Below are positions 1 to 64,000 of a stretch of DNA of 64,000 nucleotides, one piece after another (the first letter of the stretch is position 1; each line of letters starts with the position of its first letter). The notes below the pieces were generated by a model that was not told the DNA's origin, did not search any database, and saw only the letters and a program-made list of their open reading frames with translations. A program made the position numbers and the translations under genes. The DNA lies in the NCBI RefSeq assembly GCF_012641515.1, contig NZ_JABAHY010000008.1, positions 1 through 64,000 on the forward strand, read 5' to 3'. The stretch comes from Nesterenkonia sedimenti. GTDB taxonomy: Bacteria; Actinomycetota; Actinomycetes; Actinomycetales; Micrococcaceae.

Positions 1-15
1 CCGCATAACCCAGAA

Positions 16-771
16 TTACACGCTTGAAGGATCACCCCTCATACACCACACCACCGGACTTGACCCATTGGGCAGCTGTAGACCGGCTGCCATTCCCCGC
101 ATCATCGGCATGGGCAGGCGCACAGGAAGAATCAGCCGCCTACTCCCCTGACTGCGTGCGTAGGCGCGGACCATCTCGGCTAAGTCTTCTTCCCGCGGAC
201 CAGCGAGGTCCCCAGCCCTGCCCAGTGGCTGCCCCTCGGCCAAGCTGACCAGCTTCTCAGCGACCTCCCTGCCGGCCACAGGCTGCACCCGTGCACGTGG
301 GGCCAGCACAACCGGCCCCACGGTGGAACGCTGCAGGGTCTGCGCCGCGAACTCATGGAACTGTGCCGCACGCAGAACGGTGGTGGGGACGGCGGCGTCG
401 TCGTAGATCTTCTCCATTGCCAACTGGCCCGCGTAGAAACCATGAGGATTCCGGTCCACCCCGATGATGGACAGCCGCACCACATGTGGCACCTTCTCAG
501 TTTCAGCTGCGGTCAGGACATTATTGGCCGCCGCGCTGAAGAACTTCACAGCGGGTGAGGCAGAAAGTGTGGGCATACTGGAGACATCGACTACAGCGTC
601 GGTGCCGCTCAATGCCTCGTTGAGCCCCTCGCCGGTGGCAACATTGACGCCGGTCCTGCGGGATGCGGATGTGACCTCGTGGCCTCGGGCCCGGGCTGCC
701 GCGACTGCAAGCGAGCCGACTGTTCCTGTTCCGCCGACGACGGTGATCTTCATTTCGGTGTTCCTCTCCAT
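16..771 (-). CDS. NmrA/SDR-type NAD(P)-binding oxidoreductase
   Basis: 251 residues. The N-terminus carries the dinucleotide-binding glycine motif VVGGTGTVG after MKIT, the mark of atypical SDR/NmrA-like proteins. The rest resembles NAD(P)H:quinone oxidoreductase or sugar-epimerase-like proteins, probably cytosolic. Translation may begin at the second Met (MKITVVGG, six residues in), which is the usual start for the family. It is divergent from an ECF41-type sigma factor gene 72 bp away. ECF41 sigma factors are known to sit next to and control an oxidoreductase, epimerase or carboxymuconolactone decarboxylase gene, so this is the probable target gene. The substrate is unknown. Confidence 0.8.
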   Translation of the reverse strand: MERNTEMKITVVGGTGTVGSLAVAAARARGHEVTSASRRTGVNVATGEGLNEALSGTDAVVDVSSMPTLSASPAVKFFSAAANNVLTAAETEKVPHVVRLSIIGVDRNPHGFYAGQLAMEKIYDDAAVPTTVLRAAQFHEFAAQTLQRSTVGPVVLAPRARVQPVAGREVAEKLVSLAEGQPLGRAGDLAGPREEDLAEMVRAYARSQGSRRLILPVRLPMPMMRGMAAGLQLPNGSSPVVWCMRGDPSSV

Positions 772-806
772 ATCGTTCGTGCTGCGCAGGAATCTGCGCC
801 TATAGA

Positions 807-834
807 GACGACGAGGCAGCCGGCCAGAATGTCA
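807..834 (-). promoter_or_regulatory. possible ECF41-type promoter of the SDR gene
   Basis: On the minus strand TGACATT (828-834) is followed 14 or 17 bp later by overlapping CGTC copies (807-813). The published ECF41 promoter, from memory, is TGTCACA with a CGTC -10 element about 16 bp downstream. The match is partial, and the -35-like box overlaps the first possible start codons of the sigma gene. Treat as a weak candidate. Confidence 0.25.
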
Positions 835-843
835 GGTGAGATC

Positions 844-1737
844 ATGGGGAGCATGACTGCCGAGCTTCTCGACATCGACAGCGAGCGCCCTCGGCTGCTG
901 GGTCTGGCCTATCAGATGTTGGGCACTGTGGCCGATGCCGAGGATGCGGTGCAGGAGGCGGTCAGCAGGTTCTACGCGCTGCCGGAGCAGGAGCGGGCAA
1001 CAGTTCACCGGCCCGGGGCCTGGCTGATGCGCACCACTGGTCGGGTTGCTCTGGATGTGCTGAAGCCTGCCCACCGCAAGCGCGAACTCTATGTGGGCGA
1101 ATGGCTTCCGGAGCCCATTCCCGGTCGTGGCGAGGAACTCGACGACGCCTCTCCTGAGTCGTATGCAGTTCTGCAGACCGAGGTCTCCTATGGGCTCATG
1201 GTGGTGCTGGAACGGCTGAGTCCCGCCGAGCGGGCGGTGTTCGTGCTGCGGGAGTCATTCGGTCTTGGGTTCTCCGAGATATCAGAGGTAGTACTGCGCA
1301 GTCCCGGGGCCTGCCGACAGTTGGCATCCGAGGCCCGGAAGAAGATCCAGGCGGGCAAGGCCACCCGTGGCTCCGAGGAGGACGGGCATACTGACCTGGT
1401 GCGAGCCTTCGCACAGGCCTGCGCCACCGGTGACATCGCGGAACTGACTCGGCTGCTGGATCCCAGCGTGGAGCTGAGGTCCGATGGCGGCGGGATCGTC
1501 TCGGCTGCGCGCCGCCCGGTCATCACCGCCGAGAACGTCGCCAAGATGCTGGTGGGTCTGCGGCAGAAGTTTCCCGAGGCCGGGGTTGAACTTGTCACCC
1601 TGGCAGGAGGCGAACAGGGAGCGCTGTTCCGTCTGGGTGAGGAGGTTGGTGGGCTGCTGGCCTGCGGCGTCGTCGAAGGGGCGATTGAGCAGGTCTGGAT
1701 CATGCGCAACCCGGAGAAACTGCGGCTGTGGCAGTAG
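844..1737 (+). CDS. ECF41/SigJ-like RNA polymerase sigma factor
   Basis: About 297 residues. Region 2 is visible as RLLGLAYQMLGTVADAEDAV near the N-terminus and region 4 as LSPAERAVFVLRESFGLGFSEI. An extra domain of about 100 residues follows (from DLVRAFAQACATGDIAEL), the SnoaL-like C-terminal extension typical of ECF41/SigJ proteins, known to modulate sigma activity in place of an anti-sigma factor. The reading frame is open further upstream, but that extension overlaps the divergent SDR gene and has no family similarity. The start at 844 follows AGGTGAG (834-840); ATG 853 is an alternative. It likely activates the divergent SDR gene and perhaps itself. The inducing signal is unknown. Confidence 0.85.
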   Translation: MGSMTAELLDIDSERPRLLGLAYQMLGTVADAEDAVQEAVSRFYALPEQERATVHRPGAWLMRTTGRVALDVLKPAHRKRELYVGEWLPEPIPGRGEELDDASPESYAVLQTEVSYGLMVVLERLSPAERAVFVLRESFGLGFSEISEVVLRSPGACRQLASEARKKIQAGKATRGSEEDGHTDLVRAFAQACATGDIAELTRLLDPSVELRSDGGGIVSAARRPVITAENVAKMLVGLRQKFPEAGVELVTLAGGEQGALFRLGEEVGGLLACGVVEGAIEQVWIMRNPEKLRLWQ

Positions 1738-1790
1738 TTGCTGCTGGAGGTCTTGACCCTGACGTGACGTGAGGGTGGAGGCTGTGCTGC

Positions 1791-2291
1791 ATGACAGAGA
1801 TATATCCCGCTTTCAGCATCAGCCCAGTCCCCCAGCCCAGCTCGGATACACCCGTTCCCGAACTGTTCCACGGTATGTACGGTATGCCTGCGTTCGTCAC
1901 GGTTCCCACCGCGGACCTGGAGGCATCCACTCGGTTCTGGTCGGAGGGGCTCGGCTTCTTTGACTTCTTCTCAGCCGAGGGCCAGTTTGTGCATCTGCGT
2001 CGGTGGGCCTTTCAGGACGTACTGTTAGTCCCTGGTCAGCCTCCCGCTCAGACTTCGACCGCAGCTGTCAGCTTCGCCTGTGTGGAGAACCAGCTTGAGG
2101 AGATGGCGGCCTCCTGCCAGCGCCTGCTGCCCGGGAGTGCATCTGAGCCGACAGTGAAACCGTGGAATTCTGCAGAGGTCGACGTCGTGACACCAGAGAA
2201 TCTGAGCGTGACGATGACCGCTGCTCGGCCTTTCGACCCTGAGAGCCAGAAGGCTCAGAACCTCAAGGAGATCGGCATCGAAAAGCAATGA
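1791..2291 (+). CDS. VOC/glyoxalase-fold protein
   Basis: 166 residues. The central part (FVTVPTADLEASTRFWSEGL through VTPENLSVTMT) has the beta-alpha-beta-beta-beta pattern of the vicinal oxygen chelate superfamily, one of whose modules is about 120 residues. A GGTGGAGG ribosome site (1774-1781) precedes the ATG. The start lies 53 bp after the sigma factor gene on the same strand, so it may belong to the same transcription unit. VOC proteins include dioxygenases, glyoxalases and resistance proteins; the specific activity cannot be read from the sequence. Confidence 0.7.
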   Translation: MTEIYPAFSISPVPQPSSDTPVPELFHGMYGMPAFVTVPTADLEASTRFWSEGLGFFDFFSAEGQFVHLRRWAFQDVLLVPGQPPAQTSTAAVSFACVENQLEEMAASCQRLLPGSASEPTVKPWNSAEVDVVTPENLSVTMTAARPFDPESQKAQNLKEIGIEKQ

Positions 2292-2333
2292 GGGGCCCTT
2301 GGGGCAGACTGGAGTACTGGTGAGACCTAATAT

Positions 2334-2465
2334 GGCTCTTCGGATTTTAGGTGGGGAGGTGGCCGTCGAGGCCTCCCCCGATGAGCAGCATCCGTAGCCG
2401 GTAGTTCTCGCGATTGCGGAACCCGCGGGCGATTCTCCGGGCGAGTTCAATGAGTCCATTGATCG
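2334..2465 (-). pseudogene. ISL3-family transposase, C-terminal remnant with terminal repeat
   Basis: Read on the minus strand, the frame ending at TAA (2347-2349) gives a tail of about 39 residues (STINGLIELARRIARGFRNR onward), the conserved C-terminus of ISL3-family transposases. Downstream lies the element's terminal repeat GGCTCTTCGGAT (2334-2345), whose inverse occurs at 6925-6937. The rest of the gene is missing, cut where the IS3 element begins. It is therefore either a separate deleted copy or the other end of the ISL3 fragment at 6.4-6.9 kb. Confidence 0.7.
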
Positions 2466-2494
2466 TGGAATGACCCCGTTATTAGGTCCACTCG

Positions 2495-3351
2495 TTACGC
2501 GAGTCGCGGGGTTCGTTCTCCTTTGTGCCGGCATTGCCGGGCGTAGCCTGCAGGTGGCAGATAGCCCAGGGCTAAGTGCCTGCGGATTTCATTGTATTGC
2601 TGCTTCCAATCACCGATGATGACCTGCGCGTGCAGCAGTGAGTAGAAACTGTTGATATTCAGACACTCGTCCCTGATCCGGCTATTGAAGGACTCCACGT
2701 ACCCGTTGCGCCACGGGGCACCTGGTGGGATGTAGTAGATCCCGGTCTGCTCACCAGCCCAGTCGGCCATGGCCTAAGAGATCATCTCCGGTCCATTGTC
2801 ACAACGCAGTACCTGAGGGAACCCACGCTGGGCGGCGACCGTGTCGAGATGGGCCTTCAGAGCCTCACCAGTGATACTGCGTTCAACGAGGCCCCCGAGG
2901 CATTCACGGGTGTGCTCATCAACCACCGTGGCAATCTTGATGGCTCGGCCGTGCTCGTCGGCGTCGAACTAGAAATCCACTCACCCACACCACGTTCAGC
3001 GCAGTAGCTGCCGGGGCCTCAGCAGTGGAGGCACCCACCCGTTTACCTCGACGCTTCACCGGGACACGGAGTCCCTCTGCTTTCCAGAGGCGTTGGACCT
3101 TCTTATGGTTGACCACCCACCCCTCACCCCGGGCGTCATGGTAGGCCCTCCGATAGCCCCACCGCGGGTGAGCCTTCGCATAGACACGCAGCCAGGCTCT
3201 GAACCCGGAATCAGCGTCAGCGGCGGTCCCCCCTTGAGCGGTCGGCGGAATGCAGAACGAGACAGCCCGGCCAGCACCGTCGCCTTGGGCTCGAAAGAGA
3301 CCCATCTTCTTCATCAGGTGATGGACCCCCGCACCACGCCGGTGAAGGGCT
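2495..3351 (-). pseudogene. IS3 transposase orfB (DDE integrase), frameshifted
   Basis: Recognisable blocks in order are ALHRRGA/HHLMKKMGL, SRSAFRRPL, FRAWLRVYAKAHPRWGYRRA, VVNHKKVQRLW, FDADEHGR, VLRCDNGPEM, IYYIPPGAPWRNGYVESFNS and the C-terminus. These are the HTH_21 and rve integrase regions of an IS3-family transposase. They lie in different frames: there are shifts near 3270 and 2970, an in-frame TAG at 2774-2776 (where CAG is expected) just before the final catalytic block, and a shifted last few codons compared with the copy near 57.2 kb. Not functional. Confidence 0.85.
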
Positions 3352-3645
3352 TAGAAGTTTCCCTCCGCCAGCTCCTTCAACGCAGCCTTCTCCAGCTCAG
3401 CATCAGCCAGCAAACGCTTCAGGCGGTCGTTCTGCTTCTCCAGCTCCTTGAGGCGCTTGGCGTCCTCGGCCTTCAACCGGCCGTACTGATTCTTCCACCT
3501 GTAATAGGTCGCCTCAGTCACCCCGAGCTCCCGGGCTACAGCAGCGACATCCTGGCCTAGGGCCAGCGGATCAGGAATAAGCGTAAGGCGCAGTCCATCC
3601 AGGATGAGACTAGCTAGGTTGAACTGCCCCGGGCTTCTCAGACAC
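3352..3645 (-). pseudogene. IS3 orfA, degraded N-terminus
   Basis: On the minus strand the frame ending at TAA (just before 3353) reads DVAAVARELGVTEATYYRWK, then a coiled-coil stretch (RLKELEKQNDRLKRLLADAE) and ELAEGNF, typical of the IS3 orfA helix-turn-helix plus leucine zipper. The expected start region is replaced by unrelated residues and no convincing start codon or ribosome site is present. It normally partners orfB by programmed frameshifting; here it is a relic. Confidence 0.7.
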
Positions 3646-3707
3646 TCGACAGGTCAAAGTCCCCCGAATAATCCCCCTGTGGCCCCGTGTAGAAGGAGCG
3701 GCAAGTG

Positions 3708-3839
3708 GTGGCCGACGAACTTGGGGACGTCCTCGGAATGCGCTTGGTCTACGCCAAGCAATTAGGGATCGAACCAGAAATCGCCATCACAGAGAAGCGG
3801 CTCCGCCACGAGCAAGTTCGAGCATGCCGGTCTAAGTAA
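3708..3839 (+). pseudogene. MazG-like pyrophosphohydrolase C-terminal relic
   Basis: A 43-residue frame opens with VADELGDVLGMRLVYAKQLG and ends EKRLRHEQVRACRSK. The pattern ELxDVL...LGI(E)PE.A...EK resembles the last helices of MazG/RS21-C6-type nucleotide pyrophosphohydrolases, whose full length is 100 residues or more. The upstream part is absent and the fragment lies directly beside the IS3 end, which suggests truncation by insertion or deletion. From 3840 to 4076 nothing further is recognisable. Confidence 0.4.
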
Positions 3840-4076
3840 TCTCGAACTTCCTACCCCTCAGCCTTGGGTCCACCGAGGCGTCCTCAAGAACAGACCTGAG
3901 GAATACGACAAGTTAGTGAGACAGACCCGTGTCTTAACGAAATGTCACTTCCCATGTCAGCGGCTGACGCGCATGACATGAACCACGGGATCCTACACTC
4001 ACTCAGGCCAGCGATTGGAGCCCAGACTTCCGGGGACCGAATATCACGCGGTCCAGAGATGTCCGCCCTGGTCCGA

Positions 4077-4240
4077 TCAGCGCGACGGCTGCGGCACGGC
4101 AAGAATCACGATCTCGCCACTGACCGCTACGGAGATCTCTTGCGCACCTGACGTGCTCAACAGAGAAACCACCCCTTGGTGAGAACGCTCGCGAGTGCGG
4201 TGGCCATAGTGCTGGTGCCGAAAATGGTGAATGACGTCAT
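4077..4240 (-). pseudogene. NAD(P)-binding reductase (F420_oxidored type), N-terminal relic
   Basis: The minus strand from ATG 4240 reads MTSFTIFGTSTMATALASVL, then an early stop in this frame. The neighbouring frame continues with GAQEISVAVSGEIVILAVPQ and stops at 4077. Together these match the Rossmann N-terminus of NADPH-dependent F420 reductase-like proteins (xTIFGTGxMA...GEIVILAVP). A frameshift and the loss of about two-thirds of the gene make it non-functional. It is divergent from marR, so it was probably once part of the same regulated pair. Confidence 0.55.
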
Positions 4241-4254
4241 GATGAAACTCCAGA

Positions 4255-4326
4255 TAGTTAGGTTGTAGGCACAACTAGTCATAGAAGGTATTGCTTGTAC
4301 CTACAACTATCAGTTAATATGGACCC
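4255..4326 (+). promoter_or_regulatory. marR promoter with overlapping palindromic operators, predicted leaderless start
   Basis: TTGCTT (4291-4296) and TAATAT (4315-4320) form a -35/-10 pair with an 18 bp spacer. Transcription would start about at the A of the marR ATG (4327), and no ribosome site is visible, so the mRNA is predicted to be leaderless. GTTGTAGG (4262-4269) is repeated inverted as CCTACAAC (4300-4307), the second copy lying in the spacer. TAGTT(4255-4259)/AACTA(4272-4276) forms a second palindrome around the first. These are good candidates for MarR autoregulatory operators between the two divergent genes. Confidence 0.5.
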
Positions 4327-4839
4327 ATGGCTGACCCTCGCTGGCTTACCGACGATGAGCGGAGTGCATGGTTGAACCTTGCATCGGTGCTCGAACTGCT
4401 CCCTGGCGCGCTCGACGCCCAACTGCTTCGCGATGATGATCTCACGCACTTCGAGTACTTCACCCTGGCGTCCCTTTCGGAGGCACCTGAGCGAACGTTG
4501 CGAATCAAGGCACTTGCTGACATGACCAACGCCACGCTTCCCAGGATCTCTCGGGTGCTCACAGGACTGGAGAAGGCCGGGTTGATCACTCGCAGCCTCT
4601 GCGACAACGACCGACGGGCGAGGAACGTCACCTTGACCGAGAAGGGCTGGTCTGCAGTGGTCCAAGCGGCTCCGAGACATGTTGAGAATGTGCGCCGCCT
4701 GGTGTTTGACAGGCTCACACCAGAACAGACGGCACAACTGTCCTCAATCGCTGAGTCCTTGCTCGGAGAACTTGACCCCGAGGGCCGAATGTTCACGGTT
4801 CCGGCCAGTGGAAGCGGCTCGGGCGATGTCCCCGGGTAA
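4327..4839 (+). CDS. MarR-family transcriptional regulator
   Basis: 170 residues, normal for MarR dimers. The winged helix is visible as LRIKALADMTNATLPRISRV (recognition helix) followed by LEKAGLITRSLCDNDRRARN, the wing with the conserved D.R. motif. The start is set by the leaderless promoter. The next gene on the same strand, 99 bp on, is a VOC ring-cleaving dioxygenase-like gene. In Firmicutes and actinobacteria such pairs often respond to quinones, catechols or other aromatics. The ligand is an inference from context. Confidence 0.85.
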   Translation: MADPRWLTDDERSAWLNLASVLELLPGALDAQLLRDDDLTHFEYFTLASLSEAPERTLRIKALADMTNATLPRISRVLTGLEKAGLITRSLCDNDRRARNVTLTEKGWSAVVQAAPRHVENVRRLVFDRLTPEQTAQLSSIAESLLGELDPEGRMFTVPASGSGSGDVPG

Positions 4840-4938
4840 CTCTGTGAAGTACGGCGTCGTCAGCCATATAACTCAAGACCTACTGGGGAGTCGTTATGAC
4901 CGCTCCCGCCCAACACGATGAAATGAAGGTGGAACTCA

Positions 4939-5904
4939 ATGTTTGATTCTCAGTCGAAATCTGAGGCTCGAGCAAAGCTGACTGGTGACGAAGCCGGTGC
5001 AGCCAACGAACGCTATCTGAACCCGGCAACGTCGATGGACGCTGTGACCTTGCACGTGGGCAATCTGGAGAATATGTCCTCCTACTATGAGAACGCGCTG
5101 GCGATGGTAGCCCTGGAGGAACGCAGCCGCGGGGCAGAGGTTCACCGCGTGCTGGGCCGTGGCACTACTCCACTGGTCCGTTTAGTACACACTCCCGGCT
5201 TGCCAGGCGTCGACCCCCGCGAGGCCGGACTGTTCCACACCGCGTTCCTCTTCGAGGACCAGGCCAGCCTCGCCGCCACGGCATACCGTGCCTCCCAGGA
5301 CTCTCGGTCAAAATTCGTCGGCTCCAGCGATCACCATGTGAGTGAAGCCTTCTACTTCACAGACCCTGAGGGCAACGGGATCGAGCTCTATCGGGATCGC
5401 CCGCGAGACCAGTGGGAGCAGAAGAATGGCGAGCTGCGAATGGAAACACTGTATTTGGACCCTCACGCCTTCCTGAAGTCCCACCTAGACCAACAGGTTC
5501 TTGACGCCGGACCGGACCGTGCAGGAATCGTGGGCCACGTGCACCTGCAGGTCGGTGACATAGCAGTCGCTAAGGACTTCTATATTGACACCCTCGGATT
5601 CGAAGCCACGGTGACCGGCTATCCAGGCGCGCTCTTCGCAGCCGCCGGTGGGTACCATCACCACGTCGCGATGAACACCTGGAACAGTCCTGGGGCCGGC
5701 CCCCGTGCTGCCCGCCTTGGACTTGGTGATGTCTCAGTCACCGTCCCCGGCCGGGAGGACCTCGATGCTCTGATAGAGCGCCTGAGGCTGAAGGGTGCCA
5801 AGTTCCAAGATCACGGCAACCGCGTGACGGCCTCTGACCCGTGGGGAACCCACGTGTCAGTCGGTCTGCCGGGCACCAAGACCGAGGACCTGCTCAGCCG
5901 CTGA
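4939..5904 (+). CDS. two-domain VOC dioxygenase (catechol 2,3-dioxygenase/CatE-like)
   Basis: 321 residues with two VOC modules. The first holds AVTLHVGNLENMSSYYENAL and ends FYFTDPEGNGIELYRDRP; the second holds GHVHLQVGDIAVAKDFYIDT and ends ASDPWGTHVSVGL. The His of GHVHLQV, the HHH of GGYHHHVAMNTW and the late acidic position fit a metal centre like that of Bacillus CatE-type extradiol dioxygenases. The last domain has WGTHVSVGL where many members have a Glu in NGIEL, so the canonical third ligand needs checking. An AAGGTGGAA ribosome site precedes the ATG. Likely regulated by the adjacent MarR protein and involved in aromatic or quinone detoxification. Confidence 0.75.
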   Translation: MFDSQSKSEARAKLTGDEAGAANERYLNPATSMDAVTLHVGNLENMSSYYENALAMVALEERSRGAEVHRVLGRGTTPLVRLVHTPGLPGVDPREAGLFHTAFLFEDQASLAATAYRASQDSRSKFVGSSDHHVSEAFYFTDPEGNGIELYRDRPRDQWEQKNGELRMETLYLDPHAFLKSHLDQQVLDAGPDRAGIVGHVHLQVGDIAVAKDFYIDTLGFEATVTGYPGALFAAAGGYHHHVAMNTWNSPGAGPRAARLGLGDVSVTVPGREDLDALIERLRLKGAKFQDHGNRVTASDPWGTHVSVGLPGTKTEDLLSR

Positions 5905-6086
5905 GCACCAGCTGCTCCCCACCCAACAGGCATCGCGATGACCGTGCCGATCCCGACCGATAATCTGGGGGACTGATACTTCTCTTCTGTGCCACGCTGC
6001 GGTGAGCCATTATTCGCCTGGTTGCCACGTGACTCCATCGCCAGTGAACCCAGGCCGGTTGAAGGATTGAGTGCAGCTGGAACACT

Positions 6087-6248
6087 CTAGCTCTGCGCTG
6101 CTTCAGCCAACGCTGAGACGGCGGCGTGAATATCCGCTTCAACAGTGCCACGGCCCAAGGACAGTCTCAGTGCGCCCAGTGCCAGTTCAGGGTCGATGTC
6201 CATCGCCAACAGAGTCTGTGCCGGAGCATGGACCCCAGCTTGGCAGGC
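6087..6248 (-). pseudogene. cysteine desulfurase C-terminal relic
   Basis: The last 53 residues of this frame (ACQAGVHAPAQTLLAMDIDP, then ELALGALRLSLGRGTVEADI and onward) match the C-terminal end of NifS/IscS-type cysteine desulfurases, including the SACQAG-like loop and the LRLSLGR motif. The rest of a protein of about 390 residues is missing. The frame continues upstream into about 40 residues I do not recognise (RTLWRHLGRHKDQQW) that abut the ISL3 fragment. No PLP lysine or catalytic-cysteine context remains. Confidence 0.6.
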
Positions 6249-6363
6249 GGCATCACGCCACTGCTGATCCTTATGCCGGCCAAGGTGTCGCCACAGGGTC
6301 CGCAGCGACGGGGCCGCAACAACCCCGGCTTCTTCGATGACCCGGATCGCATCAGCTTTCGAA

Positions 6364-6937
6364 CTAGGCTCCATGCTGACGGGCCAAGCCGTGGATCGAT
6401 AGGTTCTCTCGCCGCATCTGCCTGATGCCCCAGGCGATACAGCGCCGAGTCAGCAGCGCCCGGGGCGCTGCGACTGTGGGGTTCTGCTCAGTGAACACCC
6501 CGCGGGAACAGTCCCGGTCTTCGCAGCGCCAGCGTCGCTTACGCCAGATCAGCCGGGCTGGGCCTGCATAGACCGGAGCATCAATCAGCTCTACTTCCCG
6601 GCGCCCAGCACTGACCGCGACGACTCCACAGTCGGGGCAGCCGGTGATTGTTTTGGCTGACTCGACCCACACGATCAGCGCCGACTTCATTGCCGGGCGG
6701 TCAACAGCGGTCACATGGAGGCCATCAAGATCGGCGAAGAGATCACAGTTGTGGCAGTAGCTGAGCTTGACTGTTGGGCAGGCAGGGACAGGGCGCGTAT
6801 TCTCGAACATCGGGGTCGGGGTCTTTCTGCAATGTGTTTGCTTGGTCGCTACACATCATCGAGGCCCCGACCCCACCTTCATGCTCTACTCAAGTTCCTC
6901 CGCGAGTCGCCAGCCCCACCCCCAGATCCGAAGAGCC
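6364..6937 (-). mobile_element. ISL3-family insertion sequence, 5' fragment
   Basis: The coding part (6364-6810, minus) gives 148 residues: a zinc-ribbon N-terminus (GCPDCG, then CEDRDC) and an HTH region (RRENLSIHGLARQHGA), the first third of an ISL3-family transposase of roughly 400+ residues. It ends abruptly in a stop where the element is cut. Upstream, GATCCGAAGAGCC (6925-6937) is the inverse of the terminal repeat at 2334-2345, marking the outer end. 6938-7094 holds nothing recognisable. Confidence 0.75.
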
Positions 6938-7094
6938 TCTTAACTTCGTATGAGACTGTATCTTGATGCTGGCAGTGGTGAGCACTGAAAGCAGAACTGC
7001 TTGATCGTGGATTCGAGGAGATAAGCCCATTGAGGCGGCTGCTGAGAAGCGCGGAATTATGTGCAGCCAAAAAAGCAGTCATTTCTGGACATAC

Positions 7095-7155
7095 AAAAGC
7101 ACCCCCGCCGCCTGTCTTCCCCGTGTTTCCGGGGTTTTTGGGCGTGCGAGGGTGC
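7095..7155 (-). terminator. hairpin terminator after tRNA-Glu
   Basis: On the minus strand GCACCC pairs with GGGTGC and is followed by TTTTGT. Inside is a second small hairpin, CCCCG/CGGGG, which on the plus strand is followed by TTTTT, so the site could work in both directions. It lies just past the 3' end of tRNA-Glu. Confidence 0.5.
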
Positions 7156-7160
7156 AGAAG

Positions 7161-7233
7161 TGACCCCAGCGGGATTCGAACCCGCGTTACCGCCGTGAGA
7201 GGGCGGCGTACTAGGCCGCTATACGATGGGGCC
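7161..7233 (-). tRNA. tRNA-Glu (CTC anticodon)
   Basis: A 73-nt cloverleaf on the minus strand. The acceptor GGCCCCA pairs with TGGGGTC plus discriminator A. The anticodon loop in CCGCCCTCTCACGGCGG gives CTC. The T-arm GGTTCGAATCC is canonical. No CCA is encoded. Confidence 0.95.
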
Positions 7234-7342
7234 ATATGCGATTGTTGTTGTTATGAAACAGAAATTGTCTCATAACAATGCCCCCGTCGCCGAGGGCTTT
7301 AATAGTCTAGCAGACTATCTCTTTGATCCTCAAATCGGACCG

Positions 7343-7414
7343 CTGGGCTACTAGGACTCGAACCTAGAATAACGGTACCAGAAACCGTCGTGTTGCCAAT
7401 TACACCATAGCCCA
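7343..7414 (-). tRNA. tRNA-Gln (CTG anticodon)
   Basis: A 72-nt cloverleaf. The acceptor TGGGCTA pairs with TAGCCCA plus discriminator G. The anticodon loop TTCTGGT gives CTG, and the T-loop is GGTTCGAGTCC. It sits directly downstream of gltX, whose enzyme charges tRNA-Glu (and tRNA-Gln in organisms that use GatCAB). Confidence 0.95.
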
Positions 7415-7492
7415 TTGCTTCGCCAGACTGGCTGGGCAACGCCTAGATACTTTACACCACTTTTATCTGGCTCAGCAAATCCGCCCTCTGAG

Positions 7493-9022
7493 TCAGCCTT
7501 GCTGCTCCACCAGAGAGCGGAAACGTGCCATCCGAGCAAGGGAAGAATCCTTGCCCAGAAGCTCCATGGACTCGAACAGCGGCGGGGAAACCTTCCGTCC
7601 CGAAATTGCCGAACGCACCGCACCGAAGGCCTTCCGAGGCTTCAGCTCAAGCCCCTCGATCAGAGCCTCCCGCAGAGCAGTCTCAATGGACTCTGTAGTC
7701 CAGGCAGAGGCCTCAATGCCCTCAAGAGCCGAGGTGGCGGCGTCGAGGGTTTCCAAAACCTGATCCCCCAGACCGCTGAACGCCTTATCCTCGATCTGCA
7801 GCTGGTCATCTGCGACAAAGAGGAAGGCCATCATGTCTGCCCCCTCGCCCAGCAGGGCAATCCGTTCCTGGACCAGTGGTGCCGCCCCGTCGAGCAGGAA
7901 CGCCTCCCGCTCATTGAGCTGGTCTCCGACCAGTCCCTGTGCCTGCAGATACGGCACCAGGCGGTCCCGGAAATCCTGAGCCTCCAGTTTGCGAATATGG
8001 GTGCCGTTGATGGCCTCAGCCTTCTTCACATCGAAACGCGCCGGATTGCCCAGCACATCTGCGACATCGAAGTTCTCCACCAGCTCATCGACGGTGAAGA
8101 TGTCCTCATCAGCGCTGAGCGACCAGCCCAGCAGAGCCAGGTAGTTCAGCAGACCCTCACGGGTGAAGCCACGGTCGCGGTGGTGGAAGAGGTTCGACTC
8201 GGGGTCGCGCTTGGAGAGCTTCTTATTGCCCTCCCCCATCACATAGGGCAGGTGTCCGAAGGCCGGCAGGTACTCGGCGACCCCCACAGCGTGCAGAGCC
8301 CGGTACAGGGCGATCTGACGCGGTGTGGAGGACAGCAGGTCCTCCCCGCGCAGAACATGGGTGATCCCCATCAGTGCATCGTCCACCGGGTTCACAAACG
8401 GGTACAGCGGCTGACCATTGGCCCGAGCCACCACGAAGTCCGGGGTGGAACCGGCACCGAAGGTGATCTCCCCGCGGACGAGGTCAGTGAAGGTGATGTC
8501 CTCATCGGGCATCCGCAGGCGCAGCACCGGCTGGCGACCCTCGGCGCGGAAGGCCTCCTTTTGCTCATCGGTGAGGTCGCGGTCGTAGTTGTCGTAGCCG
8601 AGCTTGGGGTCACGCCCAGCAGCCCGGTGCCGCTCCTCGACCTCCTCGGGGCTGGAGAAGGACTCATAGACGTAGCCGGCCTCGGTCAACTTCGCCAGGA
8701 CGTCCTGGTAGATCTCGCCACGCTGGGACTGGCGGTAGGGCTCATTCGGCCCTCCGGCCTCCACGCCCTCGTCCCAATCAATGCCCAACCAGCGCAGCGC
8801 CTCCAGCAGCTGCTGGTAGGACTCCTCGGAATCGCGGGCGGCATCGGTGTCCTCGATGCGGAAGATCAGCTTCCCACCGGTGTGCCGGGCATATGCCCAG
8901 TTGAACAGGGCCGTGCGGATCAGACCGACATGCGGGGTGCCGGTCGGCGAGGGGCAGAACCGCACGCGGACGGGGGTGTTGGCGTCCACAGCGGGGATCG
9001 TATTCGGAGCTGCAGTGCTCAT
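7493..9022 (-). CDS. gltX: glutamyl-tRNA synthetase
   Basis: 509 residues, normal for class I GluRS. The HIGH-type motif is [20 protein letters not shown] near the N-terminus and the KMSKS-type motif is NKKLSKRDP. It attaches glutamate to tRNA-Glu. As actinobacteria generally lack GlnRS, it probably also mischarges tRNA-Gln for GatCAB amidation. It follows the FAH-family gene by 22 bp on the same strand and is followed by tRNA-Gln and tRNA-Glu. Confidence 0.97.
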
Positions 9023-9044
9023 GGTGGGGTGGTTTTCTCCTCGG

Positions 9045-9824
9045 TCAGGCGCGGAAAGTGTTGGTCAGGGAGCCGATGCCCTCGATCTCACCGGTGAAGG
9101 TATCGCCTTCACGCAGTGGGCCCACACCGGCGGGGGTACCGGTGAGGATGACATCACCGGGCAACAGGGTCATTGCCTGGGAGATGTAAGAGACGAGGTA
9201 GGTGACATCGAAGACCATGTCCTTGGTGCGGCCGTCCTGGACGGTCTTGCCGTTGAGCGTGCCGGCGATCCGCAGGTCATCAGGCTCCAGCTCGGTCTCG
9301 ATCCAGGGACCCAGCGGCGCGGAGCCGTCGAAGCCCTTGGCCCTGGCCCACTGGCCGTCGGTGCGCTGGACATCGCGGACGGTGACGTCATTGGCCACGG
9401 TGTAGCCGAAGATGACCTCATTGACCCGGTCGGCGGGCACATCCTTGCAGATCCGGCCGATCACCACGGCCAGTTCGACCTCATAGCTGAATTCCTGGCC
9501 GAAGCTGGGCAGGGTCACCGGCTCATTCGGGCCCACCACAGCAGTGTTCGGCATCAGGAACAGCAGCGGGGTGGTCGGCACCTCGTTGCCCAGCTCCTTG
9601 GCGTGGTCCACATAGTTACGCCCCACACCGATGAGTTTGGAGCGCGGGATGATCGGGGCCACCAGCCGCACGTCCTCGAGCTTATGGGTCTGCCCGGTCT
9701 CCTGGATGCCCTGGTAGAAGGGATCCCCGGCCAGCTGGGAGATGGTCTCCTCACCGGGCTCACCGGTCACAACACCGTAGGCGGGATCAGAGTCAGTAAC
9801 GAATCGTGCAATGCGCATAGTCAC
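9045..9824 (-). CDS. fumarylacetoacetate hydrolase (FAH) family protein
   Basis: 259 residues. Family signatures include [20 protein letters not shown], the metal-binding region [13 protein letters not shown] with two Glu residues, [14 protein letters not shown], and the C-terminal [18 protein letters not shown]. Members hydrolyse or decarboxylate 2-oxo acids (FAH, HpaG-type isomerase/decarboxylase, acylpyruvase, oxaloacetate decarboxylase), and the exact substrate cannot be told. It lies immediately upstream of gltX, an arrangement I recall from other Micrococcales, and is divergent from the DUF885 gene 48 bp away. Confidence 0.85.
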
Positions 9825-9872
9825 ACTCTATCGCCGGTTGCAGCTCAGCGCGGCTCTGGCAGGATTGTTGCC

Positions 9873-11573
9873 ATGAGCAACGAATTTTCCCAAAACCCTG
9901 AGACACCCCGGCAGCTGGCTGACCACTTTGTTGAGGCGCTCTGCGACCTCGACCCCACAGTGGGCACCATGCTGGGTATGCGTCCTGATGAGGACCGGAT
10001 GCCCGACTACTCCCCCACTGCGCTCAACGCCCGTGCCGAGCTGGGCCAGCGGATCCTGAACCAGCTCGATGAGCTGGAGGCTGCCGCCGGTGAACAGGGT
10101 TTCAACGAGCTGGAGCAGCGCTGCGCGGATCTGCTGCGTGACCGGATCGGCGTGGAGCTCGAAGTCCACGAATCCGGGGAGAACCTGCGGGTGGTGCGCA
10201 ATATCGCCTCCCCCATCCACACCGCCCGCTCCCTGTTCCTGCTGATGCCCCAGGAGACCGACCAGAACTGGGCTGTGATCGCCCGGCGGCTGGGGCAGTT
10301 CAGCGCCAGCTACGCCTCCCTGCGCGAAACCCTGGAGGAGGGACGACGCCGCGGGATCACCTCCGCACCCCTGCAGGTCGAGACCGTGATCGGTCAGCTC
10401 CAGGAGTGGCTGGAGGGTGATGAGACCTGGTTCCACCAGTTCGCTGCCAAGGGCCCGGAGGCCCTGTCCCGGCAGCTGCAGGAAGCCGCCGACGACGCCG
10501 CGGCAGCAGTCGCCGAGATGCGCGACTACCTCCAGCAGACCTATCTGCCGGCCGCAGAGGGCACTCCAAATGCTGTGGGCCGGGAACGGTACCTGCTGAA
10601 CACCCGCCGATTCATGGGCGCCAGTATTGACCCCGAGGAGGTCTATGCCTGGGGTTGGGCCGAGTACAAGCGGATCTACGCCGAAATGTGTGAGCTGGCC
10701 GAGCAGATCAAACCCGGTTCAACTCCGGTGGAGGCCATGGCCTGGCTGGATAAGAACGGCCGCCGGGTCGAAGGTGTTGAGGAGGTCCGCAGCTGGCTGC
10801 AGCAGATGATGGATACCGCCATTGAGGAGCTGGACGGTACCCACTTCGATATCGCCGAACCGATCAAGACTGTGGAGGCGATGATCGCGCCCTCGGGCTC
10901 TGCAGCCGCCCCGTACTACACCCGGCCGGCAGTGGATTTCTCCCGCCCGGGCAGGACCTGGCTGCCGACCCTGGGCCGCACGGAGTTCCCGATCTACGAC
11001 CTCGTCTCCACCTGGTACCACGAGGGTGTGCCCGGCCATCACCTGCAGTTCGCCCAGTGGGCCTATAAGTCCAAGGACCTCTCGGTGTACCAGACCACTC
11101 TGGGCTCCTCATCCGGGATGACCGAGGGCTGGGCGCTGTATTCCGAGCGGCTGATGGATGAGCTGGGTTACTTCGACCCCGAGGAGCGTATGGGCTACCT
11201 CGATGCCCAGATCCTGCGGGCCATCCGGGTGGTCATCGACCTCGGTATGCACCTGGAGCTGACCGTGCCGGAGGACTCCCCGATCGGCGCCGGGCAGACC
11301 TGGACCCGGGAGCTGGCCGAGGAGTTCCTCAACGCTCACACCGGCAGCCCGGCGGAGTTCGTGACCTCCGAGATCATCCGCTACCTGGGCTGGCCCGGAC
11401 AGGCGATCAGCTACAAGCTCGGTGAGCGTGCCTGGCTCAACGGACGCGAGGCCGCCCGCAAGGCAACTGAATCCCGTGGGGAGAGCTTCGACCTCAAGGC
11501 CTGGCATATGCAGGCCCTGAGCATCGGTGCCCTGGGGCTGGATGATCTCGAGGAGACCCTCGCGAAGCTCTAG
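9873..11573 (+). CDS. DUF885-family metallopeptidase-like protein
   Basis: 566 residues from ATG 9873 (MSNEFSQNPETPRQLADHF). The frame is open further upstream, but that part is antisense to the FAH and gltX genes. The motif YHEGVPGHHLQF at about residue 385 is the HExxH-like zinc site of DUF885 proteins, with the C-terminal EIIRYLGWPGQAISYKLGE also typical. No signal peptide is seen, so it is probably cytosolic. Family members are thought to be peptidases or carboxypeptidases. The stop overlaps the convergent ilvE stop by 4 bp. Confidence 0.85.
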   Translation: MSNEFSQNPETPRQLADHFVEALCDLDPTVGTMLGMRPDEDRMPDYSPTALNARAELGQRILNQLDELEAAAGEQGFNELEQRCADLLRDRIGVELEVHESGENLRVVRNIASPIHTARSLFLLMPQETDQNWAVIARRLGQFSASYASLRETLEEGRRRGITSAPLQVETVIGQLQEWLEGDETWFHQFAAKGPEALSRQLQEAADDAAAAVAEMRDYLQQTYLPAAEGTPNAVGRERYLLNTRRFMGASIDPEEVYAWGWAEYKRIYAEMCELAEQIKPGSTPVEAMAWLDKNGRRVEGVEEVRSWLQQMMDTAIEELDGTHFDIAEPIKTVEAMIAPSGSAAAPYYTRPAVDFSRPGRTWLPTLGRTEFPIYDLVSTWYHEGVPGHHLQFAQWAYKSKDLSVYQTTLGSSSGMTEGWALYSERLMDELGYFDPEERMGYLDAQILRAIRVVIDLGMHLELTVPEDSPIGAGQTWTRELAEEFLNAHTGSPAEFVTSEIIRYLGWPGQAISYKLGERAWLNGREAARKATESRGESFDLKAWHMQALSIGALGLDDLEETLAKL

Positions 11574-12646
11574 GCCAGCTTATGCAGCCAGCCGTGCCGG
11601 TCCTCGACCTTGCCGGTCTGGATGCCCAGCAGCTCCTCACGCAGAGCCAGTGTGGTGGAGTAATCGCCGGTGTGGCTGATGGTCTTATCGCCGTCGAGCA
11701 GTTCCCCGATGGGGGTCACTGCTGCGGCGGTGCCGCAGGCGAAAGCCTCGGTGATGGTGCCATCGGCTGCACCGGCTGCCCATTCGTCCAGGGTGATGCG
11801 CCGCTCCTCGACGGTCAGCCCGCGGTCCTTTGCCAGCTGGATCAGGGCCGAGCGGGTCACACCCTCCAGGATGGTGCCAGTCAGCTCCGGAGTGAGCACC
11901 CGGCCGTCATTGGTGACCAGGAAGACGTTCATCCCGCCGAGCTCCTCCACGGAGTTCTCGTGCAGGGGATCCAGGAAGAGCACCTGCTGGCAGCCGTTGG
12001 CCGCGGCCTGTTCCTGGGCGACCAAGGAGCCGGCGTAGTTGCCGCCGGTCTTGGCTGCTCCAGTGCCGCCGGGAGCTGCGCGCACATAGTCGCGCGAGAC
12101 CCAGATCTTCACCGGCTTGAGCTCGCCGCCAAAGAAGTTCCCGGCCGGTGAGGCGATGACCATATAGCGGACCTCCTTGGAGGGCCGAACCCCCAGGAAT
12201 GCCTCGGTGGCGAAGGAGTAGGGGCGCAAGTAGAGGGACTCCCCCTCACCGCCGGGGACCCAAGCCTTGTCCTTGGCCAGCAGCTGCTCCAGAGACTGCA
12301 CAAAGAGGTCCTCGGGGATCTCCGGCAGTGCCATCCGCTTGGCGGAGCGGTTGAACCGGGCGGCGTTCTGCTCGGGCCGGAAAGTGTAGATGCTGCCGTC
12401 GCTGTGCCGGTAGGCCTTCATACCCTCGAAGATCTCCGAGGCATAGTGCAGCACGGAGGCTGCCGGGTCCAGACTGATGGGGCCATAGGGCTCCACCTTG
12501 GCGTTCTGCCAGCCGCCGTCCTCGGTCCACTCCACAGTGACCATGTGGTCGGTGAACTGGGTGCCGAAGCCGGGGTTAGCCAGAGCCTCGGTGATCTTCT
12601 CCTGTGGAGTGGGATTGGGGTGTTCGATGGCAGTGAACTCGGTCAT
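11570..12646 (-). CDS. ilvE: branched-chain amino acid aminotransferase
   Basis: 358 residues, class IV PLP aminotransferase. The region GGTGAAKTGGNYAGSLVAQ with ELGGMNVFLV and the C-terminal EAFACGTAAAVTPIGEL are diagnostic for BCAT. It catalyses the last step to Leu, Ile and Val from 2-oxo acids and glutamate. It is the last gene of the ilvB-to-ilvE run. The 61 bp gap from leuB contains TATAAA (12700-12705, minus), so it may also have its own promoter. Confidence 0.95.
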   Translation of the reverse strand: MTEFTAIEHPNPTPQEKITEALANPGFGTQFTDHMVTVEWTEDGGWQNAKVEPYGPISLDPAASVLHYASEIFEGMKAYRHSDGSIYTFRPEQNAARFNRSAKRMALPEIPEDLFVQSLEQLLAKDKAWVPGGEGESLYLRPYSFATEAFLGVRPSKEVRYMVIASPAGNFFGGELKPVKIWVSRDYVRAAPGGTGAAKTGGNYAGSLVAQEQAAANGCQQVLFLDPLHENSVEELGGMNVFLVTNDGRVLTPELTGTILEGVTRSALIQLAKDRGLTVEERRITLDEWAAGAADGTITEAFACGTAAAVTPIGELLDGDKTISHTGDYSTTLALREELLGIQTGKVEDRHGWLHKLA

Positions 12647-12707
12647 GGCGAGGACCTCTTCTCTTCAGTCCGGGACGGTCAGGATGTCGTGTGGCTCACT
12701 TTATACG

Positions 12708-13766
12708 CTACTGCACACGAGCGGCGTAGGCGTCGCCCTTTTCGGCGGTGCTCAGCTGCTCTCCGGTGCCTGCGGCGGCCCATTCGGTCAGCTGCTGATG
12801 CACCGCAGTTTCTATGCGTTTGGCAGCCTGGTCCAGCCCCAGGTTCTGCAGCAGCAGGGCGGTGGAGAGCACTGCCGCGGTGGGGTCGGCGATGCCCTTA
12901 CCGGCAATATCCGGGGCGGTGCCGTGCACCGGTTCGAACATTGAGGGTGCGGTGCCGTCGACGTTGATCGATGCCGAGGGCGCCAGGCCGATGCCTCCGG
13001 AGACTGCACCGGCGAGATCGGTGAGGATATCGCCGAAGAGGTTATCGGTGACGATGACATCGAAACGCTCGGGGTTGGCCACCATATGGATAGTGGCGGC
13101 GTCGATATGCATATAGTCCCAGGTGACCTCGGGGTGCTTGGCAGCTTCTGCCTCCACGCAGCGGCGCCAGAGGTCACCGGCGTTGGTGAGCACATTGTGC
13201 TTATGGACCAGGGTCAGCTTCCCGCGCCGGTTCTCGGCCCGGGCGAAGGCATCGGCCACGACCCGCTTGACGCCGTGGGCGGTGTTGACCGAGACCTCGG
13301 TGGCGATCTCCTGGTCGGTGCCTTTGCGGAGGCTGCCGCCATTGCCCACATAGGGGCCTTCAGTGCCCTCACGCACGACGACGAAGTCGAATTCGGTGCC
13401 CTCAGCCAGCGGGGTGCTCACCCCGGGGTAGGTGCGGGAGGGCCGCAGGTTGACCGCATGGTCCAGGGAGAATCGCATCTTCAGCAGGAGGTCCCGCTCG
13501 ACCACACCGGAGGGAATCCGCTTATCCTGCGGGTCCGCACCGATGGCTCCGAAGAGGATCGCGTCATGTCCGCGCAGCTTCTCCAGAGTCTCATCGTGGA
13601 GGGTCTCACCGGTGGCCAGCCAGTGCTGGGTGCCCAGTGAATACTCGGTGTACTCGAAGGTGGCCTCTTCACCGGCCAGGGCGGCGTCGAGGACCTTACG
13701 GGCCTCGGCGGTGACCTCCGGGCCGATCCCGTCGCCGCCGATGACGGCGATGCTGAAGGTGTTCAT
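12708..13766 (-). CDS. leuB: 3-isopropylmalate dehydrogenase
   Basis: 352 residues. [20 protein letters not shown] at the N-terminus and the metal/substrate motif [20 protein letters not shown] mark the isocitrate/isopropylmalate dehydrogenase family. The length and context favour LeuB, which oxidises 3-isopropylmalate in leucine synthesis with NAD+. It lies 12 bp after metG on the same strand. Confidence 0.93.
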
Positions 13767-13778
13767 ACGTACTCCTGT

Positions 13779-15377
13779 TCAGTCCTCGTGGCGGGGGAAG
13801 ATCGGCTGCGGCTTCTCCAGCGGTGTGCCGGGGGTCAGCTGCTGACCGAAGGCGGCGAAGGACCGCGCTCCGGTGTTGGAGGCATTGGTGGCACCGGCAT
13901 CCCCGGATGCTTCCACACCCAGTGCGTCGAGCAGTTTGCCGGCCGATTCGGGCATCACCGGCTGGGAGAGCAGTGCGACCTTACGCACCACCTCGGCGGT
14001 GACGTAGAGGACCGTGCGCATCCTGGCCTCATCGGTCTTCTTCAGCTGCCAGGGAGCCTGGTCGGCGAAGTAGGCATTGGCCTCACCGAGGACGTACCAG
14101 GTCCGCTCCAGGGCGTGGTGGAAGTCCTGGATCTGGTAGGCCTCACGGCTGATCTCCAGCAGTTTCTCCGCCTGGGCCAGGATCGCCTGATCAGCCTCGG
14201 TGAGCTCACCGGGCTCCGGGATGGCGCCATCGCAGTTCTTCACAATCATGCTCAGGCTGCGCTGGGCGAGGTTACCGAGGTTATTGGCCAGATCGGAGTT
14301 CTTACGCCCGACGACGGCGTCGTGGGTATAGGAGCCGTCCTGGCCGAAGGGGAACTCACGCAGCAGGAAGAACCGCACCACATCCAGGCCGTAGGTCTGC
14401 ACCCAGGCCTCGGGGGCGACGACATTGCCCACTGATTTGGACATCTTCTCCCCCGCATTGTGCAGGAAGCCGTGGATCATCACCCGTTTGGGCAGCGGCA
14501 GGCCCGCGCTCATTAGGAAGGCGGGCCAGAAGATGCAGTGGAACCGGGAGATGTCCTTACCGATGACGTGGACATCTGCGGGCCAGAACTTCTTGAAGGA
14601 CTCGGATTCGGTGTCGGGGAAGCCGACACCGGTGAGGTAGTTGGTCAGGGCGTCGACCCAGACGTACATCACATGGTCCAGGGATGTCTCGGACTCCGTG
14701 AGGTCCTTGGGCACCGGGACACCCCAGTCGAAGGTGGTCCGGGAGATGGAGAGGTCTTCCAGACCGTTCTCCACGAAGCGGATCACCTCGTTGAAGCGGC
14801 TGGTGGGGCCGCCGAAGCTGGGGTTATCCCGGTAGAAGCTCAGCAGCTTCTCCTGGTAGGCCGAGAGCCGGAAGAAGTAGGACTCCTCCTCGGTCCAGGT
14901 CACCGGAGTGCCGGTCTCGATGCTGTAGCGCTCCCCGTCCTCACGGACCTCGGTCTCATCCTCGTTGTAGAACCGCTCATCGCGGATGGAGTACCAGCCG
15001 GCGTATTTGTCGAGGTAGATATCTCCTGCCTCGACCATCTTCCGCCAGATCGCCTTAGAGGCCTCGTAGTGGTCCTCATCGGTGGTGCGGATGAACCGGT
15101 CGTAGGAGATTCCCAGGACCTCGTCGTCGACCTTTTTGAAGGCAGCGGCATTGCGTGTGGCCAACTCATAGGGGGTGATCCCCTCTTTCTCCGCGGACTG
15201 CTGCATCTTCTGGCCGTGCTCATCGGTGCCGGTCAGAAAATACGTCTCATAGCCGTCGAGCCGCTTGAACCGAGCCATCGCATCGGAGGCGATGTACTCG
15301 TAGGCGTGGCCGATATGCGGCTCCCCATTGGGGTATGAGATCGCCGTGGTGATGTAATACGTTGGCTGCTCTGCCAT
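13779..15377 (-). CDS. metG: methionyl-tRNA synthetase
   Basis: 532 residues, the short class I form without a C-terminal tRNA-binding EMAP domain. The HIGH motif is [20 protein letters not shown] and KMSKS is [32 protein letters not shown] is also conserved. It sits between serA and leuB with gaps of 8 and 12 bp, so it is probably co-transcribed with branched-chain amino acid and serine synthesis genes, an uncommon place for metG. Confidence 0.96.
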
Positions 15378-15385
15378 TGCTTTCC

Positions 15386-16981
15386 CTAGTTCTCCTCGAG
15401 GTCCACTTCAGCGGCAAGCGCAGCGTCGACCTCTGCGCTCATAGTGTCCAGCACACCGGCCGGCAGGGCGGAGTCCACAGCCAGTACGGCCAGGGCCCGT
15501 CCCTCGCGGGTGTTCTGGGAGACCTGCATGCCCGCGATATTGACCTGGTGGGCACCCAGGATCTCACCGAGGGCACCGACCACACCGGGCCGGTCGGCGT
15601 ATTCGAAGACCACCAGGTGATCGGTCAGGGCGATCTCCAGGTCATAGCCGTTGATGCCCACGATCTTCTGGATCTGCTTGGGACCGGTGAGGGTTCCGCG
15701 CACCTCCAGGTTCGTACCCGAGGAAGTCGCCGCGCGGATGGTCAGGGCGTTGCGGTAGTCCTCCACCTCGGAGGTGGTGGTCAGCCGGGTGGAGATGCCA
15801 CGCTGCTCGGCAAGCACCGGAGCGTTGACATAGCTGACGGGATCGTTGACCACATCGGTGAACACGCCCTTCAGCGCTGCCAGCTGCAGGGCCGAGACGT
15901 TGAACTCGGCGATTTCGCCTGCAGCCTCGGTCTCGATATCGGTGAAGGCCTCGGAGCTCAGTGCGGTCAGCACCCGACCCAGCTTCTCCATCAGCGGGAT
16001 ACCGGGGCGGACCAGAGCGTCAATGGCCCCACCTGCAACGTTGACCGCATCCGGGACCAGTTCACCGTCCAGGGCCAGCCGCACTGACTTCGCCACGGAC
16101 ACACCGGCCTTCTCCTGGGCCTCGGAGGTCGAGGCACCCAGATGCGGTGTGACCACCACATTCTCCCGGGTGAAGAAGGGCAGGTCGGTGGAGGGCTCAG
16201 TGGCGAAGACATCCACGGCGACACCGGCGATCTCCCCTGCTGCCAGGGCGGTCTCAAGTGCCTCCTCGTCGATGAGTCCGCCGCGGGCCACATTGACCAC
16301 AAAGGCGCTGGGCTTCATCGCCTTGAACTGCTCGGTGCCCAGCATCCCCACCGTCTCGGGAGTCTTGGGCATATGGATGGTGATCACATCGGCCTTGGCG
16401 TAGAGCTCCTCCAGGGTGACCAGCTGGGCGCCGAGCTGGTGGGCACGGGCCGAGGTCACATAGGGGTCATAGGCGATGATCTCCATACCGAAGGACTTCA
16501 TCCGTTCGGCCACCAGTCCACCGATGCGGCCCAGGCCGATGACCCCGAGGGTCTTCTCCTGCAGCTCGACACCGGTGTACTTCGAGCGCTTCCACTCCCC
16601 TGCTTTCAGCGCCTGGTGGGCCGGGGAGATGTTCCGGGCCAGTCCCAGGATATGAGCGCAGGTCAGCTCGGCGGCGGAGACGATATTGGAGGTCGGGGCG
16701 TTGACCACCATCACCCCGGCCTCCGTTGCAGCGGGGATGTCCACATTGTCCAGGCCGACCCCGGCACGGGCCACGACTTTGAGCCGTTTGGCGTGGCTGA
16801 ACACCTCGGCGTCGACTGTGGTGGCAGAGCGCACCATCAGCGCATCGGCGTCGGCGATATCGGCAAACAGCTTGGGCCGGTCAGTGCCGTCGGACTGGCG
16901 GATTTCAAAGTCGGGGCCCAGGGCCTCAACAGTTGCCGGGGAGAGCTCCTCGGCGAGGACAACAACAGGACGATTGCTCAC
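15386..16981 (-). CDS. serA: D-3-phosphoglycerate dehydrogenase
   Basis: 531 residues, the long actinobacterial form. An NAD-binding Rossmann motif ([20 protein letters not shown]) is followed by catalytic regions ([20 protein letters not shown] and [20 protein letters not shown]), an allosteric-substrate-binding domain and a C-terminal ACT domain ([20 protein letters not shown]). It oxidises 3-phosphoglycerate, the first step of serine synthesis, and is serine-inhibited in relatives. The GTG start overlaps the ilvC stop (GTGA). Confidence 0.96.
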
Positions 16982-18003
16982 CGCGCTGCAGTTCCTTCCT
17001 GGTAGTCATCATCAGTGGGGATCCAGCTGAAGAGCTTACGCAGCTCGCGGCCGGTGGGCTCGATCGGGTGGGACTCGTTCTTCTTCCGCAGCTCAGCGAA
17101 CTCCTTGGCGCCGTTGCGCTGGTCGTCCATGAACCGCTGGGCGAAGGCACCGGACTGCACATCAGCCAGCACGGCCTTCATGTTCTCCTTCACCTCGGGG
17201 CTGATCACCCGGGGGCCGGAGACGTAGTCGCCGAACTCTGCAGTGTCAGAGATGGACCAGCGCTGCTTGGTCAGACCGCCTTCAACCATGAGGTCGACGA
17301 TCAGCTTCAGCTCGTGCAGGACCTCGAAGTAGGCGATCTCGGGCTTGTATCCGGCCTCGGTCAGCACCTCGAAGCCGTACTGCACCAGCTGGGAGGCACC
17401 GCCGCAGAGCACAGCCTGCTCGCCGAAGAGGTCAGTCTCGGTCTCCTCGGTGAAGGTGGTCTCGATGACGCCGGCGCGGGTGCCGCCGATGCCCTTGGCA
17501 TAGGCCAGGGCCAGATCCTTGGCCTTGCCGGTGGGGTTCTGCTCCACGGCGATCAGCGCGGGCACACCACGGCCTGCTTCGTATTCGCGGCGGACCACGT
17601 GACCAGGGCCCTTGGGAGCAACCATGGCCACATCCACAGTCGCCGGGGGCTGGATGTAGTCGAAGCGGATATTAAAGCCGTGGGAGAAGAACAGGGCATT
17701 GCCGTCCTGCAGGTTCGGGGCCACCGACTCCGCGTAGACATCTGCCTGGTGCTGGTCGGGAACCAGCATCATCACGATATCGGCGGCCTTGGCTGCCTCT
17801 GCCGGGGTGGCGACCTTCAGGCCCTGCTCCTCGGCCTTGGCGCGGGAGGAGGAGCCCTCCTTGAGGCCGACGACGACGTCGACACCGGAGTCGCGCAGGG
17901 ACAGGGCGTGGGCGTGGCCCTGGGACCCATAGCCGATGATGGCCACGGTCTTATCGGACAGCACAGAGAGATCGGCGTCGTCGTCGTAGTAGAGGTCGGT
18001 CAC
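16978..18003 (-). CDS. ilvC: ketol-acid reductoisomerase
   Basis: 341 residues, a class I KARI. The NADP-binding motif is [20 protein letters not shown], with catalytic-region motifs [20 protein letters not shown] and [20 protein letters not shown]. It converts acetolactate or acetohydroxybutyrate to dihydroxy acids using NADPH and Mg2+. It lies 34 bp after ilvN and overlaps serA. Confidence 0.97.
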
Positions 18004-18037
18004 GGTGTTACTCCTAGTGTCAGTGGTGATGAGGTCT

Positions 18038-18571
18038 TTACTGTTTGAGGGCTTTGTCCGTCATGGACTTCGCGCCTCGGGAGATGGCCAGTGTTCCGGA
18101 GCGGACGATCTCCCGAACCCCGAAGGGCTCCAGGACCGAAAGCAACGCATCGAGCTTATCGGCAGCTCCGGTGGCTTCAACAGTGAGTGAGTCAGTGGAG
18201 ACATCCACGATTTTGGCGCGGAAGAGCTCCACGGCCTGGGTGACCTGCAGCCGGGTTGCGGCATCGGCCTTGACCTTGATGAGCAGGTGTTCCCGCTGCA
18301 CCGATTGGGCCGGTTCCAGCTCAATGATCTTGATGACGTTGATCAGCTTATTGAGCTGTTTGGTGATCTGCTCCAGCAGGTGAGCGTCGGCATCAACCAC
18401 CACGGTTATGCGGCTGAGGCCCTCGATCTCAGAGGGTCCGACAGCCAGGGAATGAATGTTGAAGGCTCGGCGGGCGAAGAGCCCGGAGACCCGGGAGAGC
18501 ACTCCGGGGACGTCTTCAACCAGAACGGAGAGTGTGCGTCGTGCAACGCCGTCAGCGTTTGTGGGTGCCAT
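18038..18571 (-). CDS. ilvN: acetolactate synthase small (regulatory) subunit
   Basis: 177 residues from ATG 18571 ([20 protein letters not shown]). The open frame extends upstream but that part is antisense-like sequence within ilvB. The ACT domain is visible as [20 protein letters not shown] and the second domain as [20 protein letters not shown]. It binds valine and regulates the IlvB catalytic subunit. It starts 4 bp after the ilvB stop, so the two are translationally linked. Confidence 0.95.
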
Positions 18572-18575
18572 CGCT

Positions 18576-20408
18576 TCAGTCGTCCTCTCCGTCGAAGTCG
18601 GGGGTGAGGTTGCGGGCAACCTGGATATCGCTGTTGGAGACCCCGGCCGGGACCATGGGCCAGACCATGGAGTCGCGGGAGACCACAAAGTCGATGACCA
18701 CTGGGCGGTCGTTGATCTCCAGGGCCTGGGCGATGACGCTGTCGATATCCTCATCGCGTTCACAGCGCAGGCCCGCGCAGCCATAGGCTTCGGCGAGGGT
18801 CACGAAGTCCGGGATGCGCACCACCTGTTCGCCTGAGGGGTTCAGGGCAGTGTTGAGGTCGGTATTGGAGTAGCGGGACTCATAGAAGAGGGTCTGCCAC
18901 TGCCGGACCATGCCCAGTGAGGAGTTGTTGATCACCGCGACCTTGATCGGGATGCCGTTGATCGCACAGGTGGCCAGCTCCTGGTTGGTCATCTGGAAGC
19001 AGCCGTCGCCGTCGATGGCCCAGACGGTGCGGTCGGGGTTGCCGACTGCCGCGCCCATGGCGGCGGGCACGGAGTAGCCCATCGTGCCGAGGCCACCGGA
19101 GTTCAGCCACTGGCGGGGGCGTTCATAGCCGACGAACTGGGCGGCCCACATCTGGTGCTGGCCGACTCCTGCCACATAGACCCCTTCGGGGCCGGAGGCC
19201 TGGCCGATCTTCTGGATGACCTTCTGTGGGGCGATGGCCCCGTCCTCCGGCTCTGTCCAGCCCAGAGGGTAGGTCTCGACCAGGCGGTTCAGGCGGGTCC
19301 ACCAGGGGCCGAGATCCGGGCGTTCCTGGTTGCTGAAGACATCCTCCACCGCGGTGGCCAGTTCGGGGATGATCTCCTTCAACGAGCCCACGATCGGCAC
19401 ATCGGCGTAGCGGTTCTTGGAGATCTCGGCCGGGTCAATATCGGCGTGGATGACCTTGGCCTCTGGGGCGAAGCTCTCCAGCTGGCCGGTGACCCGGTCG
19501 TCGAAGCGGGCGCCCAGAGTGATCAGCAGATCGGACTGCTGCAGGGCCGCCACGGCGGAGACTGAACCGTGCATACCCGGCATGCCCACATTCAGCGGAT
19601 GGGAGTCGGGGAAGGCGCCGCGGGCCATCAGGGTGTTGACCACCGGGGCGCCGACGGCCTCGGCCAGGGCCTTGAATTCCTCGCTGGCCTCGGCCTTGAT
19701 GATTCCGCCGCCGAGGTAGAAGACCGGACGGTGGGAGGCGGCGATGAGTTTGGCGGCCTCGCGGACCTGTTTGGCGTGTCCGCGGGTCACCGGCTTATAG
19801 CCGGTGAGGCCCAGCTTCGGCGGCCAGGAGAAGGTGGTCTGGGCGGTCTGGGCGGATTTGGTGACATCGACCAGCACGGGTCCGGGCCGGCCAGTGGAGG
19901 CGATATGGAAGGCCTCTGCCATCACCCGCGGGATCTCGTCAGCATCGGTGACCAGGAAGGTGTGCTTGGTGACCGGGGTGGCGATCCCGACGATATCGGC
20001 CTCTTGGAAGGCGTCGGTGCCGATGACCGAGGCGTTGACCTGTCCGGTGATGGCCACCATGGGCACGGAGTCCATATGGGCATCGGCCAGTGGGGTCACC
20101 AGGTTGGTGGCACCGGGGCCGGAGGTCGCGAAGCAGACTCCGACCTTGCCGGTGGCCATCGCGTAGCCCTGGGCGGCGTGGCCTCCACCCTGTTCGTGGC
20201 GGACCAGGATGTGGTTGACCTTCTCGGAGTCCATCAGGGGGTCGTAGGTGGGCAGGATGGCTCCACCGGGGATCCCGAAGACGTCGGTGACGCCTAGTTC
20301 CTCCAGGCTTCGGATGATGGCCTGGCTGCCTGTGACAGTTTCGGGCGCAACGTTGCGCGCTGGTCCGTATATCCGCTCATCAGCGGTGGTCGTCGTCAAC
20401 ATACTCAA
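18576..20408 (-). CDS. ilvB: acetolactate synthase large (catalytic) subunit
   Basis: 610 residues, a ThDP-dependent enzyme. The ThDP glutamate region is [20 protein letters not shown], the FAD region is [20 protein letters not shown], and the ThDP/Mg2+ motif is [20 protein letters not shown]. It condenses pyruvate to acetolactate, or pyruvate with 2-oxobutyrate. Expression is probably attenuated: the 160-nt leader carries a Leu/Val/Ile-rich leader peptide and a hairpin. Confidence 0.97.
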
Positions 20409-20435
20409 TCCCTATCTGCCCCTGCACAGACGAAA

Positions 20436-20476
20436 CCCCGGCCTTGGAGTCCCTGTGCGGGGCCCTCGTGCCGGGG
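20436..20476 (-). terminator. attenuator hairpin in the ilvB leader
   Basis: On the minus strand CCCCGGC (20470-20476) pairs with GCCGGGG (20436-20442) around a loop that can itself fold; TTTCGTCTGT follows. It lies 40 bp past the stop of the leader peptide and 28 bp before the ilvB start. The T-run is weak, but the position and stem fit the terminator arm of a branched-chain amino acid attenuator. Confidence 0.6.
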
Positions 20477-20516
20477 TGATCGATTCGGTTCGCGTCAATG
20501 CATCGCAGTCGACCGC

Positions 20517-20570
20517 TCATTCCCCGGCGGGGGTAATGACGGGTACTACTACGGATAGCATTTGGCGCAT
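20517..20570 (-). CDS. ilvB leader peptide (attenuator)
   Basis: A 17-codon frame, MRQMLSVVVPVITPAGE, then TGA. It holds one Leu, four Val and one Ile among its first 12 residues, the amino acids made by the downstream genes. The ATG coincides with the predicted transcription start, so it is likely translated as a leaderless message. Ribosome stalling at the Val run when charged branched-chain tRNAs are scarce would favour an antiterminator. This is known for ilvBNC of Corynebacterium; here it is inferred from composition and position. Confidence 0.75.
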   Translation of the reverse strand: MRQMLSVVVPVITPAGE

Positions 20571-20576
20571 ATCCCT

Positions 20577-20605
20577 ATCGAACACCGCCCTGTGACGGAA
20601 GTCAA
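20577..20605 (-). promoter_or_regulatory. ilvB promoter
   Basis: On the minus strand TTGACT (20600-20605) and TTCGAT (20577-20582) are separated by 17 bp. The start of transcription falls at about 20570, the A of the leader-peptide ATG. The -35 is strong, the -10 moderate. It lies between the ilvD stop and the leader peptide. Confidence 0.6.
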
Positions 20606-20633
20606 TTCTGCTACCAGTGTCTCAAACTGTGGA

Positions 20634-22388
20634 CTATCCGCAGTAGGCACCTTCGGCTGCCGAGCGCACCAGTTTGGCGTATTTGCCCAGCACACCGGTG
20701 GTGACATACGGCGGCAGCGGCTCCCAGTCGGGGCTGTTGCGCCGGGTCTCCAGTTCCTGTTCCTCAACTACGAGGTCGATGGTCCGGTTGGGGATGTCCA
20801 CCCGGATGGTGTCGCCGTCGGCGATATAGGCGATTGGCCCACCGTCGACTGCCTCAGGCGCGATATGGCCGATGCACAGTCCGGTGGTGCCGCCGGAGAA
20901 GCGGCCATCGGTGATCAGCAGGACATCTTTGCCCAGTCCGGCGCCCTTGATGGCACCGGTGATGGCCAGCATCTCGCGCATACCGGGGCCTCCCTTGGGG
21001 CCCTCATAACGGATGACGACGACGTCGCCGGCCTGGATCACACCCTCCTCGAGGGCTTTGAGTGCAGCCTGTTCGCGTTCGAAGACCCGGGCGGTTCCTT
21101 CGAAGATCTCGGCGTCGAAGCCGGCGGATTTCACCACTGCACCCTCGGGGGCGAGGCTGCCGCGCAGTACGGAGATTCCGCCGTTGTGGTGCATGGGGTT
21201 ATCCAGGGTGCGGATGATCTTGCCGTCGATATCCGGCGGGTTGATGGCCTCGAGGTTCTCGGCCACCGTCTTACCGGTGACAGTGAGGACATCGCCGTGG
21301 ATGAGTCCGGCATCCAGCAGTGCTCGCATCACAACGGGCACACCGCCGACCTTGTCCACATCGGTCATCACATGCTGGCCGAAGGGCTTGAGGTCACCCA
21401 GATGCGGGACCTTATCGCCGATCCGGTTGAAGTCCTCCAGCTCGAGGTCCACCTCGGCCTCGCGGGCGATGGCCAGCAGGTGCAGGACCGCATTGGTGGA
21501 GCCGCCGAAGGCCATGGTCACCGCAATAGCGTTCTCGAAGGCCTTTTTGGTGAGGATATCGCGGGTGGTGATGCCCCGGCGCAGCAGTTCGATGACGGCC
21601 TCGCCGGATTTATGGGCGTAGTAGTCGCGGCGGCGGTCGGCACTGGGCGGTGCCGCAGAGCCGGGCAGGGAGAGACCGAGGGCCTCACCGATGCAGGCCA
21701 TAGTGTTGGCGGTGTACATACCGCCGCAGGCGCCTTCGCCGGGGCAGATGGCACGTTCGATGATGTCGAGGTCCTCCTCGCTCATCGTTCCGCGGGCGCA
21801 GGCACCCACGCCTTCGAAGGCGTCGATGAGGGTGACCTCTTTTTCGGTGCCGTCCTTGAAGCGGGCAGTGCCGGGCATGATGGACCCGGCGTAGAGGAAG
21901 ATGCTGGAGAGGTCCAGGCGGGCGGCGGCCATCAGCATCCCGGGCAGGGATTTATCGCAGCCGGCCAGCAGGATGGAGCCGTCCAGGCGCTCGGCCTGCA
22001 TCACAGTCTCCACGGAGTCGGCGATCACCTCGCGGGAGACCAGGGAGTAGTGCATTCCCTCGTGTCCCATGGAGATTCCGTCGGAGACGGAGATGGTGCC
22101 GAACTCCAGGGGGTATCCGCCGCCGGCGTGTACGCCTTCTTTGGAGGCCTTGGCCAGCCGATCCAGGGAGAGGTTGCAGGGGGTGATCTCATTCCAGGAA
22201 CTGGCAATGCCGATCTGGGCCTTGGACCAGTCGTCGTCGCCCATCCCTACTGCACGGAGCATGCCGCGGGCCGGGGCCCGGGTGTAACCGTCGGTGACCT
22301 GCCAGGACCGCGGCTTCTCTGCCGAGGACGGGCCGGTCACAGCCTTGGGTGGAGTGTGCGGTGCGGTTTCCTCTGTGGGTGCGGACAT
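20634..22388 (-). CDS. ilvD: dihydroxy-acid dehydratase
   Basis: 584 residues. Iron-sulfur/active-site cysteines occur in [12 protein letters not shown] and [20 protein letters not shown], and the C-terminal [18 protein letters not shown] is typical of the IlvD/Edd family. It dehydrates dihydroxy acids to the 2-oxo acid precursors of Val, Ile and Leu. It lies upstream of ilvB on the same strand, separated by the ilvB promoter and leader, so the two are probably separate transcripts. Confidence 0.96.
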
Positions 22389-22560
22389 GTGACTGATTCT
22401 ACGTCTTCATATTCAAACTGCCCCAGCGTTTCAGTGGACTGTCTCACTATGCGAGTGACCTGGGCTTGTTAAGGCAATGTAAAGGTCCTGCTCCAACTGC
22501 GTAAACATTTTTCCTAAATCGGGGAGTTACTTTCAGATAATGTCAAGGGTGTCAGGTCTA

Positions 22561-22575
22561 TGTGAAGTACATCAC
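22561..22575 (+). promoter_or_regulatory. CRP/GlxR-like palindromic site upstream of the protease gene
   Basis: TGTGA, then six bases, then TCAC(C): TGTGAAGTACATCACC. This fits the TGTGA-N6-TCACA consensus of CRP/GlxR regulators in nine of ten positions. It lies 44 bp upstream of the preferred start of the subtilase gene, so cAMP-type control of the exoprotease is possible. Such sites can occur by chance. Confidence 0.4.
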
Positions 22576-22618
22576 CTGGATCTGATCTGTCCGAGTGCAC
22601 CCTGATGAAGGAACAACT

Positions 22619-25600
22619 TTGAGACGAGAAACCAATGGGCTCTCCCGCCTGGGCTGGGCCACAACTGTGGGGACACTGACAGTGTCCCTGGCAGGTCTGG
22701 GATTCGTCCCCGCCACTGCGACGGAGACTGATCCCATCGCCCCCAGTCCCGGTGGTGAGGGAGAAACCTCACAGCCGGCCACCGATTCCCTCGACCATGC
22801 CAGCGGGCGGGTTGCCGCCTATGTGGAGTTCGCCGATCTGGACTCCGCCACGGAGACGCTGCGGCAGAGCCACGGTGAGGATTTCGCCGATTCCGCCACC
22901 CGCAGCCAGAAGAGTTCGGCACTCTCCGATGCCGAGGCCCTGGTCACGCAGAAGACCGAGGAGGTTCTGGCTGATCTCCCCGAGGGGCAGTGGCTCTACG
23001 AGACCGGCGCTCATCTGACCGGCTTCGCCGTGGCCGCCGATGCCGCCGATCTTCGGCTGCTGCGCGAGCGCGAGGATATCGCCTCGGTGAAGCTCATCCC
23101 CGAGATGGAGGCGCTGAGCGAGCCTGACCTGGCCCTGGAGTTCGAGGATGAGATCAGCTCGAACTCCGGCAACATCATCCATACCGCCACCAATGAGGCC
23201 TGGTGGGAAACCGGGGTTCTCGGTGAGGATGTCACGATTGCGGTCATCGACTCCGGTATCGACTACACCCATGCGACCTTCAATGACGCCGAGGACGCCG
23301 GAACTGTCGAGGCCTATGAGGCTGCCCGGCACGACGGCGAGGTGGACTGGCCGCAGGGCAATGTGATCAACGGCTGGGACTTCGTCGGTGACGACTACAT
23401 CGGGGAGGCCGGAACCACGGAGCCGGATCCCAATCCCATTGACACCACCACAGGACTGGCCAGTGGTCACGGAACCCATGTCGCAGCCACTGCCGCCGGC
23501 CGCGGTGTCGACGCCGACGGCAATACCTACACCGGCGACTACTCCGATCTGGACAACTATGCCCTGCAGGATTTCCAGGTCGGCCCCGGTGCCGCACCGG
23601 CTGCTGAGCTGGTTGCGCTGAAGGTCTTCGGCCGCGATGGCAGCACCCAGATGACCACCACGGCCCTGGACTGGGTCTATGCCCATAACCTCGACCCCGA
23701 GGCCTATGGCGGTGAGCCTGATGACTTCATCGACGTCGTGAATCTCTCCCTGGGCGGGACCTTCCCGGCCCCGGATCTGCCGGAGGCCCAGTATGTGGAG
23801 GCCCTGGCCGATATGGGTGTCACGGTGGTCTCCTCCGCGGGTAACTCCGGCGATATCCCCGGGGTCAGCGGTTTTCCCGCTGCCGCCCCGGATGCGATCT
23901 CGGTGGCCAGCTCTGTCTCCGGACAGTTCTTCTACGACGGCGCCGAGTTCTACTTCGACGGTGAGGAGGAGCCCGAGATCCTGGCCGGCCAGGCCTCGGT
24001 CAACTACTCCGGTGAGGGGATGAGCGAACCCGCAGAGCTGGTGACCCTGGATCCGGATAACTCCCTGGAGTATCTCTCCGGCTGTGAGCCACTGACCGAG
24101 GAGGACGCAGAACTGGTCGAGGGCAATGTCCTGGTCCTGGCATGGGACGACGACGCCGCCCTGCCCTGTGGTTCGACTCCTCGCTTCGATGTGGCTGAAG
24201 AGGCCGGGGCCGAGGGTGTGCTGCTGACCTCCACCCTGGAGGCCTTCGGCACCGGCATCGGCGGCAACGCCGAGACCCCCGGTATCCAGCTGCCGGCCTC
24301 CGATCTGGCCGGCTTCGCCGAGTACGATCCGGCCACCGGTGCAGTGGAGCTCACCCGTGAGGTGCAGCTGCGTCTGGATCCCGCCGAGTACAACGGCTCC
24401 GTTCCGGTGAGTGTGGATGAGGTCGCCGATACTGTTTCCGACTTCACCTCTCGCGGTAACCCCGGTTCCTTCGATCTGCTCAAGCCTGATCTGGCCGCTC
24501 CGGGCACCTCGGTGACCTCGGCGGACTCCGGCACCGGCACTGGTGCCTCCACCAGCTCCGGCACCTCGATGGCCTCGCCGTTTGCTGCAGGTGTTGCCGC
24601 CCTGGCTGTGGAGTCCCACGGCTGGTCCGAGGATGGTGGCTGGCTCAATGCCCAGCGCCATAAGGCACTGTTGATGAACACCTCCGCCCATGAGGTCACT
24701 ATCGGTGATACCCCGGCTGGTCCCCAGCGGATCGGCGCCGGTCGGATCGATGGTGCCGCCGCGGTGGAGAACCGTGTGATCGCCTATGACGCGGAGAACC
24801 CCGGTCTGGTCTCCATGGCCTTCGATCCGGTGGAGGCCACCGAGGAGCTCTCGGTGACCCGTCAGCTGGTGGTGGAGAACTACCACGATGAGGATGTCAC
24901 CCTGGGTCTGGACTACCAGGCGCAGCAGGATATCCCCGGTGTGACCTACCAGGTCCCTGAGTCAGTGACCGTTCCGGCCTCCGGCAGCACTGAAGTTAAT
25001 GTGACCCTGAGCGTCTACGATGTCTCGGCACTGGCTAAGGTCATGGATCCCACCATGAATCCGGCCGATCCCGCACTGCAGGGCATCTTCCCCGGTCTGG
25101 TCCGCGAGTTCCTGGCCAGTGAGTCCGGATGGATCCAGCTGACCGGCGCCCCGGCTGCTGATCAGCTCAATGTGCCGGTCAACGCCAATGTGCGTCCGGC
25201 CTCTGCCACCACCGGTGATGATGTGCTCTTTGAGGAGGGTGCTGAGGACTCAGTACTGAACCTCACCGGCCGCGGTCTGGCCCAGGGTGAGGGCCAGGCT
25301 CGGTATGAGTCCCTGACCGCTCCTCTGCAGCTGGGCGCAACTCGCGATGCCACCGATCCCGAGGAGTTCGGCGCAGCCTCTGAGGCTGCCGTGGACCTCG
25401 CCGCGGTGGGCACCCAGTACTTCGAGGTGGAGGGCACTCCGATGATCGGCATCGGTATCGCCACCCATCACGACTGGGGCCGCTTCGGCGCCTGGGACTA
25501 CTTCACGGTGGAACGAGAGACCGAGGACACTGTCTACGAGGCCTATGTAGGCCTGAGCAGCATCGATGATGTCATCGCAGACAGCACTATGGTCACGGTG

Positions 25601-26401
25601 GACGCCTGCGACACTGATGGTCTGGACTGTCAGCTGCAGGGCCGGACCCTGCCGTATCTGCGCGGCGGCGATGTGGACACCCGCCCCTATGACGGCAATG
25701 TCATGCTGGTGGCCTTCCCACTGGAGTGGTTCGGTCTGAGCGAGGAGGAGCTGGATTCCGGTGAGGCCGCCTTCGAGTTCTCCGTCTTCGGTCACTCCGG
25801 CGGCAGTGAGATCTCCTCTCTGGAGGGCATCACCTTCTCCCAGGCTCAGCATCTGCTCTTCGGCGATGCCGATGACGGGATCTTCTCCACCGCTGAAGGT
25901 TCCACTGAGATTCCGGTGACCCGTCCTGAGGGTCTCATCGGCCTCGGCGGTGACGAGGAGGAGGGTGACTTCACTGAGGTCGCCGAGCTGCTGCTTCTGC
26001 ACCCGCATAACGCCGGGGCGGAGAACCGTTGGGAGATCGTCGACGCCTTGGAGCCTCGCGAAGAGGATGACGACGACGATGACGACGACGCCCCCGCGGA
26101 GTGGTCCTCCGATGAGGTCTACACCGAAGGTGATGTGGTGACCTATGAGGATGCCACCTTTGAGGCGCTCTGGTACAGCCAGAATCAGGTTCCCGGCGCT
26201 GATCCCTACAGCGCCTGGTCGGAGCTCGGTGAGGAAGTCGAATGCGGCTCCGAGTCGGTTCCCACCTGGGCTGAGAGCACCCGTTTCGAAGGTGGTGAGA
26301 CTGTCGTCCATGAGGGCGAACTGTTCACCGCGAAGTGGTACAGCCGCAATCAGGAACCCGGTGACCCCTATGGTCCCTGGGAGTCCGGCGGCTCCTGCTG
26401 A
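22619..26401 (+). CDS. secreted subtilisin-like serine protease (S8) with C-terminal chitin-binding-type domains
   Basis: 1260 residues from TTG 22619, chosen because GAAGGA (22607-22612) stands at proper spacing; GTG 22595 has no ribosome site. A signal peptide (MRRETNGLSRLGWATTVGTL onward, ending near PATATE) precedes an inhibitor-like propeptide. The catalytic triad is Asp in AVIDSGIDYTH (about 211), His in GHGTHVA (about 284) and Ser in SSGTSMASP (about 650), with a PA-type insert between His and Ser (about 400-540). After a poly-Asp linker come two CBM5/12-like repeats (about 1160-1260; ALWYSQNQVPGADPYSAWSE and AKWYSRNQEPGDPYGPWES). There is no sorting signal or C-terminal membrane helix, so it is exported and free, perhaps binding chitin or other polysaccharide. 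Confidence 0.9.
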   Translation: MRRETNGLSRLGWATTVGTLTVSLAGLGFVPATATETDPIAPSPGGEGETSQPATDSLDHASGRVAAYVEFADLDSATETLRQSHGEDFADSATRSQKSSALSDAEALVTQKTEEVLADLPEGQWLYETGAHLTGFAVAADAADLRLLREREDIASVKLIPEMEALSEPDLALEFEDEISSNSGNIIHTATNEAWWETGVLGEDVTIAVIDSGIDYTHATFNDAEDAGTVEAYEAARHDGEVDWPQGNVINGWDFVGDDYIGEAGTTEPDPNPIDTTTGLASGHGTHVAATAAGRGVDADGNTYTGDYSDLDNYALQDFQVGPGAAPAAELVALKVFGRDGSTQMTTTALDWVYAHNLDPEAYGGEPDDFIDVVNLSLGGTFPAPDLPEAQYVEALADMGVTVVSSAGNSGDIPGVSGFPAAAPDAISVASSVSGQFFYDGAEFYFDGEEEPEILAGQASVNYSGEGMSEPAELVTLDPDNSLEYLSGCEPLTEEDAELVEGNVLVLAWDDDAALPCGSTPRFDVAEEAGAEGVLLTSTLEAFGTGIGGNAETPGIQLPASDLAGFAEYDPATGAVELTREVQLRLDPAEYNGSVPVSVDEVADTVSDFTSRGNPGSFDLLKPDLAAPGTSVTSADSGTGTGASTSSGTSMASPFAAGVAALAVESHGWSEDGGWLNAQRHKALLMNTSAHEVTIGDTPAGPQRIGAGRIDGAAAVENRVIAYDAENPGLVSMAFDPVEATEELSVTRQLVVENYHDEDVTLGLDYQAQQDIPGVTYQVPESVTVPASGSTEVNVTLSVYDVSALAKVMDPTMNPADPALQGIFPGLVREFLASESGWIQLTGAPAADQLNVPVNANVRPASATTGDDVLFEEGAEDSVLNLTGRGLAQGEGQARYESLTAPLQLGATRDATDPEEFGAASEAAVDLAAVGTQYFEVEGTPMIGIGIATHHDWGRFGAWDYFTVERETEDTVYEAYVGLSSIDDVIADSTMVTVDACDTDGLDCQLQGRTLPYLRGGDVDTRPYDGNVMLVAFPLEWFGLSEEELDSGEAAFEFSVFGHSGGSEISSLEGITFSQAQHLLFGDADDGIFSTAEGSTEIPVTRPEGLIGLGGDEEEGDFTEVAELLLLHPHNAGAENRWEIVDALEPREEDDDDDDDDAPAEWSSDEVYTEGDVVTYEDATFEALWYSQNQVPGADPYSAWSELGEEVECGSESVPTWAESTRFEGGETVVHEGELFTAKWYSRNQEPGDPYGPWESGGSC

Positions 26402-26420
26402 GGGTCCTTAGATAGAACAA

Positions 26421-26470
26421 CCCCCGTGGTCGGCACTGGTTTCGCACCGGTGCTGACCACGGGGGTTTTC
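26421..26470. terminator. bidirectional terminator between protease gene and pdtaR
   Basis: A long inverted repeat, CCCCCGTGGTC...GACCACGGGGG, is followed by TTTTCTC on the plus strand. It is preceded by GATAGAACAA, giving a T-rich end on the minus strand. It lies between two convergent genes and would end both. Confidence 0.85.
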
Positions 26471-27088
26471 TCAGCCCATCTGGTCGACGACTGTTTCGGC
26501 GACTTCGCGCATGGTCAGCCGGCGGTCCATGGAGGTCTTCTGGATCCAGCGGAAGGCCTCGGGCTCGGAGAGTCCCATGGTGGAGATCAGCAGGGATTTG
26601 GCCCGGTCGACCAGTTTGCGGGTCTCGAACTTCTCAGTCAGGGAGGAGACTTCCTGCTCCAGTGCGCGCAGTTCCTCGAACCGGGCGGCCGCGACCTCGA
26701 TGGCCGGGACCAGATCGTTCTCCCCGAAGGGTTTGACCACATAGGCCATGGCTCCGGCTTCCCGGGCGGATTCCACGAGGTCACGCTGGGAGAAGGCGGT
26801 GAGCATCACCACTGGGGCGATCTTCTCCTCGGCGATGGTCTTGGCCGCGGTAATTCCGTCCATCACCGGCATCTTCACGTCCATGACCACGAGGTCTGGT
26901 TTGTGTTCGCGGGCCAGTTCCACGGCACGCTCACCGTTCTCGGCCTCACCGACTACCTCGTAACCGGCACCGGTGAGGATTTCGACGATGTCGAGCCGGA
27001 TCAGTGTCTCGTCCTCGGCTACCAGGACCCTGCGCTGCTTGTACTCAGCAGTGGAGTTCTGGCCAGCGGGTTCTTCGGTTTCAGTCAT
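26471..27088 (-). CDS. pdtaR: ANTAR response regulator (PdtaR-like)
   Basis: 205 residues. The receiver domain holds the acidic pair in RVLVAEDETLIRLDIVEIL, the phospho-acceptor Asp in PDLVVMDVKMPVMDG, and the conserved Lys in AYVVKPF. The C-terminal ANTAR RNA-binding domain is LVDRAKSLLISTMGLSEPEA through WIQKTSMDRRLTMREVAE. Such proteins act by transcription antitermination on two-hexaloop RNAs. The paired PdtaS histidine kinase is not in this window. Confidence 0.9.
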   Translation of the reverse strand: MTETEEPAGQNSTAEYKQRRVLVAEDETLIRLDIVEILTGAGYEVVGEAENGERAVELAREHKPDLVVMDVKMPVMDGITAAKTIAEEKIAPVVMLTAFSQRDLVESAREAGAMAYVVKPFGENDLVPAIEVAAARFEELRALEQEVSSLTEKFETRKLVDRAKSLLISTMGLSEPEAFRWIQKTSMDRRLTMREVAETVVDQMG

Positions 27089-27109
27089 GTCTCAAGCCTA
27101 TCGGAGGCA

Positions 27110-29194
27110 CTAGCTGAGCAGCTGATGAATATCCTCTGCGCTGAACTGGGCCCTGCCCATGGCTTCACTGGAGTCCAGCACCTGGCTGAACAGTTGGGAT
27201 TTGGACTCCTTCAGTGCCATCACCTTGGATTCGATGGTGTCCTTGGCGACCAGCCGGTAGACCATCACATTGCGGCGTTGACCGATCCGGTGTGCCCGGT
27301 CGATGGCCTGTTCCTCCACCGCTGGGTTCCACCAGGGGTCAAGGAGGATGACGTAATCGGCCTCGGTGAGGTTGAGTCCGAAACCGCCGGCTTTCAGGGA
27401 GACGAAGAAGACTGAGGCCTCCCCGGATCGGAAGGAGTCGATGACCGCACCCCGGTTGGTGGTGGACCCATCGAGGTAGGCGCTGTAGAGCCCCTGGTCG
27501 GTGGCGGTGGCCCGGGCCTTGGTCAAAAACCGGGTGAATTGGCTGAGCACGAGGACGCGGTGCCCCTCCCCCACTGCTTCGCTGAGCAGTTCGCCCAGGG
27601 CTTCGAGTTTGGCCGAGGGTGCTTGGGAGTTCTCCACCAGGGAGGCGTCCAGGGCCAGTTGGCGCAGCAGGGTCAGGGACTGCAGGATTTTGAACCGGTT
27701 GGAGCCGAGGTCGTCCATAAGTCCCAGGATCCGGGCCCGTTCCCGCTGCAGCCGCCGGTCGTAGATCCGGCGGTGTTCCTCGGTGAGCTCCAGTTCCAGG
27801 ATCTGTTCCTGTTTCGGCGGCAGCTCGGCGGCCACGGTCTCTTTGGTCCGGCGCAGCAGGAAGGGGCTCAGCCGCTGTTGGAGGCGTTGAAGCGCCTGCC
27901 TGTCCTGCTGTTTCTCGATGGGTTTGCGGTAGCCCTCGGTGAACTGTTCCCGGGTGCCCAGCAGCCCGGGGCAGCACAGGGAGACCACTGACCAGAGTTC
28001 TAGGAGGTTGTTCTCCATCGGGGTGCCGGTGATGGCCACCGTGAAGGGGACTTTGAGATCCCTGGCGGCCCGGTAGCCCTGGGAGGCGGGGTTTTTGATC
28101 ATCTGCGCCTCATCCAGGATGAGACCGGCCCATTCAGCCTGCTGGTATTTCTCAGCCTCCATCCGGAACAGGGCGTAGCTGGTGATCACCAGATCTGCCT
28201 CGGCGATCCGGGTATTCAGGGTCACCCCGCTGCGCTGCAGGGTCTCGTCCAGTACTGCCACGGTGAGTCCGGGGGTGAACCGGGCTGCTTCGCGTTCCCA
28301 GTTGCTGACCACTGAGGTGGGGGCGATGATCAGGAAGGGGGCTGAGTCCTGCTCTGTGTCGCTGTTCTGGTTGTTGACCGTCTGTTGGATCATCGCCAGG
28401 GCTTGGAGGGTTTTGCCCAGGCCCATGTCATCGGCGAGGATTCCGCCGAGCTGGTGTCGGCGTAGGAAGCTCAGCCAGGAGTAGCCGTGCTTCTGGTAGT
28501 CGCGCAGCTCGGCGTTGAGTCCCTCGGGTGGTTCTTGGTCTTCGACTCCCCCGGTGAGTTCGGAGATGCTGCGCCACCAGCTGTTCTGGTCGGCTTCGAC
28601 AATGTCGAGTTCGGTCAGTTCCTCCCAGAGGCTGACCTGGTAGCGGCTCAGTCGCAGAGAGTTGGGCTCGGTGTCGTTGAGGGTGCGGGCCTCTTCGATG
28701 ACCAGACGCAGGTGTTCCAGTTCGGGGGTGTTCAGCGGGAGGTAGGTGTTGTCCTCGAGGATGAGCACCGATTCGCCGCGGGCTAAGGCGGTGAAGAGCT
28801 CTGAGAAGCTGATCTCCCGGTCCTCGACGGTGACTCGCAGGTTGAGGTCGAACCAGTCTCCTTCCTCGGCAGTGCCCTCTGGGGTCGGAGCGGGTGCCAG
28901 TTCCACAGTGGGGGTTTCGGTGATCCGCCGGTACTCAGGGCCCAGATCCGGGGGCAGACGACCTGCGGTGACCAGGACCGCATGGGCGTGGGAGCAGTCT
29001 GCACCTTCGGCCTCTGGGGAATCGGGGCAGCTGCAGGTGATGGCGGCGTCGTCGGCGGTTCCGGTGTGGGTCACCACAACGCGTTCATACCAGGTCCCGG
29101 CCCGTTCGGAGGCCACAACGGCCTCTATCCGTTCGGCCGTCCCTGAGGATTCCCGGCTGACAATAAAGGCAGCCTCAGCCAGATCACTGGACAT
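27110..29194 (-). CDS. SWIM/SNF2-family helicase-like ATPase
   Basis: 694 residues from ATG 29194 (MSSDLAEAAFIVSRESSG). A longer open frame would run through tRNA-Leu and is rejected. The N-terminal SWIM zinc finger is CSCPDSPEAEGADCSHAH. The helicase core has Walker A in LADDMGLGKTLQALAMIQQT, DEAQ in LILDEAQMIKNP, ITGTPMENNLLELWSVV and the C-terminal lobe FVSLKAGGFGLNLTEADYVI / DRAHRIGQRRNVMVYRL. It is an SF2 DNA translocase, function unspecified. It lies 21 bp before pdtaR on the same strand. Confidence 0.92.
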   Translation of the reverse strand: MSSDLAEAAFIVSRESSGTAERIEAVVASERAGTWYERVVVTHTGTADDAAITCSCPDSPEAEGADCSHAHAVLVTAGRLPPDLGPEYRRITETPTVELAPAPTPEGTAEEGDWFDLNLRVTVEDREISFSELFTALARGESVLILEDNTYLPLNTPELEHLRLVIEEARTLNDTEPNSLRLSRYQVSLWEELTELDIVEADQNSWWRSISELTGGVEDQEPPEGLNAELRDYQKHGYSWLSFLRRHQLGGILADDMGLGKTLQALAMIQQTVNNQNSDTEQDSAPFLIIAPTSVVSNWEREAARFTPGLTVAVLDETLQRSGVTLNTRIAEADLVITSYALFRMEAEKYQQAEWAGLILDEAQMIKNPASQGYRAARDLKVPFTVAITGTPMENNLLELWSVVSLCCPGLLGTREQFTEGYRKPIEKQQDRQALQRLQQRLSPFLLRRTKETVAAELPPKQEQILELELTEEHRRIYDRRLQRERARILGLMDDLGSNRFKILQSLTLLRQLALDASLVENSQAPSAKLEALGELLSEAVGEGHRVLVLSQFTRFLTKARATATDQGLYSAYLDGSTTNRGAVIDSFRSGEASVFFVSLKAGGFGLNLTEADYVILLDPWWNPAVEEQAIDRAHRIGQRRNVMVYRLVAKDTIESKVMALKESKSQLFSQVLDSSEAMGRAQFSAEDIHQLLS

Positions 29195-29292
29195 AGGCCT
29201 GCGCTGAGATGGAGGTAGGAGCAAGGAAGAGGGGAAGTATACCCCTGTTGCGTGAGGCGCAAGCGAAGCGAGCGCCGACTTTAAGGCGCGAA

Positions 29293-29348
29293 GCTCGGCA
29301 AGGCTTTGCCGAGCGAGAGGCGGCGGGGCGTGAACCCGCCGCCGGGAC
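29293..29348 (-). repeat. palindromic repeat in the tRNA-Leu trailer
   Basis: On the minus strand, just past tRNA-Leu, GTCCC is followed by the inverted repeat GGCGGCGGG/CCCGCCGCC (29319-29343) and TCTCGCT. A second hairpin GCTCGGCAAAGCCTTGCCGAGC follows (29293-29314). The first hairpin and its flanks recur after tRNA-Gly at 50723-50751. It may act as terminator, processing signal or a REP-like element. Confidence 0.6.
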
Positions 29349-29356
29349 AAACACTG

Positions 29357-29438
29357 TCCCCGAAGTGGGACTCGAACCCACACACCGTGAGGTACTCGAT
29401 TTTGAGTCGAGCGCGTCTACCAATTCCGCCATTCGGGG
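29357..29438 (-). tRNA. tRNA-Leu (CAA anticodon)
   Basis: 82 nt with a long variable arm. The acceptor CCCCGAA pairs with TTCGGGG plus discriminator A. The anticodon stem-loop CTCGA-CTCAAAA-TCGAG gives CAA. The D-arm TGGCGGAATTGGTAGACGCG and T-loop GGTTCGAGTCC are leucine-type. The 5' base by pairing is C, slightly unusual, so the exact 5' end may need checking. Confidence 0.92.
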
Positions 29439-29449
29439 GCCGGTCCAGT

Positions 29450-30991
29450 TTACAGGGCCGAATGCGCAGATTGCGCACTGGCCGCACTGGCGGCACTTCG
29501 TGAGGGCCAGGGGCCGATGGGTTCCTTGGTGGGCAGGCCTTCTCCGCGGCGCAGGGCCTCGACGTCGATGCCTCCGTCGGGGAGGTCTCCGATGCGGTGG
29601 ACCTTGACCATATTGGTGGTTCCGGCCTGGCCTGGAGGTGAACCGGCGGCGATGACCACGAGGTCACCGTCCTTGGCGATGCCTTCCTCCAGCAGCAGTT
29701 TGTCCACCTGTCCGGTCATCTTGTCGGTATGCGGGGCGAATTCCACCCAGCGGGGCTGCACACCCCAGGAGAGGCACAGGATGTTGTGGGTGTGCTCCAC
29801 ATGGGTGAAGGCGAAGATGGACTGTTTGGGCCGCAGGCGGGAGAGCCTCCGGGCGGAGTCACCGGAACGGGTGAAGGTGGCCAGATAGGGCACCTCGAGC
29901 CGTTCGGCGATCTCATTGGCAGCCCGGGTGATGGCTCCGCCTCGGGTTTTGGGCTTAGTGCCGAGCTGCGGGATGCGTTCGAGGCCGCGGGCCTCGGTGG
30001 CCTGAATGATCGAAGACATTGTCTCCACGGTCTTGACCGGGTATTTGCCCACTGAGGTCTCACCGGAGAGCATCACGGCATCGGCGCCGTCGAGCACCGC
30101 ATTGGCGCAGTCGGAGGCCTCTGCGCGGGTGGGTCGGGGGTTGTCGATCATGGACTCCAGGACCTGGGTGGCCACGATGACCGGCTTGGCCCAGCGGCGG
30201 GCCAGTTCGATGGCGCGTTTCTGCACCACCGGCACTTCTTCCAGCGGCAGTTCCACACCGAGGTCACCGCGGGCGACCATAATGGCGTCGAATGCGTCGA
30301 TGACATCCTGCAGTGCGTCCACGGCCTGGGGTTTCTCCAGTTTCGCGATGACCGGGACGTAGCGGCCCTCTTCCTCCATGATCTGGTGGACGGCCTCGAT
30401 ATCGGCGGCATCGCGGACGAAGGACAGGGCGATCATGTCGAAGCCGGTGCGCAGGGCCCAGCGGAGGTCTTCCTCGTCCTTCTCGCTCAGGGCGGGTACT
30501 GAGACTGCGACCCCAGGGAGGTTGATGCCCTTGTTATTGGAGACCGGACCGGCGACGACGACCTCGGTGACCACATCGGTCTCGGTGACCTCTAGGGCAC
30601 GCAGGGAGACTTTGCCGTCGTCGATCAGCAGGGTGTCGCCGGGTTCCACATCCTGGGGCAGGGTCTTCAGGGTCGTGGAGCAGATCTCCTTAGTGCCCTC
30701 GATATCCCGGGTGGTGATGGTGAACCGGTCGCCCTCATCGAGCTGGTGGGGGCCGTCGCTGAAGCGGCCCAGGCGGATCTTCGGGCCCTGGAGGTCGGCG
30801 AAGATGGCCACCGCCCGGCGAAGGTCACCGGAGACCTCGCGCACGGTGTTGTAGGTGTCCTCATGGACGGTGTAGTCACCATGGCTCATATTGACCCGGA
30901 CCACGTCCACACCTGCCTCGATGAGTTCACGGGTACGTTCGTAGCCGGCTGTGGCCGGGCCGAATGTGGCAACGATCTTGGCGTGTCTCAT
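29450..30991 (-). CDS. pyk: pyruvate kinase
   Basis: 513 residues. Signatures are AKIVATFGPATAGYERTREL at the N-terminus, DLQGPKIRLGRF, and the active-site block IAKLEKPQAVDALQDVIDAF / IMVARGDLGVELPLEEVPVV. It transfers phosphate from PEP to ADP. The C-terminus runs beyond the normal end as an alanine/serine-rich tail of about 40 residues (from ALRRGEGLPTKEP). Transcribed alone after gltD, with its own -10 (TATAGT). Confidence 0.95.
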   Translation of the reverse strand: MRHAKIVATFGPATAGYERTRELIEAGVDVVRVNMSHGDYTVHEDTYNTVREVSGDLRRAVAIFADLQGPKIRLGRFSDGPHQLDEGDRFTITTRDIEGTKEICSTTLKTLPQDVEPGDTLLIDDGKVSLRALEVTETDVVTEVVVAGPVSNNKGINLPGVAVSVPALSEKDEEDLRWALRTGFDMIALSFVRDAADIEAVHQIMEEEGRYVPVIAKLEKPQAVDALQDVIDAFDAIMVARGDLGVELPLEEVPVVQKRAIELARRWAKPVIVATQVLESMIDNPRPTRAEASDCANAVLDGADAVMLSGETSVGKYPVKTVETMSSIIQATEARGLERIPQLGTKPKTRGGAITRAANEIAERLEVPYLATFTRSGDSARRLSRLRPKQSIFAFTHVEHTHNILCLSWGVQPRWVEFAPHTDKMTGQVDKLLLEEGIAKDGDLVVIAAGSPPGQAGTTNMVKVHRIGDLPDGGIDVEALRRGEGLPTKEPIGPWPSRSAASAASAQSAHSAL

Positions 30992-31049
30992 GCCTCACCT
31001 CACGGGGTTGTCGAGCAGTACGGAACGCGGCGCGACGCTGAGCCAACTA

Positions 31050-31055
31050 ACTATA
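31050..31055 (-). promoter_or_regulatory. pyk promoter -10 element
   Basis: TATAGT on the minus strand in the 88 bp gap between gltD and pyk, about 60 bp before the pyk start. No good -35 hexamer is visible at 16-18 bp. Confidence 0.4.
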
Positions 31056-31079
31056 CGAGCCTACCTTATGAGGCACGGG

Positions 31080-32535
<1,456 letters not shown>

Positions 32536-32543
<8 letters not shown>

Positions 32544-35500
32544 TGGTCACCTCCAGAATCTTCTGCCATGCGGCGTCACCGTCCGGGTCCAGCCCCTCGT
32601 CGAGGGCGGCGCTGCGGGCTGCGAGCACACGGTCGTAGTCACGTGGGAGCACCTTGGTGATCCTCCCGAGGGTCGCTTCGGGGTCTTCGAGCAGTTCGGC
32701 GGCCACTACGGAGTTGGTCTCCTCATGGTGCCGGCGCAGCAGGTCGCGAATGATCTGCTGATCCTCCTCATCGGGCTGAAGCAGCAGCAGCTCTCCCCCG
32801 GCGGCGGCCTGGGTGTTGAGCTTGCCCTCCTCGAAGTCCAGGAGATAGGCGGTGCCGCCGGACATTCCGGCGCCGAAGTTCCGGCCCACCGGCCCCAGGA
32901 TCAGGGTCTGGCCGCCGGTCATGTATTCGCAGCCGTGGTCGCCGACTCCTTCGACCACTGCGGTGGTCCCGGAGTTGCGGACCAGGAAACGTTCGCCGAC
33001 CTGTCCGCAGAGGAACAGTTCACCGCCAGTGGCGCCGTAACCGATCACATTGCCGGCCACCACGTTCTTAGCGGCTTCGAAGGATGCCTCCTCTTCGGGG
33101 GCGATGATGATCCGCCCTCCGGAGAGCCCCTTGCCCACGTAGTCATTGGCATCGCCTGCCAGGCGAATGGTCACACCCTGGGGCAGGAATGCGCCCAGGG
33201 ACTGACCGGCCTGACCGGTGAGGTTGACTTCGATGGTGTTGTTCTCCAGGGTCTTCAGCCCCAGGGCCTTGGTGACCTCATGGCCGAGCATGGTGCCCAC
33301 TGCACGGTCGGTGTTGACCACCGGGGATTCGATGGTGACCGCTGTGCCGTTGTGGATGGCCTCCTGGGCGGCTTCGATGAGCTTGACGTCGAAGTGCTTC
33401 TCCAGCTCGTGGTCCTGCTCGGAGGTCCGGCGCAGTTTCGCCTCCGGAGCCTCGGGGTCCCAGCCGGTGAGCACCTTGGTGAGGTCCAGTCCTTCGGTCT
33501 TCCAGTGCCGTTTGGCCTGGTCCAAATCGAGTGCGTCGATATGTCCGATGGCCTCATCGAGGCTGCGGAAGCCCAGTTCGGCGAGGTATTCGCGGACTTC
33601 CTGGGCGATGAACTCGAAGAAGTTCACCACGTGGTCGGCCTTACCGGTGTATCGATCACGCAGGGTCGGGTTCTGGGTGGCCACACCCACCGGGCAGGTG
33701 TCGAGGTGGCAGACCCGCATCATGATGCAGCCGGAGACCACCAGCGCGGAGGTGGCGAAGCCGTATTCCTCAGCACCCAGCAGCGCGGCGATGACCACAT
33801 CACGGCCGGTTTTGAGCTGACCGTCGACCTGTACGGTCACCCGTTCGCGCAGCCCGTTGAGCATCAGGGTCTGCTGGGCTTCGGCCAGTCCGAGCTCCCA
33901 GGGGGTGCCTGCGTGTTTGAGCGAGTTCAGCGGGGAGGCGCCGGTTCCGCCGTCGTGCCCGGAGATGAGCACGACGTCGGCTGCCGCCTTGGCCACACCT
34001 GCTGCGACCGTGCCCACTCCATGCAGGGAGACCAGCTTCACGTGGACCCGGGCACCGGTATTGGCGCGCTTGAGGTCGTAGATGAGCTGTTTGAGATCCT
34101 CGATGGAGTAGATGTCGTGGTGCGGAGGTGGGGAGACCAGGGAGACACCGGGTGTGGAGTGCCGGGTCTCGGCCACCCAGGGGTAGACCTTCTTGCCCAT
34201 GAGCTGACCGCCCTCACCGGGCTTTGCGCCCTGGGCCATCTTGATCTGCAGATCATCGGCATGGGTGAGGTACTGGCTGGTCACGCCGAAACGACCGGAG
34301 GCGATCTGTTTGATCGCGCTGCGGCGTTCGGGGTCGATCAGCCGCTGCGGATGCTCACCACCCTCACCGGTGTTGGAGCGCCCGCCGAGGCGATTCATGG
34401 CGATCGCCAGAGTCTCGTGGGCCTCCTGTGAGATGGAGCCGTAGCTCATCGCACCGGTGTTGAAGCGTTTGACGATCTCGCTGACCGGTTCGACCTCGCT
34501 GATCGGAACCGGGCTGCGGGTGGCCTTGAGGTTGAACAGCCCGCGCAGGGTCATCAGTTCCTTGGACTGATCATCCACCGACTTCGTGTACTGCTTGAAG
34601 ATGTCGTACCGGCGGGTCCGGGAGGCGTGCTGGAGCCTGAACACGGTCTCGGGGTTGAACAGATGCGGCGGACCTTCGCGGCGCCACTGGTACTCACCGC
34701 CGACTTCGAGTTCGTCTCCGCGGCCGAGGTCGTTGCCATCGGGCGGATATGCCTTGGCGTGCCGGGCTGAGGCCTCGGCGGCGATGACGTCGACGCCGAC
34801 CCCGCCCATCGGCGAGTGAGTGCCGGAGAAGTACTGGTCCACCACGTTCTGGGCCAGTCCGACCGCTTCGAAGGTCTGCGCACCGCAGTAGGAGCCGGCA
34901 GTGGAGATGCCCATCTTGGACATGATCTTCAGCAGACCCTTGCCCAGGGCCTTGATGAGGTTCTCCACGGCCTGCTCTTCGGTGACATTGGTGATCTCAC
35001 CGCGGCGGACCATATCCTCTGCGGATTCGATGGCCAGATAGGGGTTGACCGCCGAGGCGCCGTAGCCGATGAGGCAGGCCACATGGTGGACCTCGCGGAC
35101 GTCACCGGCTTCCACCAGCAGCGAGACCCTGGTGCGGGTGGCTGATTTCAGCAGGTGGTGGTGGATGGCCGAGACCAGCAGCAGGGAGGGAATCGGAGCC
35201 CACTGGGCATTGGAGTCCCGGTCAGAGATCACGATGTAGCCGACACCGCGGTGCACCGCGGCCGAGACCTGCTCACAGAGGGTGCGGATCCGCTGGCGGA
35301 ACTCCTCCTCAGTGGAGCCGACCCTGAAGAGTCCACGGATCTTTAGGGCGCTCTTGGTGCCGTCCTCATTGCGCTGGTTGGCGATCCGGGCCAGCTGGTC
35401 ATTGGTCAGCACCGGGAAGTCCAGCTGGATCTGCTTGGCCTTGACCTGTCCGGTGGCCAGGAGGTTGCCCTCTGGTCCGATATGCCGGCCCAGGGAGGTG

Positions 35501-37131
35501 ACCAGTTCCTCTCGGATGGCATCCAGGGGCGGGTTGGTCACCTGGGCGAAGGTCTGGACGAAGTAGTCGAAGAGCAGCCGGGGCCGTTCGGCCAGAACAG
35601 CGATGGGGGTATCGGTGCCCATTGCGCCCAGCGGCTCTGCACCGGTTGCGGCCATGGGGCCGACCAGGATCTTCAGCTCTTCATGGGTATAGCCGAAGGT
35701 CTGCTGGCGCAGCCGCACCGAACCGGAGGGGTGCTTGACATGCAGGCGTTCGGGGAGGTCATCCAGGGTGAGGCGGTTCTCCTCCACCCACTTCTGCCAG
35801 GGCGCCTTGGAGGCGAAGTCTGCCTTGATCTCCTCATCCTCGATGATCCGGCCCTCTTTGGTATCGGCCAGGAACATCATGCCCGGGGCCACCCGGCCCT
35901 TACGCACCACAGTGGAGGGTTCGAGATCGATGACGCCGACCTCGGAGGAGAGCACCACGAGTCCGTCATCGGTGACCCACCAGCGGGCCGGGCGCAGACC
36001 GTTGCGGTCCAGGACAGCACCGAGCTGGTCGCCGTCGGTGAAGGCGATGGCAGCTGGGCCGTCCCAGGCTTCCATCATGGTCGAGTGGTACTCGTAGAAG
36101 GCCCGCAGATCGGGGTCCATCGACTCGTGGTTCTCCCAGGCTTCGGGGATCATCATCCGCATCGCCTGGGACATTGGCCGACCGGAGAGCATCAGCAGTT
36201 CGGCGGCCTCATCGAAGCTGGTGGAGTCACTGGCGCCGGGGGTGCAGATTGGGAAGAGGTACTCCGGATCATCACCCAGAACGGGTCCGGCCATGGTGGC
36301 CTGCCGGGCGCGCATCCAGTTCCGGTTGCCCTTGACGGTGTTGATCTCACCGTTGTGGGCGATATGCCGCAGAGGCTGGGCCAGCGGCCAGGAGGGGAAG
36401 GTATTGGTGGAGAACCGGGAGTGGACAATCCCCAGAGTGGATTTGTACCGCTCATCGGAGAGGTCCGGATAGAAGGGCTCCAGCTGAGCGGTGGTCAGCA
36501 TGCCCTTATAGGTGATGGTCTTCGAAGACAGCGAGGCGAAGTAGATGCCCAGGCGGACCTGGGCACGTTTGCGCAGCCGCCAGGCCCGCTGGTCCAGGGT
36601 GCCCTCGGCAGATTCCTGGTACTCCATGGAATCCTCAGGTGCCATGGAGAGGAAGACCTGTTTGAAGAAGGGCATGGCCTCCCGGGCCAGGCTGCCGATC
36701 ATCGAGGCATCGACCGGAACATCGCGCCAGCCCAGCAGGGTCAGGCCCTGATCGGCGGCCATCTGCTCGAAGGTGGCCATCATATCGGCGCGCTCGGTCT
36801 CATCCTGCGGGAGGTAGGCGGTGCCGGCGGCGTATTCGCCTGCCGCGGGCAGCTCGAAGTCCAGCACGGCACGGAAGAGCTCATCGGGCAGCTGGGTGAG
36901 GATTCCGGCGCCGTCGCCGGTTCCGACATCTCCGCCTACTGCACCGCGGTGCTCCACACAGCGCAGGGCGTAGAGGGCGTGGTCGATGATGTCGTGACCG
37001 GGGGTTCCGCGCAGGGTCGCGATAGCGGCCATACCGCAGTTCTCATGCTCATTGGCCGGATCGTAGAGCCCTGCCTTTTCAGGGAACGCCGCATAGCGCT
37101 CATAGGGGCTGATCACCTTCGGCACTGACAT
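32536..37131 (-). CDS. gltB: glutamate synthase large subunit
   Basis: 1531 residues. A class II glutamine amidotransferase domain starts at the Cys of [19 protein letters not shown] after a propeptide of about 30 residues that is probably cleaved. Central and FMN-binding synthase domains follow ([20 protein letters not shown] and [20 protein letters not shown]), with the 3Fe-4S cysteines in [20 protein letters not shown] and the C-terminal GXGXG helix domain. It makes two glutamates from glutamine and 2-oxoglutarate. The ribosome site is AAGGAAGGAAC. First gene of gltBD. Confidence 0.97.
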
Positions 37132-37230
37132 CTTCGGTGTTCCTTCCTTGGGCAGGACGTACGTGATGACGGCAGCATGGATTGGTGCACATCATGCTGC
37201 TTCAGGTGCGGCTAGGCCTGCGGCTAGGTG

Positions 37231-38301
37231 CTAGCTCGAAGTCCTATCTTCCGCTTCAGTCTCTGCCGGTGCAAGTTGTGATTCACCGGTCTCAGCCTCT
37301 TCCGGGGTCTCCGCGGAGGCATCAGTCAGGTCTTTTTCAGATGTGTCGGCAGCCTGTTTGCGAGCCTCAACAGTATAGATCTCTTTGTGCTCGATGATCT
37401 CTTCTGTGCTCTGTGGGCGCTTCACAAACAGCCATATCAGGGCCGCGATGGCGACGACGAACACCACGAAAGCGATGATCTGGTTCAGCCGCCAGTCCAG
37501 GCCGAGATTGTCCAGCGGATACTGGGTGGATTTGTCGAGTTCGTCGATTCGCAGGGATTCGATCCAGAACCGGCCCAGGGCGTAGTAGGCCACATAGGTC
37601 CAGGCCAGCAGGCCCTGGCGGAACTGGAACCGCTTGAACAGCAGCAGCAGTGCGAAGAAGCCCAGGAGGTTCCACAGGGACTCGTAGAGGAATGTGGGGT
37701 GGAAGAGCATCTCTTCCACCGGCGTGGTGGAGGCGATCTCCGGTGCCTGGTACTGCTGTTCGGTGTCCAGCCGCAGGCCCCAGGGCAGGAAGGTGCGGTC
37801 ACCGTAGAGCTCCTGGTTGAAGTAGTTGCCCCAACGGCCTATAGCCTGGGCAAGCAGGATGCCGGGCACCACAGCATCGGCGAAGGCCGGGAATTTGATC
37901 CCGGAGCGCCGGCAGAAGATCCAGACAGCCAGGGCACCGGCTGCCACGGCTCCGATGATGGAGAGTCCGCCGTGCCAGAGCTGGAAGGCCCGCAGGATGT
38001 CCCCACCCTCCCCGAAGTAGGCATCCGGGGAGCTGATCACGTGGTAGGCCCGGGCTCCGATGATGCCGATAAGCACCGCCCAGAGCATTGCGGAGAACAC
38101 GTCGTCGCTGTTGCCCCCGCGGGACTTCCACAGTTTGCTGGCCACGATGACGGCCGCCACGATTCCCAGCATGATCGCCAGGGTGTAGAAGGCGAGGAAG
38201 AACGGCCCGGGGAGGTCGATACCGCGGGCCGGCGGTGGGGGGAAGCCGGAGGCCAGCAGGCTGGTGGCTTCGAAGACAGGGGTCAGACTCATAGTGGGCA
38301 C
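37231..38301 (-). CDS. lgt: prolipoprotein diacylglyceryl transferase
   Basis: 356 residues, a polytopic membrane protein. The Lgt signature is GRWGNYFNQELYG, with HGGLSIIGAVAAGALAVWIF upstream and YESLWNLLGFFALLLLFKR downstream. It adds diacylglycerol to the lipobox cysteine of prolipoproteins. A charged, Glu/Thr-rich cytoplasmic tail of about 60 residues is typical of actinobacterial forms. It lies 4 bp after trpA and closes the rib-his-trp run. Confidence 0.95.
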   Translation of the reverse strand: MPTMSLTPVFEATSLLASGFPPPPARGIDLPGPFFLAFYTLAIMLGIVAAVIVASKLWKSRGGNSDDVFSAMLWAVLIGIIGARAYHVISSPDAYFGEGGDILRAFQLWHGGLSIIGAVAAGALAVWIFCRRSGIKFPAFADAVVPGILLAQAIGRWGNYFNQELYGDRTFLPWGLRLDTEQQYQAPEIASTTPVEEMLFHPTFLYESLWNLLGFFALLLLFKRFQFRQGLLAWTYVAYYALGRFWIESLRIDELDKSTQYPLDNLGLDWRLNQIIAFVVFVVAIAALIWLFVKRPQSTEEIIEHKEIYTVEARKQAADTSEKDLTDASAETPEEAETGESQLAPAETEAEDRTSS

Positions 38302-38305
38302 CGTA

Positions 38306-39100
38306 TCAGTCGTTTCTAGGATTTAAGTTCTTGCCGGAGAGTTCGGCTGCCAGGGTGGCAACGGCCTCTGGTCCGCCGTCCCGAAGGGCGGCCACCAGGG
38401 CGGTTCCGACGATTGCGCCATCGGCGTAGCTGCCGATCTCTTCGACATGGGCGCGGGTGGAGACCCCGAGGCCGACGCATACGCGTTCGGCTCCGGCGGA
38501 CTTCGCAGCGGCGACCACCTCGGCAGCGGCCTGGGAGACCTCGGCTCGAGCCCCGGTGACCCCCATCAGGGAGACTCCGTAGACGAAGCCGCGGGAGGCT
38601 GAGGCGATCATCGCTGCCCGTTCCGGGCTGGAGGTGGGTGCAGAGAGGAAGACCCGGTCCAGACCGTATTCCTCGGTGGCTGCGATCCAGTCGGCGGCCT
38701 CATCGGGGATCAGATCGGGGGTGATTGCTCCCGCTCCCCCGGCCTCGGCCAGCCGGCGGGCGAAGGTGGCTGCACCCATCCGGTCGATGATGTTGTAGTA
38801 GGTCATCACCAACACGGCGGCATCGGTGGCCTCAGTGACCGCCTTGACGATCTCGAAGACCTCGTCGACCCGGAAGCCGCGGGCCAATACCTCAGTGGTG
38901 GCCTGCTGGATGACAGGACCGTCCATGACCGGGTCGGAGTAGGGCACACCGATTTCGATGACATCGGCCCCGTTGTTCACCAGGGCGATGGCGGCATCGA
39001 TACTGGTCTGCTTATCGGGGTAGCCGCCGGGCAGGTAGCCGATGAAGGCAGTGCGGCCCTGGGCCTTGGCGGCGTCGATGGCCGCTGCTGTCTTGCTCAC
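38306..39100 (-). CDS. trpA: tryptophan synthase alpha subunit
   Basis: 264 residues from GTG 39100, which overlaps the trpB stop (GTGA); an upstream Met lies inside trpB and is rejected. Motifs are [40 protein letters not shown] with the catalytic Glu and Asp, and [11 protein letters not shown]. It cleaves indole-3-glycerol phosphate to indole for TrpB. Confidence 0.96.
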
Positions 39101-40374
39101 GCTTCTACCCCCGTATCCGGTGCGTCGCTTTCGTCCTCGGCCGGCAGGAGGTCGAACCATTTGGCCGCGGTGGCCACATCCTTATCCCCACGGCCGGAGA
39201 GGTTGACGATGATGACCTTCTGGCTTCCGGCGCTGCCCCATTCCCGGGAGAGCCGGGCTGCCCCGGCCAGGGCGTGGGCGGATTCGATGGCGGGGATGAT
39301 CCCTTCGGTGCGGCAGAGCTGTTCAAAGGCCTGCATGCACTCGGCATCGGTGACCGGCTGGTAGTTCACCCGGCCGGCGTCGTTGAGATAGGCGTGCTCG
39401 GGTCCCACGGAGGGGTAGTCCAGGCCCGCTGAGATGGAATGGGAGTCGATGGTCTGCCCATCCTCATCCTGCATGAGGTAGGACCGGGCCCCGTGCAGCA
39501 CCCCGGAGCGGCCCAGGGTGATGGCCGAGGCGTGTTTGCCAGTCTCCAGGCCCTCGCCGCCGGCTTCGAAGCCGTAGAGCTCGACCTCGGGGTCGTCGAG
39601 GAAGCCGTGGAAGATGCCCATGGCATTGGAGCCGCCGCCGATGCATGCGGCCACTGCATCGGGCAGCCGGCCGGTGGCGGCCAGGATCTGCTCGCGGGCC
39701 TCATCACCGATGACCTGGTGGAACCAGCGGACCATCTCTGGGAAGGGATGGGGTCCGGCTACCGTGCCGAGGACATAATGGGTGTTCTCCACGGTGGCCA
39801 CCCAGTCCCGCAGGGCCTCATTGATGGCGTCCTTCAGGGTGGCCGAGCCGTGTTCGACCGGGACCACCTCGGCTCCCAGCAGCTGCATACGGGCGACGTT
39901 GAGGGCTTGGCGTCGGGTGTCCTCTCCGCCCATGTAGACCACGCATTCCATACCCATCAGGGCTGCGGCGGTGGCTGTTGCCACACCGTGCTGGCCGGCG
40001 CCGGTTTCGGCGATCAGCCTGGTTTTGCCCAGCCGTTTGGCCAGCAGGGCCTGACCGAGCACATTGTTGATCTTATGGCTGCCGGTGTGGTTGAGGTCCT
40101 CGCGCTTGAGGAAGATCCTCGCCGAGTCCTCGGAGCCGGCGGCCTCGGCGGCGAAGCGGGGCACCTCGGTCAGCAGGGAGGGCCGTCCGGTGTAGTCGCG
40201 GCAGAGCCGCTGGAACTCATCGGTGAACTCGGGGTCGGCCTTGGCCTTCTCGAAGGTATCGGCCACCTCATCCAGTGCGGCCACCAGTGATTCGGGCATC
40301 CAGCGGCCGCCGTAGTCGCCGAAATAGGGCCCGGGGGTGTCCTGGAAATGCGGACTGGCTGGTTGGTCGGTCAT
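39097..40374 (-). CDS. trpB: tryptophan synthase beta subunit
   Basis: 425 residues. The PLP lysine is in [20 protein letters not shown], the phosphate loop is [15 protein letters not shown], and [20 protein letters not shown] is also conserved. It condenses indole with serine to give tryptophan in the TrpAB complex. It overlaps both trpC (ATGA) and trpA (GTGA). Confidence 0.97.
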
Positions 40375-41186
40375 GGTGTCTCCTTCGCCAGGCTTGCCTG
40401 CCGGAAGTCTTTGACGGCTGTGCTGGGGTCGCCGTGTTTGACCAGGGCCTCGCCGACCAATACGGCATCGGCTCCCTGGCGGGCGTAGTCGAGGACCACA
40501 TGGGGTCCGTCCACACCTGATTCGGCGATCCGCACGAGGTCCTCCGGCAGATGCCGGGCCATTGCGGAGTAGTGGGCGACGTCGACCTCGAGGGTCTTGA
40601 GGTTTCGAACGTTGACTCCGACGATCTTTGCGCCCACGGCCACCGCGCGTTCGATCTCTTCCTCGGTGTGGGCCTCGACCAGGGCGTTCATGCCCAGCTC
40701 GTGGGTCAGGGCGAGGTAGTCACGCAGCTGGACGTCATCCAGCGCGGCGACGATCAGCAGCACGAGGTCGGCACCGTAGGCCCGGGCCTCGTGGAACTGG
40801 TACTCATCGACCATGAAGTCTTTGCGCAGCACCGGGATATCCACTGCGGCCCGCACCGCGGCGAGATCAGCCAGGGAGCCGTTGAATCGGCGCGCCTCGG
40901 TGAGGACGGAGATCACGCTGGCTCCGCCCTGCTGGTAGGCATGGGCCAGGGCGGCTGGGTCCGGGATCTGGGCGAGGTCACCCTTGGAGGGGGACTTGCG
41001 CTTGACCTCGGCGATGATGCGCACCCCGGTGCTGTCGCTGCGGCCGTCTTTCAGTGCCGCGTAGGCGTCCAGGGCGGGGGCAGCATCAGCAGCCTGGGCC
41101 TGGATCTCCTTCAGCGGGGTGGCTGCTCGTCGGTCCTGGAGGTCTTCGCGGACCCCTTCGATGATCTGGTCGAGAACTGTCGCCAT
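40371..41186 (-). CDS. trpC: indole-3-glycerol phosphate synthase
   Basis: 271 residues, a TIM barrel. Signatures are [20 protein letters not shown] (catalytic Lys and Glu), [40 protein letters not shown] and [14 protein letters not shown]. It cyclises CdRP to indole-3-glycerol phosphate. No trpD or trpF gene is present nearby. Confidence 0.96.
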
Positions 41187-41203
41187 TCAGGTCAGGTGCC
41201 GGC

Positions 41204-41596
41204 CTAGTTGGTGCCCGAAGCGGGTTCACGCTTCTCAGCGCCGCCGCCGGTGTTGTCCGGGCTGGCCGGGCCGGCGTGCTCACGGGGGTCATCGCCCTCG
41301 TTCAGCACTGCCTTGGAGTCCATCTCCACGCCGTAGCCGGCCTTCTTCAGCACGATGCCCAGGATGATCGCCACTGGCATCAGGGCAGCGCCGATCCAGA
41401 TGGCAGTCCACCAGGCATCGGACCAGTAGAGACCGATGGCGCCTACACCGGCGATTGTGGAGCCGGCAACGACTGTCCCGGAGAGCGCCCAGGCTGCGGG
41501 GGTGGAGCCGTGACCGATGTGGTCGTAGTGAATGTACTCGTCATCAGTCTTCGGCTGCTGCTCTACGTCGCGAACTCCTGCCGGGCTGGTGGCCAT
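41204..41596 (-). CDS. HGxxPAAW-motif small membrane protein
   Basis: 130 residues. It contains HGSTPAAWALSGTVVAGSTI, the motif that names a family of two-helix actinobacterial membrane proteins found beside trp genes. Two hydrophobic helices lie at about residues 36-56 and 64-86, then an acidic, Gly/Pro-rich cytoplasmic tail. Function unknown. It stands between the Trp-associated membrane protein and trpC, and conserved linkage suggests a role near tryptophan synthesis, not shown. Confidence 0.8.
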   Translation of the reverse strand: MATSPAGVRDVEQQPKTDDEYIHYDHIGHGSTPAAWALSGTVVAGSTIAGVGAIGLYWSDAWWTAIWIGAALMPVAIILGIVLKKAGYGVEMDSKAVLNEGDDPREHAGPASPDNTGGGAEKREPASGTN

Positions 41597-41648
41597 GCGC
41601 CTACTCCTCTACACGATGTCGAAATGTGCTTAGAACCATTCTGCCACG

Positions 41649-42242
41649 CTAACGGGACTCCGTGGGATCGTCGTCCTCGCTGAGCCCGTCCCAGAGGTCA
41701 TACTCATCAACCTCGGCGTCTGTTTCGGCTCCTGCAGCAGCACTGCGGCTGTACTTCTTGGAGGCAGTGCGCACCGGCCAACTGCGGCCGAAGATGAAGG
41801 CCACCAGGCCCGCTGCGGCGATGAGCAGACCACCTGCCATGGCGGCGTAGACCCCCCAGTTCAGGGTGTATTCGGCGGCGAATTCGGTCGTTCCGGTGAT
41901 ATCGCTCAGAGCCCGCAGACTCGAGGTCCGTGGGGTCAGGGTCACCGAACCCGCACTGGCCAGCCCGAAGACTCCGGCGGCGAAGAGCACCACGGAGATG
42001 ATCCAGCGCCCTACCCTGCGGGCCACCGAGGTGGCCACTGCCGCGGCCAGGGCCACCAGTGCCACCGCTGGCACCGCCTCAGAGATATCCGAGCCGGGGA
42101 TCTCAGCGCTTTGGGTCTGGGCCATATCGGTCAGCCCGATGGCGGTGACCCAGGTTTGGGTCGAGGCGCCGAAGAGGATCGCGGCCCCCAGCAGGGCCAC
42201 CAGGACAGTGTTGCGGCGGGAAAAGATTCGGGCTTTCATCAA
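41649..42242 (-). CDS. Trp biosynthesis-associated membrane protein
   Basis: 197 residues with about four hydrophobic segments (LVALLGAAILFGASTQTWVT, VALVALAAAVATSVA, WIISVVLFAAGVFGLAS, VYAAMAGGLLIAAAGLVAFI) and an acidic C-terminal tail ending DLWDGLSEDDDPTESR. The TQTWVT segment after helix 1 and the position after trpE fit the Trp_oprn_chp family. Function unknown. It overlaps the preceding membrane gene (ATGA). Confidence 0.75.
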   Translation of the reverse strand: MMKARIFSRRNTVLVALLGAAILFGASTQTWVTAIGLTDMAQTQSAEIPGSDISEAVPAVALVALAAAVATSVARRVGRWIISVVLFAAGVFGLASAGSVTLTPRTSSLRALSDITGTTEFAAEYTLNWGVYAAMAGGLLIAAAGLVAFIFGRSWPVRTASKKYSRSAAAGAETDAEVDEYDLWDGLSEDDDPTESR

Positions 42243-42712
42243 CGTGTCTTCTTCGTCTCGGGTTCATCGTCCCAGGTGGAGGAGAACAGCAGGGCAGCCA
42301 GGGCCCCGATGGACAGCAGGATGGCTCCGGCGAGCCCGAACCAGGCCCCGAATGCCAGCCGGGCGGTCTCGGCGGTCAGGCCCAGCTGCTGCATGCCGGT
42401 GACTGAGGCGGCCACCGGATTGGAGATGGTCAGAGCTGCTGTGATGATCGCTAAGAAGCCCCCGCCGAGCAGAACTGCGGCGAGGATCCCGCGCAGCCAG
42501 CCCTGGAAGATCGAGACCAGCAGACCGGAGACCACACCGAGCAGGCCGATCAGCCGCACCAGGGTGGAGACTTCATTGCCATTGAGCGCCTCGGGACCGG
42601 GCTCGAGGTGGACCCAGGCCATCACAGTGGACAGCAGCAGCAGGATGGAGCCGGTCTGGATCACCACAACGGTGACCTTGCGCTGGAAGAAGTAGGCCAG
42701 ATGTCCGATCAT
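42239..42712 (-). CDS. small integral membrane protein, trpE-linked
   Basis: 157 residues, four predicted helices, with a short charged tail. The layout (helix, then a tryptophan-bearing extracytoplasmic segment AWVHLEPGPEALNGNEVS, then two helices and a final helix) mirrors the next gene, so the pair may be distant paralogues. It overlaps trpE upstream (42709-42712) and the next gene downstream by ATGA, so it is tightly co-translated. I do not recognise a named family with certainty. Confidence 0.65.
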   Translation of the reverse strand: MIGHLAYFFQRKVTVVVIQTGSILLLLSTVMAWVHLEPGPEALNGNEVSTLVRLIGLLGVVSGLLVSIFQGWLRGILAAVLLGGGFLAIITAALTISNPVAASVTGMQQLGLTAETARLAFGAWFGLAGAILLSIGALAALLFSSTWDDEPETKKTR

Positions 42713-44274
42713 GAAACCTTCAACCTATCAGCGGCCAGCACGGCTCGCAGTGGGGCCGCGGCCTTATTGACCGTCTCCTGGCGCTCGTCCTCATCGATGG
42801 AGTCGGCCACAATTCCGCCGCCGGACTGCACATAGGCCCTACCTCCGGACAACACGGCAGTGCGGATGGCGATGGCGACATCCATCCGTCCGGAGAGATC
42901 GAAATAGCCGACCACTCCCCCATAGACCCCACGACGGGTGGGTTCCCATTCGTCGAGCAGCTGCAGGGCTCGGGGTTTCGGCGCCCCGGAGAGGGTGCCT
43001 GCCGGGAAGGTCGCAGCCAGGACGTCATAGGGCGAGGATGTCTCCGCCACCTGCCCCTGGACATGGCTGGTCAGATGCATGACGTGGCTGAAGTGTTCCA
43101 CGGCCATGAACCGGGTGACCTCCACTGAGCCGGGTTCGCAGACCTTTGCGAGGTCATTGCGGGCCAGGTCAACCAGCATGAGGTGCTCGGCCCGTTCCTT
43201 CTGATCGGCCAGGAGGTCCTCGGCCAGCTCCTGGTCGGCCGCCGGTGTTTTGCCCCGGGGCCGGGTGCCGGCGATGGGATGGGAGACCACGGTGCGCTCG
43301 GCATCCATAGTCACCAGGGCCTCCGGGGAGGCGCCGACCACCTGGTAGGGCTCCCCCTCGGGGGTCTGGAAGTGCATCAGATACATATAGGGGCTGGGGT
43401 TCAGCAGCCGCAGCATCCGGTAGACGGTCAGGGCGTCGGCCCCGGTTTCGACTTCGAAACGGCGGGAGACCACGATCTGGAAGACTTCGCCGTCGACGAT
43501 GGCCTCTTTGGCCTTGCCGAGGGTGGCGAGGTATTCATTCTGGTCCCAGCTGTTGGTGACCTTATCGGCCAGATCCAGTTCCACCTGCGTTCCCCAGTCG
43601 GCTTCGGCGGTGGCCACCTCGGCGGAGACCGGGCGGGCCAGGGCATGCTGCATGGCCGCCAGACGGGCCAGGGCGTCGTCGTAGGCCCGTTCTGCACCGG
43701 TGGGCTGACCATCCTTATTGATCGCATTGGCGATCAGGGTCACGGTGCCGTCGCGGTTATCGTGGACGGCGAGGTCTGAGATGAGGTTCATGGCCATCTC
43801 GGGCAGACCGAGATCGTCCTGCGGGGGGTTGGGCAGTTTCTCCCAGTGCCGGACCACATCCCAGCCGATATAGCCCACCAGCCCGGAGGCCAGATGCGGC
43901 AGCTGCTCAGCGAAGGCCCGCTGGCCTAGGAACTCCAGGGTTTGGCGGAGAATCTCCGCGGTGGTTCCCTCCTGGGGAGCCCCCGCCGGTGGGGTGCCGA
44001 TCCAATGGGCCTCCCCGTCCTTCTCGGAGAGGGTGGCCATAGAGTTCACGCCGATGAAACTGTGCCGGTCCCAGGCGGCACCCGGGGCAGCCGATTCCAT
44101 CAGGTAGGTTCCCGGTACGCCCTGCTGGTTGTCATCACAGGCCAGGGCCCGGTAGATGCTCAGCGGGGTGTGGGAGTCGGCCAGGACTTTCATACTCACC
44201 GGGATCACCCGGTGTTCGGCGGCCAGCTGGAGGAACTCCTCGCGGCTGGGGGTCACTGTTCCCAGGGAATGCAT
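42709..44274 (-). CDS. trpE: anthranilate synthase component I
   Basis: 521 residues. The tryptophan feedback site motif appears as LMESAAPGAAWDRHSFIG. Chorismate-binding domain motifs include SPYMYLMHFQTPEGEPYQVV, IAGTRPRGKTPAADQELAED, TFPAGTLSGAPKPRALQLLD and YVQSGGGIVADS. It makes anthranilate from chorismate with a TrpG glutaminase, which is not in this window. It shares its first base with the last base of hisI. Confidence 0.96.
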   Translation of the reverse strand: MHSLGTVTPSREEFLQLAAEHRVIPVSMKVLADSHTPLSIYRALACDDNQQGVPGTYLMESAAPGAAWDRHSFIGVNSMATLSEKDGEAHWIGTPPAGAPQEGTTAEILRQTLEFLGQRAFAEQLPHLASGLVGYIGWDVVRHWEKLPNPPQDDLGLPEMAMNLISDLAVHDNRDGTVTLIANAINKDGQPTGAERAYDDALARLAAMQHALARPVSAEVATAEADWGTQVELDLADKVTNSWDQNEYLATLGKAKEAIVDGEVFQIVVSRRFEVETGADALTVYRMLRLLNPSPYMYLMHFQTPEGEPYQVVGASPEALVTMDAERTVVSHPIAGTRPRGKTPAADQELAEDLLADQKERAEHLMLVDLARNDLAKVCEPGSVEVTRFMAVEHFSHVMHLTSHVQGQVAETSSPYDVLAATFPAGTLSGAPKPRALQLLDEWEPTRRGVYGGVVGYFDLSGRMDVAIAIRTAVLSGGRAYVQSGGGIVADSIDEDERQETVNKAAAPLRAVLAADRLKVS

Positions 44275-44600
44275 CAGCTCAGCTCCCTTCCGGTGAAGCA
44301 GGTCTGGGCCCCGGTGTGGCAGGCAGGTCCGGTCTGCTCGACTTTCAGCAGCACCGTGTCACCATCGCAGTCCAGGGACACTGACTGCACCTGCTGGGTA
44401 TGTCCGGAGGTCTCGCCTTTGACCCAGAGCTGGCCGCGGGAGCGCGACCAGTAGGTGCCGCGGCCGGTTTCCAGGGTGGCGGTCAGGGCCTCGGCGTTCA
44501 TCCAGGCCATCATGAGCACCTGGCCTGTGGTGACTTCCTGGGCGATGGCCGGGACGAGGCCGTCATCGTTGTAGTTGACGTCCTGGAGGCTAGCGGACAT
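44274..44600 (-). CDS. hisI: phosphoribosyl-AMP cyclohydrolase
   Basis: 108 residues, the single-domain actinobacterial form. Motifs are [40 protein letters not shown], the metal ligands in [13 protein letters not shown], and [11 protein letters not shown]. Third step of histidine synthesis. It overlaps hisF by 11 bp. Confidence 0.96.
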
Positions 44601-45354
44601 GGTGACCTGCTTTCCGGATCTCGTCTTTGACCCGAGCGATCATATCCACCGGTCCGAAGTGGAAGACACTGGCGGCCAGGACTGCATCGGCCCCGGCGTC
44701 GATGGCCTCGGGGAAGTGTTCGGGTTTGCCTGCCCCGCCGGAGGCGATCAGCGGGACCCGGGTCACGGCCCGGATGGCGGAGATCATATCCAGGTCGAAG
44801 CCCTCTTTGGTGCCATCGGCGTCGATGGAGTTCAGCAGGACCTCCCCGACTCCGCGCTCGGCGGCCTCTGCGCACCAATCCAGGGCATCGATTCCGGTGC
44901 CGCGGCGTCCGCCGTGGGTGGTGACCTCGAACCCGGAGCCGGTCTCCTCGCTTCGGCGCACATCCGCTGAGAGCACCAGCACCTGGTTGCCGAAACGGGC
45001 GACGATCTCGTTAATCACCGCCGGTCGGGCCACCGCTGCGGTGTTGATCGAGGCCTTATCAGCCCCGACCTTCAGCAGCCGATCCACATCCTCCTCGGAA
45101 CGGACCCCGCCGCCGACGGTCAGGGGGATGAAGACCTCCTCGGCGGTGCGGGTGACAACCTCGTAGGTGGTCTCCCGTTCGGCGGTGGAGGCGGTGACAT
45201 CCAGGAAGGTCAGCTCATCGGCCCCGGCCTGGTTATAGCGTTCGGCCAGTTCCACTGGGTCACCGGCATCGCGCAGCTCTTGGAAGTTCACGCCTTTGAC
45301 CACGCGGCCGGCATCGACGTCGAGGCACGGGATGACACGTACGGCCAACGACAC
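44590..45354 (-). CDS. hisF: imidazole glycerol phosphate synthase, cyclase subunit
   Basis: 254 residues, a TIM barrel with the two half-barrel repeats and catalytic Asp residues ([20 protein letters not shown] and [20 protein letters not shown]). It forms imidazole glycerol phosphate and AICAR with HisH, which is not in the window. It starts 27 bp after hisG. Confidence 0.97.
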
Positions 45355-45381
45355 TTGGAGGACCCCTCTTTCGGTGTTCGG

Positions 45382-46272
45382 CTAGATTCGGCAGGCGTGG
45401 ATGGAGGAGACCAGGATAGCCCGGGCGCCGAGCTCGTAGAGCTCATCCATCAGCTGGTTGGTCTTCTTCGCCGGGACCATGGAGCGCACGGCCACCCAGT
45501 TGGGATCGGCCAGTGGTGAGATGGTCGGGGATTCCAGTCCGGGGGTGACCTCGGTGGCGGCATCGAGGTCACTGCGCCGGATGTCGTAGTCCATCATCAC
45601 GTACTGCCGGGCCACCAGAACGCCCTGCAGGCGGCGGATCAGCCGCTGGGTTGCGCGTTCGATGGCGGCGTCGTCCTCATTAGCTGTTCCATTGCCGGAG
45701 ATCAGGATCGCCTCGGATTTCATCACCGGCTCCCCGAAGGTCTCCATGCCGGCGGCTTTGATGGTGTTGCCGGTTTCGACCACATCGGCGATGGCATCGG
45801 CGACCCCCAGTCGCACAGCGGATTCCACTGCACCGTCGAGGTGGACGACCTCCACATCGGGGATGCCCTGCTGGGTGAACCAGTGATCCAGCAGTGCGTC
45901 ATAGGAGGTGGCTACTCGTTTGCCGGCGAGGTCCTCAGCGGAGCTGAAGGTTCCCCGGGGTCCGGCCAGGCGGAAGGTGGAGCGGCCGAAGCCCAGTCCC
46001 ATAACCTCTTTGGCCCCGGTTTCGACCCGGGCGTCCTGGAAGAGGTCCCGGCCGGTGAGTCCCAGATGCAGGATTCCGGAGCCGACGTAGACGGCCACGT
46101 CCCGGGGGCGCAGATAGAAGAACTCGATTCCGTTCTCCTCATCGACCAGGACGAGTTCCTTGCGGTCGCGGCGCTGCAGATAGCCGGCCTCGGAGAGCAT
46201 GGACATTGCGGCCTCGGAGAGCGCCCCCTTATTGGGGACCGCCACCCGCAGCATGGCAGTGGATTCTGGCAT
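45382..46272 (-). CDS. hisG: ATP phosphoribosyltransferase, long form
   Basis: 296 residues. The length and the C-terminal domain (MSPLADPNWVAVRSMV as part of the ACT-like regulatory domain) mark the long, HisZ-independent, histidine-inhibited form. Catalytic-domain motifs are VPNKGALSEAAMSMLSEAGY, YVGSGILHLGLTGRD and the PRPP-binding VVETGNTIKAAGM. First committed step of histidine synthesis. Confidence 0.96.
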   Translation of the reverse strand: MPESTAMLRVAVPNKGALSEAAMSMLSEAGYLQRRDRKELVLVDEENGIEFFYLRPRDVAVYVGSGILHLGLTGRDLFQDARVETGAKEVMGLGFGRSTFRLAGPRGTFSSAEDLAGKRVATSYDALLDHWFTQQGIPDVEVVHLDGAVESAVRLGVADAIADVVETGNTIKAAGMETFGEPVMKSEAILISGNGTANEDDAAIERATQRLIRRLQGVLVARQYVMMDYDIRRSDLDAATEVTPGLESPTISPLADPNWVAVRSMVPAKKTNQLMDELYELGARAILVSSIHACRI

Positions 46273-46306
46273 TGGTGGTCTTTCCTCAGGTCTTTATGGG
46301 GGAGGT

Positions 46307-46570
46307 TCAGAGATAGCGGTAGATGTCTTCTGGCTTCAGCCCGCGGGCGAGCATCATGACCTGCAGATGGTAGAGCAGCTGGGAGATTTCCTCGGCCGTT
46401 TCGGCCTCGCTCTGGTACTCCGCGGCCATCCAGACCTCGGCGGCCTCCTCTACGATCTTCTTGCCGATCTGATGGACCCCGGCGTCCAGGGCGGCAACTG
46501 TGCCTGAGCCCTCGGGACGGTCGGCGGCCTTCTGAACCAGTTCGGCGTAGAGATCATCAAAACTTTTCAT
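46307..46570 (-). CDS. hisE: phosphoribosyl-ATP pyrophosphatase
   Basis: 87 residues, a MazG-like all-alpha fold. The metal-binding helix is [20 protein letters not shown], then [20 protein letters not shown]. Second step of histidine synthesis; standalone in actinobacteria. It lies 30 bp after ribH and 34 bp before hisG. Confidence 0.95.
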
Positions 46571-46600
46571 CGTGCCCAGCTTACAGCTCCGCTGCTGGTG

Positions 46601-47101
46601 CTACCCCTGGAGTTTCGCGATTTCGGCGGCAGCGGCGACGGCGGCGTGAGCGGCCTCATAGCCCTTGTCCTCCGAGGATCCCTCCAGTCCGGCGCGGTCC
46701 AGGGCCTGGTCCTCAGTATCGCAGGTGAGCAGGCCGAAGCCCACTGGGGTTCCGGTGCTCACCGAGACATCGGTCAGCCCCTCGGTGGCTGCCGAGCAGA
46801 CGTAGTCGAAATGTGGGGTCCCGCCGCGGATGACCACACCCAGGGCGATCACCACATCATGGCCGGCTGCGGCATGTTTGGCCAGCACCGGCAGTTCGAA
46901 GCTGCCGGGGGCACTGAGGGTGGTCACCGCGTCGTCGTCGATCCCGATCTCTTTCAGGAAGCGGTGTGCCCCGGCGGTGAGTCCGTCCATCACCTGGGTA
47001 TGCCATCGGGAGGCGACGACGGCGACCTTGAAGTCCCGGGCGCTCTGCTGCAGGGTGGCCAGCTCATCCTGGTCGATGGTCAGTGCTCCGGTGCCGCTCA
47101 T
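46601..47101 (-). CDS. ribH: 6,7-dimethyl-8-ribityllumazine synthase
   Basis: 166 residues. Motifs are [20 protein letters not shown], the [13 protein letters not shown] segment, [16 protein letters not shown] with the active-site His, and [20 protein letters not shown]. It joins the ribityl-aminouracil and dihydroxybutanone phosphate into lumazine. It overlaps ribE/BA by ATGA. Confidence 0.96.
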
Positions 47102-49074
47102 GACTGTTCTCCTGTGGGTGCGGTGGTTTCGTTCTGCTCGTTGAGGGCGAGGTGGTCGAGCATATGGGCCATCTTGTCCCGTTTGGTGCGCAGGTAGCGG
47201 GCGTTGTGCTCGTGGACGATCCCATTGCTGGGCACCTGTTCGACCTCCAGGCCGGTGGCCGCCAGTGCCCTGACTTTGGCAGGGTTATTGGTCAGCAGCC
47301 GCAACCGGGTGATCCCGGCCGAATGCAGGATGGCTGCGGCCCCGGTGTAGTCGCGCAGTTCGGCGGCCAGGCCGAGCATCTCATTGGCCTCTACAGTGTC
47401 TGCGCCCTGTTCCTGGAGCTTATAGGCGCGCAGCTTATTGGCCAGACCGATGCCGCGGCCCTCGTGGCCGCGCAGGTAGAGGAGGTGGCCGCCGGCTTCG
47501 TGGATGGTCTCCAGGGCGCTGACCAGCTGGGTTCCGCAGTCGCAGCGGTGGGAGTGCATGACATCTCCGGTGAGGCATTCTGAATGCAGCCGCACCAGGG
47601 GTGATTGCTGGGCAGCGGTGCCCTGTGCGGAGACCAGCAGGTGTTCGTGACCGGGCTGGCCGGAGGTGGTGTTCTCCACCCAGACCTGGGCCGTGAAGGC
47701 TCCGAAATCGGTGGGCAGGGTGATGACCGGGCCGCCGGTGACCAGTTTGGCCGCCTCCTGCTCGGGGGTATCCCAGGAGGCGAGATAGGACTCGCGCACT
47801 GCCTCGGGGTTGGCGGTTCCGCCGCGGTACTCGATGAGGTCAGCGATGCTGATCAGGGCCAGATCATGGGTGTCTGCGAACTCACGCAGGGCGGGCAGCC
47901 GCATCATGGAGCCGTCGTCGTGGACCAGTTCTGCGATGACTCCGACCTCCGGGTGGCCGGAGAGCCGGCAGAGGTCCACGGCGGCCTCAGTGTGGCCATC
48001 GCGGCCGCGCACACCCCGGCTGTCGGCGATCAGCGGGAAGATATGCCCGGGCCGGGTCAGTGATGCGCTGCTGGAATCGGCATCGGCCAGCACCCGGGCG
48101 GTGATGGCCCGGTCGGCTGCGCTGATTCCGGTGGAATGCACATCCACGGCATCGCAGCTGATGGTGTATGCGGTGCCTTTGGGGTCCTGGTTATCGGTGA
48201 CCATCGGCGGCAGGTTCAGATGCTGGGCGCGCTCGGCGGTCATCGGGGTGCAGATCACCCCTGAGCTGTACCGGATGGTGAAGCCCATCAGTTCTGGGGT
48301 AGCTGCTGCTGCCGGGAAGACGAGGTCGCCTTCGTTCTCCCGGTCGGCGTCGTCGACTACGATCACCGGCCGGCCAGCGGCCAGCTGGTTCAGGGCGACT
48401 TCGATGGAGTCCAGCAGGGGTGCGGGGGTATCGGGTTTGGGCACCACGGGCAGTTCGGTCTCCCCGATGGGTTTCAGCGCCCCATTGTCGAAGCCGAGCA
48501 TCCGGCGGACGTATTTGGCCAGCACATCGACTTCGATATTGACGTTGCTGCCGATCTCTTTGGTCCCGAGAGTGGTTTCGTTCAGGGTCGCGGGGATGAG
48601 ACCCACCTCGAACCAGCGGTCGCCGACATCGGTGATGGTGAGGCTGACCCCGTCGATGGCGATGGAGCCCTTCTCGGCGATGAACTCGGCGAGGTCGCCG
48701 GGGATTTCGAACCGGTGGCGCCCATCGTTGAGGTCGCGTTCGGTCAGGGTGGCGATTCCGTCGACATGTCCCTGGACCACATGGCCGTCGAGCCGGGCTC
48801 CGCTGGGCAGGCAGCGTTCGAGGTTGACCCGGTGGCCGGGGGCGAGTTCGCCGAAGGTGCTGCGCTTCAGAGTTTCGGGGATCAGTTCGACAGTGATGAG
48901 CTCGGCTTGGATGTCGACTGCGGAGACACAGACCCCGTTGACGGCGATGGATCCGCCTAGGGCCAGACTTTCGGTGTGGCCGGGGGCTTCAAAGCTGAGC
49001 CGTTCCACGCCTTTGGTGGGATCGGGGATGCGCTCGGTGACTGTACCGGTGCCGGTGACGATGCCAGTGAACAT
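47098..49074 (-). CDS. trifunctional riboflavin synthase / DHBP synthase / GTP cyclohydrolase II
   Basis: 658 residues in one unbroken frame. Residues 1-200 are riboflavin synthase alpha with both lumazine-binding repeats ([12 protein letters not shown] and [14 protein letters not shown]). Residues 220-425 are 3,4-dihydroxy-2-butanone 4-phosphate synthase ([32 protein letters not shown]). Residues 440-640 are GTP cyclohydrolase II (zinc cysteines 500, 511 and 513 in [49 protein letters not shown]). In most actinobacteria ribE and ribBA are adjacent but separate genes. Here an Ala/Pro-rich linker (about 200-220) joins them, so both entry steps and the last step of the pathway are linked in one chain. 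The ribosome site is AAAGGAGC. Confidence 0.93.
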
Positions 49075-50153
49075 TCGGGGGCTCCTTTCGGCTCCGGCTG
49101 CAGGTGGATGCAGACGTCGTCGTCCATGATGCGGGTGGGGCCACCATCGGTGGCGTCGAGGGTGTAGCGGCGGGCTTCGGCCAGGGTGGTGACTCCGATG
49201 TCACCGAGGCTGCTGCGCCCGGCGCCGAGGATCAGTGGTGCGGTGTAGAAGAAGATTTCGTCGACGAGGTCGGCGGCGAAGAATGCTGAGAGCACCGATT
49301 GTCCGCCTTCGACTAGCACGTGTTTGACGGGGTAGCCGTTATGGGTGGTTCCGGCCAGCTGCTGGAGTGCTTCCAGTGGGTCGCGGGTGCGCAGCTGCAG
49401 CCAGCCCTGGCCTTCGGGCTGACCCTGGCGCAGCTTGGCCTCCGCTGGGGTTTCGCGCAGTCCCATGACAGTGCGCAGGGGCTGGGAGTCGGTGAGGTTG
49501 CCTTCGGCGTCACGGGCGGTGAGCCGGGGGTTGTCGATCTCTACTGTGTTGGTGCCGACCAGGATGGCGTCGACGCGTTCCCGGATGGCGTGGGTGTGCT
49601 GCCGGGAGACTGCGGAGGTGATCCATTGGCTGGTGCCGTCGGCGGCGGCGATTCGCGCATCGATGCTCTGGGCGAGATGGACAGTGACGAAGGGTCGCTG
49701 CTGGGTGACGGCTTGGTTCCACCGGTGGTTCAGCTGACGGCATTCATCGGCAAGAACCCCGACGACGACCTCTGCTCCCCTGCCGCGCAGCACCTGGGCT
49801 CCTCCCCCATTGGGTGAGGGGTCGGTAGCGCCGACTCTGACCCGTGGGATACCGGCGGAGGTGATGAGGTCGGTGCAGGCAGGCTGGCGCCCATAGTGGG
49901 TGCAGGGTTCCAGGGTGGTGTAGAGGGTGGTGGAGCTGAAATCGGTGATCCCGGCGGCCTCGGCTCGGATGATGCAGTCACGTTCGGCGTGGTAGGTGCC
50001 GGCTCCGCGGTGGTATCCGGTGGCGATGATGCTGCCGTGGTCATCAAGGAGCACGGCTCCGACCAGGGGGTTTGCACCCCGGGGTCCTTCTGAAGCGGCC
50101 TGGAGGGCCGCATGCATTGCGGCGTCCTGGCCGGTCGGCTGGGCAGTGCCCAA
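48957..50153 (-). CDS. ribD: bifunctional riboflavin deaminase/reductase RibD
   Basis: 398 residues from TTG 50153, preceded by AAGGAG; ATG 50117 is an alternative. The deaminase domain has HAERD and LEPCTHYGRQPACTDLI (zinc ligands). The reductase domain begins near RPFVTVHLAQSIDARIAAAD. The frame runs on without a stop for 118 nt into the ribE/BA gene in another frame. This adds a low-complexity Ser/Pro/Ala tail of about 40 residues (from [16 protein letters not shown]) that relatives lack, so stop-codon loss is likely. First gene behind the FMN riboswitch. Confidence 0.92.
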   Translation of the reverse strand: MGTAQPTGQDAAMHAALQAASEGPRGANPLVGAVLLDDHGSIIATGYHRGAGTYHAERDCIIRAEAAGITDFSSTTLYTTLEPCTHYGRQPACTDLITSAGIPRVRVGATDPSPNGGGAQVLRGRGAEVVVGVLADECRQLNHRWNQAVTQQRPFVTVHLAQSIDARIAAADGTSQWITSAVSRQHTHAIRERVDAILVGTNTVEIDNPRLTARDAEGNLTDSQPLRTVMGLRETPAEAKLRQGQPEGQGWLQLRTRDPLEALQQLAGTTHNGYPVKHVLVEGGQSVLSAFFAADLVDEIFFYTAPLILGAGRSSLGDIGVTTLAEARRYTLDATDGGPTRIMDDDVCIHLQPEPKGAPECSLASSPAPVQSPSASPIPPKAWNGSALKPPATPKVWP

Positions 50154-50170
50154 TTTAGCGGTCTCCTTCT

Positions 50171-50293
50171 CGCGCTACTCCCATCCAGACTCTGACTGTC
50201 GGCGCTGGAATTCCACCAGCTCGACCCCTCGGACGGCGAGGGGGTCGCGGACTGTAACCGCCGGTTCGGATTTTCACCGATCCCGTGAGCGCG
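50171..50293 (-). promoter_or_regulatory. FMN riboswitch (RFN element) of the rib genes
   Basis: On the minus strand the conserved core reads GGATCGGTGAAAATCCGAAC, CGGCGGTTACAGTCCGCGA, GCTGGTGGAATTCCAGCGCC, GACAGTCAGAGTCTGGATGG. The P1 helix CGCGCT/AGCGCG closes it at 50288-50293 and 50171-50176. The 3' end lies next to the ribD ribosome site (AAGGAG), so control of translation by sequestration is likely. FMN would repress ribD and downstream genes. Confidence 0.93.
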
Positions 50294-50332
50294 TGAATCT
50301 ATGGTGCCATATATCGGCAGATGACCGGTATC

Positions 50333-50600
50333 CGGCCGCAATGGCGGTTAACGGTCGTGTCAGGGCTGCGGTGCCGAGGATCATTGCGAGGATAAGCGCG
50401 ATGCGCACCCGCCAGCTGGCCCATTCGGGGGTGATCGCTCCGGATTCTCCGGCATGGCTGCCGCGGTTGCTGCGGCTCCAGCGGATCCAGCCGTAGATGG
50501 AGACGGCCAGGAACATGATCTGGCGGCCGGCTTGGCCCAACAGGGAGGGGTTTTCGTCGAGCCCGAAGAAGGAGCCGAGGAAGACGGTCAGCGGCTCGCG
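50333..50600 (-). pseudogene. RibM/PnuC-type riboflavin transporter fragment
   Basis: About 80 residues in one frame (LTVFLGSFFGLDENPSLLGQ, AGRQIMFLAVSIYGWIRWSR, TPEWASWRVRIALILAMILG) resemble the middle of RibM, the actinobacterial riboflavin importer of the PnuC fold. The known protein is about 210 residues, so the N- and C-terminal helices are gone. Upstream it joins directly to half an FMN riboswitch; downstream it ends at the leader of the ribD riboswitch. Not functional. Confidence 0.6.
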
Positions 50601-50643
50601 GACTATCACCGCCGGTTCGGACTTTCACCGACCCCGGAGCACG
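50591..50643 (-). promoter_or_regulatory. truncated second FMN riboswitch (5' half)
   Basis: On the minus strand GGTCGGTGAAAGTCCGAACC, GGCGGTGATAGTCCGCGAGC match the first half of the RFN element nearly base for base, including P1/P2/P3 landmarks. The second half (the GAnCTGGTG...GACAGTCAGAGTCTGGATG part) is missing and the ribM fragment begins. FMN sensing is therefore lost. Confidence 0.75.
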
Positions 50644-50722
50644 AAGTATTCAGTAAGCATCAGTGTGCCATACGGAGGTGTCAGCAAAGAGAACAAAAGA
50701 GCTGCGAGTGAGCGAAGCGAGA

Positions 50723-50751
50723 GGCGGCGGGACGGGGCCCGCCGCCGGGAC
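50723..50751 (-). repeat. palindromic repeat in the tRNA-Gly trailer
   Basis: On the minus strand GTCCC, then GGCGGCGGG/CCCGCCGCC as an inverted repeat, then TCTCGCTTCGCTC, just past tRNA-Gly. It is almost the same as the repeat after tRNA-Leu (29319-29348) with a different loop. Confidence 0.6.
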
Positions 50752-50759
50752 CAACTCAG

Positions 50760-50833
50760 AGCGGATGACGAGATTCGAACTCGCGACCCTCACCATGGCA
50801 AGGTGATGCTCTAGCCAGCTGAGCTACATCCGC
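50760..50833 (-). tRNA. tRNA-Gly (GCC anticodon), copy 1
   Basis: 74 nt. The acceptor GCGGATG pairs with CATCCGC plus T. The anticodon loop TTGCCAT gives GCC. The T-loop AGTTCGAATCT is canonical. Identical to the copy at 51071-51144. Confidence 0.95.
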
Positions 50834-50867
50834 GTGGCTCTGGGGCAGGAGTCCTGCCTCAGTTCCG

Positions 50868-50939
50868 TGCGTGATACTGGGATCGAACCAGTGACCTCTT
50901 CCGTGTCAGGGAAGCGCGCTACCGCTGCGCCAATCACGC
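50868..50939 (-). tRNA. tRNA-Val (GAC anticodon)
   Basis: 72 nt. The acceptor GCGTGAT pairs with ATCACGC plus A. The anticodon stem-loop CTTCC-CTGACAC-GGAAG gives GAC. Confidence 0.95.
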
Positions 50940-50967
50940 ATTTGCAGCCGGCCTGGTGGCCGTTGCG

Positions 50968-51038
50968 AGGTGGGGACGGGAATCGAACCCGCGTATACGG
51001 CTTTGCAGGCCGCTGCCTCGCCACTCGGCCACCCCACC
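50968..51038 (-). tRNA. tRNA-Cys (GCA anticodon)
   Basis: 71 nt. The acceptor GGTGGGG pairs with CCCCACC plus T. The anticodon loop CTGCAAA gives GCA. The T-loop GGTTCGATTCC is canonical. Confidence 0.95.
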
Positions 51039-51070
51039 GGGCTGTTGTGGGTCCAATTGTGTCCCCTACG

Positions 51071-51144
51071 AGCGGATGACGAGATTCGAACTCGCGACCC
51101 TCACCATGGCAAGGTGATGCTCTAGCCAGCTGAGCTACATCCGC
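51071..51144 (-). tRNA. tRNA-Gly (GCC anticodon), copy 2
   Basis: Same sequence as the copy at 50760-50833. It is the first gene of the minus-strand order Gly-Cys-Val-Gly. Confidence 0.95.
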
Positions 51145-51245
51145 ACTATCTTCGATCACCCCGCGGGGCGTTTCGACGACATGACACTCTAACCCAGAAA
51201 TCCCAGGATGGTCCAATCGGGGGTTGGTTCATAGGCTCTAGCCCT

Positions 51246-52121
51246 ATGACTGACCCCCAACTTGCCCATGCCACGGAGTTCGGCCGGATGTATTCGCGGT
51301 CGCTGTCTTCGGCCCCGGAGGCCCCTTCGATCACCACAGTGATCTCCCAGGAGGCCAAGGACATGACCGGCTGGGCGGGACATATGGCTGCCACTGAACT
51401 GATCAGCGATTCGCGTCTCGGCGGCGCGGTGGGCTCCCCCGGTGAGCTGCGGACCTTGGCCCGGCAGGCGTCATCGGCGGCTGAGCGGTTCCGGGATGCT
51501 GCCGCTGCCCGTGGGGACCGGGTGCACAGTTATGCCGAGCAGGTCGCATTGGCCGCTCTGGACGGCAGCGGGGATCCGGATTCGGCCCGGAACCTGCTGC
51601 ATGAGCACGGTGAGACGGCATTTGCCGACCGTTTCGACCAGTGGTGGGATCTCTATGGGGTCAAACCGCTCGCGGCGGAGATCACAGTGTGGAACCACAC
51701 TGTCGGTTATGCCGGGACCCTGGATCTGGTGGCCGAGATCGGCGGCCGGGTCTGTCTGCTGGATTTCAAGACAAAGGGTGTGGGCCGGGATGGCCGCGCC
51801 AAACCGCTGCAGGATTCAGTGGTGATGCAGCTGGTGGCGGGTATGCGCGCCGAGGAGCGACTGGCCGATGCCGCATCCGGCACCTGGGAGCCCTGGCCGC
51901 ATACCGGCGATGAGGGTGAACAGCCGATCCTGCTGGCTGTTGCCATCTCGGAGGCGGAGGTGGTTCCGGTTCAGGCCGACCCCACCTGTCTGCGGGCGCA
52001 TTGGCGGAAGTTCTGGGCACTGCGCCAGGTCTGGGAGCATTCCCGGTCGGTGACCGAGCAGGGCCGGGCGCTGCGGCCGATCGGGCCGCCGCCGGGTCCG
52101 GCGCCACAGATGACAGAATAA
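51246..52121 (+). CDS. PD-(D/E)XK nuclease-superfamily protein (RecB-like)
   Basis: 291 residues. The nuclease core is visible as AEITVWNHTVGYAGTLDLVA followed by VCLLDFKTKG: Glu, then GxLDL, then D-F-K-T-K, as in PDDEXK_1 exonucleases. A Gln in motif IV (VMQLVAGMRAEERL) also fits RecB-type nucleases. No helicase domain is attached. The partner and substrate are unknown, probably a DNA repair or cleavage role. It is upstream of def-fmt-rsmB on the same strand. Confidence 0.75.
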   Translation: MTDPQLAHATEFGRMYSRSLSSAPEAPSITTVISQEAKDMTGWAGHMAATELISDSRLGGAVGSPGELRTLARQASSAAERFRDAAAARGDRVHSYAEQVALAALDGSGDPDSARNLLHEHGETAFADRFDQWWDLYGVKPLAAEITVWNHTVGYAGTLDLVAEIGGRVCLLDFKTKGVGRDGRAKPLQDSVVMQLVAGMRAEERLADAASGTWEPWPHTGDEGEQPILLAVAISEAEVVPVQADPTCLRAHWRKFWALRQVWEHSRSVTEQGRALRPIGPPPGPAPQMTE

Positions 52122-52182
52122 GCAGAAGTGTTGAGGCGGGTACTGCCCGCGGCAGAGCAATGAGATGGGAAGCTAATAACGA

Positions 52183-52722
52183 ATGTCTGTCCTTGAACTC
52201 CGGCAGATCGGTGACCCGGTCCTGCGCAGCCCAGCCTCGGAGGTCCCGCTCGGAGGGGATGCTCCCCAGCCGCGGATCACTAAGCTGGTGGACGATATGT
52301 TCGCCACGATGGATCAGGCCAATGGGATCGGGCTGGCAGCCCCTCAGGTAGGCGTTTCGCTGCGGATCTTCACCTGGGATGTGGCCGGAAGCCGCGGCGC
52401 GGTGATCAACCCCCAGCTGGAGCTCTCCGGGGAGCCTGATTTCGTTGCCCGCGAGGGCGAAGAGGACGATGACGTTCTGCGCGAGGGCTGCCTCTCGGTT
52501 CGCGGTGGTATCTACGCTCCGGTGGCCCGCTACCCCCAGGTTGTTTTGACCGGTTCTGATCCGGATGGTGAACCCATTCGGGTGGAGGCTGAGGGTCTTC
52601 TGGCTGCCTGTTTCCAGCATGAGCTGGACCATCTCGACGGCAAGCTCTTCCTGGACCGGCTGACCGGTGAACATAAGAAACAGGCTTACCGTGCTCTGCG
52701 CAGTGGGTGTGTGGCTGCATGA
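52183..52722 (+). CDS. def: peptide deformylase
   Basis: 179 residues. The three PDF motifs are all present: GIGLAAPQVGV, EGCLSV (Cys ligand) and QHELDHLDG (HExxH). It removes the formyl group from new proteins. The stop overlaps the fmt start (ATGA), coupling it with the formylating enzyme gene. Actinobacterial housekeeping form, type I-like. Confidence 0.97.
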   Translation: MSVLELRQIGDPVLRSPASEVPLGGDAPQPRITKLVDDMFATMDQANGIGLAAPQVGVSLRIFTWDVAGSRGAVINPQLELSGEPDFVAREGEEDDDVLREGCLSVRGGIYAPVARYPQVVLTGSDPDGEPIRVEAEGLLAACFQHELDHLDGKLFLDRLTGEHKKQAYRALRSGCVAA

Positions 52723-53681
52723 GCCGGATCATCTTTGCCGGAACACCGGCTATTGCCGCGGAGTGCCTGACCGAGCTGTTGAAGGCGAGCGCGGAGGCCG
52801 ACTGGGAGATCGTCGGTGTGCTGACCCGCCCCGATGCCCCGGTGGGCCGGCGGCGAAAGATCACCCCCTCCCCTGTTGCCCAGATCGCCGCCGAGGCGGG
52901 ACTGCCGGTGATCAAAGCGGTCAAAGTCGATGCGGAGGTCACCGCTCAGCTCCAGCAGCTGAACCCGAGTCTCGGCGTCGTCGTCGCCTATGGTGCCCTG
53001 CTGCCCCAGCCGGCATTGGATGTCCCGGACCGTGGCTGGGTGAATCTGCACTACTCCGCACTGCCGAAATACCGCGGGGCGGCTCCGGTCCAGCACACTC
53101 TGCTGAACCGGGAGAAGACCACCGCGGCCACTGTCTTCCAGTTGGAGAAGGGGATGGATACCGGCCCCATCCACGGCGCCCGGACTTATGAGGTCCCGGA
53201 TATGTCCTCAGCCGGGGATGTCCTGGAGGATCTGACCTCCTTGGGTGCCCGGATGTTGGTGGAGCTAATTCCGGATCTCTTGGCCGGTACTTCCCGGTCG
53301 GTCCCCCAGCAGGGCACACCGAGCTTGGCTCCGAAGCTGACCCGTGAGGATGCCTTCATCGATCCGGCCAAGCCTGCCTCGGAGCTGGTGGGTCGGATCA
53401 ATGCCACCATTCCCGAACCCGGTGCCTGGACCTTCAACGGCCATGACCGGATGAAACTGGGCGTGGCTCGGCTCTTCCCCCGTGAGGCCGGTGGGGAACC
53501 CGGTGAGGTCAAAACCCTGACCTCGGACCGCAATCGTGGTGAGGAGGCGGTGGTGATGACCGCCGGTGACGGACGCGGTGTGGTGCTCAGTGAGGTCCAG
53601 CCTGCTGGGAAACGGATGATGAGCGCCACCGACTGGCTGCGCGGCCAGCAGGGTGCTGTCCGGCTGGGAGGTTCGGCATGA
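52719..53681 (+). CDS. fmt: methionyl-tRNA formyltransferase
   Basis: 320 residues from ATG 52719 (MSRIIFAGTP); an in-frame upstream Met lies inside def. The formyltransferase core has AYGALLPQPALDVPDRGWVN, LHYSALPKYRGAAPVQHTLL with the catalytic Asn/His region, and GMDTGPI. A C-terminal OB-like tRNA-binding domain follows. It formylates Met-tRNAi. It overlaps def and rsmB by ATGA. Confidence 0.97.
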   Translation: MSRIIFAGTPAIAAECLTELLKASAEADWEIVGVLTRPDAPVGRRRKITPSPVAQIAAEAGLPVIKAVKVDAEVTAQLQQLNPSLGVVVAYGALLPQPALDVPDRGWVNLHYSALPKYRGAAPVQHTLLNREKTTAATVFQLEKGMDTGPIHGARTYEVPDMSSAGDVLEDLTSLGARMLVELIPDLLAGTSRSVPQQGTPSLAPKLTREDAFIDPAKPASELVGRINATIPEPGAWTFNGHDRMKLGVARLFPREAGGEPGEVKTLTSDRNRGEEAVVMTAGDGRGVVLSEVQPAGKRMMSATDWLRGQQGAVRLGGSA

Positions 53682-55186
53682 GCCGTGATGACCGCCGGAA
53701 TCACAAGGGCCGTCAGCGCAACCGCGGAGGGCAGCGTCAGTTCAGCCGCTCGGCACCCTCGCAGCGCAGCCGCCGGGCGGATCCGGCCCGCCTGGTGGCC
53801 TTCCGGGTGCTGCGTGCCGTGGCCCTCGATGACGCCTATGCCAATCTCGTGCTGCCGGCTGAGATCCGCCGGGCCAAACTGGATAAGCGCGACGCCGCCT
53901 TCGCCACGGAGCTGACCTATGGCGCTCTGCGGGCCCAGGGCACCTATGACACGATTCTGGGGCAGAACGTGGACCGCAAGCTCACCGAGTTGGATCCCCC
54001 GGTGCTCAATGCCCTGCGACTGGGTGCTCATCAGCTGCTGCAGATGCGAGTCGATACCCATGCCGCAGTCAACGAGACAGTGGGCCTGGTACGCGATCAG
54101 ATCGGCACCGGCCCATCGGGACTAGTCAACGCGGTGCTGCGCAAAGTCGGTGAGAAGTCTTATCAACAGTGGGTCGATGAGCTGACCGCAGATCTGGGCG
54201 AGGTTGAGGCCCTGGCGCTGCGCCATGCCCACCCCACCTGGGTGGTGCGCGCCCTGCGCCAGGCCCTGAAGGCCCAGGGTCGAGGTGAGGAGCTGGCCGA
54301 GCTGCTGGCTGCCGATAATGCTGCCCCGGAGGTTCATCTGGTGGGTCTGCCCGGCGAGCTGGAGCCCACCGGATATGAGGTGCTCACCTCCGCAGTGGAG
54401 GCTGGGGCCCAGCTTTCGGAGTATCTCGAAGGTGCTGCGGTCTTCCGCGGTGGTGATATCGGACGGCTGCCCGGGGTCGCTGAGGGTGTGCTGCGTGTTC
54501 AGGACATCGGTTCGCAGTGGATCGCCCAGGCGCTGACCTCCCCTACGGTGGGTCCCGGTGAACGCTGGTTGGATCTCTGTGCCGGACCGGGTGGTAAGGC
54601 TGCGCTGCTGGCTGCCCTGGCCGCTGAGTACGAGGTGCATCTGCAGGCCAATGAGCCGACCCCGCATCGGGCTGAGCTGGTGCAGAAGGCCTTGAGCCCG
54701 GTGCCGCAGCAGGCCTGGAGCCTGCGCACCGGTGACGGTCGGACCATCGGCGAGCTGGACACTGACTTTGACCGAATCATCGTCGATGCTCCGTGCACGG
54801 GTCTGGGAGCGCTGCGGCGCCGTCCTGAGTCCCGCTGGCGACGCACACCCAGTGACCTGGCTGAGCTGACGGTGCTGCAGGCTGAGCTCATCGATGCCGC
54901 CGCGGGAGTATTGGCCCCTGATGGGCTGCTGGCCTATGTGACCTGTTCACCGCATATGGCGGAGACCCTGGTGCAGGTGGAGGATGCCCTGTCCAGGCAC
55001 GCGGATCTGGAGCTGTTGGATGCTCATGAGTTCATGGCCGAAGTTGCCCTGCCGTCCGGGGCGGAGCTGGTCCAGCCGCAGCAGAATCCCACTGGTGAGG
55101 TGGCCGCGAAGACTGTTCAGCTGTGGCCGCATATCCACGGCACCGACGCCATGTTCTTTGCCCTGTTGAGAAAAGCGCCTGTCTAG
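53678..55186 (+). CDS. rsmB: 16S rRNA (cytosine-967-C5) methyltransferase
   Basis: 502 residues. The N-terminal NusB-like domain (ARLVAFRVLRAVALDDAYAN through NAVLRKVGEK) is followed by a SAM-dependent domain: motif I WLDLCAGPGGKAALLAALAA, motif IV IIVDAPCTGLGALRRRPESR, and motif VI YVTCSPHMAET with the catalytic Cys. An Arg/Gly-rich N-terminal extension is common in actinobacteria. Confidence 0.95.
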   Translation: MSRDDRRNHKGRQRNRGGQRQFSRSAPSQRSRRADPARLVAFRVLRAVALDDAYANLVLPAEIRRAKLDKRDAAFATELTYGALRAQGTYDTILGQNVDRKLTELDPPVLNALRLGAHQLLQMRVDTHAAVNETVGLVRDQIGTGPSGLVNAVLRKVGEKSYQQWVDELTADLGEVEALALRHAHPTWVVRALRQALKAQGRGEELAELLAADNAAPEVHLVGLPGELEPTGYEVLTSAVEAGAQLSEYLEGAAVFRGGDIGRLPGVAEGVLRVQDIGSQWIAQALTSPTVGPGERWLDLCAGPGGKAALLAALAAEYEVHLQANEPTPHRAELVQKALSPVPQQAWSLRTGDGRTIGELDTDFDRIIVDAPCTGLGALRRRPESRWRRTPSDLAELTVLQAELIDAAAGVLAPDGLLAYVTCSPHMAETLVQVEDALSRHADLELLDAHEFMAEVALPSGAELVQPQQNPTGEVAAKTVQLWPHIHGTDAMFFALLRKAPV

Positions 55187-55198
55187 AAGGACATCACC

Positions 55199-55846
55199 AT
55201 GACCGCAATCAACCCGAGTATTCTCAGCGCAGATTTCGCCAATCTCGCCGCCGAGCTGGGCCGCATCCCCTCCAGTGACGCAGTACATGTGGATGTGATG
55301 GATAACCATTTCGTGCCAAATCTGACCATGGGCCTGCCGGTGGTCAAAGCCATCCGGGAGGCAACCTCGCTGCCGCTGGATATTCATCTGATGATCGATG
55401 AGGCCGATACCTGGGCTCCTGGTTACGCAGAACTCGGAGCGGAGTCAGTGACCTTCCATGTGGAGGCCTCCCAACGGCCCCGCCAGTTGATTCGGGATCT
55501 GAAGTCCCATGGGGCCAAGGCCGCGATGGCCATCAAACCCAAGACGGCTTTGGAGCCGCATCTGGATCTGCTCAGCGAGTTGGACATGCTGCTGGTGATG
55601 ACCGTGGAGCCGGGTTTCGGCGGTCAGGCCTTCATGGACGAGATGCTGCCTAAGATCACTGCAGCTCGGCGAGCGGTGGATGACCTCGGCGGTGAGGTCG
55701 CCGTCCAGGTCGACGGTGGAATCAACCGGGAGACCATTCTGCGGGCCGCCGAGGCCGGGGCGGATACTTTTGTGGCAGGTTCTGCGGTCTTCGGCGCTGA
55801 GGATCCCGACGCCGCCATTGAGGGACTGCGCCAGCTCCTGGCCTAA
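55199..55846 (+). CDS. rpe: ribulose-phosphate 3-epimerase
   Basis: 215 residues, a TIM barrel. [64 protein letters not shown] and [11 protein letters not shown] are diagnostic, with the two catalytic Asp and metal ligands in place. It converts ribulose 5-phosphate to xylulose 5-phosphate. It starts 12 bp after rsmB; the AGAAGGACATCACC ribosome site is good. Confidence 0.97.
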
Positions 55847-56965
55847 TTGAGGGTGGAGGGCAGCAGGATCCGGAACAGCTCCCGGCGCGAGGAGAGCCTC
55901 AGTTTGGCCAGAATATTGCTCATATGGGACTCCACAGTCCGCACGGAGAGGACAAGCCGTTCGGCGATGTCGTTATTGGACAGCCCCTCCCCTGCCATCA
56001 GCGCGATATCCCGCTCCCGACTGGTCAGGGCAGCCAGTTTCGCCTGAGCCTCATCACTGATCCAAGAGGGTAGTTCGGTGGGCACCCTGAGCCTGTTGGG
56101 CCAGGGGCTCGGATCCGCAGCTGCGCCCGCTCAGCCCCGATGGTCTCCAGGGCGGAGTAGAGCAGGCCGATTCCCTCGGGATCCCCCAACCCAGATTTGA
56201 TTAGACCGTGGATATAGTCCCCGGCGAAGCTGCGCAGGCTGGGTGGCCCGCCGGGAATACCCTCCAGTTCGGCCAGCTGAGCTCTGCCAGCTGCTGCCCG
56301 GCCGCAGTAGTACTCAGCCCGGGCGGTCAGTACCGCTGAGGTCAGGGCATCTCGCCAGAATGCCGGTTCCCTGCGGGGTTTCAGCAGCAGGGCTGCAGCA
56401 TCCTCGAAGTCCACGCGGGCGAATGCTCCCCAGATCAGGGCTGCGGTGCGGCCATGCTGTCCCATCTGACCGTGTCGGATTGAGGAATTGGCGACGACGT
56501 CGAGGACTCGGCTCCAGGCTCCGAGCTGGCCGCGTGCTGCCGGAATCAGTGCGGCCAGACCATAGGCCACCATGGACAGTGGCCCTTCGGATTCAGCCAG
56601 CACCTCGGAGGCGGCGGCTTCGGCTAGCTGGGCTGCCTCATCCCAGAGACCGGCGTCGAAACAGATCAGAGCTAATTGGACCCGGGCATGGGTGGCGTCG
56701 CCGTCATCGAGGTAGCCCTGATTCTGCACTGCCCAGGAAAGGTCCTCATAGGCAATCTCCTGGGGACCGGTCTGCCGCAGCAGAGCGCCCCGGACCGTAT
56801 GCAGCACCGCATGGGCGTGTTCAGTCCCCCGGGAGCTGCGGGCCTCATCGACCAGCACATTAAACTGGTCGAAGATCGCAGTGCCGTCCAGGCGGCTGAA
56901 CATCGCCCACATCTGGGCCAGCAGCCTCGCGTCCTGGAGGTCCCGACGGACTTGTTCACGGGGGC
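55843..56965 (-). pseudogene. LuxR-family regulator, frameshifted and truncated
   Basis: The C-terminal LuxR helix-turn-helix is intact in one frame (LTSRERDIALMAGEGLSNND, IAERLVLSVRTVESHMSNIL; 55843-56085). The preceding TPR-like region of about 295 residues is in another frame, shifted near 56090 within QLRIRA. Upstream the coding frame continues to 56965, where it meets the IS3 fragment, so the N-terminus (where such proteins usually carry an ATPase) is gone. Probably not functional. Its end overlaps the rpe stop. Confidence 0.85.
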
Positions 56966-57250
56966 AGGCAGCCGGGATCTACTACATCCCACCAGGTGCC
57001 CCGTGGCGCAACGGGTACGTGGAGTCCTTCAATAGCCGGATCCGAGATGAATGCCTGAATATCAACAGTTTCTACTCGCTGCTGCACGCGCAAGTGATCA
57101 TCGGTGATTGGAAGCAGCAATACAATGAAATCCGCAGGCACTCAGCCCTGGGCTATCTGCCACCTGCAGGCTACGCCCGGCAATGCCGGCACAAAGGAGA
57201 ACGAACCCCCGACTCGCGTAACGAGTGGACCTAATAACGGGGTCATTCCA
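56966..57250 (+). mobile_element. IS3-family 3'-end fragment
   Basis: Codes in frame for IYYIPPGAPWRNGYVESFNS through to GERTPDSRNEWT and TAA, the last third of an IS3 orfB, and ends with the terminal sequence GACCTAATAACGGGGTCATTCCA. The coding and terminal parts match the element at 2466-3656 almost throughout, but this copy is undamaged where that one has a deletion (TPDSRNEWT versus TPRLA). Its 5' part is missing at the junction with the LuxR relic. Confidence 0.85.
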
Positions 57251-57314
57251 AGGAGGTTCTGGCGTTTATACAATCACCGAAGGCGTTCGCGGATTTCGTG
57301 CGGTCGCAGCTTTC

Positions 57315-57878
57315 TCATTCCGCTAAAGCGCCCGCTGCCTGCAACACCTTCAACGTCGCCAATACTGCATTATCCCGATACTGCTTGCTCTGGGCGACCT
57401 TACGCACCTCAGCCACCACCTCGTCCGCGCCGACCACCCTGATCGGGCGACCGCCGACCCACTGGCGCTCATCCTGCGCCCAATCCCGGATCTGCTCCTC
57501 ATGGCCACCGCCAGCGAATTTACCGACGTATAGACGCATTTCAACCTGATCAGGCCGGTACCCGAAACGTTCGCAAGCCCCGTGCACGATGCCATCACGA
57601 ACCTCTGGCTCATTGAGTGCGTAGTACCGGCTTGTGTGTCCTTTCATACCCATGACCTCCTCGGCGACTACGCCGCGGGAGCCGAAGAACGATTTCACGG
57701 TCGCGAGCACTAAGCGCTCGGAGTTCGCGCCGACCAGATCGACCTCGTAACCGTGAGTCTGCCATTCCTCGTAGTTGGTCTTCCGTGTGCGGCGTGAGAC
57801 TGGGAACTTGAGCGCGCCGGATACGACAAAACCTTCGGATTCCATCGCGAGGGCGACGAACTGCTCGAAGGCTTCCAC
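57315..57878 (-). CDS. uncharacterised protein, possibly nuclease-fold
   Basis: 187 residues from GTG 57878, with an AGGAGGGG ribosome site. No named family is recognised. The N-terminal half has YEEWQTHGYEVDLVGANSER followed by LVLATVKSFFGSRG; Glu/Asp followed by a strand ending in a conserved Lys recalls the PD-(D/E)XK core, but the second acidic residue is a Thr here, so this is weak. The second half has YVGKFAGGGHEEQIRDWAQD. It is convergent with the IS3 fragment and divergent from the Ltp-like gene. 57251-57314 and 57879-58121 show no other gene. Confidence 0.55.
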   Translation of the reverse strand: MEAFEQFVALAMESEGFVVSGALKFPVSRRTRKTNYEEWQTHGYEVDLVGANSERLVLATVKSFFGSRGVVAEEVMGMKGHTSRYYALNEPEVRDGIVHGACERFGYRPDQVEMRLYVGKFAGGGHEEQIRDWAQDERQWVGGRPIRVVGADEVVAEVRKVAQSKQYRDNAVLATLKVLQAAGALAE

Positions 57879-58121
57879 GGCGCCCCTCCTGTCCTGCCAA
57901 TGATTTCTTTACTATATTCCGAAAATGATAAGGACATGGGCGGGTTTCGAACGTGCTGAGCAACTGCCCGCGCGGCTTCCAGCGTTAACTGGAAAGCGCT
58001 GCTCGCCGGTAGCAACTGAAAGGGTCCCCCATGTTGCCTTGAGATAAGCTGTGAATCGACGATGATTATGTTCGTCGTCTCACTCGCACCACTCGCATAA
58101 GTGAATCACCAGGGGGAAATC

Positions 58122-58799
58122 ATGGCGCAGGATTATGGCGCACCATTCGACGCTACCGAGCAGCCAGCAAAGAAGCCTAAGAAATGGCCTTGGATTGTTG
58201 GGATCGCAGGCTCCTTATTCGTGGGAATCGGAATCGGAGCCGCAGGAGGAGACTCTGAGCCAGAGGCAGCTGAGGAAACTGAGACCACGGTTGAAGTCGA
58301 AGTTGAGCCGGAGGACATTGAAGAACGCCGGACTGAGCTCGATGAGCGTGAGGCTGACATTGATGAGCGTGAAGAGGCGCTAACAGCCCTCGAATCTGAT
58401 TTGGATGAGCGTGAGGATCAACTCGCTGAGGCACAGGCAGTGCTAAATGAGCAAGAAGCAGAGGAAGAGGAGCTCGCCGCAGCGGAGGAAGACGAAGATG
58501 ACGACGACGATGTGACCTCGGGCCAGCGCAATGCCCTCCGGTCAGCCGAGTCGTACCTCGCTTACACCGGTTTCTCTCGCCAGGGCCTCATTGAGCAGTT
58601 GGAGTTCGAGGATTTCTCCCGCGAGGATGCAGAGTATGCCGTGGATAATGTGGAAGTCGATTGGAACGAACAGGCCGTTAGGTCAGCAGAGTCGTACCTT
58701 GAATTTACGTCCTTCTCGCTGCAAGGGCTGATCGACCAGCTCGTGTTCGAAGGCTTCACCCAAGAGCAAGCTGAACACGGCGCCAACGAAGCGTACTGA
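58122..58799 (+). CDS. membrane-anchored protein with coiled coil and two Ltp-type repeats
   Basis: 225 residues from ATG 58122, with AGGGGGAAATC in front; an upstream GTG lacks a site. A short cytoplasmic N-terminus is followed by one membrane helix (about 20-42, PWIVGIAGSLFVGIGIGAAG), a long acidic coiled coil (about 60-120, DERE heptads), a poly-Asp stretch and two repeats of about 42 residues (ALRSAESYLAYTGFSRQGLI and AVRSAESYLEFTSFSLQGLI) of the host-surface lipoprotein Ltp type. No lipobox Cys is present. Ltp of a streptococcal prophage blocks DNA entry of infecting phage; here that role is inference. Confidence 0.75.
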   Translation: MAQDYGAPFDATEQPAKKPKKWPWIVGIAGSLFVGIGIGAAGGDSEPEAAEETETTVEVEVEPEDIEERRTELDEREADIDEREEALTALESDLDEREDQLAEAQAVLNEQEAEEEELAAAEEDEDDDDDVTSGQRNALRSAESYLAYTGFSRQGLIEQLEFEDFSREDAEYAVDNVEVDWNEQAVRSAESYLEFTSFSLQGLIDQLVFEGFTQEQAEHGANEAY

Positions 58800-58805
58800 G
58801 TAACA

Positions 58806-58847
58806 CGTGAGGGTGGGGTACATATGAGCCCCACCCTCACGTTTATT
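58806..58847 (+). terminator. terminator after the Ltp-like gene
   Basis: CGTGAGGGTGGGG (58806-58818) pairs perfectly with CCCCACCCTCACG (58829-58841), followed by TTTATT. It separates the Ltp-like gene from the DUF6361 unit. Confidence 0.85.
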
Positions 58848-58878
58848 CTGGGAAGAGCCTGGTCACAGAGGGAGGACA

Positions 58879-60144
58879 ATGGCGTCGTCGATATCTTGGT
58901 TGGATGCCTCTAGCGAAGAGCAGAAGCGGATGCGGGAGATCCTTGGGTTGTTCTCAGACAAGGAAAGTCGTGAGGAACTCGGGCTGGGGCAGATCCGTGA
59001 TGCTCTGGGCGACGGGCTCTTCCCTGGTACGTCCACGCTGCACACTCGCGCCCGCTATATGCTCTTCAGCCCGTGGATTTTCCAACAGATCTCAACTCGG
59101 CGCGGAACCCTAGAGGACGCGCGCAAACTCGAACTGACGCTAGTGAATACCCTCAGGGATCAAGGCAGCCGCAATGAGGGGATCATTGGCTATGAAGCGG
59201 GCAGTGCACTGCAGACTATGCCCTCCACCATTTATTGGTCAGCATTGAGCACCTACGGCATTCTGCAGAACCCCAATCTGAACCGCGAACAAGCGCTGAG
59301 CCTGCATGGGGCTCACGCGGCTACCGAACTTGAAGAATTGGGCGAGGCCACGCTTCGCGCATGGCACGCAGGCATTCCTGAAGCGCCCGAGGGATTTCCC
59401 AATGAAGTTCCTGAGGGCATGGAGCTGACCTTTGAAGAAGCCGACTGGCTGCGGGAGCGCATCATCTATAGCCAACCAGAGTCCATGCTCGCCCACCTTG
59501 CAGCTCAGCCCTCCCTTACTGAAAACGCAGTCCCTTGGGAAGAACCTGCAGCCCTGGCGGCAACGGGTGAACGTGCGCGCATTCTTCACCATGCCCAACG
59601 TTTTTCCGAAGTCATCCACGGTGCTCAACTGCTCTATAACCTGCTGATCGCCGAAAGCTACGAGGCCGCAGGTTTCACGAAAATAGAGAACCCTGCGGAA
59701 AGCTTCACCCAGCGGTACGGCGAGTGGGCGCAAGAGTTCGTTGATAACCAACCCGCGACGGATTGGGATATTGAGGATTTCTTCCTGGTGATCACAAAGA
59801 TCCGTGGGTCTCGTCTGGGTGCTTCAAGTGAGGCGTTCGTACGTGACTGGGTGAAAATACTCGACGGCGCAGACCCGCGCACCTTCACCACTTCTAGCGC
59901 GGCCGGGGATCTCGTCAGGAAGCGGGAAAGCCGGAATAAGGGCGCGATGGCGCGGATTGGCAATAAGAAGCGCCTAGAGACCTGGGGCGGCAGCTCAGGT
60001 GCTGGTAGTTACGTTTACCGCTGGTCTTATGTGAAAACCATTCTGGGCGATATCCAAACTGCCCTGGCATCTGGACCCACCGGGGAAACGGCACAGGACC
60101 GAACAGAACCAGCGGAAATCCTTGAGGTCGCACAGCATGCTTGA
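58879..60144 (+). CDS. DUF6361 protein, ZacA-like candidate
   Basis: 421 residues. The N-terminal block SISWLDASSEEQKRMREILG, ESREELGLGQIRDALGDGLF and PGTSTLHTRARYMLFSPW is characteristic of DUF6361. The C-terminus has RWSYVKTILGD after a Gly/Ser-rich turn. No catalytic motif is evident. The GGGAGGACA ribosome site is strong. It is the first gene of a three-gene run and overlaps the PLD gene by 8 bp. DUF6361 proteins occur, from memory, in the Azaca anti-phage system together with PLD and helicase proteins; the role as sensor, adaptor or effector is unknown. Confidence 0.75.
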   Translation: MASSISWLDASSEEQKRMREILGLFSDKESREELGLGQIRDALGDGLFPGTSTLHTRARYMLFSPWIFQQISTRRGTLEDARKLELTLVNTLRDQGSRNEGIIGYEAGSALQTMPSTIYWSALSTYGILQNPNLNREQALSLHGAHAATELEELGEATLRAWHAGIPEAPEGFPNEVPEGMELTFEEADWLRERIIYSQPESMLAHLAAQPSLTENAVPWEEPAALAATGERARILHHAQRFSEVIHGAQLLYNLLIAESYEAAGFTKIENPAESFTQRYGEWAQEFVDNQPATDWDIEDFFLVITKIRGSRLGASSEAFVRDWVKILDGADPRTFTTSSAAGDLVRKRESRNKGAMARIGNKKRLETWGGSSGAGSYVYRWSYVKTILGDIQTALASGPTGETAQDRTEPAEILEVAQHA

Positions 60145-62032
60145 GCCGAATAATCGTTCCCTGCTCACTGAGATGTTGCAGCCACCTCGCGGATACAGCC
60201 TGGCACATGCTGTGGGCACTACCTTCACCTTGGATTTAGCCACAGCGCTCTCCATTCCGTTGAGCTTTGCCTCGCGGAATTTGGTTGCTCATGACGACGT
60301 CGGAATCCTCGCGGCCCTGGCTCAGTACAGTGACCGGATCACCATTTTCACCCAAGCCGGGCATATCAGTTCCGGTATGCGTTCGGAGCTGGTGGCGCTG
60401 CTGGAAGAAGTCATTCACCCGGTGAATCCGACAACCGGTATTTTTCACCCCAAAGTATGGTTCCTGGAATTTGAGAAGGACGACGACGTCGGGAACCAGT
60501 CTCCGGGATCCGCAGCGCGTGAACCTCAGCGTGCCTACCGGTTCCTGTGCCTGAGCAGGAACCTGACCGAGGACCGCAGTTGGGACCTGAGCGTCAGGCT
60601 GGACGGCAAATCAGCCACACCTGCGAACCATGACGAGTGCACCAGACGCAATCAGCCTCTGGTTGATCTGCTGACTCGACTACCAGAGATGAGCATCAGC
60701 GGTGTTCCGGCTGAGCGAACCCAGCAGATTCATGGCCTGGCGGAGCGAGTTTCTTTAGTGGACTGGGAACTACCGCCTGGGATAACGGACCTGGAATTCC
60801 ACCTTCTTGATGGTTCTGATGGTCGCTTACCTAATGGTTCGGCCATGTTCGAGGTTCCGGCCCGGGACGTTTTGACGATCTCACCTTTCGTGACAGCACA
60901 AGGTATGCACGCGGCTTTCGGCGATGTATCGCAATTCAGCACGTTGATTTCCCGGCCAGACGCCATTGACCAGCTGCCCACGGAAGCACTGCAGACCGGA
61001 AGTGCAGCCACGAGTCTGCAGACGTTTGTGCTGGATGATTTGCTTACCGAAGTCGAGGGTACGGAAGCCGGAACACTTTCGGGTCTTCACGCTAAGGCTG
61101 TTTTCCTACGCGAAAGGCGATACTCTAGCCGCTCTCGAGCGCTCATCGGTTCGGCCAATCTCACCGGTGGCGGACTTCATCGCAATGTGGAGTTGATGGT
61201 GGAACTACACGGTCACACGCGCCAGCTTGGCCCGGAGAAAGTGCTCGAGTCCCTGCGTTCTATGTTGGAACCGTATCCTTCCAACGGTGGTCAGGAAGCC
61301 AGCGATGTTGAGGTAGGACGCCAAGCATTAGCAGCACAACTACGGCAGCTCGCCGTCGGGAAATTCCATCTCGAAGTGACCGATGGTGATCCCTACGGTG
61401 CAGAAATCTGGTGCGAGCCGTCGGTACACGAGAAAGTCAGCGAACTGACTGAACAAGGCATCGAACTTACCTGGGCGTTGCACACCCAGAAGGGCCAGAA
61501 TCAGCCAATGCCTACCCACGCTGAGGAGCGCACCGAGCTGCGGAATCTGCAGCTAGCGGCCATCTCCCCATTCCTTCAGCTCACCGCCACCCAACGCATT
61601 GACGGTACGGAAATCTCCGACAGCACAATCGTCTCCGCGGAACTGCACCATGATGTCCCGGGAAGGCGGGACGCGGTACTGGCCAGGGGAATCGCGGACT
61701 CTGAAGCGTTCTTCAAACTCCTCGCACTGTTGCTGAACACCGGCGCTGAGGGCATCGGGCTCGGGGCAGCAAACGGTGAGGCCGCTGGCCAATGGGGTAG
61801 TCACGCTGCCCATCCTGCACTGTTTGAGTCGCTGTTGCGTTCCCTCGCACGCGGTGACGATGGGCTTGAGGTGGTCCAACGCATCCTCGCTGAGATCCAA
61901 AACCAATCCGAGGGGGAAGGCCAGGAAGCTATCAATTTGCCGGAGGGCTTCACCGAACTCTGGGCGAACGTGTGGACGGCCCGGCAGTCTCAGTTGCAGT
62001 CCGGCAAGGGGAAGAAAGGCGCAACCTCATGA
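60137..62032 (+). CDS. phospholipase D-like (double HKD) protein, ZacB-like candidate
   Basis: 631 residues from ATG 60137; an upstream TTG frame is open but unneeded. Two HKD-type motifs are visible: HPK at 104-106 with the following CLSRN (about 138-142), and HAK at 318-320 with GSANLTGGG (about 338-346) and RNVE (349-352). Two copies would make the usual PLD active site within one chain, fitting a nuclease or phosphodiesterase. No signal peptide or membrane helix. It overlaps the helicase gene by ATGA. Confidence 0.8.
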   Translation: MLEPNNRSLLTEMLQPPRGYSLAHAVGTTFTLDLATALSIPLSFASRNLVAHDDVGILAALAQYSDRITIFTQAGHISSGMRSELVALLEEVIHPVNPTTGIFHPKVWFLEFEKDDDVGNQSPGSAAREPQRAYRFLCLSRNLTEDRSWDLSVRLDGKSATPANHDECTRRNQPLVDLLTRLPEMSISGVPAERTQQIHGLAERVSLVDWELPPGITDLEFHLLDGSDGRLPNGSAMFEVPARDVLTISPFVTAQGMHAAFGDVSQFSTLISRPDAIDQLPTEALQTGSAATSLQTFVLDDLLTEVEGTEAGTLSGLHAKAVFLRERRYSSRSRALIGSANLTGGGLHRNVELMVELHGHTRQLGPEKVLESLRSMLEPYPSNGGQEASDVEVGRQALAAQLRQLAVGKFHLEVTDGDPYGAEIWCEPSVHEKVSELTEQGIELTWALHTQKGQNQPMPTHAEERTELRNLQLAAISPFLQLTATQRIDGTEISDSTIVSAELHHDVPGRRDAVLARGIADSEAFFKLLALLLNTGAEGIGLGAANGEAAGQWGSHAAHPALFESLLRSLARGDDGLEVVQRILAEIQNQSEGEGQEAINLPEGFTELWANVWTARQSQLQSGKGKKGATS

Positions 62033-64000
62033 GTGCAGTAGATCTGGACGCGGTCTTGGCCGGATTGCGTGACTTCCAAATCGACGCGGTGGAACACGTC
62101 AGCGAACAGTTCTACGGTGAGGACGCCCAGCAGCGAAGCGGGCGATTCTTGATCGCGGATGAGACCGGCCTGGGTAAGAGCGTGATCGCCCGGGGTGTAG
62201 TGGCCAAAGCCATCCGGGAGCTGGAAGCTGATCCCAACGTAGACCGCATCACTATCGTCTATATCTGCAGTAACCGTGATCTGGCGGGCCAGAACCTGGG
62301 CCGCTTGAATGTGACTGGCCAGCGTGAGATTGCCATGGCTACTCGGCTCTCCTTATTAGCTAAGGAGACTGCGCGGCTGAAGGAAACCGCCCAGGAACAG
62401 AACCATGCGCCGCAGGAATCGCCGGAAGATAGTGCGGTTGAAAGCCCCGCGCAGAAGCCCATCAACCTGGTGTCTTTCACCCCGGGGACCTCCTTCACCA
62501 CAGCATCCTGGAGGCAGGGCAGCGCCGAGGAGCGGGCACTATTGGTATTGCTCCTAGACGAGTTGCTGGAACAGACTCCGCACCAGCAGCACCTGACCCG
62601 TGTGATGTTTCGGGGCACGGTTTCCTCCGCCCAGCGGTTCAGTGACCTCTACGTAGGTGGGTTGGCTGAAAAATTCGACGACGACGGGATTGACCCGGCC
62701 ATCAGAAACGAGTTCGATCGGCTAGCGCGCCCGGAAGCTGTCCCTGAATTCATCAGGGTGCGCGATTGGATGGCCGATGTTTACCCGGAAGGGCATGAGG
62801 AACTAGATATGCCAGCACCGGATGTTCCGTGGGACATCTGGCACCCGTTGCAGAACGCTATATCCAAACTTCGAGCCCTGCTTGCCCGTGCGAGCGTGCA
62901 GACCCTGCAACCGAACCTGGTGATCTTGGATGAGTTCCAGCGTTTCAAATCACTGTTGGACCCTGAGCGTGGGGGAGAGTCTGCGGAGTTAGCGGATGCG
63001 CTTTTTAGCTACCCGGATGCGAAGGTCCTGCTGCTCTCGGCTACCCCATATAAGCCGTTTACTCGGGCGGACGAGGATGAAGAGGACCACTACGAAGACT
63101 TCCTCGCCACCATCAGTTTTCTGTCTGGTCACAATCCGGAGAAAGTCGCTAACGTCCGTGCGGCGCTTAGTCATTACCGAGATGCGGTCGGCACCGGTCA
63201 CGGAGCCGAAGCTGCAGCTGAGGAGGTACGTGCCGAACTGTTGCCGGTGATGAGCCGTTCGGAACGTCCCAGTCTGATCGAAGAACGGGATCTCGTCTCC
63301 ATGCGGCATATTGATGTGCCTGTACCTAGCGCAGAGGATCTCTCCGAGTGGGTGGCACTGGCAGATCTTGGAAAGTCCCTCGGCTCGGCGGTGAGCCCGG
63401 AGTACTGGAAGTCGGTTCCGTATTTTGTGAACTTCATGAGTGGCTATCGGATTGGTCAACAGTTGACCGAGCTGCCACCAGGGCCACAGCGGCAAGCAAT
63501 CGCGAAGAACCTACGACAGATGCGTTCCTTAAAGAAAACTGCGGTAGAACGTAGTGCGGAGCTTGATCCAGGCAGCGGACCGCTGCGCGCGTTGATCGCC
63601 GAAACTCTGGACCAAGAGTGGTGGAAGTTATTGTGGATGCCACCCTCCATGCCTTACCTCACGCCTGGGCCGGTCTATTCCTCGGTGGAGCCGGGCAGCG
63701 TCACCAAACAGGTGCTCTTCTCGGCGTGGTCTGCAGCACCCACAGCTATAGCAACGCTCCTGAGCCACGAGGCCGAACGGCGCATGATGGGCTTAGGCAA
63801 GCGCGGGCGCAATGCCGATGCCCCGGAGAACGCCACCCAGCGGTTCACATACCGGCGCGATGAGGACGGACAGGGCACGAGTCTTTCGACCTTGGCTATT
63901 TTCTGGCCGCACCCGAGCCTGCTCTCCCGTACTGATCAGCTCCAAGCTGCACGAGAGAACCATGGACTACTAGACCCTAAGTTGCTGGTAGATACGCTGC
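62029..64000 (+). CDS. SF2 helicase, ZacC-like candidate (cut by window end)
   Basis: 657 residues are visible from ATG 62029; the gene continues beyond the window. Motif I is ADETGLGKS (about 43-51), motif II is LDEFQRF (DEFQ, 301-304), and motif III is LLSATPY (335-341). A long insertion (about 110-290) separates motif I from motif II. The conserved C-terminal helicase lobe is not reached. A start overlapping the PLD stop suggests translational coupling. It is likely a DNA translocase in the defence unit, by context. Confidence 0.8.
   Translation, partial: MSAVDLDAVLAGLRDFQIDAVEHVSEQFYGEDAQQRSGRFLIADETGLGKSVIARGVVAKAIRELEADPNVDRITIVYICSNRDLAGQNLGRLNVTGQREIAMATRLSLLAKETARLKETAQEQNHAPQESPEDSAVESPAQKPINLVSFTPGTSFTTASWRQGSAEERALLVLLLDELLEQTPHQQHLTRVMFRGTVSSAQRFSDLYVGGLAEKFDDDGIDPAIRNEFDRLARPEAVPEFIRVRDWMADVYPEGHEELDMPAPDVPWDIWHPLQNAISKLRALLARASVQTLQPNLVILDEFQRFKSLLDPERGGESAELADALFSYPDAKVLLLSATPYKPFTRADEDEEDHYEDFLATISFLSGHNPEKVANVRAALSHYRDAVGTGHGAEAAAEEVRAELLPVMSRSERPSLIEERDLVSMRHIDVPVPSAEDLSEWVALADLGKSLGSAVSPEYWKSVPYFVNFMSGYRIGQQLTELPPGPQRQAIAKNLRQMRSLKKTAVERSAELDPGSGPLRALIAETLDQEWWKLLWMPPSMPYLTPGPVYSSVEPGSVTKQVLFSAWSAAPTAIATLLSHEAERRMMGLGKRGRNADAPENATQRFTYRRDEDGQGTSLSTLAIFWPHPSLLSRTDQLQAARENHGLLDPKLLVDTL

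Follow-up and report, generated by a model that had tools for sequence, protein, structure and literature searches.

An intact Azaca anti-phage operon of Nesterenkonia sedimenti and a possible mechanism for its three proteins

The window analysed here, a stretch of 64,000 nucleotides from the actinobacterium Nesterenkonia sedimenti, ends within three overlapping genes that code for a DUF6361 protein, a protein of the PLD superfamily and an SF2 ATPase. These genes and the features preceding them are:

55843..56912, minus strand: remnants of a LuxR-type regulator in two frames (GerE, E 2e-17, on an 80-aa part)
56881..57234, plus strand: C-terminal fragment of an IS3-type integrase (rve_3, E 4.9e-25)
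57315..57878, minus strand: ORF of 187 aa, unmatched in Pfam, NCBIfam and PADLOC
58101..58799, plus strand: gene with an Ltp domain (Pfam PF07553, E 7.5e-32), upstream neighbour of the operon
58805-58842, plus strand: terminator-like hairpin of 15 pairs behind the ltp gene, ending 36 nt before zacA
58879..60144, plus strand: zacA (DUF6361), ATG start, 421 aa; PADLOC ZacA and Pfam DUF6361
60137..62032, plus strand: zacB, PLD superfamily with two HxK...N half-sites, ATG start, 631 aa; PADLOC ZacB
62029..65250 (window part to 64000), plus strand: zacC, SF2 ATPase with a DEFQ box, 1073 aa; PADLOC ZacC

The coordinates confirm the trio of DUF6361 protein, double-HKD PLD protein and DEFQ-box helicase that an earlier note had read from the letters, with zacA and zacB overlapping by 8 bp and zacB and zacC by 4 bp (ATGA, the zacC ATG lying at 62029). 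The zacC gene crosses the edge of the window; the contig continues to 147,764, and the helicase C-terminus recovered from it completes an undisrupted frame of 1073 aa ending at 65250 (8030-11251 of locus L002), which rules out a disrupted helicase. The same note had likened the composition of the locus to that of the Azaca system and proposed PADLOC and DUF6361 searches, both of which bore it out. The three proteins cover the PADLOC Azaca models over almost their whole length: ZacA with 408 bits (E 1.5e-122, positions 1-394 of 396), ZacB with 486 bits (E 4.3e-146, positions 1-583 of 586) and ZacC with 1033 bits (positions 2-1016 of 1019). ZacA further recovers Pfam DUF6361 with 201.6 bits (cut-off 25; E 2.6e-59). 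Recurrence of the trio in other genomes had been set beforehand as a test, and the order zacA-zacB-zacC on one strand was found in 75 of the 80 relatives fetched, and the loci of the remaining 5 run off contig ends; these 80 loci are the best 80 of 470 confirmed relatives and are biased towards near ones. Given the full-length models, the recurring trio and the undisrupted helicase, we replace "Azaca-like" by Azaca: judged by sequence, the locus is an Azaca operon with all three genes intact, adjacent and in A-B-C order on one strand, and it is predicted to protect against phages.

Azaca (ZacA-ZacB-ZacC) was reportedly described by Millman et al. in 2022. The Nesterenkonia sedimenti operon agrees with it in three full-length proteins, order, strand and overlaps, and nothing essential differs; it is thus a new, ordinary intact copy of an already known system and not a new kind. 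The closest copy among the best 80 of the 470 relatives is that of Nesterenkonia natronophila (ZacA identity 62%), where the frame of ZacC extends about 415 aa further at the C-terminal end than in Nesterenkonia sedimenti. Passages of the literature that we consulted list Azaca among systems enriched in Actinobacteria and, in agreement with the earlier note, among those of unknown mechanism; a literature search found no paper on its mechanism.

The operon lies in a 15,087-bp stretch between rpe and nrdR, a gap that measures less than 200 bp in 15 of 26 comparable congeners. The GC contents of zacA, zacB and zacC are 57.4, 58.0 and 59.0%, against a median of 65% for the window's 32 long ORFs, a set that includes zacA and part of zacC, and their GC3 values are 62, 63 and 65% against a median of 79%, so that their codons are indeed less GC-rich than the core. 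This accretion between rpe and nrdR and the lower GC form part of our best explanation, in which the operon would have been acquired horizontally. The relics of IS3 and LuxR genes and the Ltp-like gene that had been noted beside the operon are substantiated by the matches to rve_3, GerE and the Ltp domain. The 295-aa part of the LuxR remnant has no match in Pfam or NCBIfam and aligns by tblastn to a gene of about 1000 aa in relatives; a similar LuxR-type gene occupies the rpe-nrdR gap of three genomes (G010, G015 and G023). A single LuxR gene cleanly split by an insertion is not supported, since the two pieces are oppositely oriented and correspond to overlapping portions of the gene found in relatives. 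In the unmatched 187-aa ORF (57315..57878) a pattern EVD...TVK recalls the core of PD-(D/E)XK proteins. The terminator claimed before zacA holds as a structure, positions 58800-58882 (83 nt) folding with a z-score of -3.75 against shuffles; by pattern it does not stand out, as the scan found 1 site against 1.0 in the shuffles, and the count alone is therefore not significant. A scan of 58000-59200 for sigma-70-like consensus sites gave a sole site at 58039-58066, before ltp, and no Rfam family reached its gathering score over 20 kb.

ZacB carries two half-sites, H104-P-K106 ... N142 and H318-A-K320 ... N341, whose H, K and N are invariant in all 75 sequences counted (74 relatives above the length floor and the window). 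The match to Pfam PLDc_2 falls below threshold (19.9 bits against a cut-off of 27). A profile search of solved structures gave as top match 7clg (SauUSI; E 1.4e-7), followed by weaker matches to 2c1l, a restriction endonuclease (0.026), NucT (0.095), UPF0270, which is not a PLD protein (0.4), and NgoVII (0.64); by profile, ZacB is thus nearest to the SauUSI-type PLD nucleases. Fold comparison recovered nucleases and related PLD proteins (PLD4 with ssDNA 2.5e-8, TDP1 7.9e-8, NgoAVII 1.1e-5, SauUSI 1.6e-5, and also PLD3) together with lipid-acting and other proteins of the fold (phospholipase D 7e0m 2.2e-7, the phosphatidylserine synthases 3hsi and 8yr5, and vaccinia F13), the TM-scores of matches with E <= 0.001 being low to modest (0.17-0.34 by ZacB length, 0.15-0.57 by target). 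Besides ZacB itself, the nearest relative of the second half-site in PADLOC and NCBIfam is DrmC. We infer that ZacB is a DNA nuclease in which a single active site is built from the two HxK half-sites of the same chain.

In ZacC the ATPase motifs and the DEFQ box (D301-Q304) are invariant in 70 of 70 sequences counted. Its weak NCBIfam matches, all below their own cut-offs, are DrmD (E 1.9e-12), DpdE and RapA, and its other PADLOC matches PDC-M27C (9e-15), DrmD, DpdE and BrxH; matches to families other than ZacC span about 30-90 residues, and almost all of them fall on motifs V-VI. These weak relatives are SNF2-like (DrmD, DpdE), and ZacC is probably an ATP-driven DNA translocase. The ZacC family was also matched in 6 of 14 control genomes, and short ZacC matches are hence unspecific. 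The AF2 model of ZacA is all-helical (pLDDT 89.7) and matches neither PDB folds (best E 0.74) nor viral folds (best E 0.46); the sequence searches run gave no lead to its function. Residues W7, D9 and F25 are 95-100% conserved, yet the model is of low confidence over residues 1-30, as would be expected if this segment took up its structure only upon binding a partner. As there is neither a fold nor a sequence lead, a role as adaptor or sensor can only be guessed at, on the grounds of its position, helicity and conservation.

At a threshold of at least 40 bits zacB was found in 77 of the 80 relatives, the remaining 3 ending at a contig edge. The conservation counts cover ORFs above a floor of 330 aa for ZacA, 480 for ZacB and 850 for ZacC, which removed 3 of 77 zacB genes (L063, split; L098 and L112, contig-cut) and 6 of 75 zacC genes (L050, L086, L099 and L109 at contig ends, L114 in two frames and L116, short within its contig). 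The split zacB, that of genome G028, is the only one among the 77, and zacC of G015 likewise lies in two frames. Across 69 loci the pairwise distances computed for A, B and C are correlated (r 0.89-0.93, uncorrected for the species tree), and the nearest neighbour is common to A and B in 45, to A and C in 51 and to B and C in 54 of the 69 loci, suggesting that the three proteins have evolved in a linked fashion. Stand-alone use of the ZacA N-terminal module was considered for G259 and G188, but both proved to be remnants, with no zacB or zacC within 3.2-3.4 kb. A phage collection gave a sole match, MT835621 (marked UNVERIFIED); rather than a phage-borne ZacA this is in all likelihood a bacterial contig, because ORFs that by inspection read like HsdS and HsdR are followed by zacA, zacB and zacC (the last cut by the fetched stretch); among viral contigs, none of 11 pattern matches was a relative. 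Nor is there a fourth obligate gene: when the neighbours at 85 loci (the 80 relatives and L002, L030, L032, L034 and L035) were clustered, the largest family occurred in just 7 loci. The ORF lying closest to the trio on either side was scanned (60 upstream, 63 downstream, 15 ORFs above 1000 aa left out for size); these were picked mechanically by length, and some may be antisense. Scattered restriction, BREX and helicase genes appear among the 25 commonest neighbour families.

SauUSI is among the closest known systems. It is reported to translocate along DNA and shred it, and it likewise combines a PLD nuclease with a helicase-like translocase, its nuclease aligning with the second half-site of ZacB. 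We take SauUSI to be a single chain, with which a 953-aa entry named "Putative helicase" agrees, whereas in Azaca motor and nuclease are encoded by separate genes; ZacA has no counterpart there, and SauUSI is described as reading a methylated target through a recognition domain. DISARM (DrmC, DrmD) and Dpd (DpdE) also pair a PLD protein with an SNF2-like helicase, from distantly related families. ZacB with 27.5 bits lies far under the DrmC equivalog cut-off of 133, as does ZacC with 46.4 bits under that of 610 for DrmD, and the DrmA match of ZacC spans only 48 residues with 29 bits; no DrmA, DUF1998 DrmB or methyltransferase was found among the subset of the region's ORFs that was scanned. Hachiman, described as a nuclease-helicase pair with a sensing helicase, resembles Azaca only by analogy, in the way it combines sensing with cutting, HamA and HamB being absent among the families listed in the PADLOC matches. 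DruE of Druantia III is similarly summarized as a helicase-nuclease acting on ssDNA-containing intermediates.

Our best explanation, to which we give a probability of about 0.5, is that this horizontally acquired operon encodes a SauUSI-like translocating nuclease, divided between two proteins and licensed by ZacA. ZacA would dock on ZacB and/or ZacC and restrain the nuclease as long as phage DNA of a particular state has not been encountered; ZacC would then move along that DNA and ZacB would cut it, much as in SauUSI but with the motor and the nuclease as two proteins and, judging by the neighbours scanned, no methyltransferase of its own. More tentatively, ZacA may be a new all-helical fold serving as infection sensor or licence of this shredder, which would tell phage from self DNA by the state of the DNA or by a phage protein and not by methylation, its N-terminus being a switch that docks on ZacB or ZacC.

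Alternatively, ZacA and ZacC might bind and translocate on phage DNA and block its replication or transcription, ZacB being auxiliary, as proposed for DrmAB with DrmC. Passages of one paper (PMC9142583) describe DrmC as dispensable, often missing and not co-purifying; zacB, however, is retained throughout the relatives wherever the contig allows and its half-sites do not vary in the sequences counted, and we consider a roadblock of this kind unlikely. Somewhat less likely still is a restriction system in which a host methyltransferase encoded elsewhere protects self DNA and differently modified foreign DNA is cut. Mrr-type enzymes are the commonest upstream neighbours (Mrr_cat in 6 of 60, and in 2 of 63 downstream), 2 of the 63 neighbours downstream contain N6_Mtase, the zacC of a Shinella plasmid copy is followed immediately by a methyltransferase gene, and an HmaB-like DNA methylase lies at a separate locus of the Nesterenkonia sedimenti genome; against this, no methyltransferase recurs as a fourth gene among the scanned neighbours, nor did the ORFs scanned beside the operon itself include one. 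The lipid-acting fold matches would also fit an abortive Azaca in which ZacC or ZacA detects phage DNA and ZacB, acting as a phospholipase, then attacks the membrane, but the PLD-family profile matches are all nucleases (7clg, 2c1l, NucT, NgoVII), the partner ZacC carries nucleic-acid helicase motifs and the second half-site points to DrmC, making this improbable. A silent operon left behind as a relic amid IS debris, as the hairpin close before zacA, the sole sigma-70-like site lying ahead of ltp, the split genes of G028 and G015 and the lone ZacA remnants might suggest, is very improbable with all three frames open and their motifs intact, the promoter scan having been limited to sigma-70-type consensus sites.

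Returning to the split nuclease licensed by ZacA, what this copy adds to the known system is a ZacB nearest by profile to the SauUSI type, a ZacC whose weak relatives are SNF2-like and a ZacA with a confident all-helical model, for which no solved fold offers a function to borrow. The named residues, H104 and H318 of ZacB, K50 and D301-E302 of ZacC and W7 and D9 of ZacA, make the proposed mechanism directly testable.

The three genes at the window edge, which an earlier note on this DNA had likened to the Azaca anti-phage system, lie where they had been placed, with the described overlaps of 8 bp and 4 bp, and the missing C-terminus of the helicase was recovered from the contig, which extends to 147,764:

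58879-60144, + strand: zacA, DUF6361 protein
60137-62032, + strand: zacB, PLD-superfamily protein with two HxK...N half-sites
62029-65250, + strand: zacC, SF2 ATPase with a DEFQ box, complete at 1073 aa

The PADLOC Azaca models matched ZacA (408 bits), ZacB (486 bits) and ZacC (1033 bits), each being covered over nearly its whole length, with the scores for zacB and zacC taken from the proper frames and the complete zacC. The expected Pfam DUF6361 match to ZacA was obtained, and an NCBIfam profile search with this protein gave no match; ZacB matched PLDc_2 below threshold, and ZacC matched DEAD and Helicase_C. These PADLOC matches, in conjunction with the gene positions and the complete zacC, establish that both the observation and the name were correct: the locus is an intact further copy of Azaca, a known but mechanistically open system. 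In the portions of the literature available, Azaca is listed as of unknown mechanism (PMC12926258; PMC10482375), shares a PLD-like domain with Mokosh (PMC10952713) and has its ZacC counted among defence helicases (PMC12278908). None of the papers that a literature search returned for Azaca mentions it more than 3 times; subscription papers lay mostly outside its coverage, and a mechanism paper could exist. There was no mention of DUF6361 in the literature searched, and the protein names ZacA, ZacB and ZacC gave no defence paper among the matches listed.

The trio recurs: in 75 of the 80 best relatives, retained from 470 stretches of the genome collection that encode one, zacA, zacB and zacC are consecutive on one strand, zacC being cut by the contig end in some of them; the other 5 break off at a contig edge, either within zacA, directly behind it, or within zacB. 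By their record titles these 80 come from Actinomycetota, Chloroflexi, Bacillota, Pseudomonadota, Desulfobacterota, Verrucomicrobiota, Planctomycetota, a cyanobacterium and methanogens, among others. With start codons picked so as to come closest to a 4-bp overlap, the first junction overlaps by 8 bp in 29/77 relatives and the second by 4 bp in 46/75. ZacA matched 45 plasmid records, 33 of which cover at least 80% of the query, and both plasmids inspected, one from Halomarina and a conjugative one from Shinella, carry the whole trio. An UNVERIFIED record filed as phage (MT835621.1, L124) encodes HsdS/HsdR-like ORFs together with zacA, zacB and a zacC cut by the stretch fetched, and is probably a bacterial contig. 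In Nostoc foliaceum (L116 13040-15412) the zacC frame is short (790 aa) and the contig continues beyond it, hence this copy may be broken.

Closer to the window, ZacA is present in 5/30 genomes of the genus and 8/396 across the phylum, the window's own included in both counts, two of the eight (G259 and G188) having N-terminal remnants only; it was absent from 28 other genomes of the family and order (0/28) and from the controls (0/14). ZacC was recovered at E < 1e-170 in the same 5/30 genus genomes, with weak, short matches in 5 others (E 3e-12 to 4e-8) and at other places in the window's genome and in G028, another carrier. The ZacC family also matches in 6/14 control genomes, which other helicases would be expected to cause.

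The operon is inserted between rpe and nrdR, which share a contig in 27/30 genus genomes, the window's included, and lie on different contigs in 3. The gap between them measures 76-191 bp in 15 of the 27, 3.0-3.5 kb in 9 and 15,087 bp in the window's genome, while in the remaining 2 the genes stand 38 and 60 kb from each other. Each of the three 3-kb gaps inspected (G010, G015, G023) holds a single gene of about 1000 aa, assigned to the LuxR type since it matches the GerE piece of the window. The LuxR and IS3 relics reported near the operon are indeed there, with LuxR-like pieces flanking both sides and IS3 fragments among them, along with an IS110 transposase; the lower GC also holds (57-59% vs 65%). 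A DUF222/HNH endonuclease gene (L002 14716-16089, - strand; contig 68715-70088) lies between a LuxR-like piece and nrdR. Of the four other carriers in the genus (G006, G028, G015 and G014), the first three could be compared: they have the operon at other places, with rpe-nrdR gaps of 105, 134 and 3,332 bp respectively, which implies that it was acquired repeatedly or moved. The terminator proposed before the first gene is a very stable terminator-like hairpin (window 58805-58842) ending 36 nt before the zacA start at 58879, and with this spacing the operon promoter is not obvious.

The surroundings of Azaca in relatives are ordinary defence-island company: Mrr_cat is the commonest upstream family (6/60 scanned), BREX, type I and Hma-type genes occur around other operons, and no constant fourth gene was seen among the neighbours scanned. 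In G006 (L030 2289-4888), Abi_2-like and nucleotide cyclase (Pycsar-like) genes, named from their translations only, adjoin Azaca. A 187-aa ORF on the strand opposite to the operon (window 57315-57878, - strand) has an EVD...TVK pattern reminiscent of a PD-(D/E)XK core, and had no database match. The window's genome also has a second defence locus (G000:C5, about 47.2-54.7 kb), encoding:

within L123 1240-8681: HmaA-like SNF2 helicase, 1344 bits
within L123 1240-8681: HmaB-like DNA methylase, 1095 bits
within L123 1240-8681: YhcG/DUF1016 PDDEXK nuclease

A comparison of the three proteins with their relatives showed that: 1) ZacB has H104, K106, N142, D150, H318, K320, G338, S339, N341 and E352 invariant in 75/75 sequences (window plus 74). 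2) ZacC has G49-K50, D301-E-F-Q304, S337, D916, E937-Q938, G941-R942 and R945 invariant in 70/70 (window plus 69); by our own motif assignment, a TK...FS.W resembling motif IV is found around 559-567 and motif V around 908-918, which places about 300 inserted residues in the second RecA lobe. 3) ZacA is most conserved at residues 41-60 (0.79 vs a mean of 0.47) and also at 241-260 (0.70). The ZacC of Nesterenkonia natronophila is extended by about 415 aa at its C-terminus (L037 16220-17518), possibly through fusion of a neighbouring gene; its last 433 aa had no Pfam or PADLOC match.

The ZacA model (62 sequences; pLDDT 89.7, pTM 0.86) is helical throughout except for a handful of residues in short strands or bridges, and its residues 1-30 have low confidence despite 95-100% conservation of W7, D9 and F25. 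Foldseek searches with it found nothing under E 0.74 in the PDB or under E 0.46 among viral models, and its sequence profile, run against PDB sequences, gave no match under E 1.6. The ZacB model (46 sequences; pLDDT 88.4, pTM 0.91) gave 30 PDB matches at E <= 0.001, namely PLD4 and PLD3 structures, several of them holding ssDNA, as well as TDP1, phospholipase D, phosphatidylserine synthases, NgoAVII, SauUSI, vaccinia F13 and human BJ-TSA-9. The predicted fold by itself is indecisive between a lipid and a DNA substrate; a profile search of PDB sequences, led by SauUSI (E 1.4e-7) and followed by weaker restriction-type PLD enzymes, together with the motor partner, favours DNA.

SauUSI is described as an enzyme in which recognition of the target sets off ATP-driven translocation, with shredding of the DNA (PMC7913695); by analogy, ZacC would be the motor and ZacB the cutter. 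With both half-sites on one chain, the predicted ZacB fold suggests that the protein should not have to dimerize to complete its active site. Helicases with a neighbouring PLD nuclease are common in other defence systems (PMC12458937; PMC12839542). ZacA, the part without precedent in this scheme, might serve as an adaptor, sensor or brake. Possible models for what marks phage DNA in Azaca are the triggers described for Hachiman, which senses DNA damage, DISARM (5'-overhang single-stranded DNA; PMC9142583) and Druantia III (ssDNA-containing intermediates; PMC13192584). The value of this copy lies in ZacA and in the exact, testable residues rather than in the locus itself.
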